Shown: positions 1-55,473 of the stretch, piece after piece | Layout of the letters: the number at the start of each line of letters is the position of its first letter | How positions within the stretch are numbered: position 1 is the stretch's first letter | From: Symploca sp. SIO1C2 | Lineage (GTDB): Bacteria > Cyanobacteriota > Cyanobacteriia > Cyanobacteriales > Coleofasciculaceae | DNA length: 55,473 nucleotides | Assembly (NCBI GenBank): GCA_010672925.1 | Contig: JAAHFP010000043.1 | Location: 1 to 55,473, forward strand | Reading direction: 5' to 3' | The notes under the pieces: generated by a model | Databases searched by the model: none | Seen by the model: the letters and a program-made list of their open reading frames with translations, nothing else | Told to the model about the DNA's origin: nothing | Made by a program: the position numbers and the translations under genes

Positions 1-90
1 CCAATATTCTTGTGGATGCAGTGTCATACCTTGAAGATAACTCGCGTGCTCTATTCCCATGTATCTTCCAAGTTATGTACGGTATTTGTG

Positions 91-190
91 ATGGGGGGTC
101 ATGCCCCCCATTCGCCAGCGGTATCCTCGCAGGGGAGGGGTTTGGGGAGGGGTCAGACCCCCCAGTCGATTCGCCCACAGTATCCTTAAG
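91..190. repeat. Paired hairpin direct repeats, G/C-rich
   Basis: Two related blocks follow each other. Each begins with a G-run/C-run hairpin (GGGGGGTCATGCCCCCC near 93-109; GGGGTCAGACCCCCC near 148-164) and ends with a version of ATTCGCC..CAGTATCCT. No gene can be supported across positions 1-195: the open frame at 12-224 runs through the repeat and has no ribosome binding site. Confidence 0.5.
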
Positions 191-195
191 TTCCA

Positions 196-345
196 GGCTA
201 ATAGCTCAAGTCATCTTTAGATGACTCAATTTTCTCTAAAATCTTCAGTCCACTTGAGTGGACTTTAGCTATTAGCCCAGAACTTGAGTTCTGGGTGGTG
301 TGGAAGCTAGTCTTTAAGCTATCCCTAACTTAAGTTGACACCAAT
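196..345 (+). repeat. Multi-hairpin dispersed repeat, copy A
   Basis: The segment holds three short palindromes in a row: AGTCATCTTTAGATGACT (about 209-226), GTCCACTTGAGTGGAC (248-263) and CCAGAACTTGAGTTCTGG (277-294). They are joined by the recurring words AGCTATTAGCC and CTTCAGTCC and finish with TTAAGTTGACACCAATG. Related copies lie at 8648-8734, 14733-14876 and 18140-18274. The stems differ in sequence but stay paired. In this copy GGCTAATAGCT at 196-206 is the inverse of AGCTATTAGCC, so the element may fold into one larger structure. Confidence 0.7.
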
Positions 346-739
346 GATTGCATGCGCCCTTGTTGCTTGAACAGACAGAAGTCGTAGGGTGTATTAGCAC
401 CGCAGCTGCTGATGTTCATCGATGCACCTCGGCTAAGGGTTCTAGAAAGGAGATCTTTACGAACTTCTCACCCTGCAAAGGGATATAAACCATTCACTCT
501 CGTATTGAGGGCGCAAGCATTAAGGGCGCAAGCATTAAGGGCGCAAGCATTGCGCCCCTACTAATCCCCCTGCAAAGGGATGTTTCAATCTCGGATTAAG
601 ATTAAGGGTTATTGAGGAGATCGAATGGGAATTTGGAGGATGGAGACTTTAGGGGCACATTGCCTGTACCCTTGTTACTTGAACGTCAGTTGAATTAGAT
701 AAAATCAGAATAAATACATCCTGAGAAGCTGATGCCAAT
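346..739. other. Gene-free leader with a tandem 15-mer
   Basis: No credible gene is visible. GCGCAAGCAT recurs at 511, 526 and 541 in a 15-bp tandem unit, and the last copy forms a hairpin with GCGCCCC. CCTGCAAAGGGAT occurs twice (near 473 and 570). The stretch ends just upstream of the NB-ARC start. Confidence 0.5.
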
Positions 740-2260
740 ATGACTGACTCCCTAAAAGCATCCACCCAAGGACTAACCATTATAGACCAAGCTAGGAAGC
801 GTCGCGGCTGGACAAAAACCAGCACAGCTTGTTGGTGGCAAGATGCTCATACTTCTAGGGCTACCCTGCGGCGCTTTTGGCGAGGTGAAAGGATTCAAAA
901 AGAAGCTTTTATTGGGATTTGTCAGGCTGTTGGTGTTAGTAATTGGGAAACAATCGCACAATTGGTAGAAAGCTCAATAACTAATTTACCAGAACTCAAC
1001 TCTCCCCTGATTGATTGGAATGAAGCGCCAGATATCGATCATTTCTATGGACGTACTCAAGAGTTGAACCAGTTAGAACAATGGATGACGACAGATAACT
1101 GTCAACTAGTAGTAATTATGGGGATGGGTGGTATTGGCAAAACAGCCCTAGCACTTGCTCTAACTGACCGCATCCAATCAGAATTTGAATGTATTATTTG
1201 GCGCTCACTTGTCCATGATTCATCCCTGGCTAATCTCCTCGACAGTTTACTCAATGCCTTTGAACAAAAGACTATCAAAAATGTTATGTCAAGCATAGCT
1301 AAACTGATAGAGCACCTAGAAAAGCGTCGCTGTCTACTGATTCTCGATGGACTTGATGTGGTTTGGCATAGAGTTAAAGATAGAAAAAAATACAGAGAAT
1401 ACAATGCATTCTTGCGGGCGTTAAGCTTCCATAATCAGAGTTGTATCCTGATAACTAGTAGTGAGCCACTGCCAAAATGGGAAGACATTGTTGCTCGCTC
1501 TCAACGGGTTCGCTGTTTAACATTGCAAGGCTTACCGCCAGCTGAAGCACTGATGCTATTACAAGCAGGAGGATTTACCGGTAAAGAGCCGGGACTAAAA
1601 GCTCTAAACAAACTTTACAGGGGTAATCCCCTAGCCTTGAAAACGATAACACCGTTGATTAAATCTCTTTTTGGTGGGGATGTGAAGAGGTTTCTCTTCC
1701 AGAATACCTTAGTAGTGGGCGATCGCTTGCAGGTTTTACTCACTGAGCAATTTAACCGACTTTCTGAGTCTGAGCGCTCAATTGTCTATTGGTTAGCCAT
1801 TTGGCAAGAGCCAATCTCCTTGTACCGCTTGCAAACCCATTGGCTCAATTTATCCGATCCTTCTGTTATTTGGCAAGGAATAGCTGCTTTGGAATCGCGA
1901 TCGCTACTAGAAAAACACTTTAGCACCGATGAGCCATCCTTTACTCTACAACCGATGGTGATGAAAGTAGTAACAGAAAAATTAGTAAAGCAAGCACAGC
2001 AGGAAATTAGTAAGGTTGAACAAACTGGTGATATTCAACATTTTAAACTGTTGAGAACCCACTGGCTTCTGCGGCCAGGTACTGATGATATTGCAGGGGA
2101 TCTGATTCTCTCCCAACTCCAAGAACAATTGTGGTTGAAGTATGGTTCTGCTTTACCTCAAACCCTCAGTGAAATTTTCCCACTCCTGAAAGAACAACCT
2201 CCTTTAGTGGTTGGCTATATCAACTGTAATCTGGTAGCTCTTTTTAATCAAATTGTCTGA
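740..2260 (+). CDS. HTH and NB-ARC NTPase, C-terminally short
   Basis: A STAND-type signalling NTPase. Residues 10-75 form a helix-turn-helix-like N-terminal domain of a kind common on cyanobacterial NB-ARC/WD40 proteins (GLTIIDQARKRRGWTK...TLRRFWRGE). The NB-ARC core follows, with P-loop GMGGIGKT at 128-135, Walker B LLILDGLD at 199-206 and the GNPLAL motif at 295-300. Family members usually continue into pentapeptide, WD40 or TPR sensor repeats. This protein stops after about 500 residues, right before a GTAGGGTG-type repeat (2289), and no repeats follow in any frame. It may be a truncated relic or a short sensorless form. Family members act as switches in signalling or defence; the partner here is unknown. 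Confidence 0.8.
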   Translation: MTDSLKASTQGLTIIDQARKRRGWTKTSTACWWQDAHTSRATLRRFWRGERIQKEAFIGICQAVGVSNWETIAQLVESSITNLPELNSPLIDWNEAPDIDHFYGRTQELNQLEQWMTTDNCQLVVIMGMGGIGKTALALALTDRIQSEFECIIWRSLVHDSSLANLLDSLLNAFEQKTIKNVMSSIAKLIEHLEKRRCLLILDGLDVVWHRVKDRKKYREYNAFLRALSFHNQSCILITSSEPLPKWEDIVARSQRVRCLTLQGLPPAEALMLLQAGGFTGKEPGLKALNKLYRGNPLALKTITPLIKSLFGGDVKRFLFQNTLVVGDRLQVLLTEQFNRLSESERSIVYWLAIWQEPISLYRLQTHWLNLSDPSVIWQGIAALESRSLLEKHFSTDEPSFTLQPMVMKVVTEKLVKQAQQEISKVEQTGDIQHFKLLRTHWLLRPGTDDIAGDLILSQLQEQLWLKYGSALPQTLSEIFPLLKEQPPLVVGYINCNLVALFNQIV

Positions 2261-2288
2261 AGTCGTCAGAATTAATTGAACAGTACCG

Positions 2289-2360
2289 GCGATGTGGTGC
2301 GTTACGCTGCGCTCTAAGCGTAGCATCCCGAAGGGTATACACACCCTACGATAAGTACAT
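2289..2360. repeat. GTGGTGCGTTACGC / CACACCCTACG repeat
   Basis: Begins GATGTGGTGCGTTACGCTGC, contains an inverted CGCTTAGAGCG-type pairing, and ends CACACCCTACGATAAGTACATT. Another copy with the same two ends lies at 24290-24335, and related ends frame the nested inverted repeat at 35784-35993. It separates the NB-ARC gene from the next gene and could act as a terminator-like hairpin. Confidence 0.55.
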
Positions 2361-2382
2361 TCTTTCAGAATAAATCATCTTA

Positions 2383-2823
2383 CTACTTCTCACCAACACC
2401 ATGCGATCGCCACTTTGACAATTCCTTCTGTAGGAACTTGCCCCACTCCACTGCTAGAGAGACTTGCGTGAAAGGAACTTTGACGGAAGCAGTAGGTGCT
2501 GGCAAAATAAATTCTAAGGCAATCTTGCGGCCTCTTTCAGGGGGAGTTTCCAGACTAACTACCTGATTATTTACCAACAAGTGCAGTGATTGCACCTCCT
2601 TGAGAGAGAAGGTTGCTAGGTTGATTGGTCCTTTCCCTGTTGGCTTGCCCCAGGTCAAATCACTATTTTTTTGACCTAAAACCGCATAAATGTCATACTT
2701 AGCTCGTTCAAACTGCTCTGCCCAGCTTTTGTAGGCTTCAAGTTTTTGATATTCGTTCCAACCAGACCAAGCCAGCCAAAAAAAGATAGCTAGCAAGGGT
2801 AGCCAGAGTAAACCACGTTCCAT
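2383..2823 (-). CDS. Membrane-anchored conserved hypothetical protein
   Basis: 146 residues from the chosen ATG. The frame also allows an ATG 14 codons earlier, but AGGAAAGGG lies just upstream of MERGLLWL and fixes that as the better start. Residues 4-18 are one hydrophobic segment (LLWLPLLAIFFWLAWSGW). The remainder is soluble, with alternating beta-like stretches (SLHLLVNNQVVSLE; RKIALEFILP) and no cysteines. Probably an N-terminally anchored periplasmic or lumen-side protein. I do not recognise a named family or a function. It faces the next gene head to head. Confidence 0.65.
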   Translation of the reverse strand: MERGLLWLPLLAIFFWLAWSGWNEYQKLEAYKSWAEQFERAKYDIYAVLGQKNSDLTWGKPTGKGPINLATFSLKEVQSLHLLVNNQVVSLETPPERGRKIALEFILPAPTASVKVPFTQVSLAVEWGKFLQKELSKWRSHGVGEK

Positions 2824-3017
2824 CTTAAAGCTTTTCCCTTTCCTGAATTCAGAGGCTGTGAGCAATACCCACTAACCCAACATTGTACCCAATCTGTGTT
2901 GTTTCATTATCGAGTTTGCTAGAAAATAGCAATATTTTACTCCCTTATGATGTACAACCAATTTTAATGAGCCTATTTCCTATTCCCTATTCCCTATTCC
3001 CACAAACTACCGAAAAA

Positions 3018-3338
3018 ATGTACATTTACCCAGTGAAAAATGCTATAATTAAGTTTATTACTCTGTTATTATTACTAACTTTCTCTTTAGCGATCGCACC
3101 ACCGGCTGAAGCCTCGTTCTGCCGGAACTCAAATGACCACTCAATTTGTGTCCTCAGTATTAAACGAAGTGCCAAGAATTACTGGGAATATCGAGTAGTT
3201 ATTAGTATTGATGGTAAAAAACAACCGTTAGAGGTATATAACTGTCGGAAGCGCATCAAAATTAACCGACAGGGAGATATTATACCCTTTCAAGCAAATA
3301 GCCCAGGGGAAATTATCTGTAGTTTCTTTAAAAAGTAG
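3018..3338 (+). CDS. Small secreted protein with signal peptide
   Basis: 106 residues from ATG at 3018, chosen because the 45 codons upstream encode the low-complexity string of the intergenic CCTATTCCCTATTCCC repeat. Residues 8-30 make a classical signal peptide (IIKFITLLLLLTFSLAIAPPAEAS, cleavage probably after AEA). The mature part of about 75 residues has four cysteines (FCRNSNDHSICVL, YNCRK, IICSF) and is basic, consistent with a disulfide-bonded exported protein. No family recognised. Confidence 0.55.
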   Translation: MYIYPVKNAIIKFITLLLLLTFSLAIAPPAEASFCRNSNDHSICVLSIKRSAKNYWEYRVVISIDGKKQPLEVYNCRKRIKINRQGDIIPFQANSPGEIICSFFKK

Positions 3339-3626
3339 GTAGTACCGCTGCGCGGAATTAAGAATTCAAAATTCAAAATTCAAAATTTGCCGGACTCCGT
3401 CCCGCTGCGCTAACGCTTTGCTGCGATGCACCATGCTTTGCAAATGCTCACCATGCTACGCATTCCAAAATTCAAAATGCTTATATAGTAAGGATTATAT
3501 AGCAATCGCCAAGGCGGTTAGGACAATACCAAATGCTGAAACCTTTACCTGTCAACCTCTTCCCTTCTGCCTTCTGCCCTCTGCCCTCTGCCTTTTGCTA
3601 TACTTTCTACTGCACTGGAGGTTTTA
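3339..3626. other. Repeat-rich spacer upstream of the GST gene
   Basis: Contains AAAATTCAAAATTC runs, duplicated ATGC(T)-type words and a CTTCTGCCCTCTGCCCTCTGCC array ending at about 3600. The open frame at 3418-3627 is low complexity and is not a supported gene. CACTGGAGG at 3612-3620 gives a ribosome binding site for the GST start. Confidence 0.5.
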
Positions 3627-4280
3627 ATGCTGAAGTTTTATTATCATGCCATATCACCAATCAGCCGACGGGTTTGGCTGGGACTCCTCGAAAAAGGAAT
3701 TCCCTTTGAGCCGATTATTATGAACCTTAAAGGGGAACAATTCGAGCCGGAATTTTTATCCCTTAATCCATTTCATCATATTCCGGTTGTCGTAGATGGG
3801 GAGCTGCGTATCATAGAATCCATAGCGATTTTGGACTATTTAGAGGCGAAGTATTCATCCCCTTCCCTGACACCTCAAGAGCCAGACGCGATCGCTAAAA
3901 TGCGTATGGTACAAATGGTAATCACCAACGAACTTACCACCAAAATATCGGCTCTCTTGATGGCAATTGATGCCCCAGGAATTGATATTGCAACAGTTAG
4001 ACATATTGCAACCGCCTTTGATTTTTTGACGGAACAACTCGGTGATTCTGCCTATTTCGGTGGAGATAGTTTGTCTTTAGCAGATATTACCGCAGGGGCG
4101 CTATTGCCTTTTCAAATAAGACTTGGTGTTGAGTTGAAAGATCATCCCAAGATTGCAGCTTGGTATGAACGTATCATGGCGCGGGAGTCGTGGCAACAAA
4201 CGGAACCAGATGATGATACTTTTGAAGCTTGGAAACAGTCCATTTTGTTGATGATCAAGCGTCGTAAAAAGAAGGCTTAG
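3627..4280 (+). CDS. Glutathione S-transferase family protein
   Basis: 217 residues with the two-domain GST plan. A thioredoxin-like N-terminal half (about 1-77) carries the glutathione-site signature ...NPFHHIPVVVDGELRIIESIAILDYLEAKY. An all-helical C-terminal domain (about 85-205) follows, with FGGDSLSLADITAGALLPF. The candidate catalytic residue is Ser in SPISRRVW, as in theta-like bacterial GSTs. It would conjugate or reduce hydrophobic or peroxidised substrates with glutathione in the cytosol; the substrate cannot be read from sequence. AGGAGG-like TGGAGG lies 6 bases before the ATG. The C-terminus is strongly basic (KRRKKKA). It stands alone on its strand. Confidence 0.85.
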   Translation: MLKFYYHAISPISRRVWLGLLEKGIPFEPIIMNLKGEQFEPEFLSLNPFHHIPVVVDGELRIIESIAILDYLEAKYSSPSLTPQEPDAIAKMRMVQMVITNELTTKISALLMAIDAPGIDIATVRHIATAFDFLTEQLGDSAYFGGDSLSLADITAGALLPFQIRLGVELKDHPKIAAWYERIMARESWQQTEPDDDTFEAWKQSILLMIKRRKKKA

Positions 4281-4329
4281 TGCAGGGATCGGGTGTACTT
4301 ATTACTCATTACTCATTACTCATTACTCA

Positions 4330-5010
4330 TTACTCATTACTTATATTTGCAGTGGTGTTTGCTTTTACTTGAGCCTGACTCAGGGTATTTGCCAATTTAT
4401 CGGCAATCCCCTCTACCCAATTCTCATCCTGCTTCGTATAACTGCGAGGGGCATTAGCTCCTAAAATTAGAGCTCCTTGGCTACCCAGAGGTTGGCAAAT
4501 AAGTCCTTGGGTATTTTCTGGCAAGTAGTCAAACTCAATACGCCCTGGATAAATCTTGAGGTCAACCAAGTATACAGCTTTCTGTTTCTCTAGAACCCGC
4601 TTTAAGATCGCTCCTGGTGTCACCTTCTGATTTTTCCCCAAGATTCCTCGGCGTAGTAAAACTTGGCCTTGGTAGAAAACCACAAGCGATCGCGTTACTG
4701 TATTAGTTAGTAAAAGATGGGATGCCCAAGCTAGTTCAGTTTTGAGTTCAGTTGGTAAGGTGGGCTCCAGTTCAAAACCTTCCTCACCAACTAAGTCAAC
4801 TGCCTCAGGGGAGCGGGGTTGTACTCGTTGCCATAGTAAACCCGTCAAAATCAACACCGCACTTAAAATTACTCCCAGAACATCTGCACGAGCCTGAGAG
4901 TCGGTTAGCTGTGGTGTCAGTAAGCGGTTAATTACTAGCAGTACACTGCCTAATCCACCAACAGCAAATGGCAATTGCCGCAGTACGTAGTTTTGATCGG
5001 ATTTAGTCAT
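4330..5010 (-). CDS. CCB2/CCB4-type complex C cofactor assembly protein
   Basis: 226 residues. Two hydrophobic segments lie at the N-terminus (about 12-30 and 43-60), followed by a soluble domain. The pattern matches the cyanobacterial/plastid CCB2-CCB4 family, which helps attach the covalent heme c' (ci) to cytochrome b6 in assembly of the b6f complex in the thylakoid membrane. Recognition rests on overall sequence character (LLTNTVTRSLVVFYQGQVLLRRGI, LGANAPRSYTKQDENWVEGIADKL); there is no catalytic motif. It lies downstream of rpaB on the same strand, with a 155-base spacer of CTACCACCTA and GGGGAATGG repeats between them, so co-transcription is possible but not shown. Confidence 0.75.
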   Translation of the reverse strand: MTKSDQNYVLRQLPFAVGGLGSVLLVINRLLTPQLTDSQARADVLGVILSAVLILTGLLWQRVQPRSPEAVDLVGEEGFELEPTLPTELKTELAWASHLLLTNTVTRSLVVFYQGQVLLRRGILGKNQKVTPGAILKRVLEKQKAVYLVDLKIYPGRIEFDYLPENTQGLICQPLGSQGALILGANAPRSYTKQDENWVEGIADKLANTLSQAQVKANTTANISNE

Positions 5011-5021
5011 TTGAAGAAATG

Positions 5022-5164
5022 GGGAATGGGGAATGGGGAATGGGGAATGGAGAATGGAGAAGGTCGAATGGAGAATGTAAAATTGGGAATACTAACACCT
5101 ACCACCTACTACCTACCATCTACCATCTACCACCTACCACCTACTACCTACCACCTACCACCTA
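5022..5164. repeat. GGGGAATGG and CTACCACCTA simple repeats
   Basis: 5022-5060 is a run of GGGGAATGG units. 5091-5164 is an array of CTACCACCTA/CTACCATCTA units, the same heptamer-based family as the long array at 18281-18511. Non-coding. Confidence 0.7.
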
Positions 5165-5165
5165 A

Positions 5166-5894
5166 TCATTCTTCCCCTGGTTCAATAATCCTTTGGAACA
5201 AATAACCGGTACCTCGCGCTGTAAGAATTAGTTCTGGATTGCTGGGGTCATCTTCCAACTTTGCCCGTAATCTGGAGATATGGACATCTACCACACGGGT
5301 ATCCACATGACGCTCTGGGGTATATCCCCATACTTCCTGCAAAATCTCTGAACGAGAATAAGGCTCACCGGAGCGGCTGACTAGCAATTCTAGAAGACTG
5401 AACTCCATGCCCGTGAGTCGGATACGCTCATCTCCTTTGTAAACTTGCCGCTTGTTGGTATCAATTTTGATACTTCCGACATGGATGACACCAGAGCTTG
5501 GTATCCCAGAAGCACCAATTTTGTCAACCCGTCGCAAGACTGAACGAATACGAGCTTCCAATTCTTTAGGAGAAAAGGGCTTGACAACATAGTCATCAGC
5601 TCCTAACTCTAAACCTGTAATTCGGTCTGCAACATCTCCTAAAGCAGTTAGCATAATAATAGGGATGTCAGATTCCTTTCGTAACTCCTGACAGACGCCA
5701 TAACCGTCAAGTTTGGGCATCATGACATCTAGAACTACTAGATCCGGCTCAGCATTGCGAAAGGTGTCGAGAGCTTCTTCTCCATCAGCAGCTGTAACGA
5801 CATCATAGCCAATCATGGAAAGACGAGTTTCCAGGATGCGACGGATACTAGCTTCGTCATCGACAACGAGGATTTTTTCTTTATGGACTTCCAA
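5166..5894 (-). CDS. rpaB: OmpR-type response regulator RpaB
   Basis: DNA-binding response regulator that in cyanobacteria controls high-light and photosystem genes and energy transfer from phycobilisomes, working with the kinase NblS/Hik33. A receiver domain (KILVVDDE, phospho-acceptor D56 in VVLDVMMP, KPFSPKELE) is followed by a winged-helix domain (LTGMEFSLLELLVSR, SEILQEVWGY, VVDVHISRLRAKL). I chose the TTG start at 5894: it gives LEVHKEKILVVDDE, matching the family N-terminus and putting the acceptor at D56. AGGAGT lies 10 bases upstream (5905-5910). An ATG 10 codons earlier is the alternative. It is divergent from radA, and the 180-base AT-rich space between them must hold both promoters. 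No kinase gene is nearby. Confidence 0.93.
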   Translation of the reverse strand: MEVHKEKILVVDDEASIRRILETRLSMIGYDVVTAADGEEALDTFRNAEPDLVVLDVMMPKLDGYGVCQELRKESDIPIIMLTALGDVADRITGLELGADDYVVKPFSPKELEARIRSVLRRVDKIGASGIPSSGVIHVGSIKIDTNKRQVYKGDERIRLTGMEFSLLELLVSRSGEPYSRSEILQEVWGYTPERHVDTRVVDVHISRLRAKLEDDPSNPELILTARGTGYLFQRIIEPGEE

Positions 5895-6074
5895 GTTACC
5901 CAATACTCCTGAGGTTATGGTCACTAAATTGTTAATTTATTAACACTTATTCTATTAAGATATAACCCTTTACGAAGGTTTTTTACGCTTTTAAGGGGCT
6001 ATATTGCAATAGTTGCAGCTTTTCTTAATGTTTGTTAGTAATTTTTTAAGATTTTTTTATATTTTTAACTCAGG

Positions 6075-7622
6075 ATGCCTAAGTCTAAATCCCTATATAT
6101 TTGTAACGCTTGTGGGGCAGAATCTTCCCAATGGTACGGTAAATGCCCATCCTGTGGTGCCTGGGACTCTTTGAAAGAAGAGGTGGTGGCAAACTCTCCT
6201 AATCTACTTAATCGAGGAGGTTGGCAATCCAATAATCATACCCATCAGCAGTCAGGAAGTAAAACTCCAGCACAACCGAGGTCTTCCCTCAAATTCTCAG
6301 AAATTTCCGATGGTGTCCAGCTCCGGTTTGCTTCCGGTTATGGTGAACTAGATAGGGTGCTAGGGGGTGGTATTGTTCCTGGTTCTTTAGTGCTGATTGG
6401 TGGTGATCCAGGAATTGGTAAATCAACTCTGCTGCTGCAAGTTGCCAATCAATTAGCCCATGTCCATCGCATTCTTTATGTCAGTGCCGAAGAGTCGGGA
6501 CAACAGGTGAAACTGCGAGCATCTCGCTTGGGTGTTGGGGAAGAACCTGAGGAGGAAGTTGTAGAAGATACTGCTAATGGTAGTGGCAAGAAGAAGGGCA
6601 AGAGGGACAAGGGAAACAAGGGAGACAAGGAAGATAAAGAAGAACCTAGTTTGTTTGTGTTGCCGGAGACGGATTTAGAAGAAATTCTGCGGGAGTTGGA
6701 ATCTCTTAAACCTCAAGTGGCGGTAATTGATAGTATTCAAACTCTTTACTTTGCTTCCTTAACTTCTGCTCCTGGTTCTGTTGCCCAGGTAAGAGAATGT
6801 ACTTCGGCGCTGATGCAAGTGGCAAAGCGGGAGAATATTACTCTGTTAATCGTCGGTCATGTGACCAAGGAAGGAGCGATCGCAGGGCCAAGGGTGTTGG
6901 AACATTTAGTAGATACGGTATTGTATTTTGAAGGCGATCGTTTTGCGTCTCACCGACTGCTGCGGTCAGTAAAAAACCGCTTCGGTGCTACCCATGAAAT
7001 TGGCATTTTTGAAATGGTAGATAAAGGTTTGCAGGAGGTACTCAATCCTTCCGAACTCTTTTTAGGCAACCGAGATGAAGCGGGTCCTGGTACTGCTACT
7101 GTTGTTGCTTGTGAAGGGACTCGTCCGATTTTGGTAGAGTTGCAAGCGTTGGTGGCTCCCGCTAGTTATGGTTCTCCGCGACGTTCAACTACTGGCATTG
7201 ATTATAGTCGCCTGCAACAAATCCTGGCGGTACTGGAAAAGCGGGTGGGAATTCCTTTGTCTAAACTCGATGCTTATGTGGCTACTGCTGGAGGTTTGGG
7301 AGTAGAGGAACCAGCGGCAGATTTGGGAATTGCGGTAGCAGTGGTGGCGAGTTTTCGCGATCGCGTAGTTCACCCCCGTACAGTTATGATTGGGGAAGTG
7401 GGTTTAGGGGGACAAGTAAGGCTGGTTTCCCAAATGGAACTCCGTCTCAAAGAAGCGGCTAAGTTGGGTTTTCAACGAGCGATTATTCCCAAAGGTCAAA
7501 CTTTACCGGATGTCGGTTTGGAAATAGTACCGGTGGCTAGGGTTTTGGATGCGATTATTGCGGCTTTGCCCGGTGGTTTGCGTCAGAATGCCATTGATGA
7601 GGTGATGGATGAGGATTTTTGA
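6075..7622 (+). CDS. radA: DNA repair protein RadA/Sms
   Basis: RecA-family ATPase that helps process recombination intermediates (branch migration). 515 residues against about 455-460 in many bacteria. C4 zinc finger at C10, C13, C24, C27. Walker A GGDPGIGKST at 109-118. The RadA-specific KNRFG motif is at 300-304, followed by a C-terminal Lon-protease-like domain. Residues about 155-191 are an extra, highly charged spacer (EEPEEEVV...KKKGKRDKGNKGDKEDKEE). Its DNA (6537-6647) is the same AGGGACAAGGGAGACAAGG simple repeat found between genes at 20200-20290, here read in frame on the other strand. Start ATG follows AACTCAGG. Divergent from rpaB; the next gene starts 8 bases after the stop. Confidence 0.95.
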   Translation: MPKSKSLYICNACGAESSQWYGKCPSCGAWDSLKEEVVANSPNLLNRGGWQSNNHTHQQSGSKTPAQPRSSLKFSEISDGVQLRFASGYGELDRVLGGGIVPGSLVLIGGDPGIGKSTLLLQVANQLAHVHRILYVSAEESGQQVKLRASRLGVGEEPEEEVVEDTANGSGKKKGKRDKGNKGDKEDKEEPSLFVLPETDLEEILRELESLKPQVAVIDSIQTLYFASLTSAPGSVAQVRECTSALMQVAKRENITLLIVGHVTKEGAIAGPRVLEHLVDTVLYFEGDRFASHRLLRSVKNRFGATHEIGIFEMVDKGLQEVLNPSELFLGNRDEAGPGTATVVACEGTRPILVELQALVAPASYGSPRRSTTGIDYSRLQQILAVLEKRVGIPLSKLDAYVATAGGLGVEEPAADLGIAVAVVASFRDRVVHPRTVMIGEVGLGGQVRLVSQMELRLKEAAKLGFQRAIIPKGQTLPDVGLEIVPVARVLDAIIAALPGGLRQNAIDEVMDEDF

Positions 7623-7630
7623 GGTTTGTA

Positions 7631-7867
7631 ATGAAAGAGTATACAACTTTATCGGAAGAGTTAGCCAAACTTTCTTCAGAAAGACAAGAAAAGATCAAAG
7701 CTAGAGCGTCTAGACTTTATCTTGAAGAACTGACTTTCAAATATTTGCAAGAGAAGTTAGGAGTTTCTGAGGCAGAATTAGCTCAATATTTTAATGAACC
7801 ACAAAGGCACATTCTCCGAAGGAGTTCCCGAAGGGTAGGACACAAAGGATTAATCGATTTGTCGTAA
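7631..7867 (+). pseudogene. Truncated HTH antitoxin-like gene
   Basis: The N-terminal 60 residues (TTLSEELAKLSSERQEKIKARASRLYLEELTFKYLQEKLGVSEAELAQYF) look like the short XRE-type antitoxins common in cyanobacteria, with the first half of a helix-turn-helix. After EPQRH the frame enters a 100-bp repeat (7797-7896), so the last 22 residues (ILRRSSRRVGHKGLIDLS) are repeat-encoded. The expected second half of the HTH (a G.....S..E+ pattern) is missing. GAGG sits 6 bases before the ATG, overlapping the radA stop. Probably a remnant; the partner toxin is not visible. Confidence 0.55.
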
Positions 7868-7896
7868 AATGATTCACTATGAAACCCCTTGATGCT
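7797..7896 (+). repeat. 100-bp direct repeat, copy 1
   Basis: Nearly identical to 8491-8590: about 95 of 100 positions agree by eye. It contains CCGAAGGGTAGGACACAAAGGA and, at its end, the start codon and first six codons of the gene at 7879. A third, partial copy (22 bases) lies at 9598-9619. Confidence 0.85.
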
Positions 7897-8532
7897 AATA
7901 AACCTTACACCTTTAGCCAGATTGGTAAGCTCAATATCGCCTCCGATGACTTGCTGGCAGAATATGGCTACTCGTTTAGTCGCAAGATAATTGAACTGGA
8001 AAGCTACACCGGAACTTTAGATAGACTCACAGAGACTCGACGACGCATCGATGAAATCTTATTTTATATCGATTTGACGAATGAAGCTGCACGTCGGGAA
8101 GTGCTAATTGCACCGGTGATTACAGATATTGTGCATTACACTCATGCTCAGCTACGGATTGAGTACTCGATTAACGTTTCTAATTGGTTACAGGGCAATC
8201 TAGATTATTTTCTCAAAACTCAAACAAACTTGTTAGTCGTAGAAGCGAAACAAGAGGATATCACAAAAGGATTTAATCAGATGGCAGTAGAGATGATTTC
8301 CCTAGATTTGTGGGAAAAAACTCCTGCTGTCGAGTTACAGCCGGTGTTAGTAGGAGCAGTTACTACTGGAGAGTTATGGCGGTTTGGTACTCTCCATCGC
8401 CAGTCAAAACACATTACTCAAGATCTTTCTTTATATCGGGTTCCAGGAGAGTTGGAAATGGTTGAGCGTATTCTCAGTGCTATTTTAATAAACCACAAAG
8501 ACACATTCTCCGAAGGAGTTACCGAAGGGTAG
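7879..8532 (+). CDS. PD-(D/E)XK nuclease-like hypothetical protein
   Basis: 217 residues. The core has a restriction-endonuclease-like pattern: a helical N-terminus (LTETRRRIDEILFYIDLTNEAARREVLIAPVI), then LDYFLK......NLLVVEAKQED, where E-x-K (VEAKQ) fits the conserved catalytic strand, followed by a helix NQMAVEMISLDL and a strand LQPVLVGAVTTGELWRFG. This resembles many cyanobacterial hypothetical proteins related to type I restriction N-terminal domains. The last 13 residues come from repeat copy 2, so the native C-terminus may have been replaced. The ATG lies in repeat copy 1. No methylase or helicase partner is adjacent, so a role in restriction is only inference. Confidence 0.6.
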   Translation: MKPLDANKPYTFSQIGKLNIASDDLLAEYGYSFSRKIIELESYTGTLDRLTETRRRIDEILFYIDLTNEAARREVLIAPVITDIVHYTHAQLRIEYSINVSNWLQGNLDYFLKTQTNLLVVEAKQEDITKGFNQMAVEMISLDLWEKTPAVELQPVLVGAVTTGELWRFGTLHRQSKHITQDLSLYRVPGELEMVERILSAILINHKDTFSEGVTEG

Positions 8533-8590
8533 GACACAAAGGATTAATCGATTTGTCGTAAAATAATTTACGATGAAACCCCTTGATGCT
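8491..8590 (+). repeat. 100-bp direct repeat, copy 2
   Basis: Second copy of the 7797-7896 repeat. It encodes the last residues of the preceding gene and then repeats that gene's own beginning as ATGAAACCCCTTGATGCT, stopping after one more codon (MKPLDAV-stop). This is the footprint of a tandem duplication of the 694-base unit 7797-8490 with loss of most of the second unit, or of recombination between repeats. Confidence 0.85.
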
Positions 8591-9101
8591 GTTTAAGACT
8601 GTTAAAATCTCACTTATCGTAAGTTAATTTTTCCGCTTCACCTTATGTTTAGTCATCTTTAGATGACTTGAGCTATTAGCCGGTCGTTTTAACGACCGGT
8701 GAGGTAAGGCTTTCACCTTAATTTGACACTAATGAATGCTTGCGCCCGCCAGTACCTATGTTTTCTAACCAAAAAGCCAAATTATTAATCATGCCGATGC
8801 AACCGGAATTGATATTAGAACAAATTCATCCCTCAATTTACTCATCTCTCGGTTCCAAAAGAAGACTTGGCTATTTTGTCTTAGTCTAAACTCCAGTTTT
8901 ATATCATGTCCGCCTCATCACTTACAATACGTGATTTCAACTAATATCGTGCTCGCATAATAACATCTATCTTTAAGGGTATTTTCTGACAAAAATAGTG
9001 CCAATTTCAATATTTTTTACGTTACAATTTGGAAGAATATCATTCCACAGATATACGCACTACCGCTTGCTCTTTAATTTTTACAACAAAGGAAAAACAA
9101 T
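8591..9101. other. Gene-free spacer
   Basis: Holds repeat copy B (8648-8734) and AT-rich DNA. One 32-codon frame at 8791-8889 starts MPMQPELILEQIHPS and ends YFVLV; it has no clear ribosome binding site and no recognisable family, so I do not call it. The promoter of the secreted-protein gene at 9102 presumably lies between 8950 and 9090. Confidence 0.45.
8648..8734 (+). repeat. Multi-hairpin dispersed repeat, copy B (short)
   Basis: Has AGTCATCTTTAGATGACT, then AGCTATTAGCC, then a stem CCGGTCGTTTTAACGACCGG, and ends with a variant of the shared end (AATTTGACACTAATGAATG). It lacks the middle GTCCACTTGAGTGGAC stem of copies A and C. The stem after AGCTATTAGCC has a sequence unrelated to those of A, C and D but is perfectly paired. 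Confidence 0.65.
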
Positions 9102-9479
9102 ATGAGTAGCAGGAAAACACTGGTCACACTTTTGAGCAGTATAGTTTTGGTAAGTCCATTTCTGACAACGGCAACCCAAGCTCAAGGAAATCCAACCTAT
9201 TGCACATGGATTACTCCTAATGATTTGCGTAGTACAAATGGTACGCCATTGAGGAGTGTAGACCAAATTATTCAGCAAGATAGAGCCAATGTTCACAAGT
9301 TTGGTAATCCAGACCGTGATCAGGTTGATCCTATCTTTACTTCTTACGAAAAAAGACTTGCTTTAGCAGAAGCTGTGAGACGTTCCGATGTCTCTCCAGG
9401 TGTGAGAAATGCGATCCTTAATGGAAACGCAACTGTGTGTGTATATTTCTATGGCAACACTGTAGATATAGTACAGTAA
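9102..9479 (+). CDS. Small secreted hypothetical protein
   Basis: 125 residues. Residues 1-28 are a signal peptide (MSSRKTLVTLLSSIVLVSPFLTTATQAQG, cleavage likely after TQA). The mature part has two cysteines (TYCTWI, TVCVYFYG), probably one disulfide. It contains an Asp/Arg-rich centre (DRDQVDPIF...YEKRLALAEAVRRSDVSPGVRNAILNG). ACAAAGGAAAAACAAT before the ATG supplies the ribosome binding site AAAGGA. No family recognised. It is followed by a perfect palindrome that may end transcription. Confidence 0.65.
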   Translation: MSSRKTLVTLLSSIVLVSPFLTTATQAQGNPTYCTWITPNDLRSTNGTPLRSVDQIIQQDRANVHKFGNPDRDQVDPIFTSYEKRLALAEAVRRSDVSPGVRNAILNGNATVCVYFYGNTVDIVQ

Positions 9480-9513
9480 GTATTTGATAGGTCATTTTTC
9501 TCTGGTAGCTAGA

Positions 9514-9541
9514 GTAGAGACGTTGCATGCAACGTCTCTAC
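9514..9541. terminator. 28-bp perfect palindrome, possible terminator
   Basis: A perfect inverted repeat centred on TTGCATGCAA with arms GTAGAGACG/CGTCTCTAC, followed by AGGGTTTT. A diverged copy is at 26101-26130, so it is a dispersed repeat that could also form a transcript-ending hairpin for the secreted-protein gene. Confidence 0.45.
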
Positions 9542-9628
9542 AGGGTTTTAGCTGTTGATTCAAAACGCGGTTGTGAAGCGCTACATTATGGTAATTGCCG
9601 AAGGGTAGGACACAAAGGAAGATAAGGT

Positions 9629-10330
9629 TTAAGGGAACAGAAGTCGTGACCAGTTATCGATGATTTTTAACATTGTATCGCTACTTATGCCTTTGACCCT
9701 TGCTACGATATCGCTCAAAGAGGTAAACTTACTCTGACTGCGCTCTTGTTCAACATTTATAGCAATCTTTTCCGCTCTTTTCTCCCCTAAGCCAGCAGTG
9801 TTTAGTCTGAAAGCTAGTTCAGGTAAGCTGAGGTTGTTAAACATGTCTAAGGGTTGGATTTTTTGAGGAATCTGATTTTTTAGCTCTTGAAGTTTTTTCT
9901 CCAATGCTCCCTGCTGATGTTTTAACTCATTAATGCGATTTTCTATTCTTGATTCAAGATTAGTTAGGCGTGATTCCAGCGCAGTTGAACTAGAGGTAGT
10001 TTGCTCAACTACAGCAGCCTTGGGCTTCCTGAGTAACTCAACTTGTTGTTTGAGAACCTCTTCATTTTCTTCCTCAACTAGAAATGCTCCAATCATTTCG
10101 CCTTTGCGAGGGTCTATCTCTCTTGCCCTAGCAGCGGCGTAATACTCCAAGTCTCCTGCAATTACTTCGTAGGTATCCAAGCTGCTGCGGTGGAGAATGA
10201 CGGGGTTAATTACTCCTTCTGCTTGTAAAATTAACTGGGCAACTTGCTCTAACTCCTCATCTGGGAAATTAGAGCGAGGTACAGTAGAGGTGATTTTCTT
10301 AACGGCAACCAGGGAAGTAGATAATTTCAT
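9629..10330 (-). CDS. ParB-like N-domain protein with coiled coil and HhH
   Basis: 233 residues in three parts. Residues about 8-85 look like a ParB/Srx-fold N-domain (KKITSTVPRSNFPDEELEQVAQLI...GVINPVILHR...YEVIAGDLEYYAAARARE), with GDLEYYAA where classical ParB has GERRYRAA. Residues 110-160 are a coiled coil (LESRLTNLESRIENRINELKHQQGALEKKLQELK). Residues 168-230 are a helix-hairpin-helix-like DNA-binding tail (LNTAGLGEKRAEKIAINVEQ...LSDIVARVKGISSDTMLKIID). There is no classical ParB HTH centre. It lies downstream of the ParA fusion on the same strand, separated by an IS200/IS605 remnant, so the two probably once formed a par-like operon. Confidence 0.7.
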   Translation of the reverse strand: MKLSTSLVAVKKITSTVPRSNFPDEELEQVAQLILQAEGVINPVILHRSSLDTYEVIAGDLEYYAAARAREIDPRKGEMIGAFLVEEENEEVLKQQVELLRKPKAAVVEQTTSSSTALESRLTNLESRIENRINELKHQQGALEKKLQELKNQIPQKIQPLDMFNNLSLPELAFRLNTAGLGEKRAEKIAINVEQERSQSKFTSLSDIVARVKGISSDTMLKIIDNWSRLLFP

Positions 10331-10334
10331 CAGA

Positions 10335-10731
10335 AAATTGGGGAAAGAAACCCCGTCCTAGCCTTCGGCAACGCTACGCGAACTAGGACGGCTTTAAAGT
10401 CTGCTACAATACTAACTACTGGGCATGAAAACCAAACGCTCAGTAACTGCACCTTGAAAACTGGATATATAGGGTTCTGTACAGAACAGCTTGTACAGGT
10501 AAAATATCCAAGCAGCAAGTACCAGTCTTTTAGGACAACGTACCGCAGGGCTTGCGGAATCGGGACTCTGCAATGGGTTGAAAGTCTGTGGACTCTGTGT
10601 AAGACGGTACATGGTTTTTAGCCGTGGTATGCGACGGTGATGGAAGCAGAAACCTAAATCGTGTTAGCGCAGCGGTGCGTAGCACGGTTTAGGAATCCCC
10701 TCGCCTTCAGGCAGGGGAGGATGTCAACTAA
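10335..10731 (+). mobile_element. IS200/IS605-type remnant without a tnpB frame
   Basis: Left side: stem CCGTCCTAG (10353-10361) with CTAGGACGG (10383-10391). Right side: stem CCTAAATCGTG/CACGGTTTAGG (about 10651-10692), then the hairpin CCCCTCGCCTTCAGGCAGGGG (10697-10717) and GATGTCAA. This right end is typical of cyanobacterial TnpB elements. The plus-strand words between 10560 and 10640 resemble a TnpB C-terminus (NGLKVCGLCVR) but stops interrupt the frame. The element lies between the ParA and ParB-like genes. Its exact ends are uncertain. Confidence 0.5.
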
Positions 10732-12260
10732 GCCATACCTATTTTCTCTAAGACTTCTTTGCCTAACAATTCAAATTCTCGTGCTGCTATTGAATCTGGC
10801 TTAAAATCAAGTATTGATAAGGGGTCAGCTATTTCCACCTCTCCAACAGTTTTAGTTTTTTCAGCACATTTTGCCAAATCGTCTCGGTCATAGATTACCG
10901 TGTCTAGTACCTTCAACCCATATCTTTCGGGGATTGCTGCTAGGCGTTTGGGTAAAGTATGTTGTATAAACTTGGCATTGGTGGAGATTTTACAGGCCAG
11001 GACTCCCAAGACTTCGATAGGAGGCTTTCTGAGCATTTTTTTAAAGCTGTTGATGACCTTGATAAATTCTTTGACGTTAATTAATCCCTGATTGGCAAAA
11101 GGCTTTAAATCTGAGGGAATGAGGAGATAGTCGGCAGTGATAATCGCAATCCTGGCATACAAATTTAAAGATGGTGGGGTATCAATTAGCACAATGTCAT
11201 ATTCGTTTTTGACGCTTTCGAGTTTTTGAATCAGCATGGTTTTGCTGGATTCATTCTGATTGAGCTCATTTTCATACCTCATCAAGTTAATGTGAGAAGG
11301 AATCACCTGAATTTCAGGATTACTAAATTGAGAAGCTTGGGCAACTTCTGGTATCGGGTAAAAATCTTCAGATTCTAAAACATGACGGATATTGCAGTCT
11401 TTAATATTGTCAAATTTTTCATCATCAAATTTAACCAAACCGGTGGCAAAAGTAGTGTTGGCTTGGCTATCTAAATCAATAACCAAGACTCTCTTACCTG
11501 TTTTTCTAATAGCGGCAGCTAAATTAACTACAGTTGTAGTTTTACCAACGCCGCCTTTATTGTGGTAAATTGCAATAATTTTCACTTTATTGCGCCTCTG
11601 GGCTTTAGAATTGGGATGGTCAAGGTTTTGCAGAATGTTGTGATGATTGGCTAATGGCTGAGGTTGGGAGGAAGCTGTTGTCGGTACATCCTGTGGGCTT
11701 TCGATAATTCCAGGGAGCAAGATGCTCTCACTACTATTATTGTAAGTGAAATTTGGGTATTCTTTGGATTTTAGTAAACTCTCTCTACCAATTAGAGCTT
11801 TAATTTCATTGATCTTAACCCCAAGTTCTTGACCTAAACACTGAAACGCTAACTGGATATTGGATTCCACTCGGTGGTAAATTCTAATTTCTTTGCCATT
11901 GGTTAGTAGTCCATAGGGCACATTCAAGCTAGTTAAGTAGTGCTTTAGTTTGTGAGTATGATTATTTAAATTTTGATGGGGATGCTTTGCCTCCATCACC
12001 ACCCTTAAAGGCGAGTTGCTATCCAAGACAAATGGGACAATTTGAGTGGCAAAGACTAAAAAATCTAAACGGACACTACCAAAAGTAACTTCTTGATGCC
12101 AGGTATCCGGAGCATAGCCTAAATTCGGCAGGAGATACTCAACAATAAGTTTGGTTTCTACTTCACTTTTTTTACCGCACAGCTCTGGTGAAAAACTCAA
12201 TTGAGGTGATAGGTGGTGGGTGGTAGGTGGTAGGTTTAATCTCCAATCAGATGGAACCAT
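10728..12260 (-). CDS. ParA ATPase fused to N-terminal PD-(D/E)XK nuclease-like domain
   Basis: 510 residues. Residues 25-165 match the pattern of type I restriction subunit R N-terminal (HSDR_N-like) domains: SEVETKLIVEYLLPNLGY (E35), VRLDFLVFA (D66), VVMEAKHP (E90, K92), a plausible D-ExK active site. A linker (166-222) leads to a complete ParA/MinD-type ATPase at 224-505 with deviant Walker A NKGGVGKTT (234-242), VLVIDLDSQAN and YDIVLIDTPPSL. ParA moves DNA cargo with a ParB partner; the ParB-like gene follows at 9629-10330. Residues 9-19 (NLPPTTHHLSP) are written in the CACCTA-type spacer repeat, so the true start may be later. GAGG lies 4 bases before the chosen ATG. Confidence 0.82.
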   Translation of the reverse strand: MVPSDWRLNLPPTTHHLSPQLSFSPELCGKKSEVETKLIVEYLLPNLGYAPDTWHQEVTFGSVRLDFLVFATQIVPFVLDSNSPLRVVMEAKHPHQNLNNHTHKLKHYLTSLNVPYGLLTNGKEIRIYHRVESNIQLAFQCLGQELGVKINEIKALIGRESLLKSKEYPNFTYNNSSESILLPGIIESPQDVPTTASSQPQPLANHHNILQNLDHPNSKAQRRNKVKIIAIYHNKGGVGKTTTVVNLAAAIRKTGKRVLVIDLDSQANTTFATGLVKFDDEKFDNIKDCNIRHVLESEDFYPIPEVAQASQFSNPEIQVIPSHINLMRYENELNQNESSKTMLIQKLESVKNEYDIVLIDTPPSLNLYARIAIITADYLLIPSDLKPFANQGLINVKEFIKVINSFKKMLRKPPIEVLGVLACKISTNAKFIQHTLPKRLAAIPERYGLKVLDTVIYDRDDLAKCAEKTKTVGEVEIADPLSILDFKPDSIAAREFELLGKEVLEKIGMA

Positions 12261-12559
12261 TGAACCTCAAACCTTATTTAAAGGTTTTTAATAATAGGGA
12301 ATAGACTGTAAAAATTGGATATATCTCACAGTTTGCCAAAACTGCCATAGTCGAGATTTATCCCTTACTTCTTAGATCTTACACTAAACTTAACATCTCT
12401 CTCTACGAGTTTTTACGTATTTTTAACTGTTTCAATTGCTACATCAAGGCATCGTGCTGAGATAGGTATTAGGTTTTAGGTAATAATTGAAAACCTTGTG
12501 TGGTATGGCTGACTCACTCATGCAGCAAACCCTACCACCTACCACCTAACACCTACCAC
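12261..12559. other. Spacer with CACCTA repeats
   Basis: No gene seen. AT-rich DNA, with a short array of CTACCACCTA/CTAACACCTA units at about 12531-12562 that runs into the 3' end of the asparagine-synthetase-like gene. Confidence 0.5.
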
Positions 12560-14272
12560 CTACTTCTTCCCCCGCAACCAAATTTCTAAACTGACTAATA
12601 GCCACAATTTAACCCCATAGCGCTGCCAGGGATCGCCACGGTAGTTTAACCAATTGCGGATCAGGGATTGATTGAGGTAAGCTGCGATCGCAGCTTTACG
12701 GTTTAGTAGCAGTGCTTTGGCTTTTCGTCGCCAATATTGACTAAATCCTAGTTGCACTGGTACCATCATGCCACTCTTGGGGCGATAGATAATTTCCCTA
12801 GGCAGTAGATCCGTAACGGCTTGTTTGAGTACTGCTTTTTCTTCAGTGCCAGATAGCTTGTACTGTGGGGGAATTTGCATACTATATTCTACGACTCGCT
12901 GGTCGAACAGGGGCGATCGCCCTTGCAATCCGGCTGCCTGGGTCAGATTATTGACTTTGGTTAAAATATGATCTGCGCCTTTAAATTTGATATTCAAAGC
13001 CATCAGGCGATTGAGCCAACTAGCAGTGGATTCTAAATCCTGAGAGAAGACAGAAGGTTCCTGTTTAACTGCCCTCCAAATCTCCGGCTTTAATAGTTGA
13101 GGCAAATCTGTAGCGCATTTTTTAAAAGCCAGTAGGTATGCTTGAAGAGAGTCTTGCTCAGTAACAGTACCATAAAGCTGATGGAGAAGCATTGGTTGGT
13201 TTTTTGGTCCACCAAAACAAGGATCGCCGCCTTCACCATTTAATACGACTTGAACCGACTCCCGCGCCAATTGTCCAAGGAGTAGATTGGGTACAGTCAA
13301 AGGGTCTCCAATGGGGTCATCTAACCAAGCCATGGTCTCTGACAATTTCTCCCACATCTGGCGGAAGGAAATTTCCAAAATGTGATGTTGACTCTGGCAA
13401 TGTTGGGCTACTAAACTGGAAAATTCTAGCTCATTGGGACATTGGCTACCAAAATGAATTGAGTAGGTATGAACCGGCCCTGGGTGCAACTTAGCTGCTA
13501 AAGCCGTTATACAGCTAGAGTCCAAACCACCGGATAAAAACACTCCCACGGGTTCATCGGCTGCTGGTAAGTATTCTTGAACAACTTGCTCCAGCATTCC
13601 TCGCAACTGATGACTATAGGAGGGTAAAAGTCCCTCAGTTGCCGTAATCTGTTCTTGGAGTTGCCAATAAGCCTGGAGGCGCTTTCCCGGAAATTGCAAT
13701 ACTGTTCCCGGACGAAGTTCCCGCACTTGCTGCCACAAAGTTCGCTCCCCAGGTACAAAGGCACAGCAGAGATAGTCTCTCAGTGCTACTAAATCCAGTT
13801 CCTTATTGTGGTAAGGTGCTAGCGATCGCAAGTTAGGAGCAATCCAATGAGTTGCTCCGTTGACTGTATAATATAATGTACGAGCACCAGTGCGATCGCG
13901 TCCCAACCATAACTCTTTTTGTTCACGATCCCAGACAACCAACCCAAACATACCTACCAGGTGGTTGAGGGTCGCAACTCCCCAATGCTCCCAGGCAGTT
14001 ACAATAAGTTGTAAGTCACTGATAGAGGTCGAGGTACTGTTGTTACACTGCTGAGCTAATGATTGACGTTCACTAAGCCATACCTCTCCAATAGCGAGGA
14101 ATCGCCCAGAGGGACTAAATGCTAGGGGAGAAATAGAGGCAGATGACTGAGGCAAGAAAATAGCAATCTGTTCATCTTGCCAGTGAGGTTCAGTGACTGT
14201 ATCAATTTTACCCCAAGCTAAGTACCAGGTGGTCACGATAACGGATGATGAAGGATTTACGGATAATTTCAA
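12560..14272 (-). CDS. Asparagine synthetase B-like protein without N-terminal Cys
   Basis: 570 residues. The N-terminal half resembles the class II glutaminase fold (VGMFGLVVWDREQKELWLGRDRTGARTLYY, about 106-135) but begins MKLSV and has no cysteine at position 2, so it cannot release ammonia from glutamine in the standard way. The C-terminal half is an ATP-pyrophosphatase synthetase with PP-loop SGGLDSS at 247-253, LNGEGGDPCFGG and a C-terminal RPKSGMMVPV element. Such proteins amidate Asp with free ammonia, or form amides or lactams in special metabolism. No biosynthetic genes are adjacent, so the substrate is unknown. It is a stand-alone gene on the minus strand. Confidence 0.85.
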   Translation of the reverse strand: MKLSVNPSSSVIVTTWYLAWGKIDTVTEPHWQDEQIAIFLPQSSASISPLAFSPSGRFLAIGEVWLSERQSLAQQCNNSTSTSISDLQLIVTAWEHWGVATLNHLVGMFGLVVWDREQKELWLGRDRTGARTLYYTVNGATHWIAPNLRSLAPYHNKELDLVALRDYLCCAFVPGERTLWQQVRELRPGTVLQFPGKRLQAYWQLQEQITATEGLLPSYSHQLRGMLEQVVQEYLPAADEPVGVFLSGGLDSSCITALAAKLHPGPVHTYSIHFGSQCPNELEFSSLVAQHCQSQHHILEISFRQMWEKLSETMAWLDDPIGDPLTVPNLLLGQLARESVQVVLNGEGGDPCFGGPKNQPMLLHQLYGTVTEQDSLQAYLLAFKKCATDLPQLLKPEIWRAVKQEPSVFSQDLESTASWLNRLMALNIKFKGADHILTKVNNLTQAAGLQGRSPLFDQRVVEYSMQIPPQYKLSGTEEKAVLKQAVTDLLPREIIYRPKSGMMVPVQLGFSQYWRRKAKALLLNRKAAIAAYLNQSLIRNWLNYRGDPWQRYGVKLWLLVSLEIWLRGKK

Positions 14273-14455
14273 CTATAGCTAAGGGCAGTGTGCTTAGGAC
14301 AACACCACATGAATTTGGGGATAATGGAGTCATGTCTGCCAAATTTGCTATAACTTGTCGCTAATGCACACTTGGGAATTCGTGATCGCAGTCCTGGGAA
14401 GCCCCAGCCACTCTTCAATTAGTTTCCCCAGGGAGTGGGGACTTTTCATAATGTT

Positions 14456-14701
14456 ATGATGGAAGCTATAGCGCATTTCGACCCTGGGATTATGAATTTC
14501 AAAGCAATTAAGCGTTTTCTAGCTGGTGGTGCTGTTGCTCTTGTTACCATACTAATTATGTGGTCTTATTCAGCTTTCTTCCATGTTTCAATTTCTTTCG
14601 CTCAAGGACTTATTGGCATTCTTTTCTTGACAATCTCCTGTGGGATTATTGCTGCCATGGGCAATTTGGATACATTAATGGATAACTTGCCATTTTTATA
14701 A
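14456..14701 (+). CDS. Small two-helix membrane protein
   Basis: About 81 residues from the ATG at 14456. GTG at 14435 and ATG at 14492 are alternatives; the last gives MNFKAIKRFLAGG, a neat start for a 70-residue membrane protein, but has only a weak upstream GGGA. Two hydrophobic helices: GGAVALVTILIMWSYSAFF and AQGLIGILFLTISCGIIAAM. The tail NLDTLMDNLPFL is soluble. Likely a conserved cyanobacterial small protein of unknown role, in the plasma or thylakoid membrane. Confidence 0.6.
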   Translation: MMEAIAHFDPGIMNFKAIKRFLAGGAVALVTILIMWSYSAFFHVSISFAQGLIGILFLTISCGIIAAMGNLDTLMDNLPFL

Positions 14702-14732
14702 AAACTGGAGTTTAGACTAGTTCCCAGTGCCA

Positions 14733-14876
14733 AACTCAAGTCATCTTGAGATGACTCAATCTTCCCAGACATCTTCAGTCCACTTGAGTGGAATTTAGCT
14801 ATTAGCCCAGAGTTTGAACTCTGGGTGGGTGTGGAAGCCAACCGTTATACTATTTTTAGCTTAAGTTGACACCAAT
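14733..14876 (+). repeat. Multi-hairpin dispersed repeat, copy C
   Basis: Same architecture as copy A: AGTCATCTTGAGATGACT, CTTCAGTCCACTTGAGTGGA, AGCTATTAGCC, then the stem CCAGAGTTTGAACTCTGG and the shared end TTAAGTTGACACCAATG. Compared with copy A the last stem reads GAGTTTGAACTC instead of GAACTTGAGTTC, a change made on both arms. Confidence 0.7.
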
Positions 14877-14971
14877 GGCCTATGCTACACCCCTAAAGAT
14901 AATTATCGAATGGGTGCAGGAAGTCTAATGGTAATAGACTTGTCAAACCAGCCCTGCATCTGTAGTTTATA

Positions 14972-17854
14972 TTAAGGACAAGCTGCTACATCAGTAGGCA
15001 ATATTAGTGGTGTCGTCACAACATTGACAGTACCAGTGTTGTTGGCATCAACATTCGCCAAATCTACTATCTCCAAGATGCCGACATCATTGAACAGTAA
15101 ATAATCTGTATTGCTATTATTGCCATTCAAGTTTACACAGAGACGACCAAGACCTGCCTCCCCAGTTAAACCAATAAGATTGTCTGTTAAGGTATTCAAC
15201 TGAACATCAGCATCAATTTCTCCCAAAAGAAGAGCTTCGAGGTTAATGCCTTGTTGAGTATTTTGGCTAATGATGTTATTGTTGATAGCCGCAGTAATCT
15301 GTCCAGTACCACTAGCAAAAATTTCAATTCCTTGTTGACCATTTTGGCTGATACTGAGATTATCCTCGATTACTACATTCGTAGTTCCACCAAAAGATGT
15401 AATATCAACACCTTGCTCAAGATTATTCTCAATGGTATTGTTGCTGATGGTTGCATTGTTCAGTTGGGAGGTTCCGCCGTCAGTTAAGTTACTGAGGATG
15501 AAAGTTAAGGCTCCCTGAGCGATAAAAATACCATCGGTAAGATTGTTGGTAATTGTATTATTACTAATGTCCAGACTATTGACTATAGCATCATTCTCCA
15601 AACCGATAAAAACACCATCGGTAAGATTGTTGGCAATTGTATTATTACTAATGTCCAGACTATTAATTATCGCATCTTCCCCCAAAACAATTCCAATACC
15701 TAGACCAGCAGTAGAATTAGGGTCATTAACCCCATTATTTTGAATCTGATTCCCAGAAATAGTAATATCTGCGGTTGAAGTTGTGGCAGCAGGAACCATA
15801 CCAGTAGGATCACCCACAACAATGCCAATGCCACTTGCAAAGTTATCGGTGATTTGGTTATCGGTAATGCTGATAGTGCCAGCTACATCAGACAGTTCAA
15901 TTCCTTGTCCGAAGGAACCATCAGGAGTCCCAGTAGTATCGGTAATAGTATTGTTGGTAATCTGTAGAGTCCCTTCGACTTGTTGCAGGTCAATCCCTCG
16001 AATTTGCGATCGCATAATTTGGTTATTTTCCAGGGTGACATCCGCCAGATTCATCCCAGAAATACCACTGTTCCCAGCATCAGTAATCTCGAACCCAGAA
16101 ATTGCGATCGCGACCGTACTATTTTCTAGGAAAATTGCATCAGCTTGGGAATTGCTAATCTTACCGTTAGCCAGAGTCAGACTTCCTGTGACATTAGTTG
16201 CTGAGATGCCATTAGTCTGGGGATTGGTGATGGTGATGGGGGTATTGCTAATCTCGACTGCACCATTAATCCCATCTAGGGTAATGCCATTGGTGGCGGA
16301 ATTGTTACTAGTCAGACTACCGCCAGTGGAGGTAAGACCGTTAATATTAGTTCCCACTAAAACTGGTACGCCATTCCCTGTCAGGTTAGTGTTAGTCAGA
16401 TTAACGGTTCCGGTGGTATTTTCCAATGATAGAGCTGCTTCGTTGGAGCTGACAACATTACTATCTCGAATCGTGACAAAGCTGAGGTCCCTTGCCGCAA
16501 TACCAGGGCCATCGGTACTGGTAACATTAAATCCAGAGAGAACCGACTGATCCTCCATGGTGATCGTACCGCTAAAATTGGTCAGCTGCCCACTGTTAGA
16601 AAACGGCAGTGCTACTAGTCCCAATTCCTGAGTATTAACCTCCTGTAAAACTCCCGCTGATAATAGTTGTACTTGAGCAGGAACCGTAATTGAACCAGTA
16701 TTTCCAGAAGCAGCTCCCGATCGCACATATACTATATGGTTACCATCAGATTGAGCTACCCCTACTCCCTCTTGCAGGATACCAAAGGGACTTTCAAAGG
16801 TACCATCACTAGCGCCTCCCTCCGTCACATGGACAAACGTCCAAGGTTGGTCTGTATCAGGATTAGTTGCCAATAGATCAGACTGTTGGGTAAATGACTC
16901 AAAATCTACTTGTTGGTCTACTACAATAGAGGCGGTACGAGATACCGATTCTCCCATCCTTGTCCATACTGACTCTGGTTCATCTTGCTCTCTATTAGCA
17001 CCCTGGGGACGAGTTCCAGGAAAGGTTCCTCCTACAGTAAACAGGATATTAGTACCAAACAGGTCATCATGCTGTACTCCTAAGCCCAAATTCAGGTAAT
17101 CTGTAGGACGAACTTCTACCCTAAGTTTCCCTCCTACAGTACTAGGAGAACCAGAAGCGTCATAGTAGTAAACACCCCCATAGCCCCGCACCTCCCCATC
17201 ATCGCCAAACTCGGCAAGTTTGGCTCCTACTTCCAAATCTAGTCCACCCATAGCGGCTTCTTGGATATTAGTAGTTTGGAAGATTCTTTCTGCTGGCAAA
17301 AACAAGGAGTTGCCTTGAAAAAAGGGAGTTCCTGCCTGTTGAAAGCCGCTGTCAAAAGTATTGCTAGCTACCAGCTGACGAGTATCTCCCACCGGTAGGT
17401 AACCATTGAGGCGAAAGTCCCAAATTTCCCCCAAACTTTCCAATCCTACCCCTATCTGATTGAAAGTACTATCACCAGTATCCCGGTTATCGTAGCCTAC
17501 ATAACCACCAAAGGAGCGGTTCAATTCTGGGTTAAAGGCACGATATCCTAACAAAATGTTACCCCCCAAGTGAGCGCCATTGTCTAACAGCAAGCGCCCT
17601 TCGAGGAAGAATAGATCCTTACCAGGATTCTGAAATAGAGGAACAAAGCCTTCAAAACGACCAAAGCCATCATGACCAGCCGCAGAACTATTATAACCAA
17701 CTCCCACGCGAGGAGAGATCTTCAAGTCAGCAGCAGAGCCTGTTGTTTCAGGAGGATCGGTTTCTTCTTCATCTGTCTGTGCAGCCAGAGGAAGGTTGAA
17801 CATCCCTGCTATCAGGATGCCTAGGAAGATTTTCAGTGCTGGTTTGCTAATCAC
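14972..17854 (-). CDS. Inverse-autotransporter-like surface protein with beta-helix passenger
   Basis: 960 residues. Signal peptide at 1-25 (IFLGILIAGMFNLPLAAQ). Residues about 45-290 have alternating aromatic/glycine strands (SPRVGVGYNSSAAGHDGFGRFEGF, GGYVGYDNRDTGDSTFNQIGVG, DFRLNGYLPVGD) typical of the invasin/intimin-type outer-membrane barrel. From about 330 the protein is a right-handed parallel beta-helix of NosD/PbH1 type, with asparagine ladders such as ISNNTIENN and LDISNNTIANNLTDGVF repeated many times. Two nearly identical coils (around 15543-15665) point to recent internal duplication. It would sit in the outer membrane with the helix outside, as an adhesin or polysaccharide-binding protein. 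No sortase or exosortase tail is visible. Confidence 0.8.
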   Translation of the reverse strand: MISKPALKIFLGILIAGMFNLPLAAQTDEEETDPPETTGSAADLKISPRVGVGYNSSAAGHDGFGRFEGFVPLFQNPGKDLFFLEGRLLLDNGAHLGGNILLGYRAFNPELNRSFGGYVGYDNRDTGDSTFNQIGVGLESLGEIWDFRLNGYLPVGDTRQLVASNTFDSGFQQAGTPFFQGNSLFLPAERIFQTTNIQEAAMGGLDLEVGAKLAEFGDDGEVRGYGGVYYYDASGSPSTVGGKLRVEVRPTDYLNLGLGVQHDDLFGTNILFTVGGTFPGTRPQGANREQDEPESVWTRMGESVSRTASIVVDQQVDFESFTQQSDLLATNPDTDQPWTFVHVTEGGASDGTFESPFGILQEGVGVAQSDGNHIVYVRSGAASGNTGSITVPAQVQLLSAGVLQEVNTQELGLVALPFSNSGQLTNFSGTITMEDQSVLSGFNVTSTDGPGIAARDLSFVTIRDSNVVSSNEAALSLENTTGTVNLTNTNLTGNGVPVLVGTNINGLTSTGGSLTSNNSATNGITLDGINGAVEISNTPITITNPQTNGISATNVTGSLTLANGKISNSQADAIFLENSTVAIAISGFEITDAGNSGISGMNLADVTLENNQIMRSQIRGIDLQQVEGTLQITNNTITDTTGTPDGSFGQGIELSDVAGTISITDNQITDNFASGIGIVVGDPTGMVPAATTSTADITISGNQIQNNGVNDPNSTAGLGIGIVLGEDAIINSLDISNNTIANNLTDGVFIGLENDAIVNSLDISNNTITNNLTDGIFIAQGALTFILSNLTDGGTSQLNNATISNNTIENNLEQGVDITSFGGTTNVVIEDNLSISQNGQQGIEIFASGTGQITAAINNNIISQNTQQGINLEALLLGEIDADVQLNTLTDNLIGLTGEAGLGRLCVNLNGNNSNTDYLLFNDVGILEIVDLANVDANNTGTVNVVTTPLILPTDVAACP

Positions 17855-18139
17855 AATGTACCCTTGAGACTACTAGTTTTCTTTTTTGACCGTTACGTTT
17901 TAAATAGGACTTCTCAGCCAAAGTTTTCGCAAAAAAAATTTTTGGTTGTTGGTTATTGGTTGTTGGTTATTTGTGATTGGGACTACTTTTGTGAAAATTT
18001 GCGAAAAATCTCCTAGTCAGTCGTAATAAATAAATGGGGTTGTATTTTGGCGAACTATAGCAACCAGACAAGGGGCTTAAGCCCCTTGTTAACTTGCTTT
18101 ACCTGAGTCTTAACCGCCCCGGCAACTGCTATAACACCA
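17855..18139. other. Upstream region of the surface protein gene
   Basis: No gene. Contains TTGGTTATTGGTTGTTGGTTATTTG repeats around 17942-17978 and a 22-bp perfect palindrome at 18068-18089 (arms ACAAGGGGCTT/AAGCCCCTTGT), a dispersed type of cyanobacterial palindrome. The promoter of the minus-strand surface protein should lie within 17855-17930. Confidence 0.5.
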
Positions 18140-18274
18140 ATTGGTGTCAACTTAAAGTTAATCCGAGAAATTTAGTCCATTTCAATGGACTTAAGCTATT
18201 AGCCTTGGATTTAAATCCAAGGTGGGTTAGGGAATCCAGCTAGCAGCTATCTCTAGGCTTAAGTTGACACCAAT
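18140..18274 (+). mobile_element. MITE-like multi-hairpin element, copy D, with terminal inverted repeats
   Basis: A 135-bp element bounded by perfect 16-bp terminal inverted repeats, ATTGGTGTCAACTTAA (18140-18155) and TTAAGTTGACACCAAT (18259-18274). Inside it has TTTAGTCCATTTCAATGGACTTAAGCTATTAGCC and the stem CCTTGGATTTAAATCCAAGG. The shared right end proves the relation to copies A-C, which keep the right end but not the left. No coding capacity, so mobilisation would have to come from a transposase elsewhere. Confidence 0.7.
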
Positions 18275-18280
18275 GACTAA

Positions 18281-18511
18281 CACTTAACACCTAATACCTA
18301 CCACCTAACACCTACCACCTAACACCTACTACCTACCACCTACCACCTACCACCTAACACCTAACACCTACCACCTAACACCTAACACCTAACACCTAAC
18401 ACCTACCACCTACCACCTAACACCTACCACCTACCACCTACCACCTAACACCTACCACCTAACACCTAACACCTAACACCTACCACCTACCACCTACCAC
18501 CTAATACCTAA
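18281..18511. repeat. CACCTAA/CACCTAC heptamer array, about 32 units
   Basis: A 230-base stretch built almost entirely of 7-bp units ACACCTA and CCACCTA in mixed order, with occasional ATACCTA. The array ends one base before the ATG of the sigma-factor gene, so that gene has no ordinary ribosome binding site next to its start and its promoter must lie in or beyond the array. Short arrays of the same family are at 5091-5164, 12531-12562 and 26228-26258. Confidence 0.9.
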
Positions 18512-19153
18512 ATGGATGAGCTAAATCAAAAACTTTGTCAGCTAATGGCGGAAGCTTGTACTTATCCAGCCTCGTCTCTGGAACGTCGCCAAAAGCTCAG
18601 TGAAGTACATTTATTAGTCATGAAATCTAGAAAGCTTTGGAGAGAATACCAACCTTACTACAACGATGCTCTCCAACAAATGTGGGAATACTGCTTACAA
18701 CATCCCCAGGAGTATGACCCTACTCGTGGTAGCGTTATTAGTTGGCTTAACTATAACCTCAAAAAGCAACTCAGAAGATTACGAGATGCTCAGTATAGGC
18801 AAAAGCAGCGACAAATTACAGTAACCATAACGGAGTACTGGCAAACAATAGACCCGGTGGAGAATTTACCAGCGTCCCCGGATATTCAGCCAATTATGGA
18901 AATTTGGGAAAATACTCGGACTTGGGTTGAAACAGACCCCAAGGGAATATTAAGAAATACTCTGTTTAGAAAACGTTCCGATATTAATGCTCAAGTATTG
19001 CTCCTGCGGCGACTCCCTCCCGATACTCCTTGGAAAAATATTGCCGCAGAATTTCAATTAACACCAGCAGAAGCCAAGGATTTGCCTAAATTTTATAACC
19101 GTAAATGTTTGCCTCTTTTGCGAAAATTTGGTCGTTCGCAAGGATATATATAA
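18512..19153 (+). CDS. Sigma-70-like RNA polymerase sigma factor family protein
   Basis: 213 residues. The part around residues 45-95 (WREYQPYYNDALQQMWEYCLQHPQEYDPTRGSVISWLNYNLKKQLRRL) has the region-2-like helix pattern with a DPTRGSVISWL motif. Residues about 160-205 (LLLRRLPPDTPWKNIAAEFQLTPAEAKDLPKFYNRKCLPLLRKF) resemble a region-4 HTH. It is an atypical, ECF-like sigma factor of the kind placed before DUF1822 and CHAT/CHASE2 genes in cyanobacteria. The ATG directly abuts the heptamer array. A TTTAGAATTTAGAATTTA repeat separates it from the next gene (about 45 bases), so the three genes may be one transcript. Confidence 0.75.
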   Translation: MDELNQKLCQLMAEACTYPASSLERRQKLSEVHLLVMKSRKLWREYQPYYNDALQQMWEYCLQHPQEYDPTRGSVISWLNYNLKKQLRRLRDAQYRQKQRQITVTITEYWQTIDPVENLPASPDIQPIMEIWENTRTWVETDPKGILRNTLFRKRSDINAQVLLLRRLPPDTPWKNIAAEFQLTPAEAKDLPKFYNRKCLPLLRKFGRSQGYI

Positions 19154-19199
19154 AGAATTTAGAATTTAGAATTTAGAATTTAAAATGGAGATAAACTTA

Positions 19200-20114
19200 A
19201 TGACTAAAACCCAAAAATTAACAGATTGGTCAGTTCCTATGCCAATTACTCAAGAAGTGCAAAGGATTGCCCAAAGTTTTGCCAGGGAGCAGCCTACCCC
19301 AAGCAAAGCACAACAGATTTATTTCAATACTCTAGCCGTATGTTCTGTTAACAACTATCTACGGATTCTGGGTATTCCTACAGACTTGAGTGTAGGCAAT
19401 AGCTGGAATCCAGTAGTGCGCCTAGCTGAAGATACAGCTGACTTGAGGGTGACAGGCTTGGGAGACTTGGAATGTCGTCCCGTCAAACCGGGGGATTTAA
19501 CCTGCCACATTCCCCAGGAAGCCTGGTTTGACAGAATTGGTTATGTGGCAGTTGAAATTGATGAAGATTGTACTCAAGCAACTATACTAGGATTTTCTCC
19601 CACAGCAGGGATTAGTGAATTACCCTTGCAGCAATTGCGATCGCTTAAAGATTTCCCCGCATATCTGAATCAACTTCAACCAGTGGTTAAATTGAGTCAA
19701 TGGTTTGAGGAGGTTGTTGAAGCGGGTTGGCAAACGGTAGAAGCTATTTTAACTACAGAACCAACTGAGCCAGCTTTGAGTTTTCGAGATGCGACGGGAG
19801 TTAGTGTTGAGCGGTGCAAACAGATTGAATTAGAGGAATACAATCAATCAGTGGTGATGGTGATTACTCTCATCCAAGTATCTGAGCCAGAGATAGATAT
19901 TATGGTGGGGGTTTATCCAAAACCAGAACAGATTTATCTGCCTCCTAATTTACAAGTAATGTTACTGGATGAGGAGAAGAACACGATTATGAACATCCAG
20001 GGACAAAGGGAAAATAAGAATATGCAATTAGAGTTTAGTGGCGAACCCGGAGACTGTTTTAGTATCAAAGTGGTTGTGGATGAGTTCAGCGTGACAGAAG
20101 AATTTAGAATTTAG
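19200..20114 (+). CDS. DUF1822 family protein
   Basis: 304 residues from the ATG at 19200, chosen because GGAG (19187-19190) lies 9 bases before it; the in-frame ATG at 19185 falls inside the AATTTAGAATTTA repeat. The body matches the cyanobacterial DUF1822 pattern: an N-terminal helical section (QEVQRIAQSFAREQPTPSKAQQIYFNTLAVCSVNNYLRILGI), a beta-rich central part (CHIPQEAWFDRIGYVAVEIDE...ATILGFSP) and a C-terminal beta domain (VVMVITLIQVSEPEIDIMVGVYPKPEQIYLPPNLQVMLLDE). Biochemical function unknown. Between a sigma factor and a CHAT-CHASE2 protein, it could link the sensor to the sigma factor; that is inference. Confidence 0.82.
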   Translation: MTKTQKLTDWSVPMPITQEVQRIAQSFAREQPTPSKAQQIYFNTLAVCSVNNYLRILGIPTDLSVGNSWNPVVRLAEDTADLRVTGLGDLECRPVKPGDLTCHIPQEAWFDRIGYVAVEIDEDCTQATILGFSPTAGISELPLQQLRSLKDFPAYLNQLQPVVKLSQWFEEVVEAGWQTVEAILTTEPTEPALSFRDATGVSVERCKQIELEEYNQSVVMVITLIQVSEPEIDIMVGVYPKPEQIYLPPNLQVMLLDEEKNTIMNIQGQRENKNMQLEFSGEPGDCFSIKVVVDEFSVTEEFRI

Positions 20115-20329
20115 AATTTAGAATTTAGAATGGAGAAGGTCGAATTGGGAATTGGGGAATTGGGAATTGGGAATTGGGAATGGAGAATTGGGGAAATCTC
20201 CCTTGTCCCCCTTGTCCCTCTTGTCTCCCTTGTCCCTCTTGTCTCCCTTGTCCCTCTTATCTCCCTTGTCCTCCTTGTCTCCCTTGTCTCTCTTCCCTGC
20301 CTTCTGCCTTCTTCCTTATTTATTGAGCA
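20115..20329. repeat. TTTAGAATTTAGAA, GGGAATTGG and CTTGTCCCCCTTGTC arrays
   Basis: Three different simple repeats fill the space between the DUF1822 and CHAT genes: AATTTAGAATTTAG, GGGAATTGGGAATTG, and from 20199 to about 20295 a C/T-rich CTTGTC(T/C)CCCTTGTCCCT array, then CTTCTGCCTTCTTCC. All frames stay open through it, which explains spurious open frames here. Confidence 0.75.
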
Positions 20330-22930
20330 ATGAAGAAACTAGTTGTACTAAAACTATATGGTGAGTTTGATCGGGGTTTTCAGGTTACCCTGGAAGTTGG
20401 CTCCGAAGGCTCGTCTCCAGAAACGGTAATCTCTGGTGAATTACCTTCAGCAACTGAGCTGGTAGAAAACTATAGCAATTGGCAGTCAACTTATCGTAGT
20501 TTGGGGGTTGCTTCCCGATACATCACAGCCAAACAAACTGGGGTTAATGATTCCCTCGAAACCCAGAAGGAAGATTGCTGTAACTTACCTTGGGAGTTGC
20601 TTTCACCCCTGAATTGGTGGTCAGGTTTGGAGATTACTTTCCGAGAGCTTATAGCGAAAACAGTTAGGGTTAATGTTTCCTTTAAAGATCAAAAGAAGGA
20701 ATGCCGTCAATCAGCTGATGATTTGTGTTCAAGCTTGTATCAGTGGCTGAATTCAGATGTGTTTCTTCCTATTGAGAAAAAATTGCTGGAAAAATTAAAT
20801 GAATCTGACGAAGTGCGGGTAATGATTCGTACCAAATCCAGGGAGTTACAGAAACTTCCCTGGCACCGCTGGGATTTATTGGAACGTTATCCTAAAGCCG
20901 AAATTGCTCTAAGTCCTCCAGAGTGGGAGTCAATAACCAAAGTAAAGACTCCTATTAACCAAAACCAAGTTAGAATCCTGGCGATTTTAGGTAATAGTGC
21001 AGGTATTGATGTAGACAAAGACCGGCAGGTGCTAGAAAATTTACCCAATGCTGCCACAACTTTTCTTGTAGAACCATCCCAAGAGCAGCTAAATGACCAG
21101 CTGTGGGAGCAACCTTGGGATATTCTCTTTTTTGCCGGACACAGTGAGACACAAAACCAAACTGGTCGAATTTACATTAACCAAACTGATAGTATCTCGA
21201 TTGGTGAACTTAAGTATGGTCTGAAAAAAGCGATCGCTCAGGGATTGCAACTGGCAATTTTTAACTCCTGTGATGGTTTAGGGTTAGCTAGTGAGCTAGA
21301 GCAGCTCAATATTCCCCAAATGATTGTTATGCGGGAACCAGTACCGGATCTGGTCGCCCAAAAATTTTTGAAGTATTTTTTGAGAGCCTTTGCAGATGGC
21401 AAGTCTTTTTACATGGCTCAACGGGAAGCGCGTGAACGCTTGCAAGGTATTGAAGATCAATTTCCCTGTGCCAGTTGGCTACCAGTGATTTGCCAAAATC
21501 CCACCGTAGTTCCTCCCAGTTGGTCTAGTTTACAAGGTAGAACTGGGGAGCAGGGGAGAGGAAGAGACGCGGGGACGCGGGGACGCGGAGACGCGGAGAA
21601 AAGAGAACTGAAGAGAAGGAGAGAAGATAGTGCTGCTTTAAGTAATATTGCTCAAGTATTTCGGGTGAGTATTGCTGTCACCTTACTGGTGATGGGGGTT
21701 AGATATACTGGGGTACTCGAACCTTGGGAACTGGAAGCTTACGATCGCTTAATCAGGCAACGTCCACCAGAACTGATTGATGACCGCATTCTGGTGGTTG
21801 AAGTTACTGAAGAGGATCTTGAGGGATATCAGTACCCTTTAGATGATGAGATGGTTGCTCAACTGCTTAACAAGCTGGCATCTTATAAACCGCGAGTGTT
21901 AGGGTTGGATATGCATCGCTATCAACCGCGAGGAGAAAATCGCGAAGATTTAATTAGCAGTTTTGCCGACAACCAGAATTTTTTCACAGTCTGTGCTGCT
22001 AACTCCACTGACTCCAATTATGCCTCACCCCCTGAATTTTTAGAGAAGCAATTAATCAATCAACTGGGCTTCAGCGACTTAATTGTTGACAGTTGGCAAC
22101 TAAAAAACCGCAATATGCGGAGTGATTTAGCCGTTACCCAACAGCCAGAAAACAAAAGCCGTACTGTCCGTCGCCAACTCTTATCCTATGACAGCAAACT
22201 CTCCCGCTCACCATCTGCTTGTGCGACTTCTTATAGTCTCAGTTTCCAACTGGCATATCGATTTCTCTATGAACAAGGCATTCAGCCTCTGGCAGTTAAT
22301 AGTAATGAGGAATGGGAATTTGGTTCTGTTGCCTTTAATAAATCAGCGCGTCGTTTTGGTGGTTATCAAAGTCTAGATGGACTCAGTAGCCAAGTTATGA
22401 TTAATTACCGTTCCAGTCAACCAGCCCAGAAGGTAACCCTCAAACAAGTTTTGTCTGGGCAAGTAGATAGTAAATTGGTAAAAGATCGGGTTGTCCTAAT
22501 CGGCTATACTGCTCCCGTTGCCAGAGACTATTTTGATACTCCTTACGGGAAAATGCCAGGAGTCTGGATTCATGCTCACATGGTAAGCCAAATGCTCAGT
22601 GCCGTTATAGATGAGCGTCCCTTGCTGTGGGTTTTACCTCAATGGGGAGGGTTGCAGTGGGGTGATGCTATCTGGGTTTTGGCTTGGTCGATAACCAGTG
22701 GTTTGCTAGTTTGGGCTCTTCGGTCGCGATCGCTCCTGTATGTGACTTTAGCTACTGGTACTGCTACATTCATCTTATACCAAATCTGCTTATTTCTGCT
22801 CACTCAGGGCGGCTGGGTGCCCCTTATCCCCTCAGCGTTAGCTATAGTTTCTACAGGTACTATTTTAGTGACTATCGAGAAACAATTTGAGATTGTAGAA
22901 AAGTGCGATAGGTTTGGCACATCAATGTAG
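20330..22930 (+). CDS. CHAT (caspase-like) and CHASE2 membrane protein
   Basis: 866 residues. The N-terminal 395 residues form a CHAT domain with candidate catalytic dyad H271 (FFAGHSE) and C314 (IFNSCDG), plus family motifs LPWELL and LPWHRWDLL. CHAT proteins are caspase-like proteases. Residues 403-428 are a charged linker (GEQGRGRDAGTRGRGDAEKREL) written in a GACGCGGGGACGCGG spacer repeat. From about 441 a transmembrane helix starts a CHASE2 sensor (VRYTGVLEPWELEAYDRLIRQRPPELIDDRILVVEVTEEDL), ending in two or three membrane helices (770-850). No kinase or cyclase output follows, so the protease would be the output. It is the third gene behind the sigma factor and DUF1822. Confidence 0.85.
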   Translation: MKKLVVLKLYGEFDRGFQVTLEVGSEGSSPETVISGELPSATELVENYSNWQSTYRSLGVASRYITAKQTGVNDSLETQKEDCCNLPWELLSPLNWWSGLEITFRELIAKTVRVNVSFKDQKKECRQSADDLCSSLYQWLNSDVFLPIEKKLLEKLNESDEVRVMIRTKSRELQKLPWHRWDLLERYPKAEIALSPPEWESITKVKTPINQNQVRILAILGNSAGIDVDKDRQVLENLPNAATTFLVEPSQEQLNDQLWEQPWDILFFAGHSETQNQTGRIYINQTDSISIGELKYGLKKAIAQGLQLAIFNSCDGLGLASELEQLNIPQMIVMREPVPDLVAQKFLKYFLRAFADGKSFYMAQREARERLQGIEDQFPCASWLPVICQNPTVVPPSWSSLQGRTGEQGRGRDAGTRGRGDAEKRELKRRREDSAALSNIAQVFRVSIAVTLLVMGVRYTGVLEPWELEAYDRLIRQRPPELIDDRILVVEVTEEDLEGYQYPLDDEMVAQLLNKLASYKPRVLGLDMHRYQPRGENREDLISSFADNQNFFTVCAANSTDSNYASPPEFLEKQLINQLGFSDLIVDSWQLKNRNMRSDLAVTQQPENKSRTVRRQLLSYDSKLSRSPSACATSYSLSFQLAYRFLYEQGIQPLAVNSNEEWEFGSVAFNKSARRFGGYQSLDGLSSQVMINYRSSQPAQKVTLKQVLSGQVDSKLVKDRVVLIGYTAPVARDYFDTPYGKMPGVWIHAHMVSQMLSAVIDERPLLWVLPQWGGLQWGDAIWVLAWSITSGLLVWALRSRSLLYVTLATGTATFILYQICLFLLTQGGWVPLIPSALAIVSTGTILVTIEKQFEIVEKCDRFGTSM

Positions 22931-23044
22931 GCGATCGCGTCCCCTACCCTTGCAATCCCCACTATTTTTTGCTAATATCGTAAATGATGGAATAGGTATG
23001 CACATATACACTATTTCCCTACATCCCAATCTCCCCAAACTCCC

Positions 23045-23080
23045 AAAACCCGCCCCGGTATTACCGATAGGGCGGGTTTT
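23045..23080. terminator. Bidirectional intrinsic terminator
   Basis: Perfect stem AAAACCCGCCC (23045-23055) with GGGCGGGTTTT (23070-23080) around a 14-base loop. It has T-runs in both directions and lies between the convergent CHAT-CHASE2 and proC genes, so it can end both transcripts. Confidence 0.85.
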
Positions 23081-23165
23081 GAAGTAATAAGCGCCTAACA
23101 GCCCAGGCAACAGACAACAGCACTCAATTCCCAATTCTTAATTCTTAATTCTTAATTCTTAATTC

Positions 23166-23987
23166 TCATTTTCCCAACTCTTGAGAACGTCGATAAGCAG
23201 CTTGCACAGCTTCAATTACCGCTGAACGAAAGCCAGCTTGTTCTAGGCTAGTAATCCCTGCAATAGTAGTACCGCCAGGACTAGTAACACGGTCTTTGAG
23301 TTGGGCTGGGTGCAATGCTGATTGCTGTAATAACTGAGCTGTTCCTAATACTGTAGCAAGAGCAAGTTGGGAAGCGATCGCTCGTGGTAATCCCGCTGCT
23401 ACACCCCCATCAGCCAGGGATTCAACCATTAGGGCGACATAGGCTGGACCTGATCCTGATAAACCAGTTACTGCATCCAGCAAGTATTCCGGTACTTCCA
23501 CTACTTCCCCTACTGCGCCAAAGATTTCCCTGGCCAATTCCAGATGGCTGGGTTGAGCCGTTTGACCTAGTGAGATCGCGGTAATTCCTGCTCCTACTGT
23601 TGCCGGAGTATTAGGCATGGCTCGAATTACTGGCTGATGCCTAAAAGCTGCTTCCAATCGGCTCAAAGGGACACCTGCTAAAATTGAAACCAGCACTGGC
23701 AGCTGTCCTCCTGCAAGATTGGTTTCACCAACTTCTGCCAGTTCCCCTGCTACAGTTTCAAAAACTTGAGGTTTAATTGCCAGTAATAGCACCTCCGATG
23801 CCTTCGCCGCTGATTGGTTATCCGATGTGACTTGGACACCGTATTTTTCCGCCAAAAACTCTCGTCTTGTTGCTTGGGGCTCACTAACTAAAATTGTCTC
23901 AGGGTGATACAGCTTGCGATCAATCAGGCGGGATAAGAGAGCTTCTCCCATAACTCCACCACCAATTAGACTCAACTTGCTCGTCAC
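23166..23987 (-). CDS. proC: Pyrroline-5-carboxylate reductase
   Basis: Makes proline from 1-pyrroline-5-carboxylate with NAD(P)H in the cytosol. 273 residues from the GTG at 23987, chosen because GGGAGTAGGTAGG lies just upstream and because it gives the usual N-terminus (VTSKLSLIGGGVMGEALL, dinucleotide-binding Gly-rich loop). Further motifs are the C-terminal signature LSGSGPAYVALMVESLADGGVAAGLPR and DRVTSPGGTTIAGI. An ATG 17 codons upstream is the alternative. It is the last gene of a sepF-proC pair in the conserved cyanobacterial order; a repeat-rich gap of 370 bases separates it from sepF. Confidence 0.95.
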   Translation of the reverse strand: MTSKLSLIGGGVMGEALLSRLIDRKLYHPETILVSEPQATRREFLAEKYGVQVTSDNQSAAKASEVLLLAIKPQVFETVAGELAEVGETNLAGGQLPVLVSILAGVPLSRLEAAFRHQPVIRAMPNTPATVGAGITAISLGQTAQPSHLELAREIFGAVGEVVEVPEYLLDAVTGLSGSGPAYVALMVESLADGGVAAGLPRAIASQLALATVLGTAQLLQQSALHPAQLKDRVTSPGGTTIAGITSLEQAGFRSAVIEAVQAAYRRSQELGK

Positions 23988-24038
23988 CCTACCTACTCCC
24001 TGATGCTTACAACCAATTGTTTTTCGATTGGCGTTCAA

Positions 24039-24360
24039 TAATTGATAATGAACAATGGATAATGGATAATTACCTCTCCTTGAAAGAAGGGAATTGAACT
24101 TAAGGAAAATATTTTCTCTTTATTTTCTTCATAAATGAAGAGACTTTAGACCAAATTAACCAATTATCAATTATCAATTGTCCATTGATGAAATACTCCT
24201 ACACTATCCTGGGGATAAGTGTAGGCTCCCCAATAAATCTACTTGTCTTGTCGAAGATTAAGGCGATTTTTGAAAATGATTTTACCCGTGATGTGGTGCG
24301 TTACACTATGCGCTTCCACACCCTACAATAGTACATTTATGGAAATCACCTAACTGAACT
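24039..24360. other. Repeat-rich spacer between proC and sepF
   Basis: No gene. ATAATGGATAATGG and ATTATCAATTATCAATTG repeats form a long imperfect inverted repeat (about 24035-24080 with 24155-24190). 24290-24335 is a second copy of the GATGTGGTGCGTTAC...CACACCCTAC repeat seen at 2289. Confidence 0.5.
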
Positions 24361-24948
24361 TTACTGAGCCATTCGCTCCGGCTCAGATGCCCAAGCAGGG
24401 GTAGGAATTGATGAAGGTTCGCTTCTTTGAGGTGTAGGTACTTCGTGAATAACCCCAGACTGAGTGCTAACCTGGACACAACTAGGAGTAAATAAGAATA
24501 TGCTTTCCCCGATTCTCTCCTGATGGCCATCAATAGCATAAGTACCACCAGCAACAAAGTCTACAGCTCTTTGTGCTTGGTCTGGATCCATAATTGTCAG
24601 GTTTAAGACTACTGACTTACGCTCTCGTAATGCTTGTATTACCTGAGGCATTTCTTCAAAAGAACGGGGCTCAATCACGGCTACTTCGGAAATACCGTTA
24701 ACAGCTCCAGGCATACCAATTACATTATTCATTGAAGTCCCTCCTACCCCTACTTCTGAGCCTATATTAGACCGCTCTCTAATGCGACGTCGCATCGGAC
24801 GCTCTTCTTCCATTGGTGCTTGGACTGGCTGCTCTTGCGGATAAAGATTTTGGTAAGCGTCTGGCTCCACCCCATCGTAATCATATTCGTATTCTGCTGA
24901 TTCATTGAGACCAACGAAATCTCGTAGCTTGTTAAAAATGTTACTCAT
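24361..24948 (-). CDS. sepF: Cell division protein SepF
   Basis: 195 residues. An N-terminal helix ([15 protein letters not shown]) that binds membrane is followed by an acidic, Arg-rich flexible linker (about 17-85) and the SepF domain (about 86-165: [68 protein letters not shown]). SepF ties FtsZ filaments to the membrane at the division site and is the main Z-ring tether in cyanobacteria besides ZipN. GGAGAG lies 10 bases before the ATG. It keeps its conserved place upstream of proC. Confidence 0.93.
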
Positions 24949-25681
24949 AGTAGTTGACTCTCCATCACAATTTCATTTTGACTCTAGAAACCAAACTATT
25001 GGTAGCCTGTAATACATTACCCTCAAACGAGGTTTTTTTTTCAGAAGCAGACACCAACAAGGAAAACCGTTAACCTACCAATCATCTTACCTAAGACCAA
25101 TCCATCCTCAATCTTTCTAAACCAAGCCAAAATTATACACCAGCTTTCCGAAAGAAGGAGGCAAGGGGCAGGAGGCTCCGAGGCAGCAAGGCTTGTAGGG
25201 TAAGCTTAAATAAAAAGCTTTTTTTCACGCTTTGGGTTATTTCGCTACACTGCCCTACATTCATCAGTAAAAATACGGATATCATGCCTCTAGATGCCTT
25301 GAATGCCTAAGGTAAAGGCCACAAAATGGTTACGATGAATATATAGCAAGTCGAATTGAGTTGTAAACATACAAGCGAGGAGAGGGAACTTTAGAACGGG
25401 GAACAAGGAAATTTTACATTTACAGTAGACATTATACTATCGTGACCGCTTTTACTTTGACTTGTAAGTGGGGAATTGGGAATTGGGAAGTGGGAAGAGT
25501 CTACTTTCATCCTAATAGTGGTGAAATTTTTTCATCGGGACTGCCTTCTGACTTGAAAGTAGGCAACAGGCAACAGGGAAGAAGTTACTTTTATCACCAC
25601 CAGGTGATAAATTGTTCATGGGGACTGCCTCCTGCCTCCTGCCTCCTGCCTCCTGCCTTCTGCCTCCTGCCTTCTGCCTCC
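24949..25681. other. Spacer where pipY would be expected
   Basis: Between pipX and sepF most cyanobacteria carry pipY (a YggS-type PLP-binding protein of about 220 residues). I find no such frame on either strand of these 733 bases. The space holds AT-rich DNA, a C/G-rich GGAGGCAAGGGGCAGG stretch at 25156-25180 and, from 25470 to 25680, a modular repeat: GGGAATTGGG, then ACTTTCATCC...GGTGAAATTTTTTCAT..GGGACTGCC, then CCTGCCTCCTGCC. Confidence 0.6.
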
Positions 25682-25951
25682 TCATTGGAAAGTTTGGCGA
25701 TGGATACTCTGAAGCTGATCTAATTCAGTTGAGGATCCAGTGCGACGCATTACCCTAAGACGATTTTCCACTAGCAGACGAGCGTCAGAACGAGTGATTG
25801 GTTCAAAGGTAAGACCAGTAGTAGTCGTAGTAACCTTAAAAAATAAGCGCTGGGCATAGAGGGTGGTGAATAATTCCTGGTGCTCTTCTATCATGCAAAC
25901 TCGAAAGAGCAGACCAAATGTTGGGTGATTTAGGTAAGTTTCTGTGTTCAT
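25682..25951 (-). CDS. pipX: PipX, NtcA coactivator that binds PII
   Basis: 89 residues from the ATG at 25951 (MNTETYLNHPTFGLLFRVC), which matches the family N-terminus; the frame is open 8 codons further. PipX swaps between the nitrogen regulator NtcA (with 2-oxoglutarate) and PII protein. It has a Tudor-like N-terminal domain (YLNHPTFGLLFRVCMIEEHQELFTTLYAQRLFFKVTTTTTGLTFEPITRSDARLLVENRLR) and C-terminal helices (LDQLQSIHRQTFQ). Its usual operon partner pipY is absent from the position downstream. Confidence 0.92.
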   Translation of the reverse strand: MNTETYLNHPTFGLLFRVCMIEEHQELFTTLYAQRLFFKVTTTTTGLTFEPITRSDARLLVENRLRVMRRTGSSTELDQLQSIHRQTFQ

Positions 25952-25975
25952 TAAAGTATCTGCTGGAAATACCAA

Positions 25976-26296
25976 TCCCTAGAGTATTGGGAGATGTCAT
26001 CTGGTCAAGCACCGAGTGCTGATTTTGCCTTTTCAGCTGTACAGGTCTCGAAATAATAGTCTCATTCTATTATCAACTGAGCCAATTTATACCAAAACCC
26101 TGTAGAGACCTTCCATGCAACGTCTCTACAATATGGAGCATGACTTTTCAGCGCTGGATTTGGTTTCAGTCTTCAGCAGCAATACGTAGGGTTTGCTTCA
26201 GGAAGTCGTAACTTTCGCGTTTGAATAGGTGGTAGGTGGTAGGTGGCAGGTGGTAGGTAAGGTTAAATGGTATTAGGTTTTAGGGAATTTTCATCA
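25976..26296. other. Spacer with palindrome and GGTGGTAGG repeats
   Basis: No gene. 26101-26130 is a diverged copy of the 28-bp palindrome of 9514-9541. 26228-26258 is a short AGGTGGTAGGTGG array (reverse of the CACCTA family) just downstream of the ecfT stop. The pipX promoter should lie in 25952-26040. Confidence 0.5.
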
Positions 26297-27190
26297 TCAG
26301 TGTCCCATTCCTCCCCAAACCAACCTTGCTGTCCAAAACAAGCCTAAACTAGCCATTGCCATCCAGTCGTACCAGTGCAGACGCAACTGATGCCATTGTA
26401 CTAAATGCTCATTGGGACTAGTAAATCCCCTGACAGTCATAGCTTTAGCAATTTGCTCAGCTCTTAAGAGGAGGTTTTCCAGCAATCGTTCCGAAACCAT
26501 TAACCAGACTTGCAGGCTATTGCGGATCCCCAGCTTTTTCCAGTTGATGGCACGGGTACGTATAGAACGAATCAAATTTTGCACTTCTTCGAGCACCAGA
26601 GGAATAAAACGCAAAGACAGAGTTAAGGTAAGGACAATTTCCGTTACAGGCACATTGAAACGCCTTAGGGGTCTCATCAAGCTTTCTAAGCCTTCGGTAA
26701 TTTCTTCTGGTGCGGTGGTGAGTAAGTAGAGATTGCAGCTGTAGATGAGGGTGAAAATCAAGGTACTGATGCGAATTGCTAAATCCAAAGACCGACGAGT
26801 AATGGTGAGATTGAGTAGCCCTTGATGTAACTCCCAAACAATATAATTGTAGGAAGTCGGCTCCGGTAAAACTGGTTCGTAGGGCGGAAGTCGCGGTTGA
26901 TGCTCGACATTGAGTCCATCAGGAGCAAATACGGCAATAACCAAGACAAAGAAACTCAACATCAGCAACCAACCCATTTGCTGCCGCCACACTCGCAAGG
27001 GAATGGCAGTTGTTAGAGTAATCAGAATCAGCAACATTACCAGTCCTATACGCCAGTAGGGATGAGCTAACAAGGGAGCCAAGAGGAAGCTCATTAGCCA
27101 GATTAATTTAACTCTAGAATCTAGATAATGCAGCCAGGTTACTGGTTGTTCTAAGTATAGTCCTATGGGTAGCGATCGCAGTAAATCCAT
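26297..27190 (-). CDS. EcfT/CbiQ-type energy-coupling transmembrane protein
   Basis: 297 residues. Five to six hydrophobic segments (for example LIWLMSFLLAPLLAH, IGLVMLLILITLTTAI, MGWLLMLSFFVLVIAVFA, STLIFTLIYSCNLYLLTT). The two Ala-Arg-Gly-type coupling motifs of EcfT are recognisable: SIRTRAINWK and AMTVRGFTSP. EcfT connects ATPases to substrate-binding S components in vitamin and metal uptake. No ATPase or S-component gene is adjacent, so the substrate is unknown. It follows der on the same strand, as in other cyanobacteria, with a TTGGTTATTTGTTG repeat between them. Confidence 0.88.
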   Translation of the reverse strand: MDLLRSLPIGLYLEQPVTWLHYLDSRVKLIWLMSFLLAPLLAHPYWRIGLVMLLILITLTTAIPLRVWRQQMGWLLMLSFFVLVIAVFAPDGLNVEHQPRLPPYEPVLPEPTSYNYIVWELHQGLLNLTITRRSLDLAIRISTLIFTLIYSCNLYLLTTAPEEITEGLESLMRPLRRFNVPVTEIVLTLTLSLRFIPLVLEEVQNLIRSIRTRAINWKKLGIRNSLQVWLMVSERLLENLLLRAEQIAKAMTVRGFTSPNEHLVQWHQLRLHWYDWMAMASLGLFWTARLVWGGMGH

Positions 27191-27192
27191 TA

Positions 27193-27273
27193 TTGGTTAT
27201 TTGTTGTTGGTTATTTGTTGTTGGTTATTTGTTGTTGGTTATTTGTTGTTGGTTATTTGTTGTTGGTTATTTG
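27193..27273. repeat. TTGGTTATTTGTTG tandem array
   Basis: About five near-identical 17-base units of TTGGTTATTTGTTG(TTGG), directly upstream of the ecfT start on the minus strand. The array and the DNA behind it fill the 220 bases between der and ecfT. Confidence 0.85.
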
Positions 27274-27411
27274 AACAACCGGTAATATCCAATCTGCATT
27301 TAAAAAGATAATTGCTCAACATTGCATACGATTCTGTTGCCAGATGAGCTGTTGCCTCTTGCCTTCCAACACTAATAACCTATGCAACCAAACCGAACAT
27401 TGTCTAATAAA

Positions 27412-28800
27412 TTAAACGCGAGTCGCACGGTTGGCATTGCTCTGCATTTCAACTTCCCTGGGTTTTTTACCCCGCCAGATCAAACGAATTGGTGTGCCGG
27501 TGAAGCCCAACTGTTGGCGGAATTGACGTTCAATATAGCGGCGATAATTTTCACCGAAGCGTTTGGGGTCATTGACAAACAAAGTCATAGTTGGTGGTTG
27601 ACTTTTTACTTGAGTACCGTAGTAGATTTTCCCCTGACGCCCTTGCCTATTGGTGGGAGGACTGTGCCAGCTAACAGCTTCTTGTAGGACTTCATTAATT
27701 ACTGAAGTGCCAACACGCCGTTGGTGCTGTGCTGCTGCCTTATCGACTAAATCGAGAATTTTTTCTACTCGTTTACCAGTCAAAGCACTGACAAAAATCA
27801 TTTCTGCCCAATCAACAAAATGCAGTCGGTCTTTGAGCAATTTTTCTTGTTCGTAGATAGTGTAGGAATCTTTTTCCACTGCATCCCACTTATTAACTAC
27901 AATAATCGCGGCTCTGCCCTCATCTGCAATTCTACCAGCTAGTTTTTGGTCTTGTTCTGTGACCCCATCAAGGGCATCAATGACTAGTAAGACTACATCT
28001 GATCTACGAATTGCTTTAAAGGCACGATTAATACCAAAAAATTCTGGACCGTAATCAACATTTTTCTTTTTGCGAATGCCAGCGGTATCGATAAGGCGAT
28101 AGTTTTTCCCTTCGATACCATTTTCTTGATCACCAGCCCGTTCTACCACCATATCTATGGTATCGCGGGTAGTGCCAGAGATGGGGCTAACAATCGAGCG
28201 ATTTTCCCCAGTGAGGGTATTCAATAAGCTAGATTTACCAACATTGGGACGTCCCACGATCGCGACTCTAATCTCAGGAGTATCTGGAATTGCATCGACA
28301 GGTGGTAAGTAGGTAATCAATTGATCCAGCAGTTCACCAGTACCACCACCATGAATACCAGAGACGGGGAAGGGTTCTCCTAAGCCTAGTTCCCAAAATT
28401 GAGATGCTTGGATCAGTCCTTGTTGAGGAGATTCGCATTTGTTGACAGCTAGTAGCACCGGTACTGATTGTTGGCGCAACCAGTTGGTTAGGGCTTCATC
28501 AGCAGCAGTTAAGCCCATTTGCCCATCCACTACTAATATTGCCACACTCGCTTCTTGTAACACTGCCATGGCCTGTTCTCGAATCAGGGGCAAGAATTCG
28601 GTATCATCATCAAAGACCAAGCCACCAGTATCAACAACCGAGTATTCTCTGTCCTGCCAGAAAGCATTACGATAAGTGCGATCGCGGGTTACTCCGGGCT
28701 CATCGTGTACAATAGCATCATTAACACCAGCCAAACGGTTGACCAGAGTAGATTTGCCCACATTTGGGCGTCCGATAACCGCAACAATAGGTAAAGTCAT
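27412..28800 (-). CDS. der: Ribosome biogenesis GTPase Der
   Basis: 462 residues with two tandem GTPase domains and a C-terminal KH-like domain, which is diagnostic for Der/EngA, an assembly factor of the 50S subunit. First domain: GRPNVGKST (10-18), DTGG, NKCE. Second domain: [10 protein letters not shown] (about 183), DTAG, NKWD. The KH-like tail is at about 365-462 ([53 protein letters not shown]). It is first of the der-ecfT-pipX-sepF-proC gene order on the minus strand. Confidence 0.96.
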
Positions 28801-29207
28801 AAAGAATGTAGAATTAAGAATGTAGAATGTAGAATTGACCGTTCTTTAATTTAACAATTTACTGGGTGTAGGGTGTAAATTGTCCCAAACCCGATTAACC
28901 CCTCCTTATCAACTTTCGTGTTGCTATTCTTTTTTTTCTACACCGGGTGAAGTGAAATTTTGGGTGAGATTTCTTGAACTTTGTATCCAAACATTATCAG
29001 TTCTCTTTTCTTCTTCAGCTCCCTCAGCTCCCTCAGCTCCCTCAGCTCCTCAGCTCCCTCAGCTCCCTCAGCTCCTCAGCTCCCTCAGCTCCCTCAGCTC
29101 CCTCAGCTCCCTCAGCTCCCTCAGCTCCCTCAGCTCCCCCAGCTCCCTCAGCTCCCCCGCTCCCCCGCTCCTCCGCTCCTCCCCTCACCCCCTACACCCT
29201 ACCAACT
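28801..29207. repeat. CAGCTCCCT 9-bp array and flanking spacer
   Basis: 29014-29180 is a tandem run of CAGCTCCCT/CAGCTC units (about 18), followed by CCCCGCTCCTCCGCTCC. Because the unit is 9 bp, all three forward frames stay open and give spurious proteins rich in APS, LSS or PQL. The remainder (28801-29013) is AT-rich, with no gene seen; GAATGTAGAATGTAGAA repeats precede the der start. Confidence 0.85.
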
Positions 29208-30068
29208 TTATAACCAACCCCCTGCAGCGAGGCGAAGCAGTCTTTGCACAGGAATTCTGCTATGAATACTTACCCTAGGTATTTGATAGTTATCTTTAGA
29301 CCACCAACCTAATTTGAAGGTTGAATTATTATACAGATATCCTGATAAGTAGTATTTAGATGCATACTTTCTAACCTGGTCATTGACTTCTCCAAAGGGA
29401 TAAGCGATATGAGCAGCTACGGTTTTTTCGGGGTCTAGATCTTGGGTACATTTTCTGAGGATTTCCTGGGAGCTTAACAACTCTTTCTGTAGCTCATTAA
29501 CCTGAAGAGTCGTCAAGTCTTTGTGGTTTGCTCCGTGGGATTGCAGGTCATAAAAACCTTTTTCTAAACCTTCTCGAAAATCTGCACAACTAGCATGGTC
29601 TAGCTCTACTCCTTTGACCCCCAAAAAAGGAGGATTGAGGAACCAAACAAACTTAATTTTTTGGTTATACTTAGCTTCAATGCTTTCTGCTAAAGCAATT
29701 AAATTGACATGGGCAGATTTATAGCCATCATCAATGGTGAGCATAACTTTCCTTTGACCTTGATGCTCCTCAGGTATTTTCTTTCGGTTCACATTGAGAA
29801 AATAATCATACAGTTCTTGGGAGGAAAGAAACCAATAATTGTCAACTACTAAAGAGTCTATAAATTTTTCTAAATCTTGCTTAGTGTAATCTCCATCAGA
29901 TTGAATGCGCTTGGGAGGGAGATCATCGGGATTATCTAGGTTAATAATATCGTGGAAGCCAAAAATAGCAATTTCATCTGTTATTACCTCAAACATAACT
30001 CTAGTTAGCACTAATCCCAAGATTAAAGCCAGCAAAAAGCTAGTGAGACGTTTTCTTCGGATAGTCAT
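29208..30068 (-). CDS. Membrane-anchored polysaccharide deacetylase (CE4)
   Basis: 286 residues from the ATG at 30068 (MTIRRKRLTSFLL), with GAGTTTGCT before it; eight upstream codons are also open. One transmembrane segment or signal anchor at about 8-28. The NodB-like domain carries motif 1 LTIDDGYKS, motif 2 SHGANHKDL (metal-binding His residues) and motif 3 AYPFGEVN. Such enzymes remove N-acetyl or O-acetyl groups from cell-wall or extracellular polysaccharide outside the cytosol. It lies just downstream of an ABC ATPase gene on the same strand and close to the export genes at 31-33 kb. Confidence 0.85.
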   Translation of the reverse strand: MTIRRKRLTSFLLALILGLVLTRVMFEVITDEIAIFGFHDIINLDNPDDLPPKRIQSDGDYTKQDLEKFIDSLVVDNYWFLSSQELYDYFLNVNRKKIPEEHQGQRKVMLTIDDGYKSAHVNLIALAESIEAKYNQKIKFVWFLNPPFLGVKGVELDHASCADFREGLEKGFYDLQSHGANHKDLTTLQVNELQKELLSSQEILRKCTQDLDPEKTVAAHIAYPFGEVNDQVRKYASKYYLSGYLYNNSTFKLGWWSKDNYQIPRVSIHSRIPVQRLLRLAAGGWL

Positions 30069-30168
30069 AGCAAACTCAAAACACTCCGACAATTTCTCAA
30101 TTCACAAATTTACCATCTACCGTTGACCAATGACCAATGACAAACAACAAACAACCAATCACAACAAT

Positions 30169-30927
30169 TCAAACCCACTCTTGAGCCGCTTGAGCTTCAG
30201 CTTGCACTAATTGCTCTCGTAACTGTTGCCAATCAATTTGGTCAGCTGGGGTATTTTGGAGGAGCTGGCTATTTTGGAGATACAAGACTCTGGTACAGAA
30301 GAGTTGAGCTATATCCAACTGATGATTTACCATCACAATAGTCATGTTACCCTTGAGAGCCAAATCAGTTAAGCAGCTAAGTAAGCGAGAGGCAATACCA
30401 GCATCAAGGGCAGAAGTTGGTTCATCTAGTAGTAAAATTTTAGGCTGGGCAACTAAAGCTCGTGCGATCGCTACTAATTGTCGTTGTCCTACAGATAGTT
30501 GCAACTCAGTTCGTTCTAACCACTCCCCTGGGATGAGCAACTGCTCTCGATAGGTTTCGATTCGCTCGTTAATGGTGGCTTGAGGTAAATTCTGTAACCG
30601 CAGGGGATAAGTTAAGGCTTCTCTAACTGTCATGCCCAATAACTTGGGTTCTTGAGCAACCAACATCACCTGTCGCCGTAATTCTAGGATCGGAATATTT
30701 CTGATGTCCCGATTTTCTAGGTGAATTTCTCCCCGCGTTGGCTCACTCAGACGATTCAACAGGCGCAACAGAGAAGTTTTACCAGCACCGGAAGGACCAA
30801 TCAAGCAAACGCGATCGCCAGGGAACACCTCGAAGGAAATATCTGTTAGTATTGGCGCACCTGTAACTTGACCTTTGATGGAGGTGACAAGACTCACCTG
30901 TTTCAGCTGTAGTTGGCCATTGGTCAT
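30169..30927 (-). CDS. ABC transporter ATP-binding protein
   Basis: 252 residues. Walker A GPSGAGKTS, Q-loop VAQEPKLL, signature LSVGQRQL (V in place of the usual second G), Walker B KILLLDEPTSALD and H-loop MVNHQLD. The organisation resembles single-domain ATPases of the FetA/YbbL or amino-acid/phosphate importer type. No permease gene is adjacent, so its membrane partner and substrate are unknown. The start ATG sits in a TTGGTCATTGGTTATTGG spacer repeat (read on the other strand), leaving no clear ribosome binding site. Confidence 0.85.
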   Translation of the reverse strand: MTNGQLQLKQVSLVTSIKGQVTGAPILTDISFEVFPGDRVCLIGPSGAGKTSLLRLLNRLSEPTRGEIHLENRDIRNIPILELRRQVMLVAQEPKLLGMTVREALTYPLRLQNLPQATINERIETYREQLLIPGEWLERTELQLSVGQRQLVAIARALVAQPKILLLDEPTSALDAGIASRLLSCLTDLALKGNMTIVMVNHQLDIAQLFCTRVLYLQNSQLLQNTPADQIDWQQLREQLVQAEAQAAQEWV

Positions 30928-31113
30928 TGGTTATTGGTTATTAGCATAATAATTAATTGTAAGCTGTTGTGTATTTAAACTGCATACTGGTGAAATCCGA
31001 TAAAAAAGATATATCCGGTTCTCCTGTTGCCTTTTATAGCAGTTCTTGTATCTGTGAGGTATATCTCCTATTCCCAATTCCCCATTCCCAAAAAACAATC
31101 CGGTCAGCAATCA

Positions 31114-31875
31114 ATGAAATCATCTAGTATGCTCCAATCAATGACCAAATGGCGCATTCTTTCCAGAATTGCCGTAGTAGGTTTTTTGTTCGCTTTAGTG
31201 GCTTTTGGGGCAGTACCTGGTTACTGGACAGGAAACTGGCCTTGGGCTAAACTACCACCAGTCACAAACCTGAAGCAGATCAAAGCTATCCGCAACCAAG
31301 GACTGGAGATTCCTGGTTGGCAAACCCTGGAACAAGCAATCGTGAGTATTGGTGGTAATAAATGGTCTTTTCAGAGAATCCAGCAAGACAACCAAAAACC
31401 ATTGCTCCTGCTGCTACTTCCCCAAAATGGTCCTAAGTCACAACCTCAGGTTGAGTGGGCAGATATCAATGGATTTTTTCAAACCTATGCCAGAACACAA
31501 ACTAAAGGTAAATGGCAGACAGATTCTTACACTAAACTCCTGTTTACTGCGGAAACTTCAACACCGACAACTTCAGTAGCCCAGGTAAAAGCCCGTTTAT
31601 TTCGTGCTTGGAATGGGCAGCAGACTTTTGCCATGGTGCAATGGTATGCCTCACCAGAGGGGGGCTATTCTGTTCCCAGCCACTGGTTTTGGAGTGATCA
31701 ATTTGCTCAGTTGCATCGCAAGAGAGTTCCTTGGGTTGCCGTCTGCCTTCAGATCCCCATTAAACCTTTAGGTAACATTGAAGAATATCAACCTTTAGCA
31801 GAATCTCTAGGAAAATTGATTCAGTCTACTCTGATGGCAGGTCCTTTTGCTGGAGAACCTAGCGAAAACGGGTGA
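31114..31875 (+). CDS. Cyanoexosortase B system-associated protein
   Basis: 253 residues from the ATG at 31114; the upstream open frame is CCCAATTCCCCATTCCC spacer repeat. One membrane segment at about 17-37 (IAVVGFLFALVAFGAVPGYW), then a soluble, mostly beta domain (VEWADINGFFQTYARTQTKGKWQTDSYTKLLFT, FRAWNGQQTFAMVQWYASPEGGYSVPSHWFWSDQ). This pattern is that of the protein found beside cyanoexosortase B, a membrane protease-transpeptidase linked with exopolysaccharide. The exosortase itself is not in this window. An outer-membrane export gene follows 126 bases downstream. Confidence 0.75.
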   Translation: MKSSSMLQSMTKWRILSRIAVVGFLFALVAFGAVPGYWTGNWPWAKLPPVTNLKQIKAIRNQGLEIPGWQTLEQAIVSIGGNKWSFQRIQQDNQKPLLLLLLPQNGPKSQPQVEWADINGFFQTYARTQTKGKWQTDSYTKLLFTAETSTPTTSVAQVKARLFRAWNGQQTFAMVQWYASPEGGYSVPSHWFWSDQFAQLHRKRVPWVAVCLQIPIKPLGNIEEYQPLAESLGKLIQSTLMAGPFAGEPSENG

Positions 31876-32001
31876 TACCAGTTCCAGGTTAGATACGCCG
31901 GTTTTGAGAAAGTTGGGGTATCTGTGTGGGAGAAAACCTTTATGTACGTTCGTTGCATTTATCATAAATAAACTCTTAACTTAACTCATTATTTATTACT
32001 T

Positions 32002-33147
32002 ATGAAAATCTCCTACATTCTACATTCTACATTCTTAATTCTGCATTCTTCATTCTCTCTCCTGCCTTCCATCGCTTTAGCTAATCCAGAGGTACAGCAT
32101 AAAAATTATGCCCAAGTGCCGGTTTTTTCTTCCGACGAAACTTTTAACCCTGAGCCCTTGGAATTTAATAATTCTATTCCTCCTTTAGGCTATCCAGAAG
32201 AGCCGCCCCGAAGTAGTTCACCTTCTGAGTTCGATATCTATCGCCTAGGAATAGGAGATTCAATTCAAGTACAATTAATTAACTTTCCCAACCTCAATTT
32301 TCAAGATGATGTTGATCTAGGAGGAGATATTCTAGTCCCATTGGTGGGAAAAATACCAGTGCTAGGACTCACTTTAGAACAAGTTCAACAAAAAATTGAG
32401 GCTGGCTTGAATGAATTTGTAGTCAATCCTGAAGCAGTAGTAGCACTAGCAGGTTTGCGTCCAGCTAAGGTAACACTGACTGGAGAAGTATTTCAACCAG
32501 GCTATTATACTCTGCCCCCCGGCACAATACTCTCTCAAGCTCTACAAGAAGCTGGCGGCACTACAACTGAAGCTGACCTGCGGACTATTGTTATACGTCG
32601 TCGCTTACCAGATAATTCTATTATCGAGCAACAAGTTGACTTGTTTAGTGCCCTACAAAATGGGACAAGTGTACCGGATTTGCGTCTTCAGGATGGTGAT
32701 TCTGTGATTGTCTTAAAGGTAGAAGTGGGTACAGATTATGATTATGACCGCAGGCTAATCTCTCGCTCTAATGTTTCTCAGCCGGAAATTACCGTCCGGG
32801 TCTTGAGCTATGCTAATGAGCGCATTGGCAATGTTAATTTACCCAATGGTAGTACCTTTGTTGATGCTTTAACCGCGATCGCGCCCAACCCAGATGGAGT
32901 TAAGATCAATGCCATTGCCCTCGTTCGTTTTGATCCAGAAACTGGTAGAGCTGTTACCCAACAACTAGATGGAAAAGCGGCTTTAACAGGTGATCTCTCT
33001 CAAGATGTTCCGCTACAAAATAACGATGTGATTATTGTCGGTCGTAACCTTATTGGTCGGTTTAATTTTGTCCTGAATTTTATCACTCAACCCTTTGCTA
33101 ATATCTTTAGTTTTATTAGGTTTTTTGAGGTGTTCAACGGTAATTGA
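32002..33147 (+). CDS. Wza-like polysaccharide export protein with SLBB domains
   Basis: 381 residues. Residues 1-28 act as a signal peptide ([23 protein letters not shown]), but the DNA is a TACATTCTACATTCTTAATTC spacer repeat. A polysaccharide export domain (about 72-150: LGIGDSIQVQLINFPNLNFQDDVDLGGDILVPLVGKIPVLGLTLEQVQQKIEAGL) precedes a first SLBB (about 152-236: VTLTGEVFQPGYYTLPPGTILSQALQEAGG) and a second SLBB (about 263-347). There is a hydrophobic tail (FNFVLNFITQPFANIFSFIRFF). It would form a periplasmic/outer-membrane channel for exopolysaccharide. The co-directional cyanoexosortase-associated gene just upstream supports that role. Confidence 0.88.
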   Translation: MKISYILHSTFLILHSSFSLLPSIALANPEVQHKNYAQVPVFSSDETFNPEPLEFNNSIPPLGYPEEPPRSSSPSEFDIYRLGIGDSIQVQLINFPNLNFQDDVDLGGDILVPLVGKIPVLGLTLEQVQQKIEAGLNEFVVNPEAVVALAGLRPAKVTLTGEVFQPGYYTLPPGTILSQALQEAGGTTTEADLRTIVIRRRLPDNSIIEQQVDLFSALQNGTSVPDLRLQDGDSVIVLKVEVGTDYDYDRRLISRSNVSQPEITVRVLSYANERIGNVNLPNGSTFVDALTAIAPNPDGVKINAIALVRFDPETGRAVTQQLDGKAALTGDLSQDVPLQNNDVIIVGRNLIGRFNFVLNFITQPFANIFSFIRFFEVFNGN

Positions 33148-33268
33148 AATGGTGGTTATTTGTTAGTGCGATCGCAACTCCAAGCGAGATACCCGACTTC
33201 TTCCAAAGATGTGGACAGGCATCTTGCCTGTGCCCCGTTATCGGAAACATGCAAGGTTTACCTGTTTT

Positions 33269-34060
33269 TCACCCCATCAGCCTAATTTCTACAGCTGCTC
33301 CCCAATCTAGTTGTAACCGAGATTGAGCACTACCACCATTAACAGCAATTTCCACCCAACCGTGACTACCAATGAGAGCAACAAGTTCTCCCAATTGTCC
33401 ATCACTGTAAGTTTGACTACCTAGGAGTACTTCGTTCCCCACCACAACCGACCAAGTTTTCCCCTGAACTTCAGCAGCTGCTATGTTAGTAATTAAATTG
33501 CCAAAGTAGTCAATATATTGGATACAACCCACTATATCAACAGCTGTTACCTTAGTTTTCGGTAGGGCTAGCTGAACTAAAGTTATTGGGTCAAATTTTT
33601 CTCCCAACTCCTCTAAAGGTACACCACTAGCAAGATGTGCTCCTACTGGTGCAAAGATATCTCGACCGTGGAAGGTTGAGCTAGGTGCTGAAGTCTGCCA
33701 ATATTGGGGATTAGTTAACTCAACTACAGCAATCTCCCTAGTTTGACTCAAGATACCACTAAATAAACCATTATCTGGCCCCACTAGGAACCCAGAATCC
33801 AGTTGAATTGCGATCGCTTTGCGGTGACTTCCTACTCCCGGATCAACCACAGCTACATGTACTGTCCCCTCTGGAAAGTAAGGATAGGCATTCATCAGGC
33901 TAAACCTAGCTGCAACGATATTTTGAGGGGGGATTTGATGAGTAAGATCCACCACCCTCAGCTGAGGGTTAATTTGGGCAATGACTCCTTTCATTACCCC
34001 CACATAAACATCCCTCAAGCCAAAATCGCTTAGAAGAGTAACAATTTTGTTTTCTTGCAT
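33269..34060 (-). CDS. SAM hydroxide adenosyltransferase (DUF62 family)
   Basis: 263 residues. Uses water/hydroxide to cleave S-adenosylmethionine to adenosine and methionine; it is a relative of fluorinase and chlorinase. Motifs seen: LLSDFGLRDVYVGVMKG (catalytic Asp), VHVAVVDPGVGS, FLVGPDNGLFS and STFHGRDIFAPVGAHLA, plus the C-terminal barrel with YIDYFGNLITNI. The Asp-Arg-His set of the hydroxide-type enzyme is present, so halogenation is unlikely. Family role may be control of SAM or removal of damage. It is convergent with the export gene and upstream-separated from crtH by repeats. Confidence 0.92.
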   Translation of the reverse strand: MQENKIVTLLSDFGLRDVYVGVMKGVIAQINPQLRVVDLTHQIPPQNIVAARFSLMNAYPYFPEGTVHVAVVDPGVGSHRKAIAIQLDSGFLVGPDNGLFSGILSQTREIAVVELTNPQYWQTSAPSSTFHGRDIFAPVGAHLASGVPLEELGEKFDPITLVQLALPKTKVTAVDIVGCIQYIDYFGNLITNIAAAEVQGKTWSVVVGNEVLLGSQTYSDGQLGELVALIGSHGWVEIAVNGGSAQSRLQLDWGAAVEIRLMG

Positions 34061-34151
34061 CTTTAATTTCGTGTTATTTGTTGTTAGTTGTTAGTTATTT
34101 GTAAAAAAACAAAGAGCCAAAAACAAACAAGCACCCATCCTCTTCCCAGCT

Positions 34152-34207
34152 ACTACTGGCATCCTGCCAGTGCCACTCATCTGCTACTGGCATCCTGCCA
34201 GTTCCAC
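34152..34207. repeat. CTACTGGCATCCTGCCAGT tandem pair
   Basis: Two 30-base units, each containing a TGGCATCCTGCCA palindrome followed by GCCACTC or TTCCACTC. A related sequence (ACAGGCATCTTGCCTGTGCC) is at 33216-33235 at the end of the export gene spacer. It is a dispersed cyanobacterial repeat type, here close to the crtH stop, and could act as a weak terminator. Confidence 0.65.
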
Positions 34208-35746
34208 TCACCTATTCAATCCCAAATCCACAGCTATGCGATGAGCACAGGCAAATCCAGAAAACGCTACTGCATTCAAACCTTGTCCCGGAAAAGTACT
34301 ATCTCCCACACAGTATAATCCTGGTACTGTTGTGCGATTAAACGGCATCCCTAACAATCCCATTAACTTGCGCCGAGGAATTGGGCCATAAGTGCCATCT
34401 TCTCTGCCTAAAAACCGTTTGTGGCTCCTTGCTGTACCCACTTCCATATAGCTTAATCCTGCATCTAAACCAGGAAAAACCTGGTCTAGCCTTTTAATTA
34501 AGCGTGCCGCTGCATGTTCCTTTTTCTGCTCATATTCCTTAGTAGACAATCCCTGCCAATCGGACATCCAGCTGGGAGTGAAAGTGTGGAGGATATGATA
34601 ACCTCTTGGTGCTAAATCCGGGTCAAGCAGGGTAGGAATCGAAACAAAAATTGTACCTTCTGGATCTTCCATTTTTTCCCAGTCTTCTAGCACAATATGG
34701 TGACATTCCGTACCTGCGGGGAAGACTGACTCCTCTACTCCCAAGTGCAAACTCAAGAAACTGGGTGACTTCTGATAACGTTGCTGCCACCTCTTTTCTG
34801 CTGCTGGCATGTCCCCTGCGGGCAAAAATTTCTCGAAAGTATCCCATCGGGTAGCATTGGAGACGATTCTCTGAGCTCGATATTCCTGACCAGTGGTAAG
34901 CTTAACCCCCACTGCCTTGCCATTTTCGGTAAGGATTTGTTTCACTCTCGCTTTATACTGAATCTGACCTCCAGCTTTCTCCAATCCCTCCACCAGTTTT
35001 TGGGCAATTTGACCTACACCACCTTTAGGATAATTAATGCCACCGTAATGTCGATCCGAGAATACCATCCCAGCATTAATCATTGGTGTCCGCTCAGCTG
35101 GTACAACAGACCAACAGTAACACTCCATATCAATAAACTGTAACAGTTGGGGGTCTTTGATATACTTGCGAGCAATGTCTCCTGCATTCAGAGGCAAATA
35201 CTTCACCAAACCCAAACAAGCCAAGGGATGCTGGAAAAATACTCGCATCAGATACCCAAGTTCCTCCAAAGAGAGTAACTCCATCGAGTTCAGGCAGTTG
35301 AATACCTTCCAGCATTCGTCATAAAATTGGCGAATACCCTGCTGTTCTTGGGGGAAGTGAGTAATAAGTTCTTGCAAAAACTTCTCATAATCTCGATGAA
35401 CTTTCAGCTCTAAACCAGCGGGTAGGTGATAGTGAATTTGTACAGGGTCAGGAATAGTTTCTAGGCTGACATCCACTGCTGCTAGTGCCCTAGTGAGGAG
35501 ATTAGTGGTTCCCTGAGAGCCAAAACCAAAAATCATTGATGCTCCTACATCAAAGCGATACCCTTCTCGCTCAAAATAACCAGAACTACCACCAGGAATA
35601 ATATAGCTCTCTAGTACTAGTACTTTGGCTCCTTTGGCAGCTAGCTGGGTTGCTGTCACTAGCCCTCCAATCCCAGAGCCAATAACGATAACATCAAATA
35701 CAGAGACATCATCGGTATTTAAAGAAGAATTTAACGCAGCAGTCAT
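34208..35746 (-). CDS. crtH: Carotenoid (prolycopene) isomerase
   Basis: 512 residues. FAD-dependent cis-trans isomerase turning prolycopene into all-trans-lycopene in carotenoid synthesis. The Rossmann motif GSGIGGLVTATQLAAKGAKVLVLE lies near residues 23-46, followed by the signature GGSSGYFEREGYRFDVGASMIFGFG, an ERTPMINAGMVFSDRHYGGINYPKGGVG region and a C-terminal FAD-binding GLYCVGDSTFPGQGLNAVAFSGFACAHRIA. Length and motifs agree with cyanobacterial CrtH (about 500-515). It is stand-alone; no other carotenoid gene is in the window. Confidence 0.93.
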   Translation of the reverse strand: MTAALNSSLNTDDVSVFDVIVIGSGIGGLVTATQLAAKGAKVLVLESYIIPGGSSGYFEREGYRFDVGASMIFGFGSQGTTNLLTRALAAVDVSLETIPDPVQIHYHLPAGLELKVHRDYEKFLQELITHFPQEQQGIRQFYDECWKVFNCLNSMELLSLEELGYLMRVFFQHPLACLGLVKYLPLNAGDIARKYIKDPQLLQFIDMECYCWSVVPAERTPMINAGMVFSDRHYGGINYPKGGVGQIAQKLVEGLEKAGGQIQYKARVKQILTENGKAVGVKLTTGQEYRAQRIVSNATRWDTFEKFLPAGDMPAAEKRWQQRYQKSPSFLSLHLGVEESVFPAGTECHHIVLEDWEKMEDPEGTIFVSIPTLLDPDLAPRGYHILHTFTPSWMSDWQGLSTKEYEQKKEHAAARLIKRLDQVFPGLDAGLSYMEVGTARSHKRFLGREDGTYGPIPRRKLMGLLGMPFNRTTVPGLYCVGDSTFPGQGLNAVAFSGFACAHRIAVDLGLNR

Positions 35747-36297
35747 AAAAATAAGGTGATTCCCAGGAAAAAATGTACCTATCGTAGGGTGCGTTAGCGG
35801 AGCGGACGCTGGTGGCGAAATATTTCGTAATATACTTCAGCTGCTGAAAGCCCCCCTAAATCCCCCAATTCTGGGGGACTTTGACTCCGGGCTCCCCCAG
35901 AATTGGGGGCTGGGGGGCATCAAAAACTTTCGTTTTACCGCAAATGTTTCCAAATATTAATTTCGCCAACAGCATCGCGGAGCGTAACACACCACATCAC
36001 GGGTACAGTCATGTTCAAAATTAGCCTAAGCAGTTAAGCCTGACTTATCTGAGTGTAACGTTTCTTGAACTCAGGAGATAGTGAAAATAAAAAAGTAGGG
36101 GTCAGCTGGCAATCAGCTTACTGCCCCCACCTGCCGATCCTTATAGATGAGGAGAACACTGAAATTAAATATAACCTTATTGAAAATTAATTTCAACAAT
36201 ATTTAGATAATAATTCTCAATAAGCTAAGCAAGAACCTCAAAGGCATTATTATGGTTGCTGAACCTCACTGTGTCATTCCTTCTAACTGAACATTCC
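35747..36297. other. Spacer before upp with nested inverted repeat
   Basis: No gene. 35784-35993 is a nested inverted repeat (listed separately). 36090-36136 contains an imperfect hairpin (AGTAGGGGTCAG with CTGCCCCCACCT), and 36160-36230 is AT-rich, a likely place for the upp promoter. Confidence 0.5.
35784..35993. mobile_element. Nested inverted-repeat element, about 210 bp
   Basis: Outer arms: GTAGGGTGCGTTAGCGGAGC...GGTGGCGAAATATT (35784-35824) pair imperfectly with AATATTAATTTCGCC...GAGCGTAACACACC (35955-35993). Inner arms: CCCCCAATTCTGGGGGA (35861-35877) is the exact inverse of TCCCCCAGAATTGGGGG (35893-35909). The outer ends belong to the same repeat family as 2289-2360 and 24290-24335. 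No coding capacity, so it is MITE-like, possibly one element inserted in another. Confidence 0.6.
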
Positions 36298-36954
36298 ATG
36301 ACTCTTCAACTTCGCGTTTATGTCCCACCCCATCCCCTGATTAAGCACTGGCTAGGAGTTGCTCGTGATGCAGCAACTCCTTCACCACTTTTTAAAACCG
36401 CCATCAAGGAATTAGGGCGCTGGCTCACCTACGAAGCGGTTCGCGACTGGTTACCCACCGAGGAAATGGAGATCCAGACCCCCCTCGCTCCCTGCACGGT
36501 AACGATGGTAAATCCAGAGAAGCCAATAGTTGTAGTACCAATTCTGCGAGCAGGGTTGGGGTTGTTAGAAGGAGCTCAAACCTTGTTACCTTTAGCCTCG
36601 ATTTACCACCTAGGCATAGTAAGGAACGAGGAAACTCTGGAAGCTAGCTGTTACTTAAATAAATTACCTCAGCAATTTGCTCCCCAGACGCAAATCTTAA
36701 TCACCGATCCGATGCTAGCCACTGGTAACTCTATGATGGTAGCAATGGAAGAACTAATCAAGCGGGGTGCTGATCCGTCAATGATTCGCCTTATCAGTGT
36801 CGTTGCTGCTCCACCAGCATTGCAAAAGTTGGGTACAAATTATCCTGGTTTAAACATTTACACTGCGATGATTGACGAAGAGCTTAACTCTCAGGGCTAT
36901 ATTGTCCCAGGTTTAGGAGATGCAGGCGATCGCATTTTTGGTACTTCCGTTTAG
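36298..36954 (+). CDS. upp: Uracil phosphoribosyltransferase
   Basis: 218 residues from the ATG at 36298, which gives the normal N-terminus (MTLQLRVYVPPHPLIKHWLGVARD); the frame is open 14 codons upstream. Salvage of uracil to UMP with PRPP in the cytosol. PRPP-binding motif ITDPMLATGNSMMVAMEEL and uracil-binding C-terminus YIVPGLGDAGDRIFGT. Residues VVPILRAGLGLLEGAQ are the family's second PRPP/phosphate loop. It stands alone; GAGGAAGCTGAGGAAGCTG repeats follow the stop. Confidence 0.93.
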   Translation: MTLQLRVYVPPHPLIKHWLGVARDAATPSPLFKTAIKELGRWLTYEAVRDWLPTEEMEIQTPLAPCTVTMVNPEKPIVVVPILRAGLGLLEGAQTLLPLASIYHLGIVRNEETLEASCYLNKLPQQFAPQTQILITDPMLATGNSMMVAMEELIKRGADPSMIRLISVVAAPPALQKLGTNYPGLNIYTAMIDEELNSQGYIVPGLGDAGDRIFGTSV

Positions 36955-37151
36955 GGAAGCTGAGGAAGCTGAGGAAGCTGGGGAGGAAATCTATTACATC
37001 ATTTTAGCTGTGCCACGGTAGTAGATTTTGAATATTTCGGTGAAGATGAGACAAGGGAGGAAAGAGGGAAAATATACTTCAAACTTCTTTCCTCCCTCAT
37101 TCTTTGAATAAGTTAAAGTTATGTATTAATGAGCAAAGGTCAAAGAGAAAC

Positions 37152-37475
37152 ATGAGTCAACGGGATGGTTTTACCGGCGGATTTTTAGCAGGAGCAGCAT
37201 TGGGCGCGTTGGTTGGTGGCATAGTGGGAATACTAGTTACTGCCCAAAAAGATAACGAAGATGAGGCTCAAGAGCAGTCTTTGATTAATTCTAGCTTGTC
37301 TAAAGTTAGAGCAATTAAGGGTAGAAAAAATCAGTTAGATACAGAAGAAAGCATTGAAGCTGCTCGTCGTAGCTTAGAGGATAAAATTGCTCAACTCAAT
37401 ACAGCAATTGATGATGTTCGTCAACAATTGGGTACAGTCAATGGCAATGCTACGGAAATAAATCGGGAACTCTAA
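37152..37475 (+). CDS. YtxH-like small membrane-anchored protein
   Basis: 107 residues from the ATG at 37152 (MSQRDGFTGGFLAGAALGALVGGIVGILVTAQ), with AAAGAGAAAC upstream; an in-frame ATG 16 codons earlier has no ribosome binding site. A glycine-rich transmembrane helix (about 8-29) is followed by a charged helical tail with predicted coiled coil (TEESIEAARRSLEDKIAQLNTAIDDVRQQLGTV). Similar small proteins are labelled YtxH-like or gas-vesicle-like, but nothing here shows a gas-vesicle role. Confidence 0.7.
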   Translation: MSQRDGFTGGFLAGAALGALVGGIVGILVTAQKDNEDEAQEQSLINSSLSKVRAIKGRKNQLDTEESIEAARRSLEDKIAQLNTAIDDVRQQLGTVNGNATEINREL

Positions 37476-37591
37476 AACTTTATTCCCTCCTGACTTGAAA
37501 GTAGGAATTGGGAATTGGGAATTGGGAATAGTCAACTTTCATCCTCTGGTGGTGAAATTTTTTCATTGGGATTGCCTCCTGCCTTCTTACG
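37476..37591. repeat. Modular spacer repeat, second copy
   Basis: Order of parts: GACTTGAAAGTAGG, AATTGGGAATTGGGAATTGGG, then CAACTTTCATCCTCTGGTGGTGAAATTTTTTCAT..GGGATTGCC, then TCCTGCCTTC. The same order occurs at 25490-25560, with a third, diverged version at 25555-25640. It directly precedes the pentapeptide gene's stop. Confidence 0.65.
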
Positions 37592-38095
37592 CTAACAATC
37601 TTCATTCCTTACACTTCCGTCAGGCATAGTAGTCTGGCAAAACTTGGAACCATTCAAGTTAGCCTTATTCAGATGAGCATGATTGAGATCTGCCTGACGG
37701 AGATTTGCCCAACTCAAATGAGCTTGATCTAGTTCTGCTCTACGGAGGTTGGCTCCAGCCATAAATGTATGTTTGAGAATTGCTCCTTTGAGGTTAGCCT
37801 CAAAGAGGTCTGCTTTAATCAGACTAGCTCTATGTAAATTGGCCTTATGTAAGTCTGCTCCATTGAGAATTGCCTCATTCAAAATCGTTTTGTGCAGGTT
37901 GGCTTTAGTTAAGTTAGCTCGATAAAGGTTAGCCCCAGTCAGGTTGGCTTCACTCAAATTTGCCTGCTGCAAATTGGCTCTACTGAAGTTAGCTCCAGTT
38001 AAGTAAGCTTTACGCAAATCTGCTCCCTTCAGGTTGACTGCCGAAAAATCTCTTTCTCCTGCCAGATAACGCTCCTTTAGTTCATTAATATCCAT
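37592..38095 (-). CDS. Pentapeptide repeat protein
   Basis: 167 residues, of which about 20-155 are an almost unbroken run of A(D/N)LXX pentapeptides (ANLQQANLSEANLTGANLYRANLTKANLHK...), forming a right-handed quadrilateral beta-helix of about 27 pentapeptides. Short N-terminal helix MDINELKERYLAGERDFS; C-terminal cap with two Cys (FCQTTMPDGSVRNEDC). AGAGG lies 7 bases before the ATG. Role unknown: such proteins are very common in cyanobacteria, and the family includes gyrase-mimicking proteins, but nothing here shows that. Confidence 0.9.
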   Translation of the reverse strand: MDINELKERYLAGERDFSAVNLKGADLRKAYLTGANFSRANLQQANLSEANLTGANLYRANLTKANLHKTILNEAILNGADLHKANLHRASLIKADLFEANLKGAILKHTFMAGANLRRAELDQAHLSWANLRQADLNHAHLNKANLNGSKFCQTTMPDGSVRNEDC

Positions 38096-38344
38096 AAGTT
38101 TTCCTCTTAATACTTTTGAGCACTTGTTCTGTTAAAATGAAATAATTATTGTGGAAAATTTATATCAGTGAGAGATTAATACTGTGACAAGAGAAAGCGG
38201 GTTGTTTGACTACCGCCCTACTACGCGCGAATAAGTGACCAGTTAAAAAAGCTTACTGTAAAGGCTTTCTTGCTCTCGGCTCTACGACTATACTGCACAG
38301 ATACTTTAGTAAGTACCCAACACATACAACAAATAATAATCGAT

Positions 38345-38728
38345 ATGCTAGGAACCTTTCAACAAAGTCATATCCGCATTGAAATAGAAGCAACACACAA
38401 GGTCATTCATGAAAGCCTGCTGCATTCCCAGCACCTGAGTCAGTGGTTGTGGCCCCAGCGCTTGTCAGAAGGGATGCCGGAACAACTCTGCCAGGGACTA
38501 ACTTTCTCCAGCTGGATCGGACCAGTGGCAATTCAGCATCAGGTAGAGATAGCTGGGTCCAACTGTTTGCGTATGCTACTGAGCCAGGGTATTGATGGTT
38601 ATCACGAATGGTATTGGGGAGAAGGTTGGGTACAGTCTCGCTTGGAAGGGATATCTGTTTTACCATTAAATCTTGGTCAGACTTTTAGCTTAATGCGATT
38701 ACGGCAATTTGTCAGTGGTAGGAAATGA
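38345..38728 (+). CDS. Conserved hypothetical protein, SRPBCC-like
   Basis: 127 residues from the ATG at 38345. A TTG start 25 codons upstream exists, but that part has no family character. The pattern of an initial amphipathic strand (HIRIEIEATHKVIHESLLHSQHLSQWLWPQ) followed by strands LTFSSWIGPVAIQHQVEI, NCLRMLLSQGIDGYHEWYWGEGWVQSRLEG and a closing helix fits the START/SRPBCC hydrophobic-cavity fold. The ligand is unknown. Upstream 38096-38344 is AT-rich and gene-free. Confidence 0.6.
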   Translation: MLGTFQQSHIRIEIEATHKVIHESLLHSQHLSQWLWPQRLSEGMPEQLCQGLTFSSWIGPVAIQHQVEIAGSNCLRMLLSQGIDGYHEWYWGEGWVQSRLEGISVLPLNLGQTFSLMRLRQFVSGRK

Positions 38729-38930
38729 CCAATACCGCTGCGCGGAATTAAGAATTAAGAATTAAAAATTAAGAATGCTTATATAGTAAGGATTATATCT
38801 ATCTCAAACTGGTGGGTTATTTCCATGCCCGCTGCACTAGGGAGCAGGCAATAGGCAAACCCTCTTGTGTCCCCCAAGAGGGGAAGGCAACAGCTCATCT
38901 GGCAACAGAAAGTAATCTACTTTAACCACC
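38729..38930. other. Short repeat-rich spacer
   Basis: Contains AAGAATTAAGAATTAAAAATT repeats and a copy of the TGCTTATATAGTAAGGATTATAT sequence also seen at 3479-3500. No gene seen. Confidence 0.45.
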
Positions 38931-39158
38931 ATGCATGAACATCAATTTCTTCGCGTCCCTGCATCCCCACATCCCAGGTCAAGCCGATGGATATATAGAC
39001 GCCTGACGACTATACTGGGACTAACTATCTTCCTAGGAGTTATCTGGACACCAGTGGCAACTGCTGCTTCTGCTACTACTCAACCAGCAATAGAGGTCAA
39101 AGTCAGCCTTGGTAACAGGGCTCTCCCGTACTTGTGGTGGAAACTCCGGTATTTGTGA
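38931..39158 (+). pseudogene. N-terminal fragment of a secreted cupredoxin-like protein
   Basis: 75 residues. A basic start, a signal segment (ILGLTIFLGVIWTPVATAASA) and then ATTQPAIEVKVSLGN, which is how a family of cyanobacterial plastocyanin-like (cupredoxin) exported proteins begins its mature part. After SLGN the frame changes character (RALPYLWWKLRYL) and stops. The copper-binding half (His, Cys, His, Met) is absent and I do not see it in other frames down to 39266. The likely explanation is a deletion. Function is presumably lost. Confidence 0.45.
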
Positions 39159-39266
39159 TATCTTCCTCGAAAATATATTCCTGTCATCCTTGCTGTGTAA
39201 GGAATATAGAAATGATAACCTCAGCTTATCACCCTATGTACTAGAGAGCCCATCATAAATTATTGC
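39159..39266. other. Spacer after the cupredoxin fragment
   Basis: No gene. Short AT-rich DNA between the truncated cupredoxin gene and the cyclase stop, with no recognisable terminator. Confidence 0.4.
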
Positions 39267-42227
39267 TCAGTACCGATCGATGAGCCAATAGGTAGTCATT
39301 TCTCCTTTACCCTTAACTTTGATAACACCTCGCTCTTTCAAGATAAATTTATCTTGCAAACGCTCATAGGTTTGGGTAGTAACTTGAATTTTTCCGGGAA
39401 CTCCTGAGGATTCCATCCTTGATGCGACATTGACTGCATCTCCCCATAAATCATAGATAAACTTTTTAATGCCAATCACTCCAGCAACTACGGAACCAGT
39501 GTTAATCCCGATGCGAATTTGGAAAGGTTCGCCAATATCCGCCTGAAATTGATCAATTGCTCTTTGCATATCTAAAGCCATATTAGCGATTGCTTCGGCA
39601 TGATTAGGCATGGGTACAGGCAAACCTCCCACTACCATATAGGCATCTCCAATAGTTTTAATTTTCTCCAAACCATGTTGCTCTGCTAACTGGTCGAACA
39701 GGGAAAAAACCTGATTGAGTAATTGGACTAGTTCCGTAGGAGGCATTCTAGCAGAAAGGGGGGTAAAACCGACAATATCAGCAAACATAATAGTTGTCTC
39801 ATCAAACTGCTCAGCGATCGCACTAGTATCTTGTTTGAGCTGTTCGACAATGGGTTGAGGTAATATATTTAATAATAGTTGCTCTGATTTTTCCTGTTCT
39901 ATTCGCAATTTTTCTTGTTCTATATGAAGAGCTTCCTCTGTCTGTTTGCGTTCAGTAATATCATCTATGACTCCAAGAATACCAATTACTTTTCTCTGAG
40001 CATCACGAATGGGAATTTTATTAATATCTAGCCAGCGTTTTTTTCCATCTTCTCCTGGGTTTTGTTTAACATCAATATGATGTAATTCTGGCTCACCTGC
40101 CTCCATAATTTGCCGATCTTTAGCCCGAAATGATTCTGCCACCTCCACAGCGTTGGGGAACAGATCGTAATCTGTCTTATTTACTACATCTTCTGGCTTG
40201 TCCAACTTGGCAGCTTGAGCCCATTTAAGGTTACATCCTAAAAAGACTAAGTTGGTATCTTTCCAAAAAACTTGCTGGGGAATATTATCCAGAATTAGGC
40301 GCAAATAAGCCTCTTTTTTTATTAATTCTTCTTCAACTTTTTTACTGTCAGTAATATCACGGGCTACCCAAATTACTGAATCTTCTGTAATGGGTGAAAT
40401 ACTAGCAGCAAACCAAACCTCTTTGGAATTATAACATTTAAAAAAAAGCGTTACCCAAAGCAAAGACAAAGTCAAGGTTTCAGCCCTATGAAAAGAGCTA
40501 AATCTCCAAAATGTAATGCTCCAAAACTCTTTATCCTTCAAATATTTATCCTTCAAAGTTAAGCTATACTCAACCTGAACAGTTTGTTGCGTTTGGAGAG
40601 CTTCTCGAATATAACCAACAAAGATATCTGCTTGCGCTGGGGGGAAAACTTCGTGTTCGAGTTTACCAAGCAGTTCATCCGCTGGTTTGTACAGTATCTC
40701 AGACTGAGAAGATACAACTTTTAGATAACGTCCCTGGCTATCTTTCACAAAAATAAATTCAGTCATTGCTGCAAACAAACCCCGCAGTTCAGCCTCTGTT
40801 TGAGTTAGGGAAGCTGTTCGTTTTTGAACACGAGTTTCTAGTTCATCAAAAGAACCACGCAACTGCTTAGCCATTTTGTTAAAGGAAAGAGCCAGAATAT
40901 TCAATTCTTTGACATTCCCTAGTTCTACTGTTTGGTCTAATTCCCCACTAGCTATGGCTCCAGCGGCAGCACTTAAGCGGAAAATTGGCTGAGTAATCCA
41001 GTGAGAGGTAATAATGCCAAGAGCTGTAGCGATAATCAATGAGCCTAAACACAGTCCAATGGTAGTGCGAGTGTTAGTATTGATTTCCTCCATGAACTCT
41101 GATTCTGGAACTACCACAACAATCAGCCAATCGAGACCATCTTTAACTAGCCAATCATCATTATTTTGCTCTTTAGCTTTATTATGAGGTACATAAGGCC
41201 GCACTTGGACAAATTGCCGCTCACCATTTAGGTTAAAGTTAAGTTTAATCGTTTTATTAATCTGAGTTAAGTCACCAAACTGTTCTGTTAAATATTCTCC
41301 TGTCGCTTTAATTAAAGGATTACTACTGTCGGAGGCTGTAATGCGCTTAGCTTCTCCTCCCTCACTGATAAAAGAATTTTCTGGAGTTGATTGCGCTACG
41401 AGTTCCCCTGTCCGCTCAATAATAAAGGTTTCTCCTAACTCGCCCAACTCAAGATTTTTTTTAATATCCAATAAAAAGGAATTGATATCTTCTAGGCTTA
41501 AATCAATCCCACTAACCCCCAAAAGATTGTTTTCTTTATCGTACACTGGCCGACTGGTAGTGATATAAAGTCTGGGTAAAACAAAATCTGGATAGATCCC
41601 AGTCCAGATCGGTGCCCCTGCTTTTACCGCATCAGTGTACCAAGGGCGAGTTCGAGAATCATAGGGTCTATCAGCTGTCCGGACTACCTCTTTAGTGTTT
41701 TTGCCAGATTTATCGCTTTCATAAAAAACAGTAAAATAATCAGTAGATTCATTAACCACAGCAAACTGAAGAAGAGGTTCCCCTTCTTCTATCTGTCGGG
41801 TAATGGCCAAATATTCTCCCCCTTCCTCAGAACCTAAGGAAATCCAAGTTACTTCTTCAAACAGTTTTATTTGCTGCCAGAGGTAAAATTCATTCTGTGG
41901 GTTAAGCTGATCCAACTGCAAACTTAATTGACCCCGTTCAATGGCATTAACAATGAGCTGATTAAGTCGTTGGGGTTTTTCCAGGTAATTGTCAAGCTTC
42001 TGTTCAATGCGGGCTGTGACTTCACTACGCAATTGGCTTGCTAGGTTATTGACAGCTTTTTGTCCATTGCGTAATGAAAGCCAACCAGTTAATCCTACCG
42101 CAGCAAAGATTTGCAGGACAAAAGGTACAACAAGGGGGAGCCGTAGGGGTATTTGACGAGTCAATTTACTTCTTCTGCGCCAGATTGAGAAGAGGGATTG
42201 GGGTGGAGGGGGTTGATCATTGTTCAT
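39267..42227 (-). CDS. Class III adenylate cyclase with Cache, HAMP and two PAS domains
   Basis: 986 residues from the ATG at 42227, chosen because AGGATAGTA lies before MNNDQPPPP; a GTG 8 codons earlier is possible. N-terminal membrane helix (about 28-50), extracytoplasmic Cache domain (about 60-380: RPYDSRTRPWYTDAVKAGAPIWTGIY), second helix and HAMP (about 395-465), PAS 1 (about 490-640), PAS 2 (about 650-775), and the cyclase (about 795-980). The catalytic part has MFADIVGFT and IGDAYMVVGGLP (metal Asp). The Lys in EKIKTIGDAYM and the Asp in YDLWGDAVNVASRM are the ATP-selecting pair, so it makes cAMP. PAS 1 contains an in-frame 36-residue insertion (40425-40532). It senses an external ligand. 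Confidence 0.92.
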   Translation of the reverse strand: MNNDQPPPPQSLFSIWRRRSKLTRQIPLRLPLVVPFVLQIFAAVGLTGWLSLRNGQKAVNNLASQLRSEVTARIEQKLDNYLEKPQRLNQLIVNAIERGQLSLQLDQLNPQNEFYLWQQIKLFEEVTWISLGSEEGGEYLAITRQIEEGEPLLQFAVVNESTDYFTVFYESDKSGKNTKEVVRTADRPYDSRTRPWYTDAVKAGAPIWTGIYPDFVLPRLYITTSRPVYDKENNLLGVSGIDLSLEDINSFLLDIKKNLELGELGETFIIERTGELVAQSTPENSFISEGGEAKRITASDSSNPLIKATGEYLTEQFGDLTQINKTIKLNFNLNGERQFVQVRPYVPHNKAKEQNNDDWLVKDGLDWLIVVVVPESEFMEEINTNTRTTIGLCLGSLIIATALGIITSHWITQPIFRLSAAAGAIASGELDQTVELGNVKELNILALSFNKMAKQLRGSFDELETRVQKRTASLTQTEAELRGLFAAMTEFIFVKDSQGRYLKVVSSQSEILYKPADELLGKLEHEVFPPAQADIFVGYIREALQTQQTVQVEYSLTLKDKYLKDKEFWSITFWRFSSFHRAETLTLSLLWVTLFFKCYNSKEVWFAASISPITEDSVIWVARDITDSKKVEEELIKKEAYLRLILDNIPQQVFWKDTNLVFLGCNLKWAQAAKLDKPEDVVNKTDYDLFPNAVEVAESFRAKDRQIMEAGEPELHHIDVKQNPGEDGKKRWLDINKIPIRDAQRKVIGILGVIDDITERKQTEEALHIEQEKLRIEQEKSEQLLLNILPQPIVEQLKQDTSAIAEQFDETTIMFADIVGFTPLSARMPPTELVQLLNQVFSLFDQLAEQHGLEKIKTIGDAYMVVGGLPVPMPNHAEAIANMALDMQRAIDQFQADIGEPFQIRIGINTGSVVAGVIGIKKFIYDLWGDAVNVASRMESSGVPGKIQVTTQTYERLQDKFILKERGVIKVKGKGEMTTYWLIDRY
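40425..40532. mobile_element. 108-bp in-frame MITE-like insertion in a PAS domain
   Basis: The segment together with one flanking CTCTTT is 108 bp, so the frame is kept. CTCTTT occurs on both sides (40419-40424 and 40527-40532), looking like a 6-bp target duplication. Ends are imperfect inverted repeats: TTGGAATTATAACATTT on the left, and the inverse of AAATGTAATGCTCCAA on the right. It encodes FWSITFWRFSSFHRAETL...FFKCYNSKE between LKDKE and VWFAASISPI, which are contiguous in ordinary PAS sequences. Confidence 0.55.
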
Positions 42228-42414
42228 TACTATCCTAAGATAGCCTTCCACCAGTTAAGTGTGGGTGATTATGTACCTAATCTGGAAATAGACGCGGAGA
42301 TGCGGGGATGCACCAGACACCGGGATGGGGAGATGGGGAAGAATTAATTGAGGCTTCATTTTCTTCTATTCTGCCTTCTGCCTTCTGCCTTCTGCCTCCT
42401 GCCTCCAAAGCATC

Positions 42415-42948
42415 CTAGGACTGACTAAACCAGGCAGTCAAAGCTATTGCTAACGCATCTGCGGCGTCGTCTGGTTGGGGAATATCCTCTAAATTCAACT
42501 CCCTGGCGACTGCTTGCTGGACATCATACTTATCCGCATTCCCATAACCGGTCAATGCCTGTTTAACTTGAGCTGGTGTAAACTCGACTACCGATACTTG
42601 ACACTGTGCTAAAACTAACATCAAGACTCCCCGTGCCTGAGCTACACTAATTGTGCTACTCATGCGGTAAAAGAAAAGCTTCTCGATCGCCACTAGATCG
42701 GGTTGTAACTGTTCGATCAGGGTGTGCAAATCTTCATAAATCGTGCAGAGTCGCATTCCGATTTCAGTACGAGCCGGTGTCCGGATAACACCAAAATCTA
42801 ACAACTGCACTACCTCAGGCACTGGCTTGAGAGTTAAGTTGCTACGATCTTTTTTTGAAGTAGCCACCTTTTCTGTCCCTGGGCAGAGTATTGCTCCAAA
42901 GCCCAAGATTGCTAGTCCTGGGTCGAGTCCTAAAATTCGCTTTTCCAT
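42415..42948 (-). CDS. ruvC: Holliday junction endonuclease RuvC
   Basis: 177 residues. Cuts Holliday junctions in homologous recombination. RNase H-like fold with catalytic acidic residues D9 ([14 protein letters not shown]), the Glu of [10 protein letters not shown] and the Asp pair in [14 protein letters not shown] stretch of about 20 extra residues ([25 protein letters not shown]) lies after the first strand, where most RuvC proteins have a short loop. AAGGCAG is just upstream of the ATG. No ruvA or ruvB is nearby, as is usual in cyanobacteria. Confidence 0.95.
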
Positions 42949-43173
42949 CTGCCTTGTTGTGGGAAGTGCTTGTTCAGTTTAATCTCCTGAGTAGTAAGTA
43001 GGTTTGGTAGAAAAAGCTGAACTATGTTAAGAAAAGTAAACAGAGGTCAGACTCTTACCAATGACAAAGGAAAAAGGACAAATGACAGTCCTCACTAACT
43101 AACTATAATTATCCTCTCCCTACTTAGTTCACAGTCTATCCAGTCTTTGTGTTTTTCAGGCTTTGATCATTAA

Positions 43174-44541
43174 ATGTTCCCAAATACCTTTTTCAAGCAA
43201 GCCCTACTTACCATCCAACATGAATCCAAAGGTCGGACACCCCAACGATTTAATCGTTGGTTTAAGTGGTTAGCTCCTGGATTATTGGTTAAACGTTGGT
43301 TACTCATTAGTGCTGCTGGTGTACTACTAACTAGTTTGGGGTTAGCAATTTGGATAAAGCTGACCCCTATTTTTCGCTTGATTGAATTCACAGCGGGAAT
43401 TCTGGGAAAAATCACGACTATTATCCCCAATTATGTGTCCGGCCCCATGGCGATTATCTTTGGTTTGATCTTAATTTTCTGGGGGCAAACCCGGACAGTT
43501 GGCTCAATTACGGAGGTTTTAAAACCGGATAGGGAGCAAGAACTGGTGGATGTGCTGATGGCTCATCGCCGATTAAATCGGGGCCCAAAAATTGTAGTTA
43601 TTGGCGGTGGTACGGGGCTTTCTACGTTACTTCGAGGATTGAAGGTCTATAGTGCTAATATCACTGCTATTGTAACTGTTGCAGATGATGGTGGCTCTAG
43701 TGGCAGGCTCAGACAGGAGTTTGGAGTGTTGCCCCCAGGAGATATTCGCAACTGTTTGACAGCTTTAGCAGACCAAGAAAAGTTGCTCACAGAACTATTT
43801 CAATACCGCTTTAAAGCGGGCAGTGGTCTAGTGGGTCACAGTTTTGGTAACTTGTTTTTGACTGCAATGAGTGAAATTACCGGTGACTTAGAACGGGCGA
43901 TTACAGCAAGTTCTCAGGTATTAGCAGTGCGGGGACGAGTGCTGCCAGCAACCCTCAGCGATGTTTGCCTTTGGGCAGAATTAGAAGATGGACGACGGAT
44001 TGAAGGAGAGTCCAGTATTACTGAGGCGAATGGAAAAATCCTTAGAGTTGGTTGTACTCCAGAAAATCCACCAGCTTTACCCGCAGCAGTTAAGGCTATT
44101 CGCGAAGCTGACTACATTATTGTTGGTCCTGGTAGCCTCTATACCAGTATTATGCCCAATCTCTTAGTACCAGAAATTGCCGAGGCAATCGCTTCTCGCT
44201 CAGTACCCCGCATCTATGTTTGTAATATTATGACCCAGCCCGGTGAAACTCAGGGATACAGTGTTTCTGATCACATCAGAGCCCTGGACGAAGGCTGCGG
44301 TAAAAAGCTATTTAATGCGGTATTGGTACATAAAAAATCTCCTTCAGCGCAGTCTCTGATTAATTATGCTAAAGCCAGTTCTCATCCAGTTTTTCTTGAC
44401 CGGGAAGCAGTTGCTCAGTTAGGACGTCGTATTGTGCTGTCGAATGTGATGGATGAAGATGAAGTAACTACCCTAGTGCGACACAATCCTGAACGACTGG
44501 CAAGGGTATTGCTGCGATGGTACAGTCGAGCTCATGCTTAG
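43174..44541 (+). CDS. YvcK/CofD-like protein with N-terminal membrane anchor
   Basis: 455 residues. The C-terminal 320 residues form the YvcK (gluconeogenesis factor) fold, related to Cof[79 protein letters not shown] and [19 protein letters not shown]. YvcK proteins bind UDP-sugars and tune carbon metabolism and cell-wall synthesis. Cyanobacterial forms, as here, add about 125 residues with two hydrophobic helices ([32 protein letters not shown]) that would place it at the membrane. Divergent from ruvC. Confidence 0.92.
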
Positions 44542-45032
44542 TCATTAGTCATTTGTTATTTGTTATTTGTTATTGGTCATTAGTGGAATAATATAGTGGA
44601 ATTAGTAGGTTGGGGGTAACGCTAGTGAAACCCAATCTACTGGCCTGACCCAGCTAAAATGAGGGAATAGATTTCCTCTCCATCTCCCTATCTTCCCCAT
44701 CTCCCTATCTTCCCCATCTCCCTCAGCTCCCCCATCTTCCTCAGCTTCCCCAGCTCCCCCAGAACCAGAAAAGATGGTTCTCCCATCCCCTTGAATAAAA
44801 ATTAACAAATGCTGATCTAGCGATAGTTAGAAGCTAGGATCTAATCGCTAATTGCAAAATTTTTAGAGAAATTGTGCAGAAATAAGCTCCCATTTGCTGA
44901 GATAAGTATATGGAGCTATCTAGCACTATCTAGCACACCTTGATCAAAATGGTGAACAGTGGGTCTCCTGCTTTGGTATCTCCTGTCTACTATAACTAAA
45001 AACTGCTAACTAATGTAACTTAAGCCAATGCC
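44542..45032. other. Spacer with TTTGTTATTTG and CTCCCTATCTTCCCCAT repeats
   Basis: No gene. 44545-44580 is a TCATTTGTTATTTGTTATTTG run. 44678-44763 is a CCATCTCCCTATCTTCCCC / CAGCTCCCC array. 44830-45030 is AT-rich and contains TATCTAGCACTATCTAGCAC direct repeats (about 44917-44936), the probable promoter region of the secretion operon. Confidence 0.5.
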
Positions 45033-48000
45033 ATGACCTATACGACAACAATTCAAGACTTTCTCGCTGGGATCTCTCCTTTTACTCAGTTGTCCTCAAG
45101 GGAGCTGGCAAAACTCACTAAAAACTGCCAGTTACTACGCTATCGTATGGGTCAAGCAATTGTTGTCCGGGAAAACATGCCAGCTCAAGTGTCCATTCTC
45201 TATGAAGGACAGGCTCGCTTGTTGGGTTACAATCCCCAACGTCAGGTACCAGTGACCCTGAAACTTCTCCAACCAGGAGAAATCCTCGGCTGGGTGAGTT
45301 TGGTCAGGCAAGTCCCTTGTGAAACAGCGATCGCTTCTACAGAATCAGTTTGTATCACCTTCAATGCCGCAGATTTTCTCAACTTGCTCAACAATTCTAC
45401 CCTAGCTACAGCCTTCCGCAACCGTTGTGCTCTAGTAGAAATGTTTGACTTGTTAGCGGCAGAACTCCAACGGCAAGCTCAGGCAGAAGTTGACCTCAAG
45501 GAATTGGCTTCTCAGGCTTGGTCTGATGCCTTAATCTATAATTTAGCAGCCGGTAAGCGTCTGTCGGGCCAACTGGAGCCCAATCGCTCTTGGTTTGTTA
45601 GTGGGGGAGCCCCTGCCAGTTTCCCCGTTGGTTCCTATCTGACAGCGGATACTATTGGCAATTTGACAGTTAAAGGTCGTGGTTCAACACGCTTGGTGGG
45701 GATTCCGGCTCAGTTGATTGCGGAGGCAGTGGCAAATAGCCGAACTACTACTGAGCCAGAAGTGGTAGACTTACCCCAAGACTCCCCAGGAGCAATTACC
45801 CTCAATCTAGAACCAGACCCCTGGGATGAGCAGGATGAAGAGCATACTGCTACTGAATATTCCACTGCACCTTTTTCCCCATCCCAAGATCAAAGCACTG
45901 CAACAATTGATATTCCCTATGCTCCTCCGCAACCACAAGCAGGAGAGCCGAGTTATGCTTCTGAGCAGACATCCCGGACTTATCCCTTTATTCGTGGCAG
46001 AGGTCCGGTGGAAGCTCCTTTAGCTTGCTTCCAAATGCTTAGTAAGTATTGGGGTATGCCTTTCCGTAAGGATATTGTGCAGCGGGTGATTACCAATCAA
46101 TACTCCCGTACTGGTAGTGTCTCCCTCCAACACTGTGGCGCGATCGCAGAATTGATGGGATTGAGCGCTCAACTGGCAAATATACCTGCAACGGCGGTAA
46201 GTCGCCTACCAACTCCAGCATTAATCAACTGGCAAGATGGTATTGCCATTCTCTACGAAGCAAATGAACGGGAATTGCTGCTAGCGGAGCCAGATATGGG
46301 ACTCAATCGCCTGGATCCTCAAAAGTTCCAGGAAGGTTCTGAGCCACAAATTCCTGTACTATTACTAAAACCCACTAAGGATACCCCCCAACAGCGGTTT
46401 GGCTTAAACTGGTTTGTCCCTTCCCTGATCCGCTACCGCCGAGTTTTAATAGAAGTTTTAATTGCTTCCTTTTTTGTGCAATTGTTTGGCTTGGCAAATC
46501 CTTTGATGATTCAAGTCATCATCGACAAGGTGATTGTGCAAAATTCTCCCGATACCCTGCATGTTTTGGGAGGTTTCCTGGTAGTAATTGCCATCTTTGA
46601 AGGGGTTCTCACTAGTCTGCGCACCTATTTGTTTGTGGATACTACCAACCGCATTGATATGGCTCTGGGTTCGGAAATTATCGATCATCTATTGCGCCTA
46701 CCTCTGCGGTATTTTGAGAAACGACCAGTTGGTGAGCTATCTACCAGGATTAATGAGTTAGAAAATATCCGTCAGTTTCTCACCGGTACAGCTTTGACAG
46801 TAGTGCTAGATGCGGTATTTTCGGTTATCTACATCGTGGTTATGTTCATCTACAGCTGGGTGCTGACGTTGGTGACTTTAGCGGTAATTCCCTTATTCGT
46901 TTTGCTGACAGTCATTTTTTCTCCTATTGTACGGCGACAGCTTCGTGCCAAAGCGCAAAAGAATGCTCAAACCCAATCCTACTTAGTAGAAGTCTTATCA
47001 GGAATTTCTACAGTTAAAGCTCAGAATATTGAATTGCGATCGCGCTGGAAATGGCAAGAAAGGTATGCTCGTTATGTAAGTGAAGGCTTCAGGAATGTTT
47101 TAACTTCCACTGCTGCTAGTTCTACTAGCAATTTCTTAAACAAATTATCTGCCCTACTAGTACTCTGGGTAGGAGCTTATCTAGTTTTAGCAGGAGAATT
47201 AACCCTAGGACAATTAATTGCTTTCCGCATTATTGCTGGCTACGTTACTGGTCCCTTATTACGATTGGCTCAAATTTGGCAAAACTTCCAAGCCACAGCT
47301 CTCTCTTTAGAGCGTCTGAGTGATATTCTGGATACCCCTCAAGAAGTAACGGAAGCAGAACGAGATAATATTCCTCTACCGGCAGTGCAAGGAGCCGTTA
47401 AGTACGAAAATGTCTCCTTTCGCTTTGCTACCAGCGGTCCGATGCAGTTAAACAATGTTAACCTAGAGATTCCTGCTGGCTATTTTGTTGGCATTGTCGG
47501 TCAAAGTGGTTCTGGTAAAAGTACCCTCACTAAGCTGTTGGCACGACTTTATGAACCCAACTCTGGTCAAATTATTATTGATGGTTACGATATTAATAAG
47601 GTAGAACTGTACTCCTTGCGGCGTCAGGTTGGTATTGTTCCCCAAGACACTCTGTTGTTTGAAGGGACAGTACAAGAGAACATTGGTTTAACTAATCCCG
47701 ATGCTACTACTGAAGAAATCATCGAAGCAGCCAAGATTGCCGTTGCTCATGAGTTTATTATGGGTTTGCCTATCGGCTACAACTCCACCGTAGGAGAGCG
47801 GGGTTCATCACTATCGGGAGGACAAAGGCAGAGGATTGCGATCGCTCGGACAATTTTACAATCACCCCGACTACTAATCTTAGATGAAGCTACCAGTGCG
47901 TTAGACTATGATACAGAGCGGCAAGTAAGTTTAAATCTTGCCGAAACTTTTAAAGGACGCACAGTTTTGTTTATTACCCATCGTCTCAGTACTATTCGCA

Positions 48001-48122
48001 ACGCCGATATGATTTTGATGATGGATAAAGGTGTAATTGTAGAACAAGGAACTCACGAAGATTTAATGGCACAAAAAGGTAGTTATTATTGCCTCTATCA
48101 GCAACAGGAGTCGCAGGTTTAG
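45033..48122 (+). CDS. Type I secretion ABC transporter with cNMP-binding and C39-like domains
   Basis: 1029 residues. A cyclic-nucleotide-binding-like N-terminal domain (about 10-135: FRYRMGQAIVV...EGQARLLGY...LLQPGEILGWVSLV) and a linker lead to a C39 peptidase-like domain (about 318-445). That domain keeps a Cys (PLACFQML) but has NWQDGIAILY where active peptidases have His, so it probably docks cargo rather than cleaving it. An exporter membrane domain (about 465-745) and an ATPase (about 785-1025; GQSGSGKST, LSGGQRQRIAIA, LLILDEATSALD) follow. It pumps protein or peptide cargo through the inner membrane in one step with HlyD and TolC. The HlyD gene follows; TolC and cargo are not in the window. 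Confidence 0.9.
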   Translation: MTYTTTIQDFLAGISPFTQLSSRELAKLTKNCQLLRYRMGQAIVVRENMPAQVSILYEGQARLLGYNPQRQVPVTLKLLQPGEILGWVSLVRQVPCETAIASTESVCITFNAADFLNLLNNSTLATAFRNRCALVEMFDLLAAELQRQAQAEVDLKELASQAWSDALIYNLAAGKRLSGQLEPNRSWFVSGGAPASFPVGSYLTADTIGNLTVKGRGSTRLVGIPAQLIAEAVANSRTTTEPEVVDLPQDSPGAITLNLEPDPWDEQDEEHTATEYSTAPFSPSQDQSTATIDIPYAPPQPQAGEPSYASEQTSRTYPFIRGRGPVEAPLACFQMLSKYWGMPFRKDIVQRVITNQYSRTGSVSLQHCGAIAELMGLSAQLANIPATAVSRLPTPALINWQDGIAILYEANERELLLAEPDMGLNRLDPQKFQEGSEPQIPVLLLKPTKDTPQQRFGLNWFVPSLIRYRRVLIEVLIASFFVQLFGLANPLMIQVIIDKVIVQNSPDTLHVLGGFLVVIAIFEGVLTSLRTYLFVDTTNRIDMALGSEIIDHLLRLPLRYFEKRPVGELSTRINELENIRQFLTGTALTVVLDAVFSVIYIVVMFIYSWVLTLVTLAVIPLFVLLTVIFSPIVRRQLRAKAQKNAQTQSYLVEVLSGISTVKAQNIELRSRWKWQERYARYVSEGFRNVLTSTAASSTSNFLNKLSALLVLWVGAYLVLAGELTLGQLIAFRIIAGYVTGPLLRLAQIWQNFQATALSLERLSDILDTPQEVTEAERDNIPLPAVQGAVKYENVSFRFATSGPMQLNNVNLEIPAGYFVGIVGQSGSGKSTLTKLLARLYEPNSGQIIIDGYDINKVELYSLRRQVGIVPQDTLLFEGTVQENIGLTNPDATTEEIIEAAKIAVAHEFIMGLPIGYNSTVGERGSSLSGGQRQRIAIARTILQSPRLLILDEATSALDYDTERQVSLNLAETFKGRTVLFITHRLSTIRNADMILMMDKGVIVEQGTHEDLMAQKGSYYCLYQQQESQV

Positions 48123-48208
48123 GTATTGGTTAAATTGTGAAATTGTGAAATTGTGAAATTAAAAATTGACTACTGTTTTTAAACTTAATTTTTGATACTT
48201 CCTTCGTT

Positions 48209-49777
48209 ATGAATCAAAATAATGGATCTAAATCAGATATAGCTACTGCTGGTCAAGATGCTTCTTTCCCGCCTAAAACCAATGGTAAAGGTAAATTCGA
48301 CCAAGGTGTTATTTTAAAACAATCTCGTGGTTGGTCAAGGGCTATCCTCTGGACAATTGTAGGAGTAACTACCTTCGGAGTTACTTGGGCTTACTTTGCC
48401 AGAATTGAAGAAGCAGTTCCAGCTCAAGGTAAGCTAGAACCCCAAGGCGCTGTTCAGGAAGTGCAAGTCCCGGTTAGTGGAGTAGTTACAGAAGTCAAGA
48501 TTGAGGATGGGGAATCTGTTGATCAAGGACAAGTACTCCTGAAGCTGGAGCCTTCTGCTACCGAAGCACAACTAACTTCCTTGACGAAAATTCGCTCCAA
48601 ATTAACACAGGAAAACCAATTTTATCGCGCCGCGATCGATAATCCCAGTTCCCCTCCCTTGCCACCAACAGACACCAAGCAAGAACTAATCCAACTGGCT
48701 TCACAATTACCGGCCATCATCAAAAGAAAAGAAGCTCTCGAAGAGGAAAACCGGCTTTTTCGGTCTCAGCTTGATGGTGATTTTGCCGGAACTAACTTCA
48801 ATGCGCGACAACAGGAACGTTTGCGACTGGCTCAAGCGGAACTCGACTCCCGTGTAGCGGCGGCGGAATCAGAAGTTGAACAGCTAAAAAAACGGCAACT
48901 GCAGAACCAAGTGCAATTGGAAAACTCGAAAAATCGGTTGGATACTGAACAAAAAATCTTAGATCAGATTAGGCCGATTTGGGAGCAGGGAGCAGTACCG
49001 GAAATTCAATATCGTAGACAGGAGAGTGAGGTAGGAACCCGCAGATCTGAATTAGAGCAATTACAACAGGAGGAAGTACGCCTCGACTTGGATATTGCTC
49101 AAGCAGAAAAACAGTTAGAGAATACCAAAGCTGTCTCGAAGAAAGATTTGACGGATTTGATGGCTAACAATGATAAAGAAATGGATTCTATTAATGTGCA
49201 ATTCAATGACATTGTCAGCCAATTGAACAAAACCATTGTCGAAAATGAGAAAAGGATTGCAGAGATTGATAGTCAGTTGAAACAGGCTGAACTGACTCTG
49301 GGTTATCAAAAGATTAAAGCTCCGGTAGATGGGGTTGTATTTGACTTACAGGCCAGTAAAGGCTATGTGGCTAATAGCAACTCCCTGGAGCCAATCCTGA
49401 AAATTGTCCCTGGAGATGACTTAATTGCCAAAGTGTATATCACCAATAAGGATATTGGTTTTGTGAATGAGGGCTACCTGGTTGATGTCAGGATTGACTC
49501 GTTTCCTTTTAGTGAATTTGGTGATATTAAAGGAGAGTTGATTTGGATTGGTTCCGATGTCTTACCACCAGCACCGGATGAAAATCGCCCTTTCTATAGT
49601 TTTCCTGCCAGAGTTAAATTGAATCAACAGACCCTAAAAATTAATGAAGAGCGGGATGTGAAGCTTCAGTCTGGAATGTCGGTAAGTGTGAATATTAAAA
49701 TACGCGATCGCAGGGTGATCAGTATTTTCACTGACTTATTCTCAGAGAAGGTTGATAGTTTGAAGAAAGTGCGGTAA
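48209..49777 (+). CDS. HlyD-family periplasmic adaptor
   Basis: 522 residues. Short cytosolic N-terminus, one membrane helix (about 46-66: AILWTIVGVTTFGVTWAYFA), lipoyl-like half (KLEPQGAVQEVQVPVSGVVTEVKIEDGESVDQGQVLLKLEP), a long coiled-coil hairpin (about 130-375: EAELDSR..., LEQLQQEEVRLDLDIAQAEKQLENTK), second lipoyl half (IKAPVDGVVFDLQASKGYVANSNSLEPILKIVPGDDL) and a C-terminal beta domain. It bridges the ABC transporter just upstream to an outer-membrane TolC channel. An 86-base spacer with TTGTGAAATTGTGAAATT repeats suggests a two-gene operon. Confidence 0.93.
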   Translation: MNQNNGSKSDIATAGQDASFPPKTNGKGKFDQGVILKQSRGWSRAILWTIVGVTTFGVTWAYFARIEEAVPAQGKLEPQGAVQEVQVPVSGVVTEVKIEDGESVDQGQVLLKLEPSATEAQLTSLTKIRSKLTQENQFYRAAIDNPSSPPLPPTDTKQELIQLASQLPAIIKRKEALEEENRLFRSQLDGDFAGTNFNARQQERLRLAQAELDSRVAAAESEVEQLKKRQLQNQVQLENSKNRLDTEQKILDQIRPIWEQGAVPEIQYRRQESEVGTRRSELEQLQQEEVRLDLDIAQAEKQLENTKAVSKKDLTDLMANNDKEMDSINVQFNDIVSQLNKTIVENEKRIAEIDSQLKQAELTLGYQKIKAPVDGVVFDLQASKGYVANSNSLEPILKIVPGDDLIAKVYITNKDIGFVNEGYLVDVRIDSFPFSEFGDIKGELIWIGSDVLPPAPDENRPFYSFPARVKLNQQTLKINEERDVKLQSGMSVSVNIKIRDRRVISIFTDLFSEKVDSLKKVR

Positions 49778-49848
49778 GAGGTAGAGGGAGGATGCCATCA
49801 ACCTAGAAGTGGATGATTCGCTCCTGAGGAATTATTACTTGAAAATGA

Positions 49849-50169
49849 TACCATGAAACACCGTTTTTTCATAACAAGACTTTAGTAACCTTAGAAACAG
49901 ACAGTGAAACTTATATGGCTGTCGGTGGTGGAAAAGGTAAATATGTGGTGTATTTAACTTTTGATAATGAGCAATTTCATTATGTTGTTGAAGCGTCAAA
50001 GTCAGATGAGGATGAGAATTTGACAGTTGGAGGACAAGAAGGTATTTATCCTGCAAAATTATGTATCGATTTAGATACAGCACTTAAAGCGGCCAAAACA
50101 TTTGCAGAAAATGGTGCAATGGAGAAGTCAGTTATCTGGGAGCAAGATGAAGTTTTTGAGCTAGTTTAA
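49849..50169 (+). pseudogene. Imm1-like immunity protein, start codon missing
   Basis: The 84 residues from ATG 49915 read MAVGGGKGKYVVYLTFDNEQFHYVV...GGQEGIYPAKLCIDLDTALKAAKTFAENG, the core of the Imm1 family (immunity proteins against polymorphic/contact-dependent toxins). The same frame continues upstream with family-like sequence (ETPFFHNKTLVTLETDSETY) back to a TGA at 49846, with no usable start codon. An out-of-frame ATG is at 49853. Either an upstream mutation disabled the start, or a shorter product from 49915 is made. No toxin gene lies beside it; it follows the type I secretion operon. Confidence 0.55.
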
Positions 50170-50339
50170 CTGTGCGATCTGCTTGCAGCAGCGTTTGCGC
50201 GATCGCGGCTCTTGTAGGTTAGGCAGTATGTGGAGCAAGTGATATAATTAGAAGTGCAGTCAAGAGGTCTGACCTTTTCGGATCGCGGAAGCGTGGTCTT
50301 CCCTTGGCTGATTTTAATTTTAAAGGGATATAAAGCAGC

Positions 50340-51032
50340 ATGTATCTACTGTACGTAGATGAGTCTGGTACAACCCACGACAAAAATCAACAGTATTTCG
50401 TGCTAGCCGGATTTTGTGTATTTGAGCGACAAGGATACTGGATTGCCAATCAGCTTGACCAAATTGCAGCCAGGTTTGATCCTGCTGAGCCAACAACAGT
50501 TGAGTTGCATGGTAGTCCAATGTTCGGAGGAAGAGGAAGATGGAGAAGTTATCCCAAAGAAGATAGACACCAAGCAATTGAGGATGCTTTGAGAGTTTTC
50601 CTTAAATCTCATCGCAGCAATCGGCTTTTTGCAAGCGTGATAAAAAAATCTGCGGTATCTCCGAAAGACCCTGTTGAAGTAGCATTTGAGCAATTAGCGA
50701 GTAGATTTGACAAGTACTTAATGAGATTGCACAGGAATGGTGATACACAAAGAGGAATCATCATATTTGATAAATCAGCTTATGAGACAACAATTCAATC
50801 TTTGGCAACTGATTTCAGAACAATTGGATACACTTGGGATGTGATCAGAAACTTCTCAGAAGTACCTCTGTTTTTGGATTCAAAAGCATCAAGATTAATT
50901 CAACTTGCTGATTTAGTTGCTTACGCTGTTTTTAGATATTTTGAAAAGGGGGACAATAAATTTTTCTCTATCATTGAACCTAAGTTTGATTCAGAAGGTG
51001 GTATAGTTCACGGATTACACATCATGCAATGA
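50340..51032 (+). CDS. DUF3800 domain protein
   Basis: 230 residues. Begins MYLLYVDESGT, the acidic first strand of the DUF3800 RNase-H-like fold, and ends with LFLDSKASRLIQLADLVAYAVFRYFEKGDNKFF, its second conserved Asp pair region. FAGFCVF..R and HGSPMFGGRGRW (HG) also fit. DUF3800 proteins are predicted nucleases and often occur in genomic islands and phage-defence neighbourhoods. AAAGGGATATAAAGCAGC precedes the ATG. Partners are not evident; toxin-antitoxin genes follow. Confidence 0.85.
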   Translation: MYLLYVDESGTTHDKNQQYFVLAGFCVFERQGYWIANQLDQIAARFDPAEPTTVELHGSPMFGGRGRWRSYPKEDRHQAIEDALRVFLKSHRSNRLFASVIKKSAVSPKDPVEVAFEQLASRFDKYLMRLHRNGDTQRGIIIFDKSAYETTIQSLATDFRTIGYTWDVIRNFSEVPLFLDSKASRLIQLADLVAYAVFRYFEKGDNKFFSIIEPKFDSEGGIVHGLHIMQ

Positions 51033-51162
51033 ATCACCAGGCGATCGCAGTAGTGAGATCGCGGTAAAGGGGTGTTTACGAGAAACTATAGCAGTACCAA
51101 CCCTATTTCTGAGATACCATAAAAGAGCTTACAGAGGTAGCGTAGCGATTGGGAGTCAACAG

Positions 51163-51453
51163 ATGCAAGCGATTTTGTTAAGCAGTGAAGAAGTTGCAAA
51201 ACTAGCCTACCGAATCTACGAGGGTGGAATTCGCCAAAAGGTTGAGACAGAGGAAAATATTGGCAAAATGATCATCATCAATGTTGAGACAGGTGACTAT
51301 GAAGTGGATGAAACTGGGCTAAAAGCAGCTAAAAACCTTCAGGCCAAGTCTCCCTATGCAAGACTCTTTGGAATCCGCATCGGTTATGATGTAGCGGCTT
51401 CTTTTGGTGGTGTGATGGAGCGGGTGAGCAATGATTTCCGTCACTGTGACTGA
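51163..51453 (+). CDS. Small conserved protein, toxin-antitoxin-type hypothetical
   Basis: 96 residues. Sequence around GKMIIINVETGDYEVDETGLKAAKNLQAKSPYARLFGIRIGYDVAASFGG matches a small, widespread cyanobacterial family of unknown function, often found in arrays of toxin-antitoxin genes and usually next to a clan AA protease or PIN-type gene. Here no such partner follows. GGGAGTCAACAG gives a good ribosome binding site before the ATG. Cytosolic; no membrane segment. Confidence 0.6.
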   Translation: MQAILLSSEEVAKLAYRIYEGGIRQKVETEENIGKMIIINVETGDYEVDETGLKAAKNLQAKSPYARLFGIRIGYDVAASFGGVMERVSNDFRHCD

Positions 51454-51557
51454 CAGACATGCGATCGTCTCGCTGACATTTCTCTTGGTAAATAGCTCAA
51501 ACCTTGATGAATTTATTGGTATTCTAGATAGAAGTAAATAAATCAGGGGAATGCAAG

Positions 51558-51857
51558 TTGCCCTACCGTATAGAGTATTCACCAGAGTCAGAAACGCATT
51601 TACAATCTCTGACAACCCGACAGCAAGTAATTGTAATTGATGGGGTTGATGAGCAACTGATGTATCAGCCTACTGTAGAAACAAGAAATCGCAAACTAAT
51701 GCGTCCTAACCCTCTTGCTCTTTGGGAACTAAGAATCGGCGATTTGCGGATCTATTATGATGTAGAGGAGGAACCTGAGCCAGTTGTGTATATCAACGCG
51801 GTTGGCATCAAGGAACGAAATCAAGTCCTTATTGCGGGAGAGGTATACAACTTATGA
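51558..51857 (+). CDS. RelE/ParE-type toxin
   Basis: 99 residues from a TTG start preceded by AGGGGAATGCAAG. The fold pattern of RelE/ParE superfamily toxins is clear: YRIEYSPESETHLQSLTTRQQVIVIDGVDEQL (helix pair), RKLMRPNPLALWELRIGDLRIYYDVEEEPEPVVYINAVGIKERNQVLI (beta sheet with the R.GD.R.YY.V motif). RelE-type members cut ribosome-bound mRNA; ParE-type poison gyrase, and sequence alone does not decide which. The stop overlaps the antitoxin start by 4 bases (ATGA), so the two are translationally coupled. Confidence 0.85.
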   Translation: MPYRIEYSPESETHLQSLTTRQQVIVIDGVDEQLMYQPTVETRNRKLMRPNPLALWELRIGDLRIYYDVEEEPEPVVYINAVGIKERNQVLIAGEVYNL

Positions 51858-52117
51858 AGATGATTGACATCACACAAGCAAGTGCAACACTGGCTGAGTA
51901 TACCTCTAATCTCACTGAGGAGCCAGTTATTATTACCAATGATGGTCAACCTGTTGCGGCATTAGTTACCCTCGAAAATGTCGATATGGAAACAATCTCG
52001 CTAAGCACTAACCCGAAATTCATCGCCTTAATTGAGCACTCACGAGCACGGCGACGTTCTGAAGGCGGAATTTCTAGCTCACAGATGCGGCAGAGGTTAG
52101 GGTTGAATGAAGTCTAA
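51854..52117 (+). CDS. Phd/YefM-type antitoxin
   Basis: 87 residues. N-terminal Phd/YefM DNA-binding fold (MIDITQASATLAEYTSNLTEEPVIITNDGQPVAALVTLEN), C-terminal tail (KFIALIEHSRARRRSEGGISSSQMRQRLGL) that would bind the toxin. It follows the toxin gene with a 4-base overlap, the reverse of the usual antitoxin-first order. It would neutralise the RelE/ParE toxin and repress the pair's promoter. Confidence 0.83.
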   Translation: MKMIDITQASATLAEYTSNLTEEPVIITNDGQPVAALVTLENVDMETISLSTNPKFIALIEHSRARRRSEGGISSSQMRQRLGLNEV

Positions 52118-52179
52118 TTAGGTTGTTAGGGAGTGGGAAATTATCTTCACCTGTTTACTTAAAAAAAGCGATAGCGTAA

Positions 52180-52542
52180 TTGAATGGGCAAGCCTTAATT
52201 ATTCGTACCGAAGCTGGACTGACAATCTCAGGTACGCGAATCACCATTTACGATGTAATGGATCATCTCGCAGCAGGCTGGACATCCAAGCTAATTCTGA
52301 ATTGGCTTCCTTTGACAGAAGAACAACTTGATGCGGCACTTTCCTATATTGATGCTAACCTTACTGAGGTTGAAGCCGAATATCAAACTGTTTTACAAGC
52401 AACCCAAGAAATGCGGGAATACTGGGAAGACAAAAATCGGGAGCGTTTAGCTCAAATTGCCAAGCTGCCTCCAAAACCAGGAGATGAAGAGATTCATGCT
52501 AAACTCCAAACCTGGAAAGCGAAGCTTGGAATAGTTGCATGA
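52180..52542 (+). CDS. DUF433 domain protein (antitoxin-like)
   Basis: 120 residues. The DUF433 pattern IIRTEAGLTISGTRITIYDVMDHLAAGWTSKLILNWLPLTEEQLDAALSYIDANLTEVEAEYQ resembles VapB-like DNA-binding antitoxin domains; a charged helical tail follows (QEMREYWEDKNRERLAQIAKL). The only available start is TTG at 52180, as a TAA precedes it directly and no clear ribosome binding site is present, so the 5' end may be damaged. The stop overlaps (ATGA) a truncated partner gene. Confidence 0.75.
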   Translation: MNGQALIIRTEAGLTISGTRITIYDVMDHLAAGWTSKLILNWLPLTEEQLDAALSYIDANLTEVEAEYQTVLQATQEMREYWEDKNRERLAQIAKLPPKPGDEEIHAKLQTWKAKLGIVA

Positions 52543-52601
52543 TTGTCTTGGTTGATTACAATTTGACAGGTTATGTCGTTTTACTACTTACAAAGCAGTA
52601 A
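52539..52601 (+). pseudogene. Truncated partner (DUF5615/PIN-like toxin) start
   Basis: A 20-codon frame starting with ATG overlapping the DUF433 stop: MIVLVDYNLTGYVVLLLTKQ. The first 12-15 residues (VDYNLTG) look like the start of the DUF5615/Mut7-C, PIN-like partner that usually follows this DUF433 type. The frame stops at once, at the junction with the Uma2 gene on the other strand. I read this as a toxin gene cut off by rearrangement. Confidence 0.5.
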
Positions 52602-53202
52602 ATACCTGGTTAACTGTTAAGTTAAATTCTGGGAAAGCTTCTGAAATAATGCGCTCATCCCCTCTGAAGCGACTAATTTGATATTCACCATCAATAAGCT
52701 GACAAACTGAGAAGGTAGGTTGTTTGGGACTGCCAATGTAGCGCCTACCGCCTAACCCAAGATAGTCTGCTATCCAGTATTCGGAAATACCCATTGCCTC
52801 GTATTCGTTGAGTTTGAGTGCGTAATCGTCTTGCCAATTGGTGCTGACTATTTCAACAACTAGTCGTACTGACTCTCCCATGGTGATAATCGATTCTTTT
52901 GCCCAGCGAGGCTCGGAATTAATAGCTAGTCTGTCCAATACGATCAGATCTGGTTCGTACCCAGATTCATTAGCATAGGGTTTGATCAGGCATTCTTTGG
53001 GAATAAAGTAAGGTAGTTGTCTTTGCCGAATGAGTAAGAAAAGTTCGCCTCCGAGAAAACCAGCAATTTCTGAATGTTTGCCAGTAGGTTTTGGCATCTT
53101 AACAATTATCCCATTGTGTAGTTCATAGCGGTGTTCTGAGTTTTCTGGATACCAATCAATAAATTCATCGAAGGTGACTTTTTGGGAAATGGCTGGAATC
53201 AT
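52588..53202 (-). CDS. Uma2 family nuclease-like protein (1)
   Basis: 204 residues of the Uma2/DUF820 family, PD-(D/E)XK-fold proteins found in dozens of copies in cyanobacteria. TFDEFIDWYPENSEHRYELHNGIIVKMPKPTGKHSEIAGFL (Glu), GYEPDLIVLDR (catalytic Asp), VRLVVEIVSTNWQDDYALKLNEYEAMGISEYWIAD (Glu and Lys). Real function is not known; the nuclease activity is a prediction from the fold. ATG has weak GGAGCGATCGCG upstream. The 3' end lies exactly at the truncated toxin gene, suggesting that its arrival broke that gene. Confidence 0.85.
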   Translation of the reverse strand: MIPAISQKVTFDEFIDWYPENSEHRYELHNGIIVKMPKPTGKHSEIAGFLGGELFLLIRQRQLPYFIPKECLIKPYANESGYEPDLIVLDRLAINSEPRWAKESIITMGESVRLVVEIVSTNWQDDYALKLNEYEAMGISEYWIADYLGLGGRRYIGSPKQPTFSVCQLIDGEYQISRFRGDERIISEAFPEFNLTVNQVFTAL

Positions 53203-53406
53203 CGCGATCGCTCCTTAGCCTTTGCTCATTATCTTGTTTTTCTCTTCTTCTTCTTTCCCTTTGTGAACTTTGTGTCTTTGTGGTTTCTCAAAAAAATCCT
53301 CAATGAACTCTATAGGCGCACACCTATACCATGATGAAATAATACTAGCAAAAAATAATAGTAAATGCAACCAACCAATAACTGTAGAACTAGATCGCCT
53401 TTACAT
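53203..53406. other. Spacer between the two Uma2 genes
   Basis: Contains the CTTTGTGTCTTTGTGG stretch common in front of Uma2 genes (53265-53285) and an AT-rich part. No gene seen. Confidence 0.4.
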
Positions 53407-53976
53407 TTAAAAACACTCTTGTACCGCGATCGCACAATCGGGAAAAGCAAGAAGACTCACGGACTGCTGACCTCGTAAAATAAGTTGATGTTGATAACCA
53501 TTAGGTTGAGGATCTCGGAAAATATGAAGTTGCCGTAAGGTAATGTTGAAAACCCAGTAATCAAGAATACCTGCTGCTGCATAGAGATCAGCTTTGGTGT
53601 TTAAATCTCGCTCGATTGTCGTATCGGCAATTTCAATAATCAAATACACTTCATCGGGAGTGGGATGATGTTCGGAATAAAAGTTAGAATTGGGACGAAC
53701 AACCGCAACATCGGCCTCTGGTTCTGAGTAAGGATTGAGTTGAATCGGGTCTTGGAGTCGAACCAAAACGCGATCGCCCAAACGATGTTGTAGCAATTTT
53801 TCAACATGGTTGCACAATGCACTATGAGCAGGACTTTTGGGTATTTTTTGGATAATCTGTCCGGCAATAAGTTCTACTTGTTCATCTGCTCCCAGAATCC
53901 CAATTTCTGCCATTCGATGATAGTCAGCAGTGGTAATCAGCCGCAGATTAACGGAAGAAAGGGAAGTAGCAATCAT
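53407..53976 (-). CDS. Uma2 family nuclease-like protein (2)
   Basis: 189 residues from the ATG at 53976 (MIATSLSSVNLRLITTADYHRMAEIGIL); five more codons are open to a TTG. A second Uma2 family member of a different branch: ADEQVELIAGQIIQKIPKSPAHSALCNHVEKLL, SEPEADVAVVRPN (Asp), VYLIIEIADTTIERDLNTKADLYAAAGILDYWVFNI (Glu, Lys), RQLHIFRDP. The catalytic-type residues are present. It shares little sequence with the gene at 52588, so the pair is not a recent tandem duplication. Confidence 0.87.
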   Translation of the reverse strand: MIATSLSSVNLRLITTADYHRMAEIGILGADEQVELIAGQIIQKIPKSPAHSALCNHVEKLLQHRLGDRVLVRLQDPIQLNPYSEPEADVAVVRPNSNFYSEHHPTPDEVYLIIEIADTTIERDLNTKADLYAAAGILDYWVFNITLRQLHIFRDPQPNGYQHQLILRGQQSVSLLAFPDCAIAVQECF

Positions 53977-54133
53977 AATTGGGTAAACCAAAAGATGATG
54001 CTTTATTTTAGCCGATCGCGTAGGATGCGTATAGTCTTCCGCATAGCTTCCCTAAGGTGACAGCATAACGATAAAGAAGAGAGGTAACAAAGCTGCATTT
54101 ATAATTAACTTTAGTAAGAGCGATCGCTCTCCA

Positions 54134-54502
54134 TCAACCAGCCAATTTTTCTAAAATCTTCCAATAGTGAGAATCTTCCTCAAACAGCATCATATCTCTA
54201 CGCTCGTCTAGAGATTGATTGATAGCTTTGATATGTTTTAAACGGTTTTCAAGCTGAGTCAGTTCTTTTTCTAAGTCATATTTGCGATTACTACAGTAGG
54301 GAATGACTAAACCTATTCCTATAGTCAGCACATATAGCATAATCCCACAACCGATTAAAGCCAGATTCTTATTAATGTCATAAAATAAACTGATCAATCC
54401 TGCACCAATCCCAGGCAGAATCAAGCTATGAAGATGAAGAGTTAAATTATTGACAAATTTATGCTGTTTTAGAATCTGCTGTGCTCTAATTAGTTCCTTC
54501 AT
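54134..54502 (-). CDS. Small membrane protein with coiled coil
   Basis: 122 residues. Two hydrophobic helices near 27-41 (LILPGIGAGLISLFY) and 47-69 (LALIGCGIMLYVLTIGIGLVIPY) are followed by a charged helical tail (NRKYDLEKELTQLENRLKHIKAINQSLDERRDMMLFEE), probably a coiled coil. No family recognised. The GATCGC-rich spacer 53992-54133 lies between it and the Uma2 gene. A TCAAAACGTAACTGC stretch precedes the start. Confidence 0.6.
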   Translation of the reverse strand: MKELIRAQQILKQHKFVNNLTLHLHSLILPGIGAGLISLFYDINKNLALIGCGIMLYVLTIGIGLVIPYCSNRKYDLEKELTQLENRLKHIKAINQSLDERRDMMLFEEDSHYWKILEKLAG

Positions 54503-54758
54503 AACAAGTAGCAGTTACGTTTTGAACTATTATATGCTTAATAGATCCGCTAGTGTGACTTCTGGCAGTAGTGCTTGCGCTAAACTTAGCAAATATAGCG
54601 TTTCTAAATGGGATGTGAACATACTGTCCCAAACGAATGGTAAAATATAATCATTGTTTTATCCCTAAAAAACTACCGTTTTAGTTCTTCAATCTAAAAT
54701 CTAAAATCTAAAATCTAAAATTTCTCTAGTCATTTATCAACGGAGCAAGATAAAGTTT
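54503..54758. other. Spacer with TCTAAAATCTAAAATC repeat
   Basis: 54692-54722 holds a CTAAAATCTAAAATCTAAAAT run. The rest shows nothing. GGAG at 54743-54746 serves the next gene. Confidence 0.45.
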
Positions 54759-55256
54759 GTGACAGAAGTAAACTCTATTTATGACTATATTGTGATTGGT
54801 GCAGGTTCTGCCGGAAGTATAGTAGCTTCAAAACTGGCTGCTTCTGACTCAAATGCAAAAATTCTCCTACTCGAAGCGGGAAGATTCCAACTAAATCCCA
54901 AGATGTACAATCCAAGGGATTGGGTTGAAGTCCTACAAGAACATCCAGAGATTGAGTGGGGTTACGAGTCAGTACCTCAAGAAAATTTAAATGATCGTGT
55001 CATCATGCTGGCGCAAGCTAAAGCTTTAGGTGGGTGTGCATTACATAATGCAACAGTTTATGTCAGAGGTGGACGATCTGATTTTGATGCTTGGGGTAGG
55101 GTAGCACCAGGTTGGTCATGGAATGATGTTCTACCACACTTTGAAAGTGTAGAGCAAATTATGAAGGTGTTGGTAACACAGACAGATCATTTGAACTTTA
55201 TTAATGATTTATTCGCTGCGGCTCAGCAGTATGGCTTACCAGAAAATCCTAATTAG
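54759..55256 (+). pseudogene. GMC oxidoreductase, cut by an insertion sequence
   Basis: Only the first 165 residues of a GMC (glucose-methanol-choline) oxidoreductase, normally 500-550. FAD-binding motif VIGAGSAGSIVASKLAA (G14-x-G16-x-x-G19) and LLEAGRF, followed by the GMC signature region GGCALHNATVYVRGGRSDFDAWG. GTG start with GGAGCAAGATAAAGTTT upstream. After LPENPN the frame runs into TAGGGTCTGCTGAATAAG, the end of an insertion sequence. Members oxidise alcohols such as choline. The remaining part of the gene, if it exists, lies beyond the window. Confidence 0.8.
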
Positions 55257-55473
55257 GGTCTGCTGAATAAGTGTGTAAGCAATGTCATTCAAGGCTTTCA
55301 ATCATGCAGCAGGCACTAGAAGTCTCAGCAAATATGGTAAAATGGATCAAAATCCTTGCACCACCCTGACGGGACAATGTACCGAAAAGCTGCATCAACC
55401 CCCAACTCAACAGAAGATTTTGAGTTCCCTCATCTGGGAAAGTTATCATCTGATAACAGATGGGTAATCATGG
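55257..55473 (+). mobile_element. Insertion sequence, left end and transposase start
   Basis: Starts with GGGTCTGCTGAATAAG, a terminal sequence common in cyanobacterial DDE-type IS elements. An ATG at 55377 opens a frame to the window edge: MYRKAASTPNSTEDFEFPHLGKLSSDNRWVIM. This matches the beginning of a well-known family of DDE transposases (MYRK...G.L...NRWV...), so at least 32 residues of the transposase lie here. The element interrupts the GMC gene. The exact left boundary is uncertain by a few bases. Confidence 0.7.

What the first reader, a model, noticed from the sequence alone, without database searches (positions are those of the whole stretch)
9629..12260. ParA fused to a restriction-type nuclease domain, with an atypical ParB/HhH partner
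The minus-strand protein 10728-12260 joins an HSDR_N-like PD-(D/E)XK fold (E35, D66, E90-x-K92 by eye) to a full ParA ATPase (NKGGVGKTT at 234-242). The downstream gene 9629-10330 has a ParB-like N-domain but a coiled coil and HhH tail instead of the ParB centre. A DNA-moving ATPase carrying its own nuclease, paired with a DNA-binding partner, is an unusual arrangement. It could be a relic plasmid partition system, a DNA-damage or defence device, or a system that positions a cut.
Basis: partly seen in the sequence, partly recalled or inferred. Interest (0 to 1): 0.75.

Follow-up and report, generated by a model that had tools for sequence, protein, structure and literature searches.

The report
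Nuclease-ParA with swappable ParA-ParB cassette
Cyanobacteria carry a two-gene system in which a DNA-positioning motor (ParA) has a DNA-cutting head, and related strains keep the same head while exchanging the motor and its partner as a matched set, which looks more like an immune system in an arms race with viruses than like ordinary DNA partitioning.

Summary
In detail: 10728-12260(-) fuses an HSDR_N-type nuclease domain to a ParA ATPase, and 9629-10330(-) is a ParB_N / coiled-coil / HhH protein. It is no local oddity: the head occurs in 62 of 386 sampled cyanobacterial genomes (48 close, 14 distant), in one frame with ParA in 50 of the 55 read. The partner is in 47 of the 48 close genomes. 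D66, E90 and K92 are invariant in 29 heads down to 22% identity. Unexpectedly, at one chromosomal site in Nostoc and relatives the head follows three of five flanking genes (Mantel r 0.70-0.85), while the ParA part of the same reading frame follows ParB (r=0.93) and not the flanks (r about 0). One strain pair has 94-98% identical head and flanks but 67% and 62% identical ParA and ParB. Four IMG/VR contigs encode a stand-alone ParB_N domain of this family. Box II arginines, the HTH reader and canonical parS are missing. Best reading: a chromosomal defence-like conflict system with a constant nuclease effector, an exchangeable ParA-ParB recognition cassette, and possible phage decoys. Function is inferred, not shown.

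The parts
11763..12200 (-). HSDR_N-type PD-(D/E)XK nuclease head; E35 at 12156-12158, D66 at 12063-12065, E90 at 11991-11993, K92 at 11985-11987
   Evidence: Pfam HSDR_N_2 above cut-off; profile match at these coordinates; D66, E90, K92 invariant in 29 of 29 across two subfamilies, with E35 in 39 of 39 close orthologues
11592..11756 (-). Low-confidence linker between head and ATPase
   Evidence: pLDDT under 50 at residues 169-223; length varies among orthologues
10731..11585 (-). ParA ATPase domain (residues 226-510), deviant Walker A KGGVGKTT
   Evidence: AAA_31 189 bits; ten best Foldseek hits are ParA/Soj chains, TM by target 0.80-0.90; in Nostoc and relatives this part goes with the partner gene, not with the head
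10331..10727 (.). Dispersed repeat lying between the two genes here
   Evidence: 20 matches in the own genome, itself included; eight others of 170 bp or more at 76-99% identity; same-genus relatives have no such gap (L103 and L104)
9629..10330 (-). Partner gene: ParB_N (about 10031-10330), coiled coil (about 9872-9988), HhH-type tail (about 9638-9853)
12198..12200 (-). Probable true start codon (TTG) of the fusion
   Evidence: most of 24 aligned orthologues start at this column; codon read

Best explanation
A chromosomal, defence-like conflict system of two proteins. SHOWN by sequence: the C-terminal ParA half of the fusion and the ParB-like protein form a matched cassette whose alleles are distributed independently of the chromosome around it, while the N-terminal nuclease head goes with the chromosome; four viral contigs carry stand-alone copies of the partner's ParB_N domain. 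INFERRED: ParA-ATP binds DNA; the ParB-like protein recognises its target through its tail (HhH, or SAP/Rho_N in others) and/or ParB_N and engages ParA; this brings the nuclease heads to invading or aberrant DNA, which is cut. The phage ParB_N domains would act as decoys that occupy ParA or pair with the host partner, and this, or the need to recognise different invaders, would drive the exchange of ParA-ParB alleles around a constant effector.
For: D66, E90, K92 invariant in 29 of 29 heads, least identity 22%. ParA type and ParB type agree in 72 of 72. Both lineages have the same flank genes where these were recognised. Mantel: head vs GT315 r=0.70, vs ParA294 0.79, vs IleRS 0.85; ParA vs ParB_N 0.93; ParA vs five flank genes -0.03 to 0.05, none significant. 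Identity between vs within lineages: head .807 vs .788/.833; ParA .554 vs .734/.723; ParB_N .439 vs .683/.654; flank genes no such gap. L148/L143 DNA: 98% upstream 500 bp, 94% head, 67% ParA, 62% ParB, 95-96% downstream. Each close genome has one head-bearing locus, apart from weak unrelated matches. Four viral contigs with a stand-alone ParB_N, phage genes beside it.
Against: No activity is shown. The recurring neighbours scanned (9 proteins) are housekeeping, glycosyltransferase, kinase, ParA-like or unknown, not defence genes. PADLOC gave no full match. 9 of 75 close ParA representatives lack the head, with at least four changes forced by supported branches, so ParA-ParB can do without it. 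Head vs flanks is weak for Zn123 (r=0.35) and absent for HK648 (0.16), and head vs ParA is small but significant (0.14, p=0.001). Of the 8 cross-lineage pairs printed, 3 have both near flanks at 0.90 or more, 2 recover further downstream and 3 differ downstream. Only four viral contigs of 2.9 million, none in INPHARED, none in four cyanobacterial phage-like regions; short ParB-fold proteins are known in phages (PMC12704722, section 7). L274 was found only with a lineage-I-based query and L284 only with a lineage-II query, so the 3 to 1 split partly reflects the queries. The named set was picked by head similarity (best 80 of 181).
Confidence: 0.5

Rival explanations
1. A chromosomal positioning (partition-like) system for DNA or another cargo in polyploid cells, in which the nuclease-fold head is a DNA anchor or processes DNA, and alleles diverge to avoid interference with plasmid ParAB pairs.
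For: ParA is complete and Soj-like; partner has a ParB fold; recurring neighbours are not defence genes; ParA-ParB occurs without the head.
Against: No good parS in the own genome (one place with 2 mismatches, 2 for the reversed control), no HTH found, Box II arginines replaced; head residues invariant; independence of the flanks is odd for chromosome segregation.
Confidence: 0.25
2. A DNA repair or DNA-uptake nuclease placed by ParA on damaged, branched or incoming DNA; the tails bind junctions or ends.
For: HhH and SAP/Rho_N tails belong to general DNA- or RNA-binding families; spread over many cyanobacterial families.
Against: Does not predict matched allele exchange or phage copies of ParB_N; patchy (62 of 386).
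Confidence: 0.12
3. The phage ParB_N proteins are hijackers rather than inhibitors: they recruit the host ParA or nuclease for phage benefit.
For: They keep the ParB_N domain and lack the tail; hijack of a ParABS system by a mobile element is known for SGI1 (PMC10954446, abstract and outline seen).
Against: SGI1 hijacks through parS-like sites, not a ParB domain; without a DNA-binding tail the domain has no evident way to tether phage DNA.
Confidence: 0.08
4. Relic plasmid partition genes that acquired a restriction domain by accident.
For: General resemblance of ParA and ParB_N; the window copy has a repeat inserted between the genes.
Against: Conserved across the phylum with invariant active sites; partner absent from 72,556 plasmid records.
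Confidence: 0.03

Closest known systems
ParABS partition systems (Soj/Spo0J, plasmid ParA/ParB)
   Same: Deviant Walker ParA ATPase, ParB_N fold, parA-parB gene order
   Different: Nuclease head on ParA, no HTH found in the partner, Box II arginines replaced, no canonical parS in the own genome, alleles independent of the flanks
HsdR-type restriction nuclease N-terminal domains (HSDR_N_2, HSDR_N)
   Same: Same PD-(D/E)XK head family; on plasmids the head matches proteins annotated N-6 DNA methylase (5 records) and HsdR N-terminal (1 record)
   Different: No helicase, methylase or specificity domain in fusion or partner; the ATPase is ParA
McdAB carboxysome positioning
   Same: ParA-type ATPase plus adaptor in cyanobacteria (recalled; PMC6328274 seen in a search listing with the start of its abstract)
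   Different: McdA has no nuclease head and McdB no ParB fold (recalled)
ParB-fold proteins surveyed in PMC12704722
   Same: Short ParB-fold phage proteins; ParB folds joined to new domains
   Different: In the two sections read, no HhH, SAP or ParA-nuclease link is named; only the DUF3850 fusion was reported as consistently beside parA
PDC-M28B candidate defence protein (PADLOC)
   Same: ParA-like segment (37 bits at residues 214-266)
   Different: No match to the head or partner

Membership tests
ParABS partition system | ParA ATPase with deviant Walker A and catalytic residues | tested here: met
ParABS partition system | ParB N-terminal fold | tested here: met
   39 of 39 members match ParB_N; fold match
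ParABS partition system | CTP-binding Box II GERRxRA | tested here: not met
   G-x-[FL]-E-Y-[YH]-A-A in most of 39; the canonical motif is recalled; nucleotide binding itself was not testable
ParABS partition system | Central HTH that reads parS | tested here: not met
   No HTH family for the window partner or among the 25 of 28 families shown for 39 members; a long helix there instead
ParABS partition system | parS sites | tested here: not met
   No site with 0-1 mismatch to the canonical palindrome in 8.67 Mb; one with 2, reversed control 2. A divergent site cannot be excluded
ParABS partition system | Moves DNA in the cell | not testable with these tools
   needs imaging
Restriction-modification (type I / IIG) | HSDR_N-type nuclease with intact PD-(D/E)XK residues | tested here: met
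Restriction-modification (type I / IIG) | Helicase motor, methylase and specificity subunit | tested here: not met
   Not in fusion or partner nor in five window neighbours scanned, nor in nine recurring neighbours elsewhere; more distant genes were not scanned
Known anti-phage systems in PADLOC 2.0.0 | Model covering the fusion or partner | tested here: not met
   Only partial matches, mainly to P-loop or coiled-coil stretches
Defence system in general | Protects against phage or plasmids | not testable with these tools
   needs an infection or transformation assay

The most novel reading that the evidence does not exclude
A new class of prokaryotic immune system: a ParA ATPase carrying a restriction nuclease, guided by a ParB-like partner. 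Recognition (ParA plus ParB-like) is an exchangeable multi-allelic cassette swapped inside one reading frame beneath a constant nuclease head, and phages counter it with ParB_N decoys matched to the allele type.
Probability: 0.42. Interest if true: 0.92.

Novelty: new variant of a known kind. Interest (0 to 1): 0.8.

Why it matters
It ties the ParA/ParB DNA-positioning machinery to DNA cleavage and, through allele exchange and phage copies, to a possible host-virus conflict. It would give a role to a ParB-fold protein kept in many cyanobacterial genomes without an HTH reader, and it offers a directly testable case of modular recognition exchange outside classical restriction-modification.

Tried and rejected
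Rejected: chance or local fusion; plasmid origin (one search stopped at 5000 records, none covering 80% of the fusion); inactive head; a common replacement effector beside head-less ParA copies: of 7 genes next upstream of such copies, 6 belong to six unrelated families and 1 has no match (10 proteins scanned in all; one second-upstream gene, L281:5574-6497, is Uma2, a putative restriction endonuclease family). Not productive: PDB sequence search with the head profile found 0; the model is poor at residues 63-79 (pLDDT under 50), so the head fold rests on profiles and residues; four regions related to two of the phage contigs hold no ParB_N. Limits: the named set is the best 80 of 181 hits chosen by head similarity; trees are 'quick' trees; viral scans need exact short peptide patterns, so absence of the head is weak evidence. 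Two ancient tandem copies with differential loss and gene conversion of the head could mimic allele exchange; several identity classes make this less simple but do not exclude it. Literature searches for a ParA-nuclease system or ParB decoy; none of the papers listed was seen to describe it. Papers: PMC12704722 (outline, passages, sections 7 and 10), PMC1913061 (passages), PMC12839542 (passages), PMC10954446 (abstract and outline); all others search listing only.
Full report
What is there. The 510-residue ORF 10728-12260(-) has an HSDR_N_2 match at residues 37-134 (30.2 bits, cut-off 25) and a ParA ATPase from about residue 226 (AAA_31 189 bits); the 233-residue ORF 9629-10330(-) has a ParB_N domain (36 bits, cut-off 26.3). 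Most of 24 aligned orthologues begin at the column of the TTG at 12198-12200, so the first 20 residues of the ORF are probably not part of the protein. The host is an 8.67-Mb genome; its same-genus relatives G004 and G005 agree in contig length and position with records of Symploca sp. SIO2E6 and SIO2C1.

Conservation of the fusion. A head profile matches 67 of 386 genomes drawn from the phylum; by my reading of the rows, 48 are close (E below 1e-40), 14 are a distant subfamily, and 5 are partial matches to unrelated proteins. Of the 48 close genomes I read 42: in 38 the head and ParA share one frame, in the other 4 the frame is split, broken or near a contig end; of the 14 distant ones I read 13: 12 in one frame, 1 split. 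In 80 named loci, 76 have head and ParA in one frame of over 400 residues and 76 have the partner; the four without it lie within 0.9 kb of the end of the held DNA. In 74 of those 76 the partner starts between 22 bases before and 6 bases after the end of the ParA frame; the two others are at -70 and +235. Over the 386 genomes the partner (E below 1e-25) is in 47 of 48 genomes with a close head and in 5 of 338 others; the one miss lies at a contig end. In the distant subfamily, 11 of 11 loci have a conserved 219-318-residue gene directly downstream; of six scanned, four match ParB_N below the cut-off (17.6-21.4 bits) and four match Rho_N above it. So the two-gene plan seems shared by two subfamilies.

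Active site. D66, E90 and K92 (also F67, G117, N121, G122) are invariant in 29 of 29 heads that fall to 22% identity with the window; E33, E35, Q56, R64, D66, E90, K92 and N121 are invariant in 39 of 39 close orthologues. All 29 match HSDR_N_2 at E up to 0.01. The model of the fusion (mean pLDDT 77) gives a confident ParA and a partly confident head, poor at residues 63-79, so the fold claim rests on profiles and residues. A PDB sequence search with the head profile found nothing.

Partner. The model (mean pLDDT 85, pTM 0.44) matches ParB and Noc structures best. All 39 members match ParB_N, but the Box II arginines (GERRxRA, recalled) are replaced, mostly by G-x-[FL]-E-Y-Y-A-A. The tail changes: DUF655 13, HHH_6 10, Rho_N 6, SAP 3 and HHH_3 2 of 39 at E up to 0.01. 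Mean pairwise identity is 55% for ParB_N and 31% for the rest. The own genome has no other ParB_N above the cut-off and no good parS.

Allele exchange. A tree of 76 named fusions splits into two lineages of 38 with 16 and 20 Nostoc; Nostoc needs 14 changes, 11 forced by supported branches. The two lineages share flank genes: a glycosyltransferase (GT315) downstream in 18 lineage I and 22 lineage II loci, a second ParA-like gene (ParA294) upstream in 16 and 15, a zinc-ribbon gene in 12 and 15, a histidine kinase in 10 and 12, an isoleucyl-tRNA synthetase-like gene in 13 and 9. Mean protein identity between lineages against within I and II is .807 against .788/.833 for the head.554 against .734/.723 for ParA.439 against .683/.654 for ParB_N, with no such gap for the neighbours. 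ParA type and ParB type agree in 72 of 72. Distance matrices: head against GT315 r=0.70 (n=40), ParA294 0.79 (n=31), IleRS 0.85 (n=22), zinc ribbon 0.35 (n=27, p=0.05), histidine kinase 0.16 (n=22, not significant); ParA against ParB_N 0.93 (n=73); ParA against the five neighbours -0.03 to 0.05, none significant; head against ParA 0.14 (n=76, small but p=0.001). Nostoc favosum CHAB5714 (L148) against N. mirabile CHAB5784 (L143), in DNA: 98% over 500 bp upstream, 94% head, 67% ParA, 62% ParB, 95-96% over 900 bp downstream. Of the 8 cross-lineage pairs printed there, all have the first 500 bp upstream at 0.90 or more; 3 (L148/L143, L109/L116, L109/L126) also have both downstream windows at 0.90 or more, 2 recover in the second window, and 3 differ downstream, so the right flank is not always shared. 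In the three pairs profiled, identity falls gradually from the end of the head into ParA and returns within about 130 bp of the end of parB, in one with gaps after it. Among 273 pairs with head DNA identity of at least 0.90, 198 have ParA below 0.75 and 23 at least 0.90, while GT315 is 91.9% identical both in cross-lineage pairs (n=98) and in same-lineage pairs (n=95). Several identity classes suggest more than two alleles. Each close genome has one head-bearing locus apart from weak unrelated matches, so these behave as alleles. The set was picked by head similarity (best 80 of 181), which truncates head variation, but the head still tracks three of five neighbours.

Head-less copies. Nine of 75 close ParA representatives lack the head and are scattered in the tree, with at least four changes forced; seven of the nine have the partner next to them. 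The tree cannot tell gain from loss; scattered loss is the simpler reading. Genes next upstream of seven such loci share no common effector.

Phage copies. Seven scans of 2.9 million viral contigs were run. Partner queries found four contigs with a stand-alone ORF of 100-110 residues that ends just after ParB_N: L270/L272, L271/L273, L274 and L284. L271's copy is 79% identical to the Chrysosporum bergii partner. Three are nearer to lineage I (means .53.58.44 against .37.38.37; the last by a small margin) and one to lineage II (.45 against .38); L274 was found only with a lineage-I-based query and L284 only with a lineage-II query. Phage genes near them: terminase subunits, RecT and head-tail joining (L270); endolysin and thymidylate synthase (L271) and head morphogenesis (L273); baseplate wedge, the only match among 10 other L274 proteins scanned; polymerase processivity factor and tail assembly (L284). 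Two of the four lack one residue and the Arg of the PRSxF loop, two keep the Arg; Arg19 is kept in 154 of 184 host ORFs, redundant loci included. The head was not found in viral contigs with one pattern scan, nor a family-like ParA (best 42% over 53 residues). INPHARED phages and PLSDB plasmids have no partner match. Relatives of the L272 terminase occur in 6 of 195, and of the L273 portal-like protein in 1 of 195 genomes of the window's order; four such regions hold no ParB_N.

Reading. Matched exchange of ParA and ParB under a constant nuclease, plus phage copies of the ParB_N domain, is the pattern expected of a host-virus conflict locus; restriction systems with exchangeable specificity are the nearest analogy in working (recalled), not in membership. 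Against this stand the lack of defence genes among the neighbours scanned, the small number of phage copies, the head-less forms, and no activity data. I give 0.5 to the defence-like reading and 0.25 to a partition or positioning role.

Known work. PMC12704722 (sections 7 and 10 read) surveys the ParB fold, reports short phage ParB-fold proteins, and finds only the DUF3850 fusion consistently beside parA. In searches no listed paper was seen to describe a ParA-nuclease fusion of this kind.

Noticed in passing
window 10331-10727: A dispersed repeat (20 matches in the own genome, itself included; best other copy 99% over 345 bp) lies between the two genes, which are 4 bp apart or overlapping in the two same-genus relatives.
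   Followed up: partly
window 7879-8532 (+): A 217-residue protein matching PADLOC's PD_DExK CRISPR-associated model (91.9 bits), two genes after RadA; a homologue was seen at 2 of the other loci held, L164 and L172.
   Followed up: partly
L106:4897-5799, L279:3014-5076, G000:C124:108108-109670: A second ParA-like gene (about 300 residues) lies upstream of the operon in 31 of 76 named loci (median about 0.5 kb), sometimes two in tandem; it shows no lineage split.
   Followed up: partly
L062:2285-3163 / L152:4758-5636: Anabaena sp. 4-3 has a head-less ParA of the same family just upstream of the fused operon, a possible tandem donor.
   Followed up: no
L225 (G213:C124): An operon in a genome of the same phylum but outside the window's class, with head, ParA and partner in overlapping frames.
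   Followed up: no
L095:2287-3060: A stand-alone HSDR_N_2 protein of 257 residues (34.7 bits) without ParA.
   Followed up: no
L273:3166-4935: A phage head-morphogenesis protein with what looks by eye like ComEA-type HhH motifs near its C-terminus (sequence; head match).
   Followed up: no
L281:5574-6497 (G005:C40): A Uma2 (putative restriction endonuclease) gene is second upstream of a head-less ParA-ParB pair.
   Followed up: no
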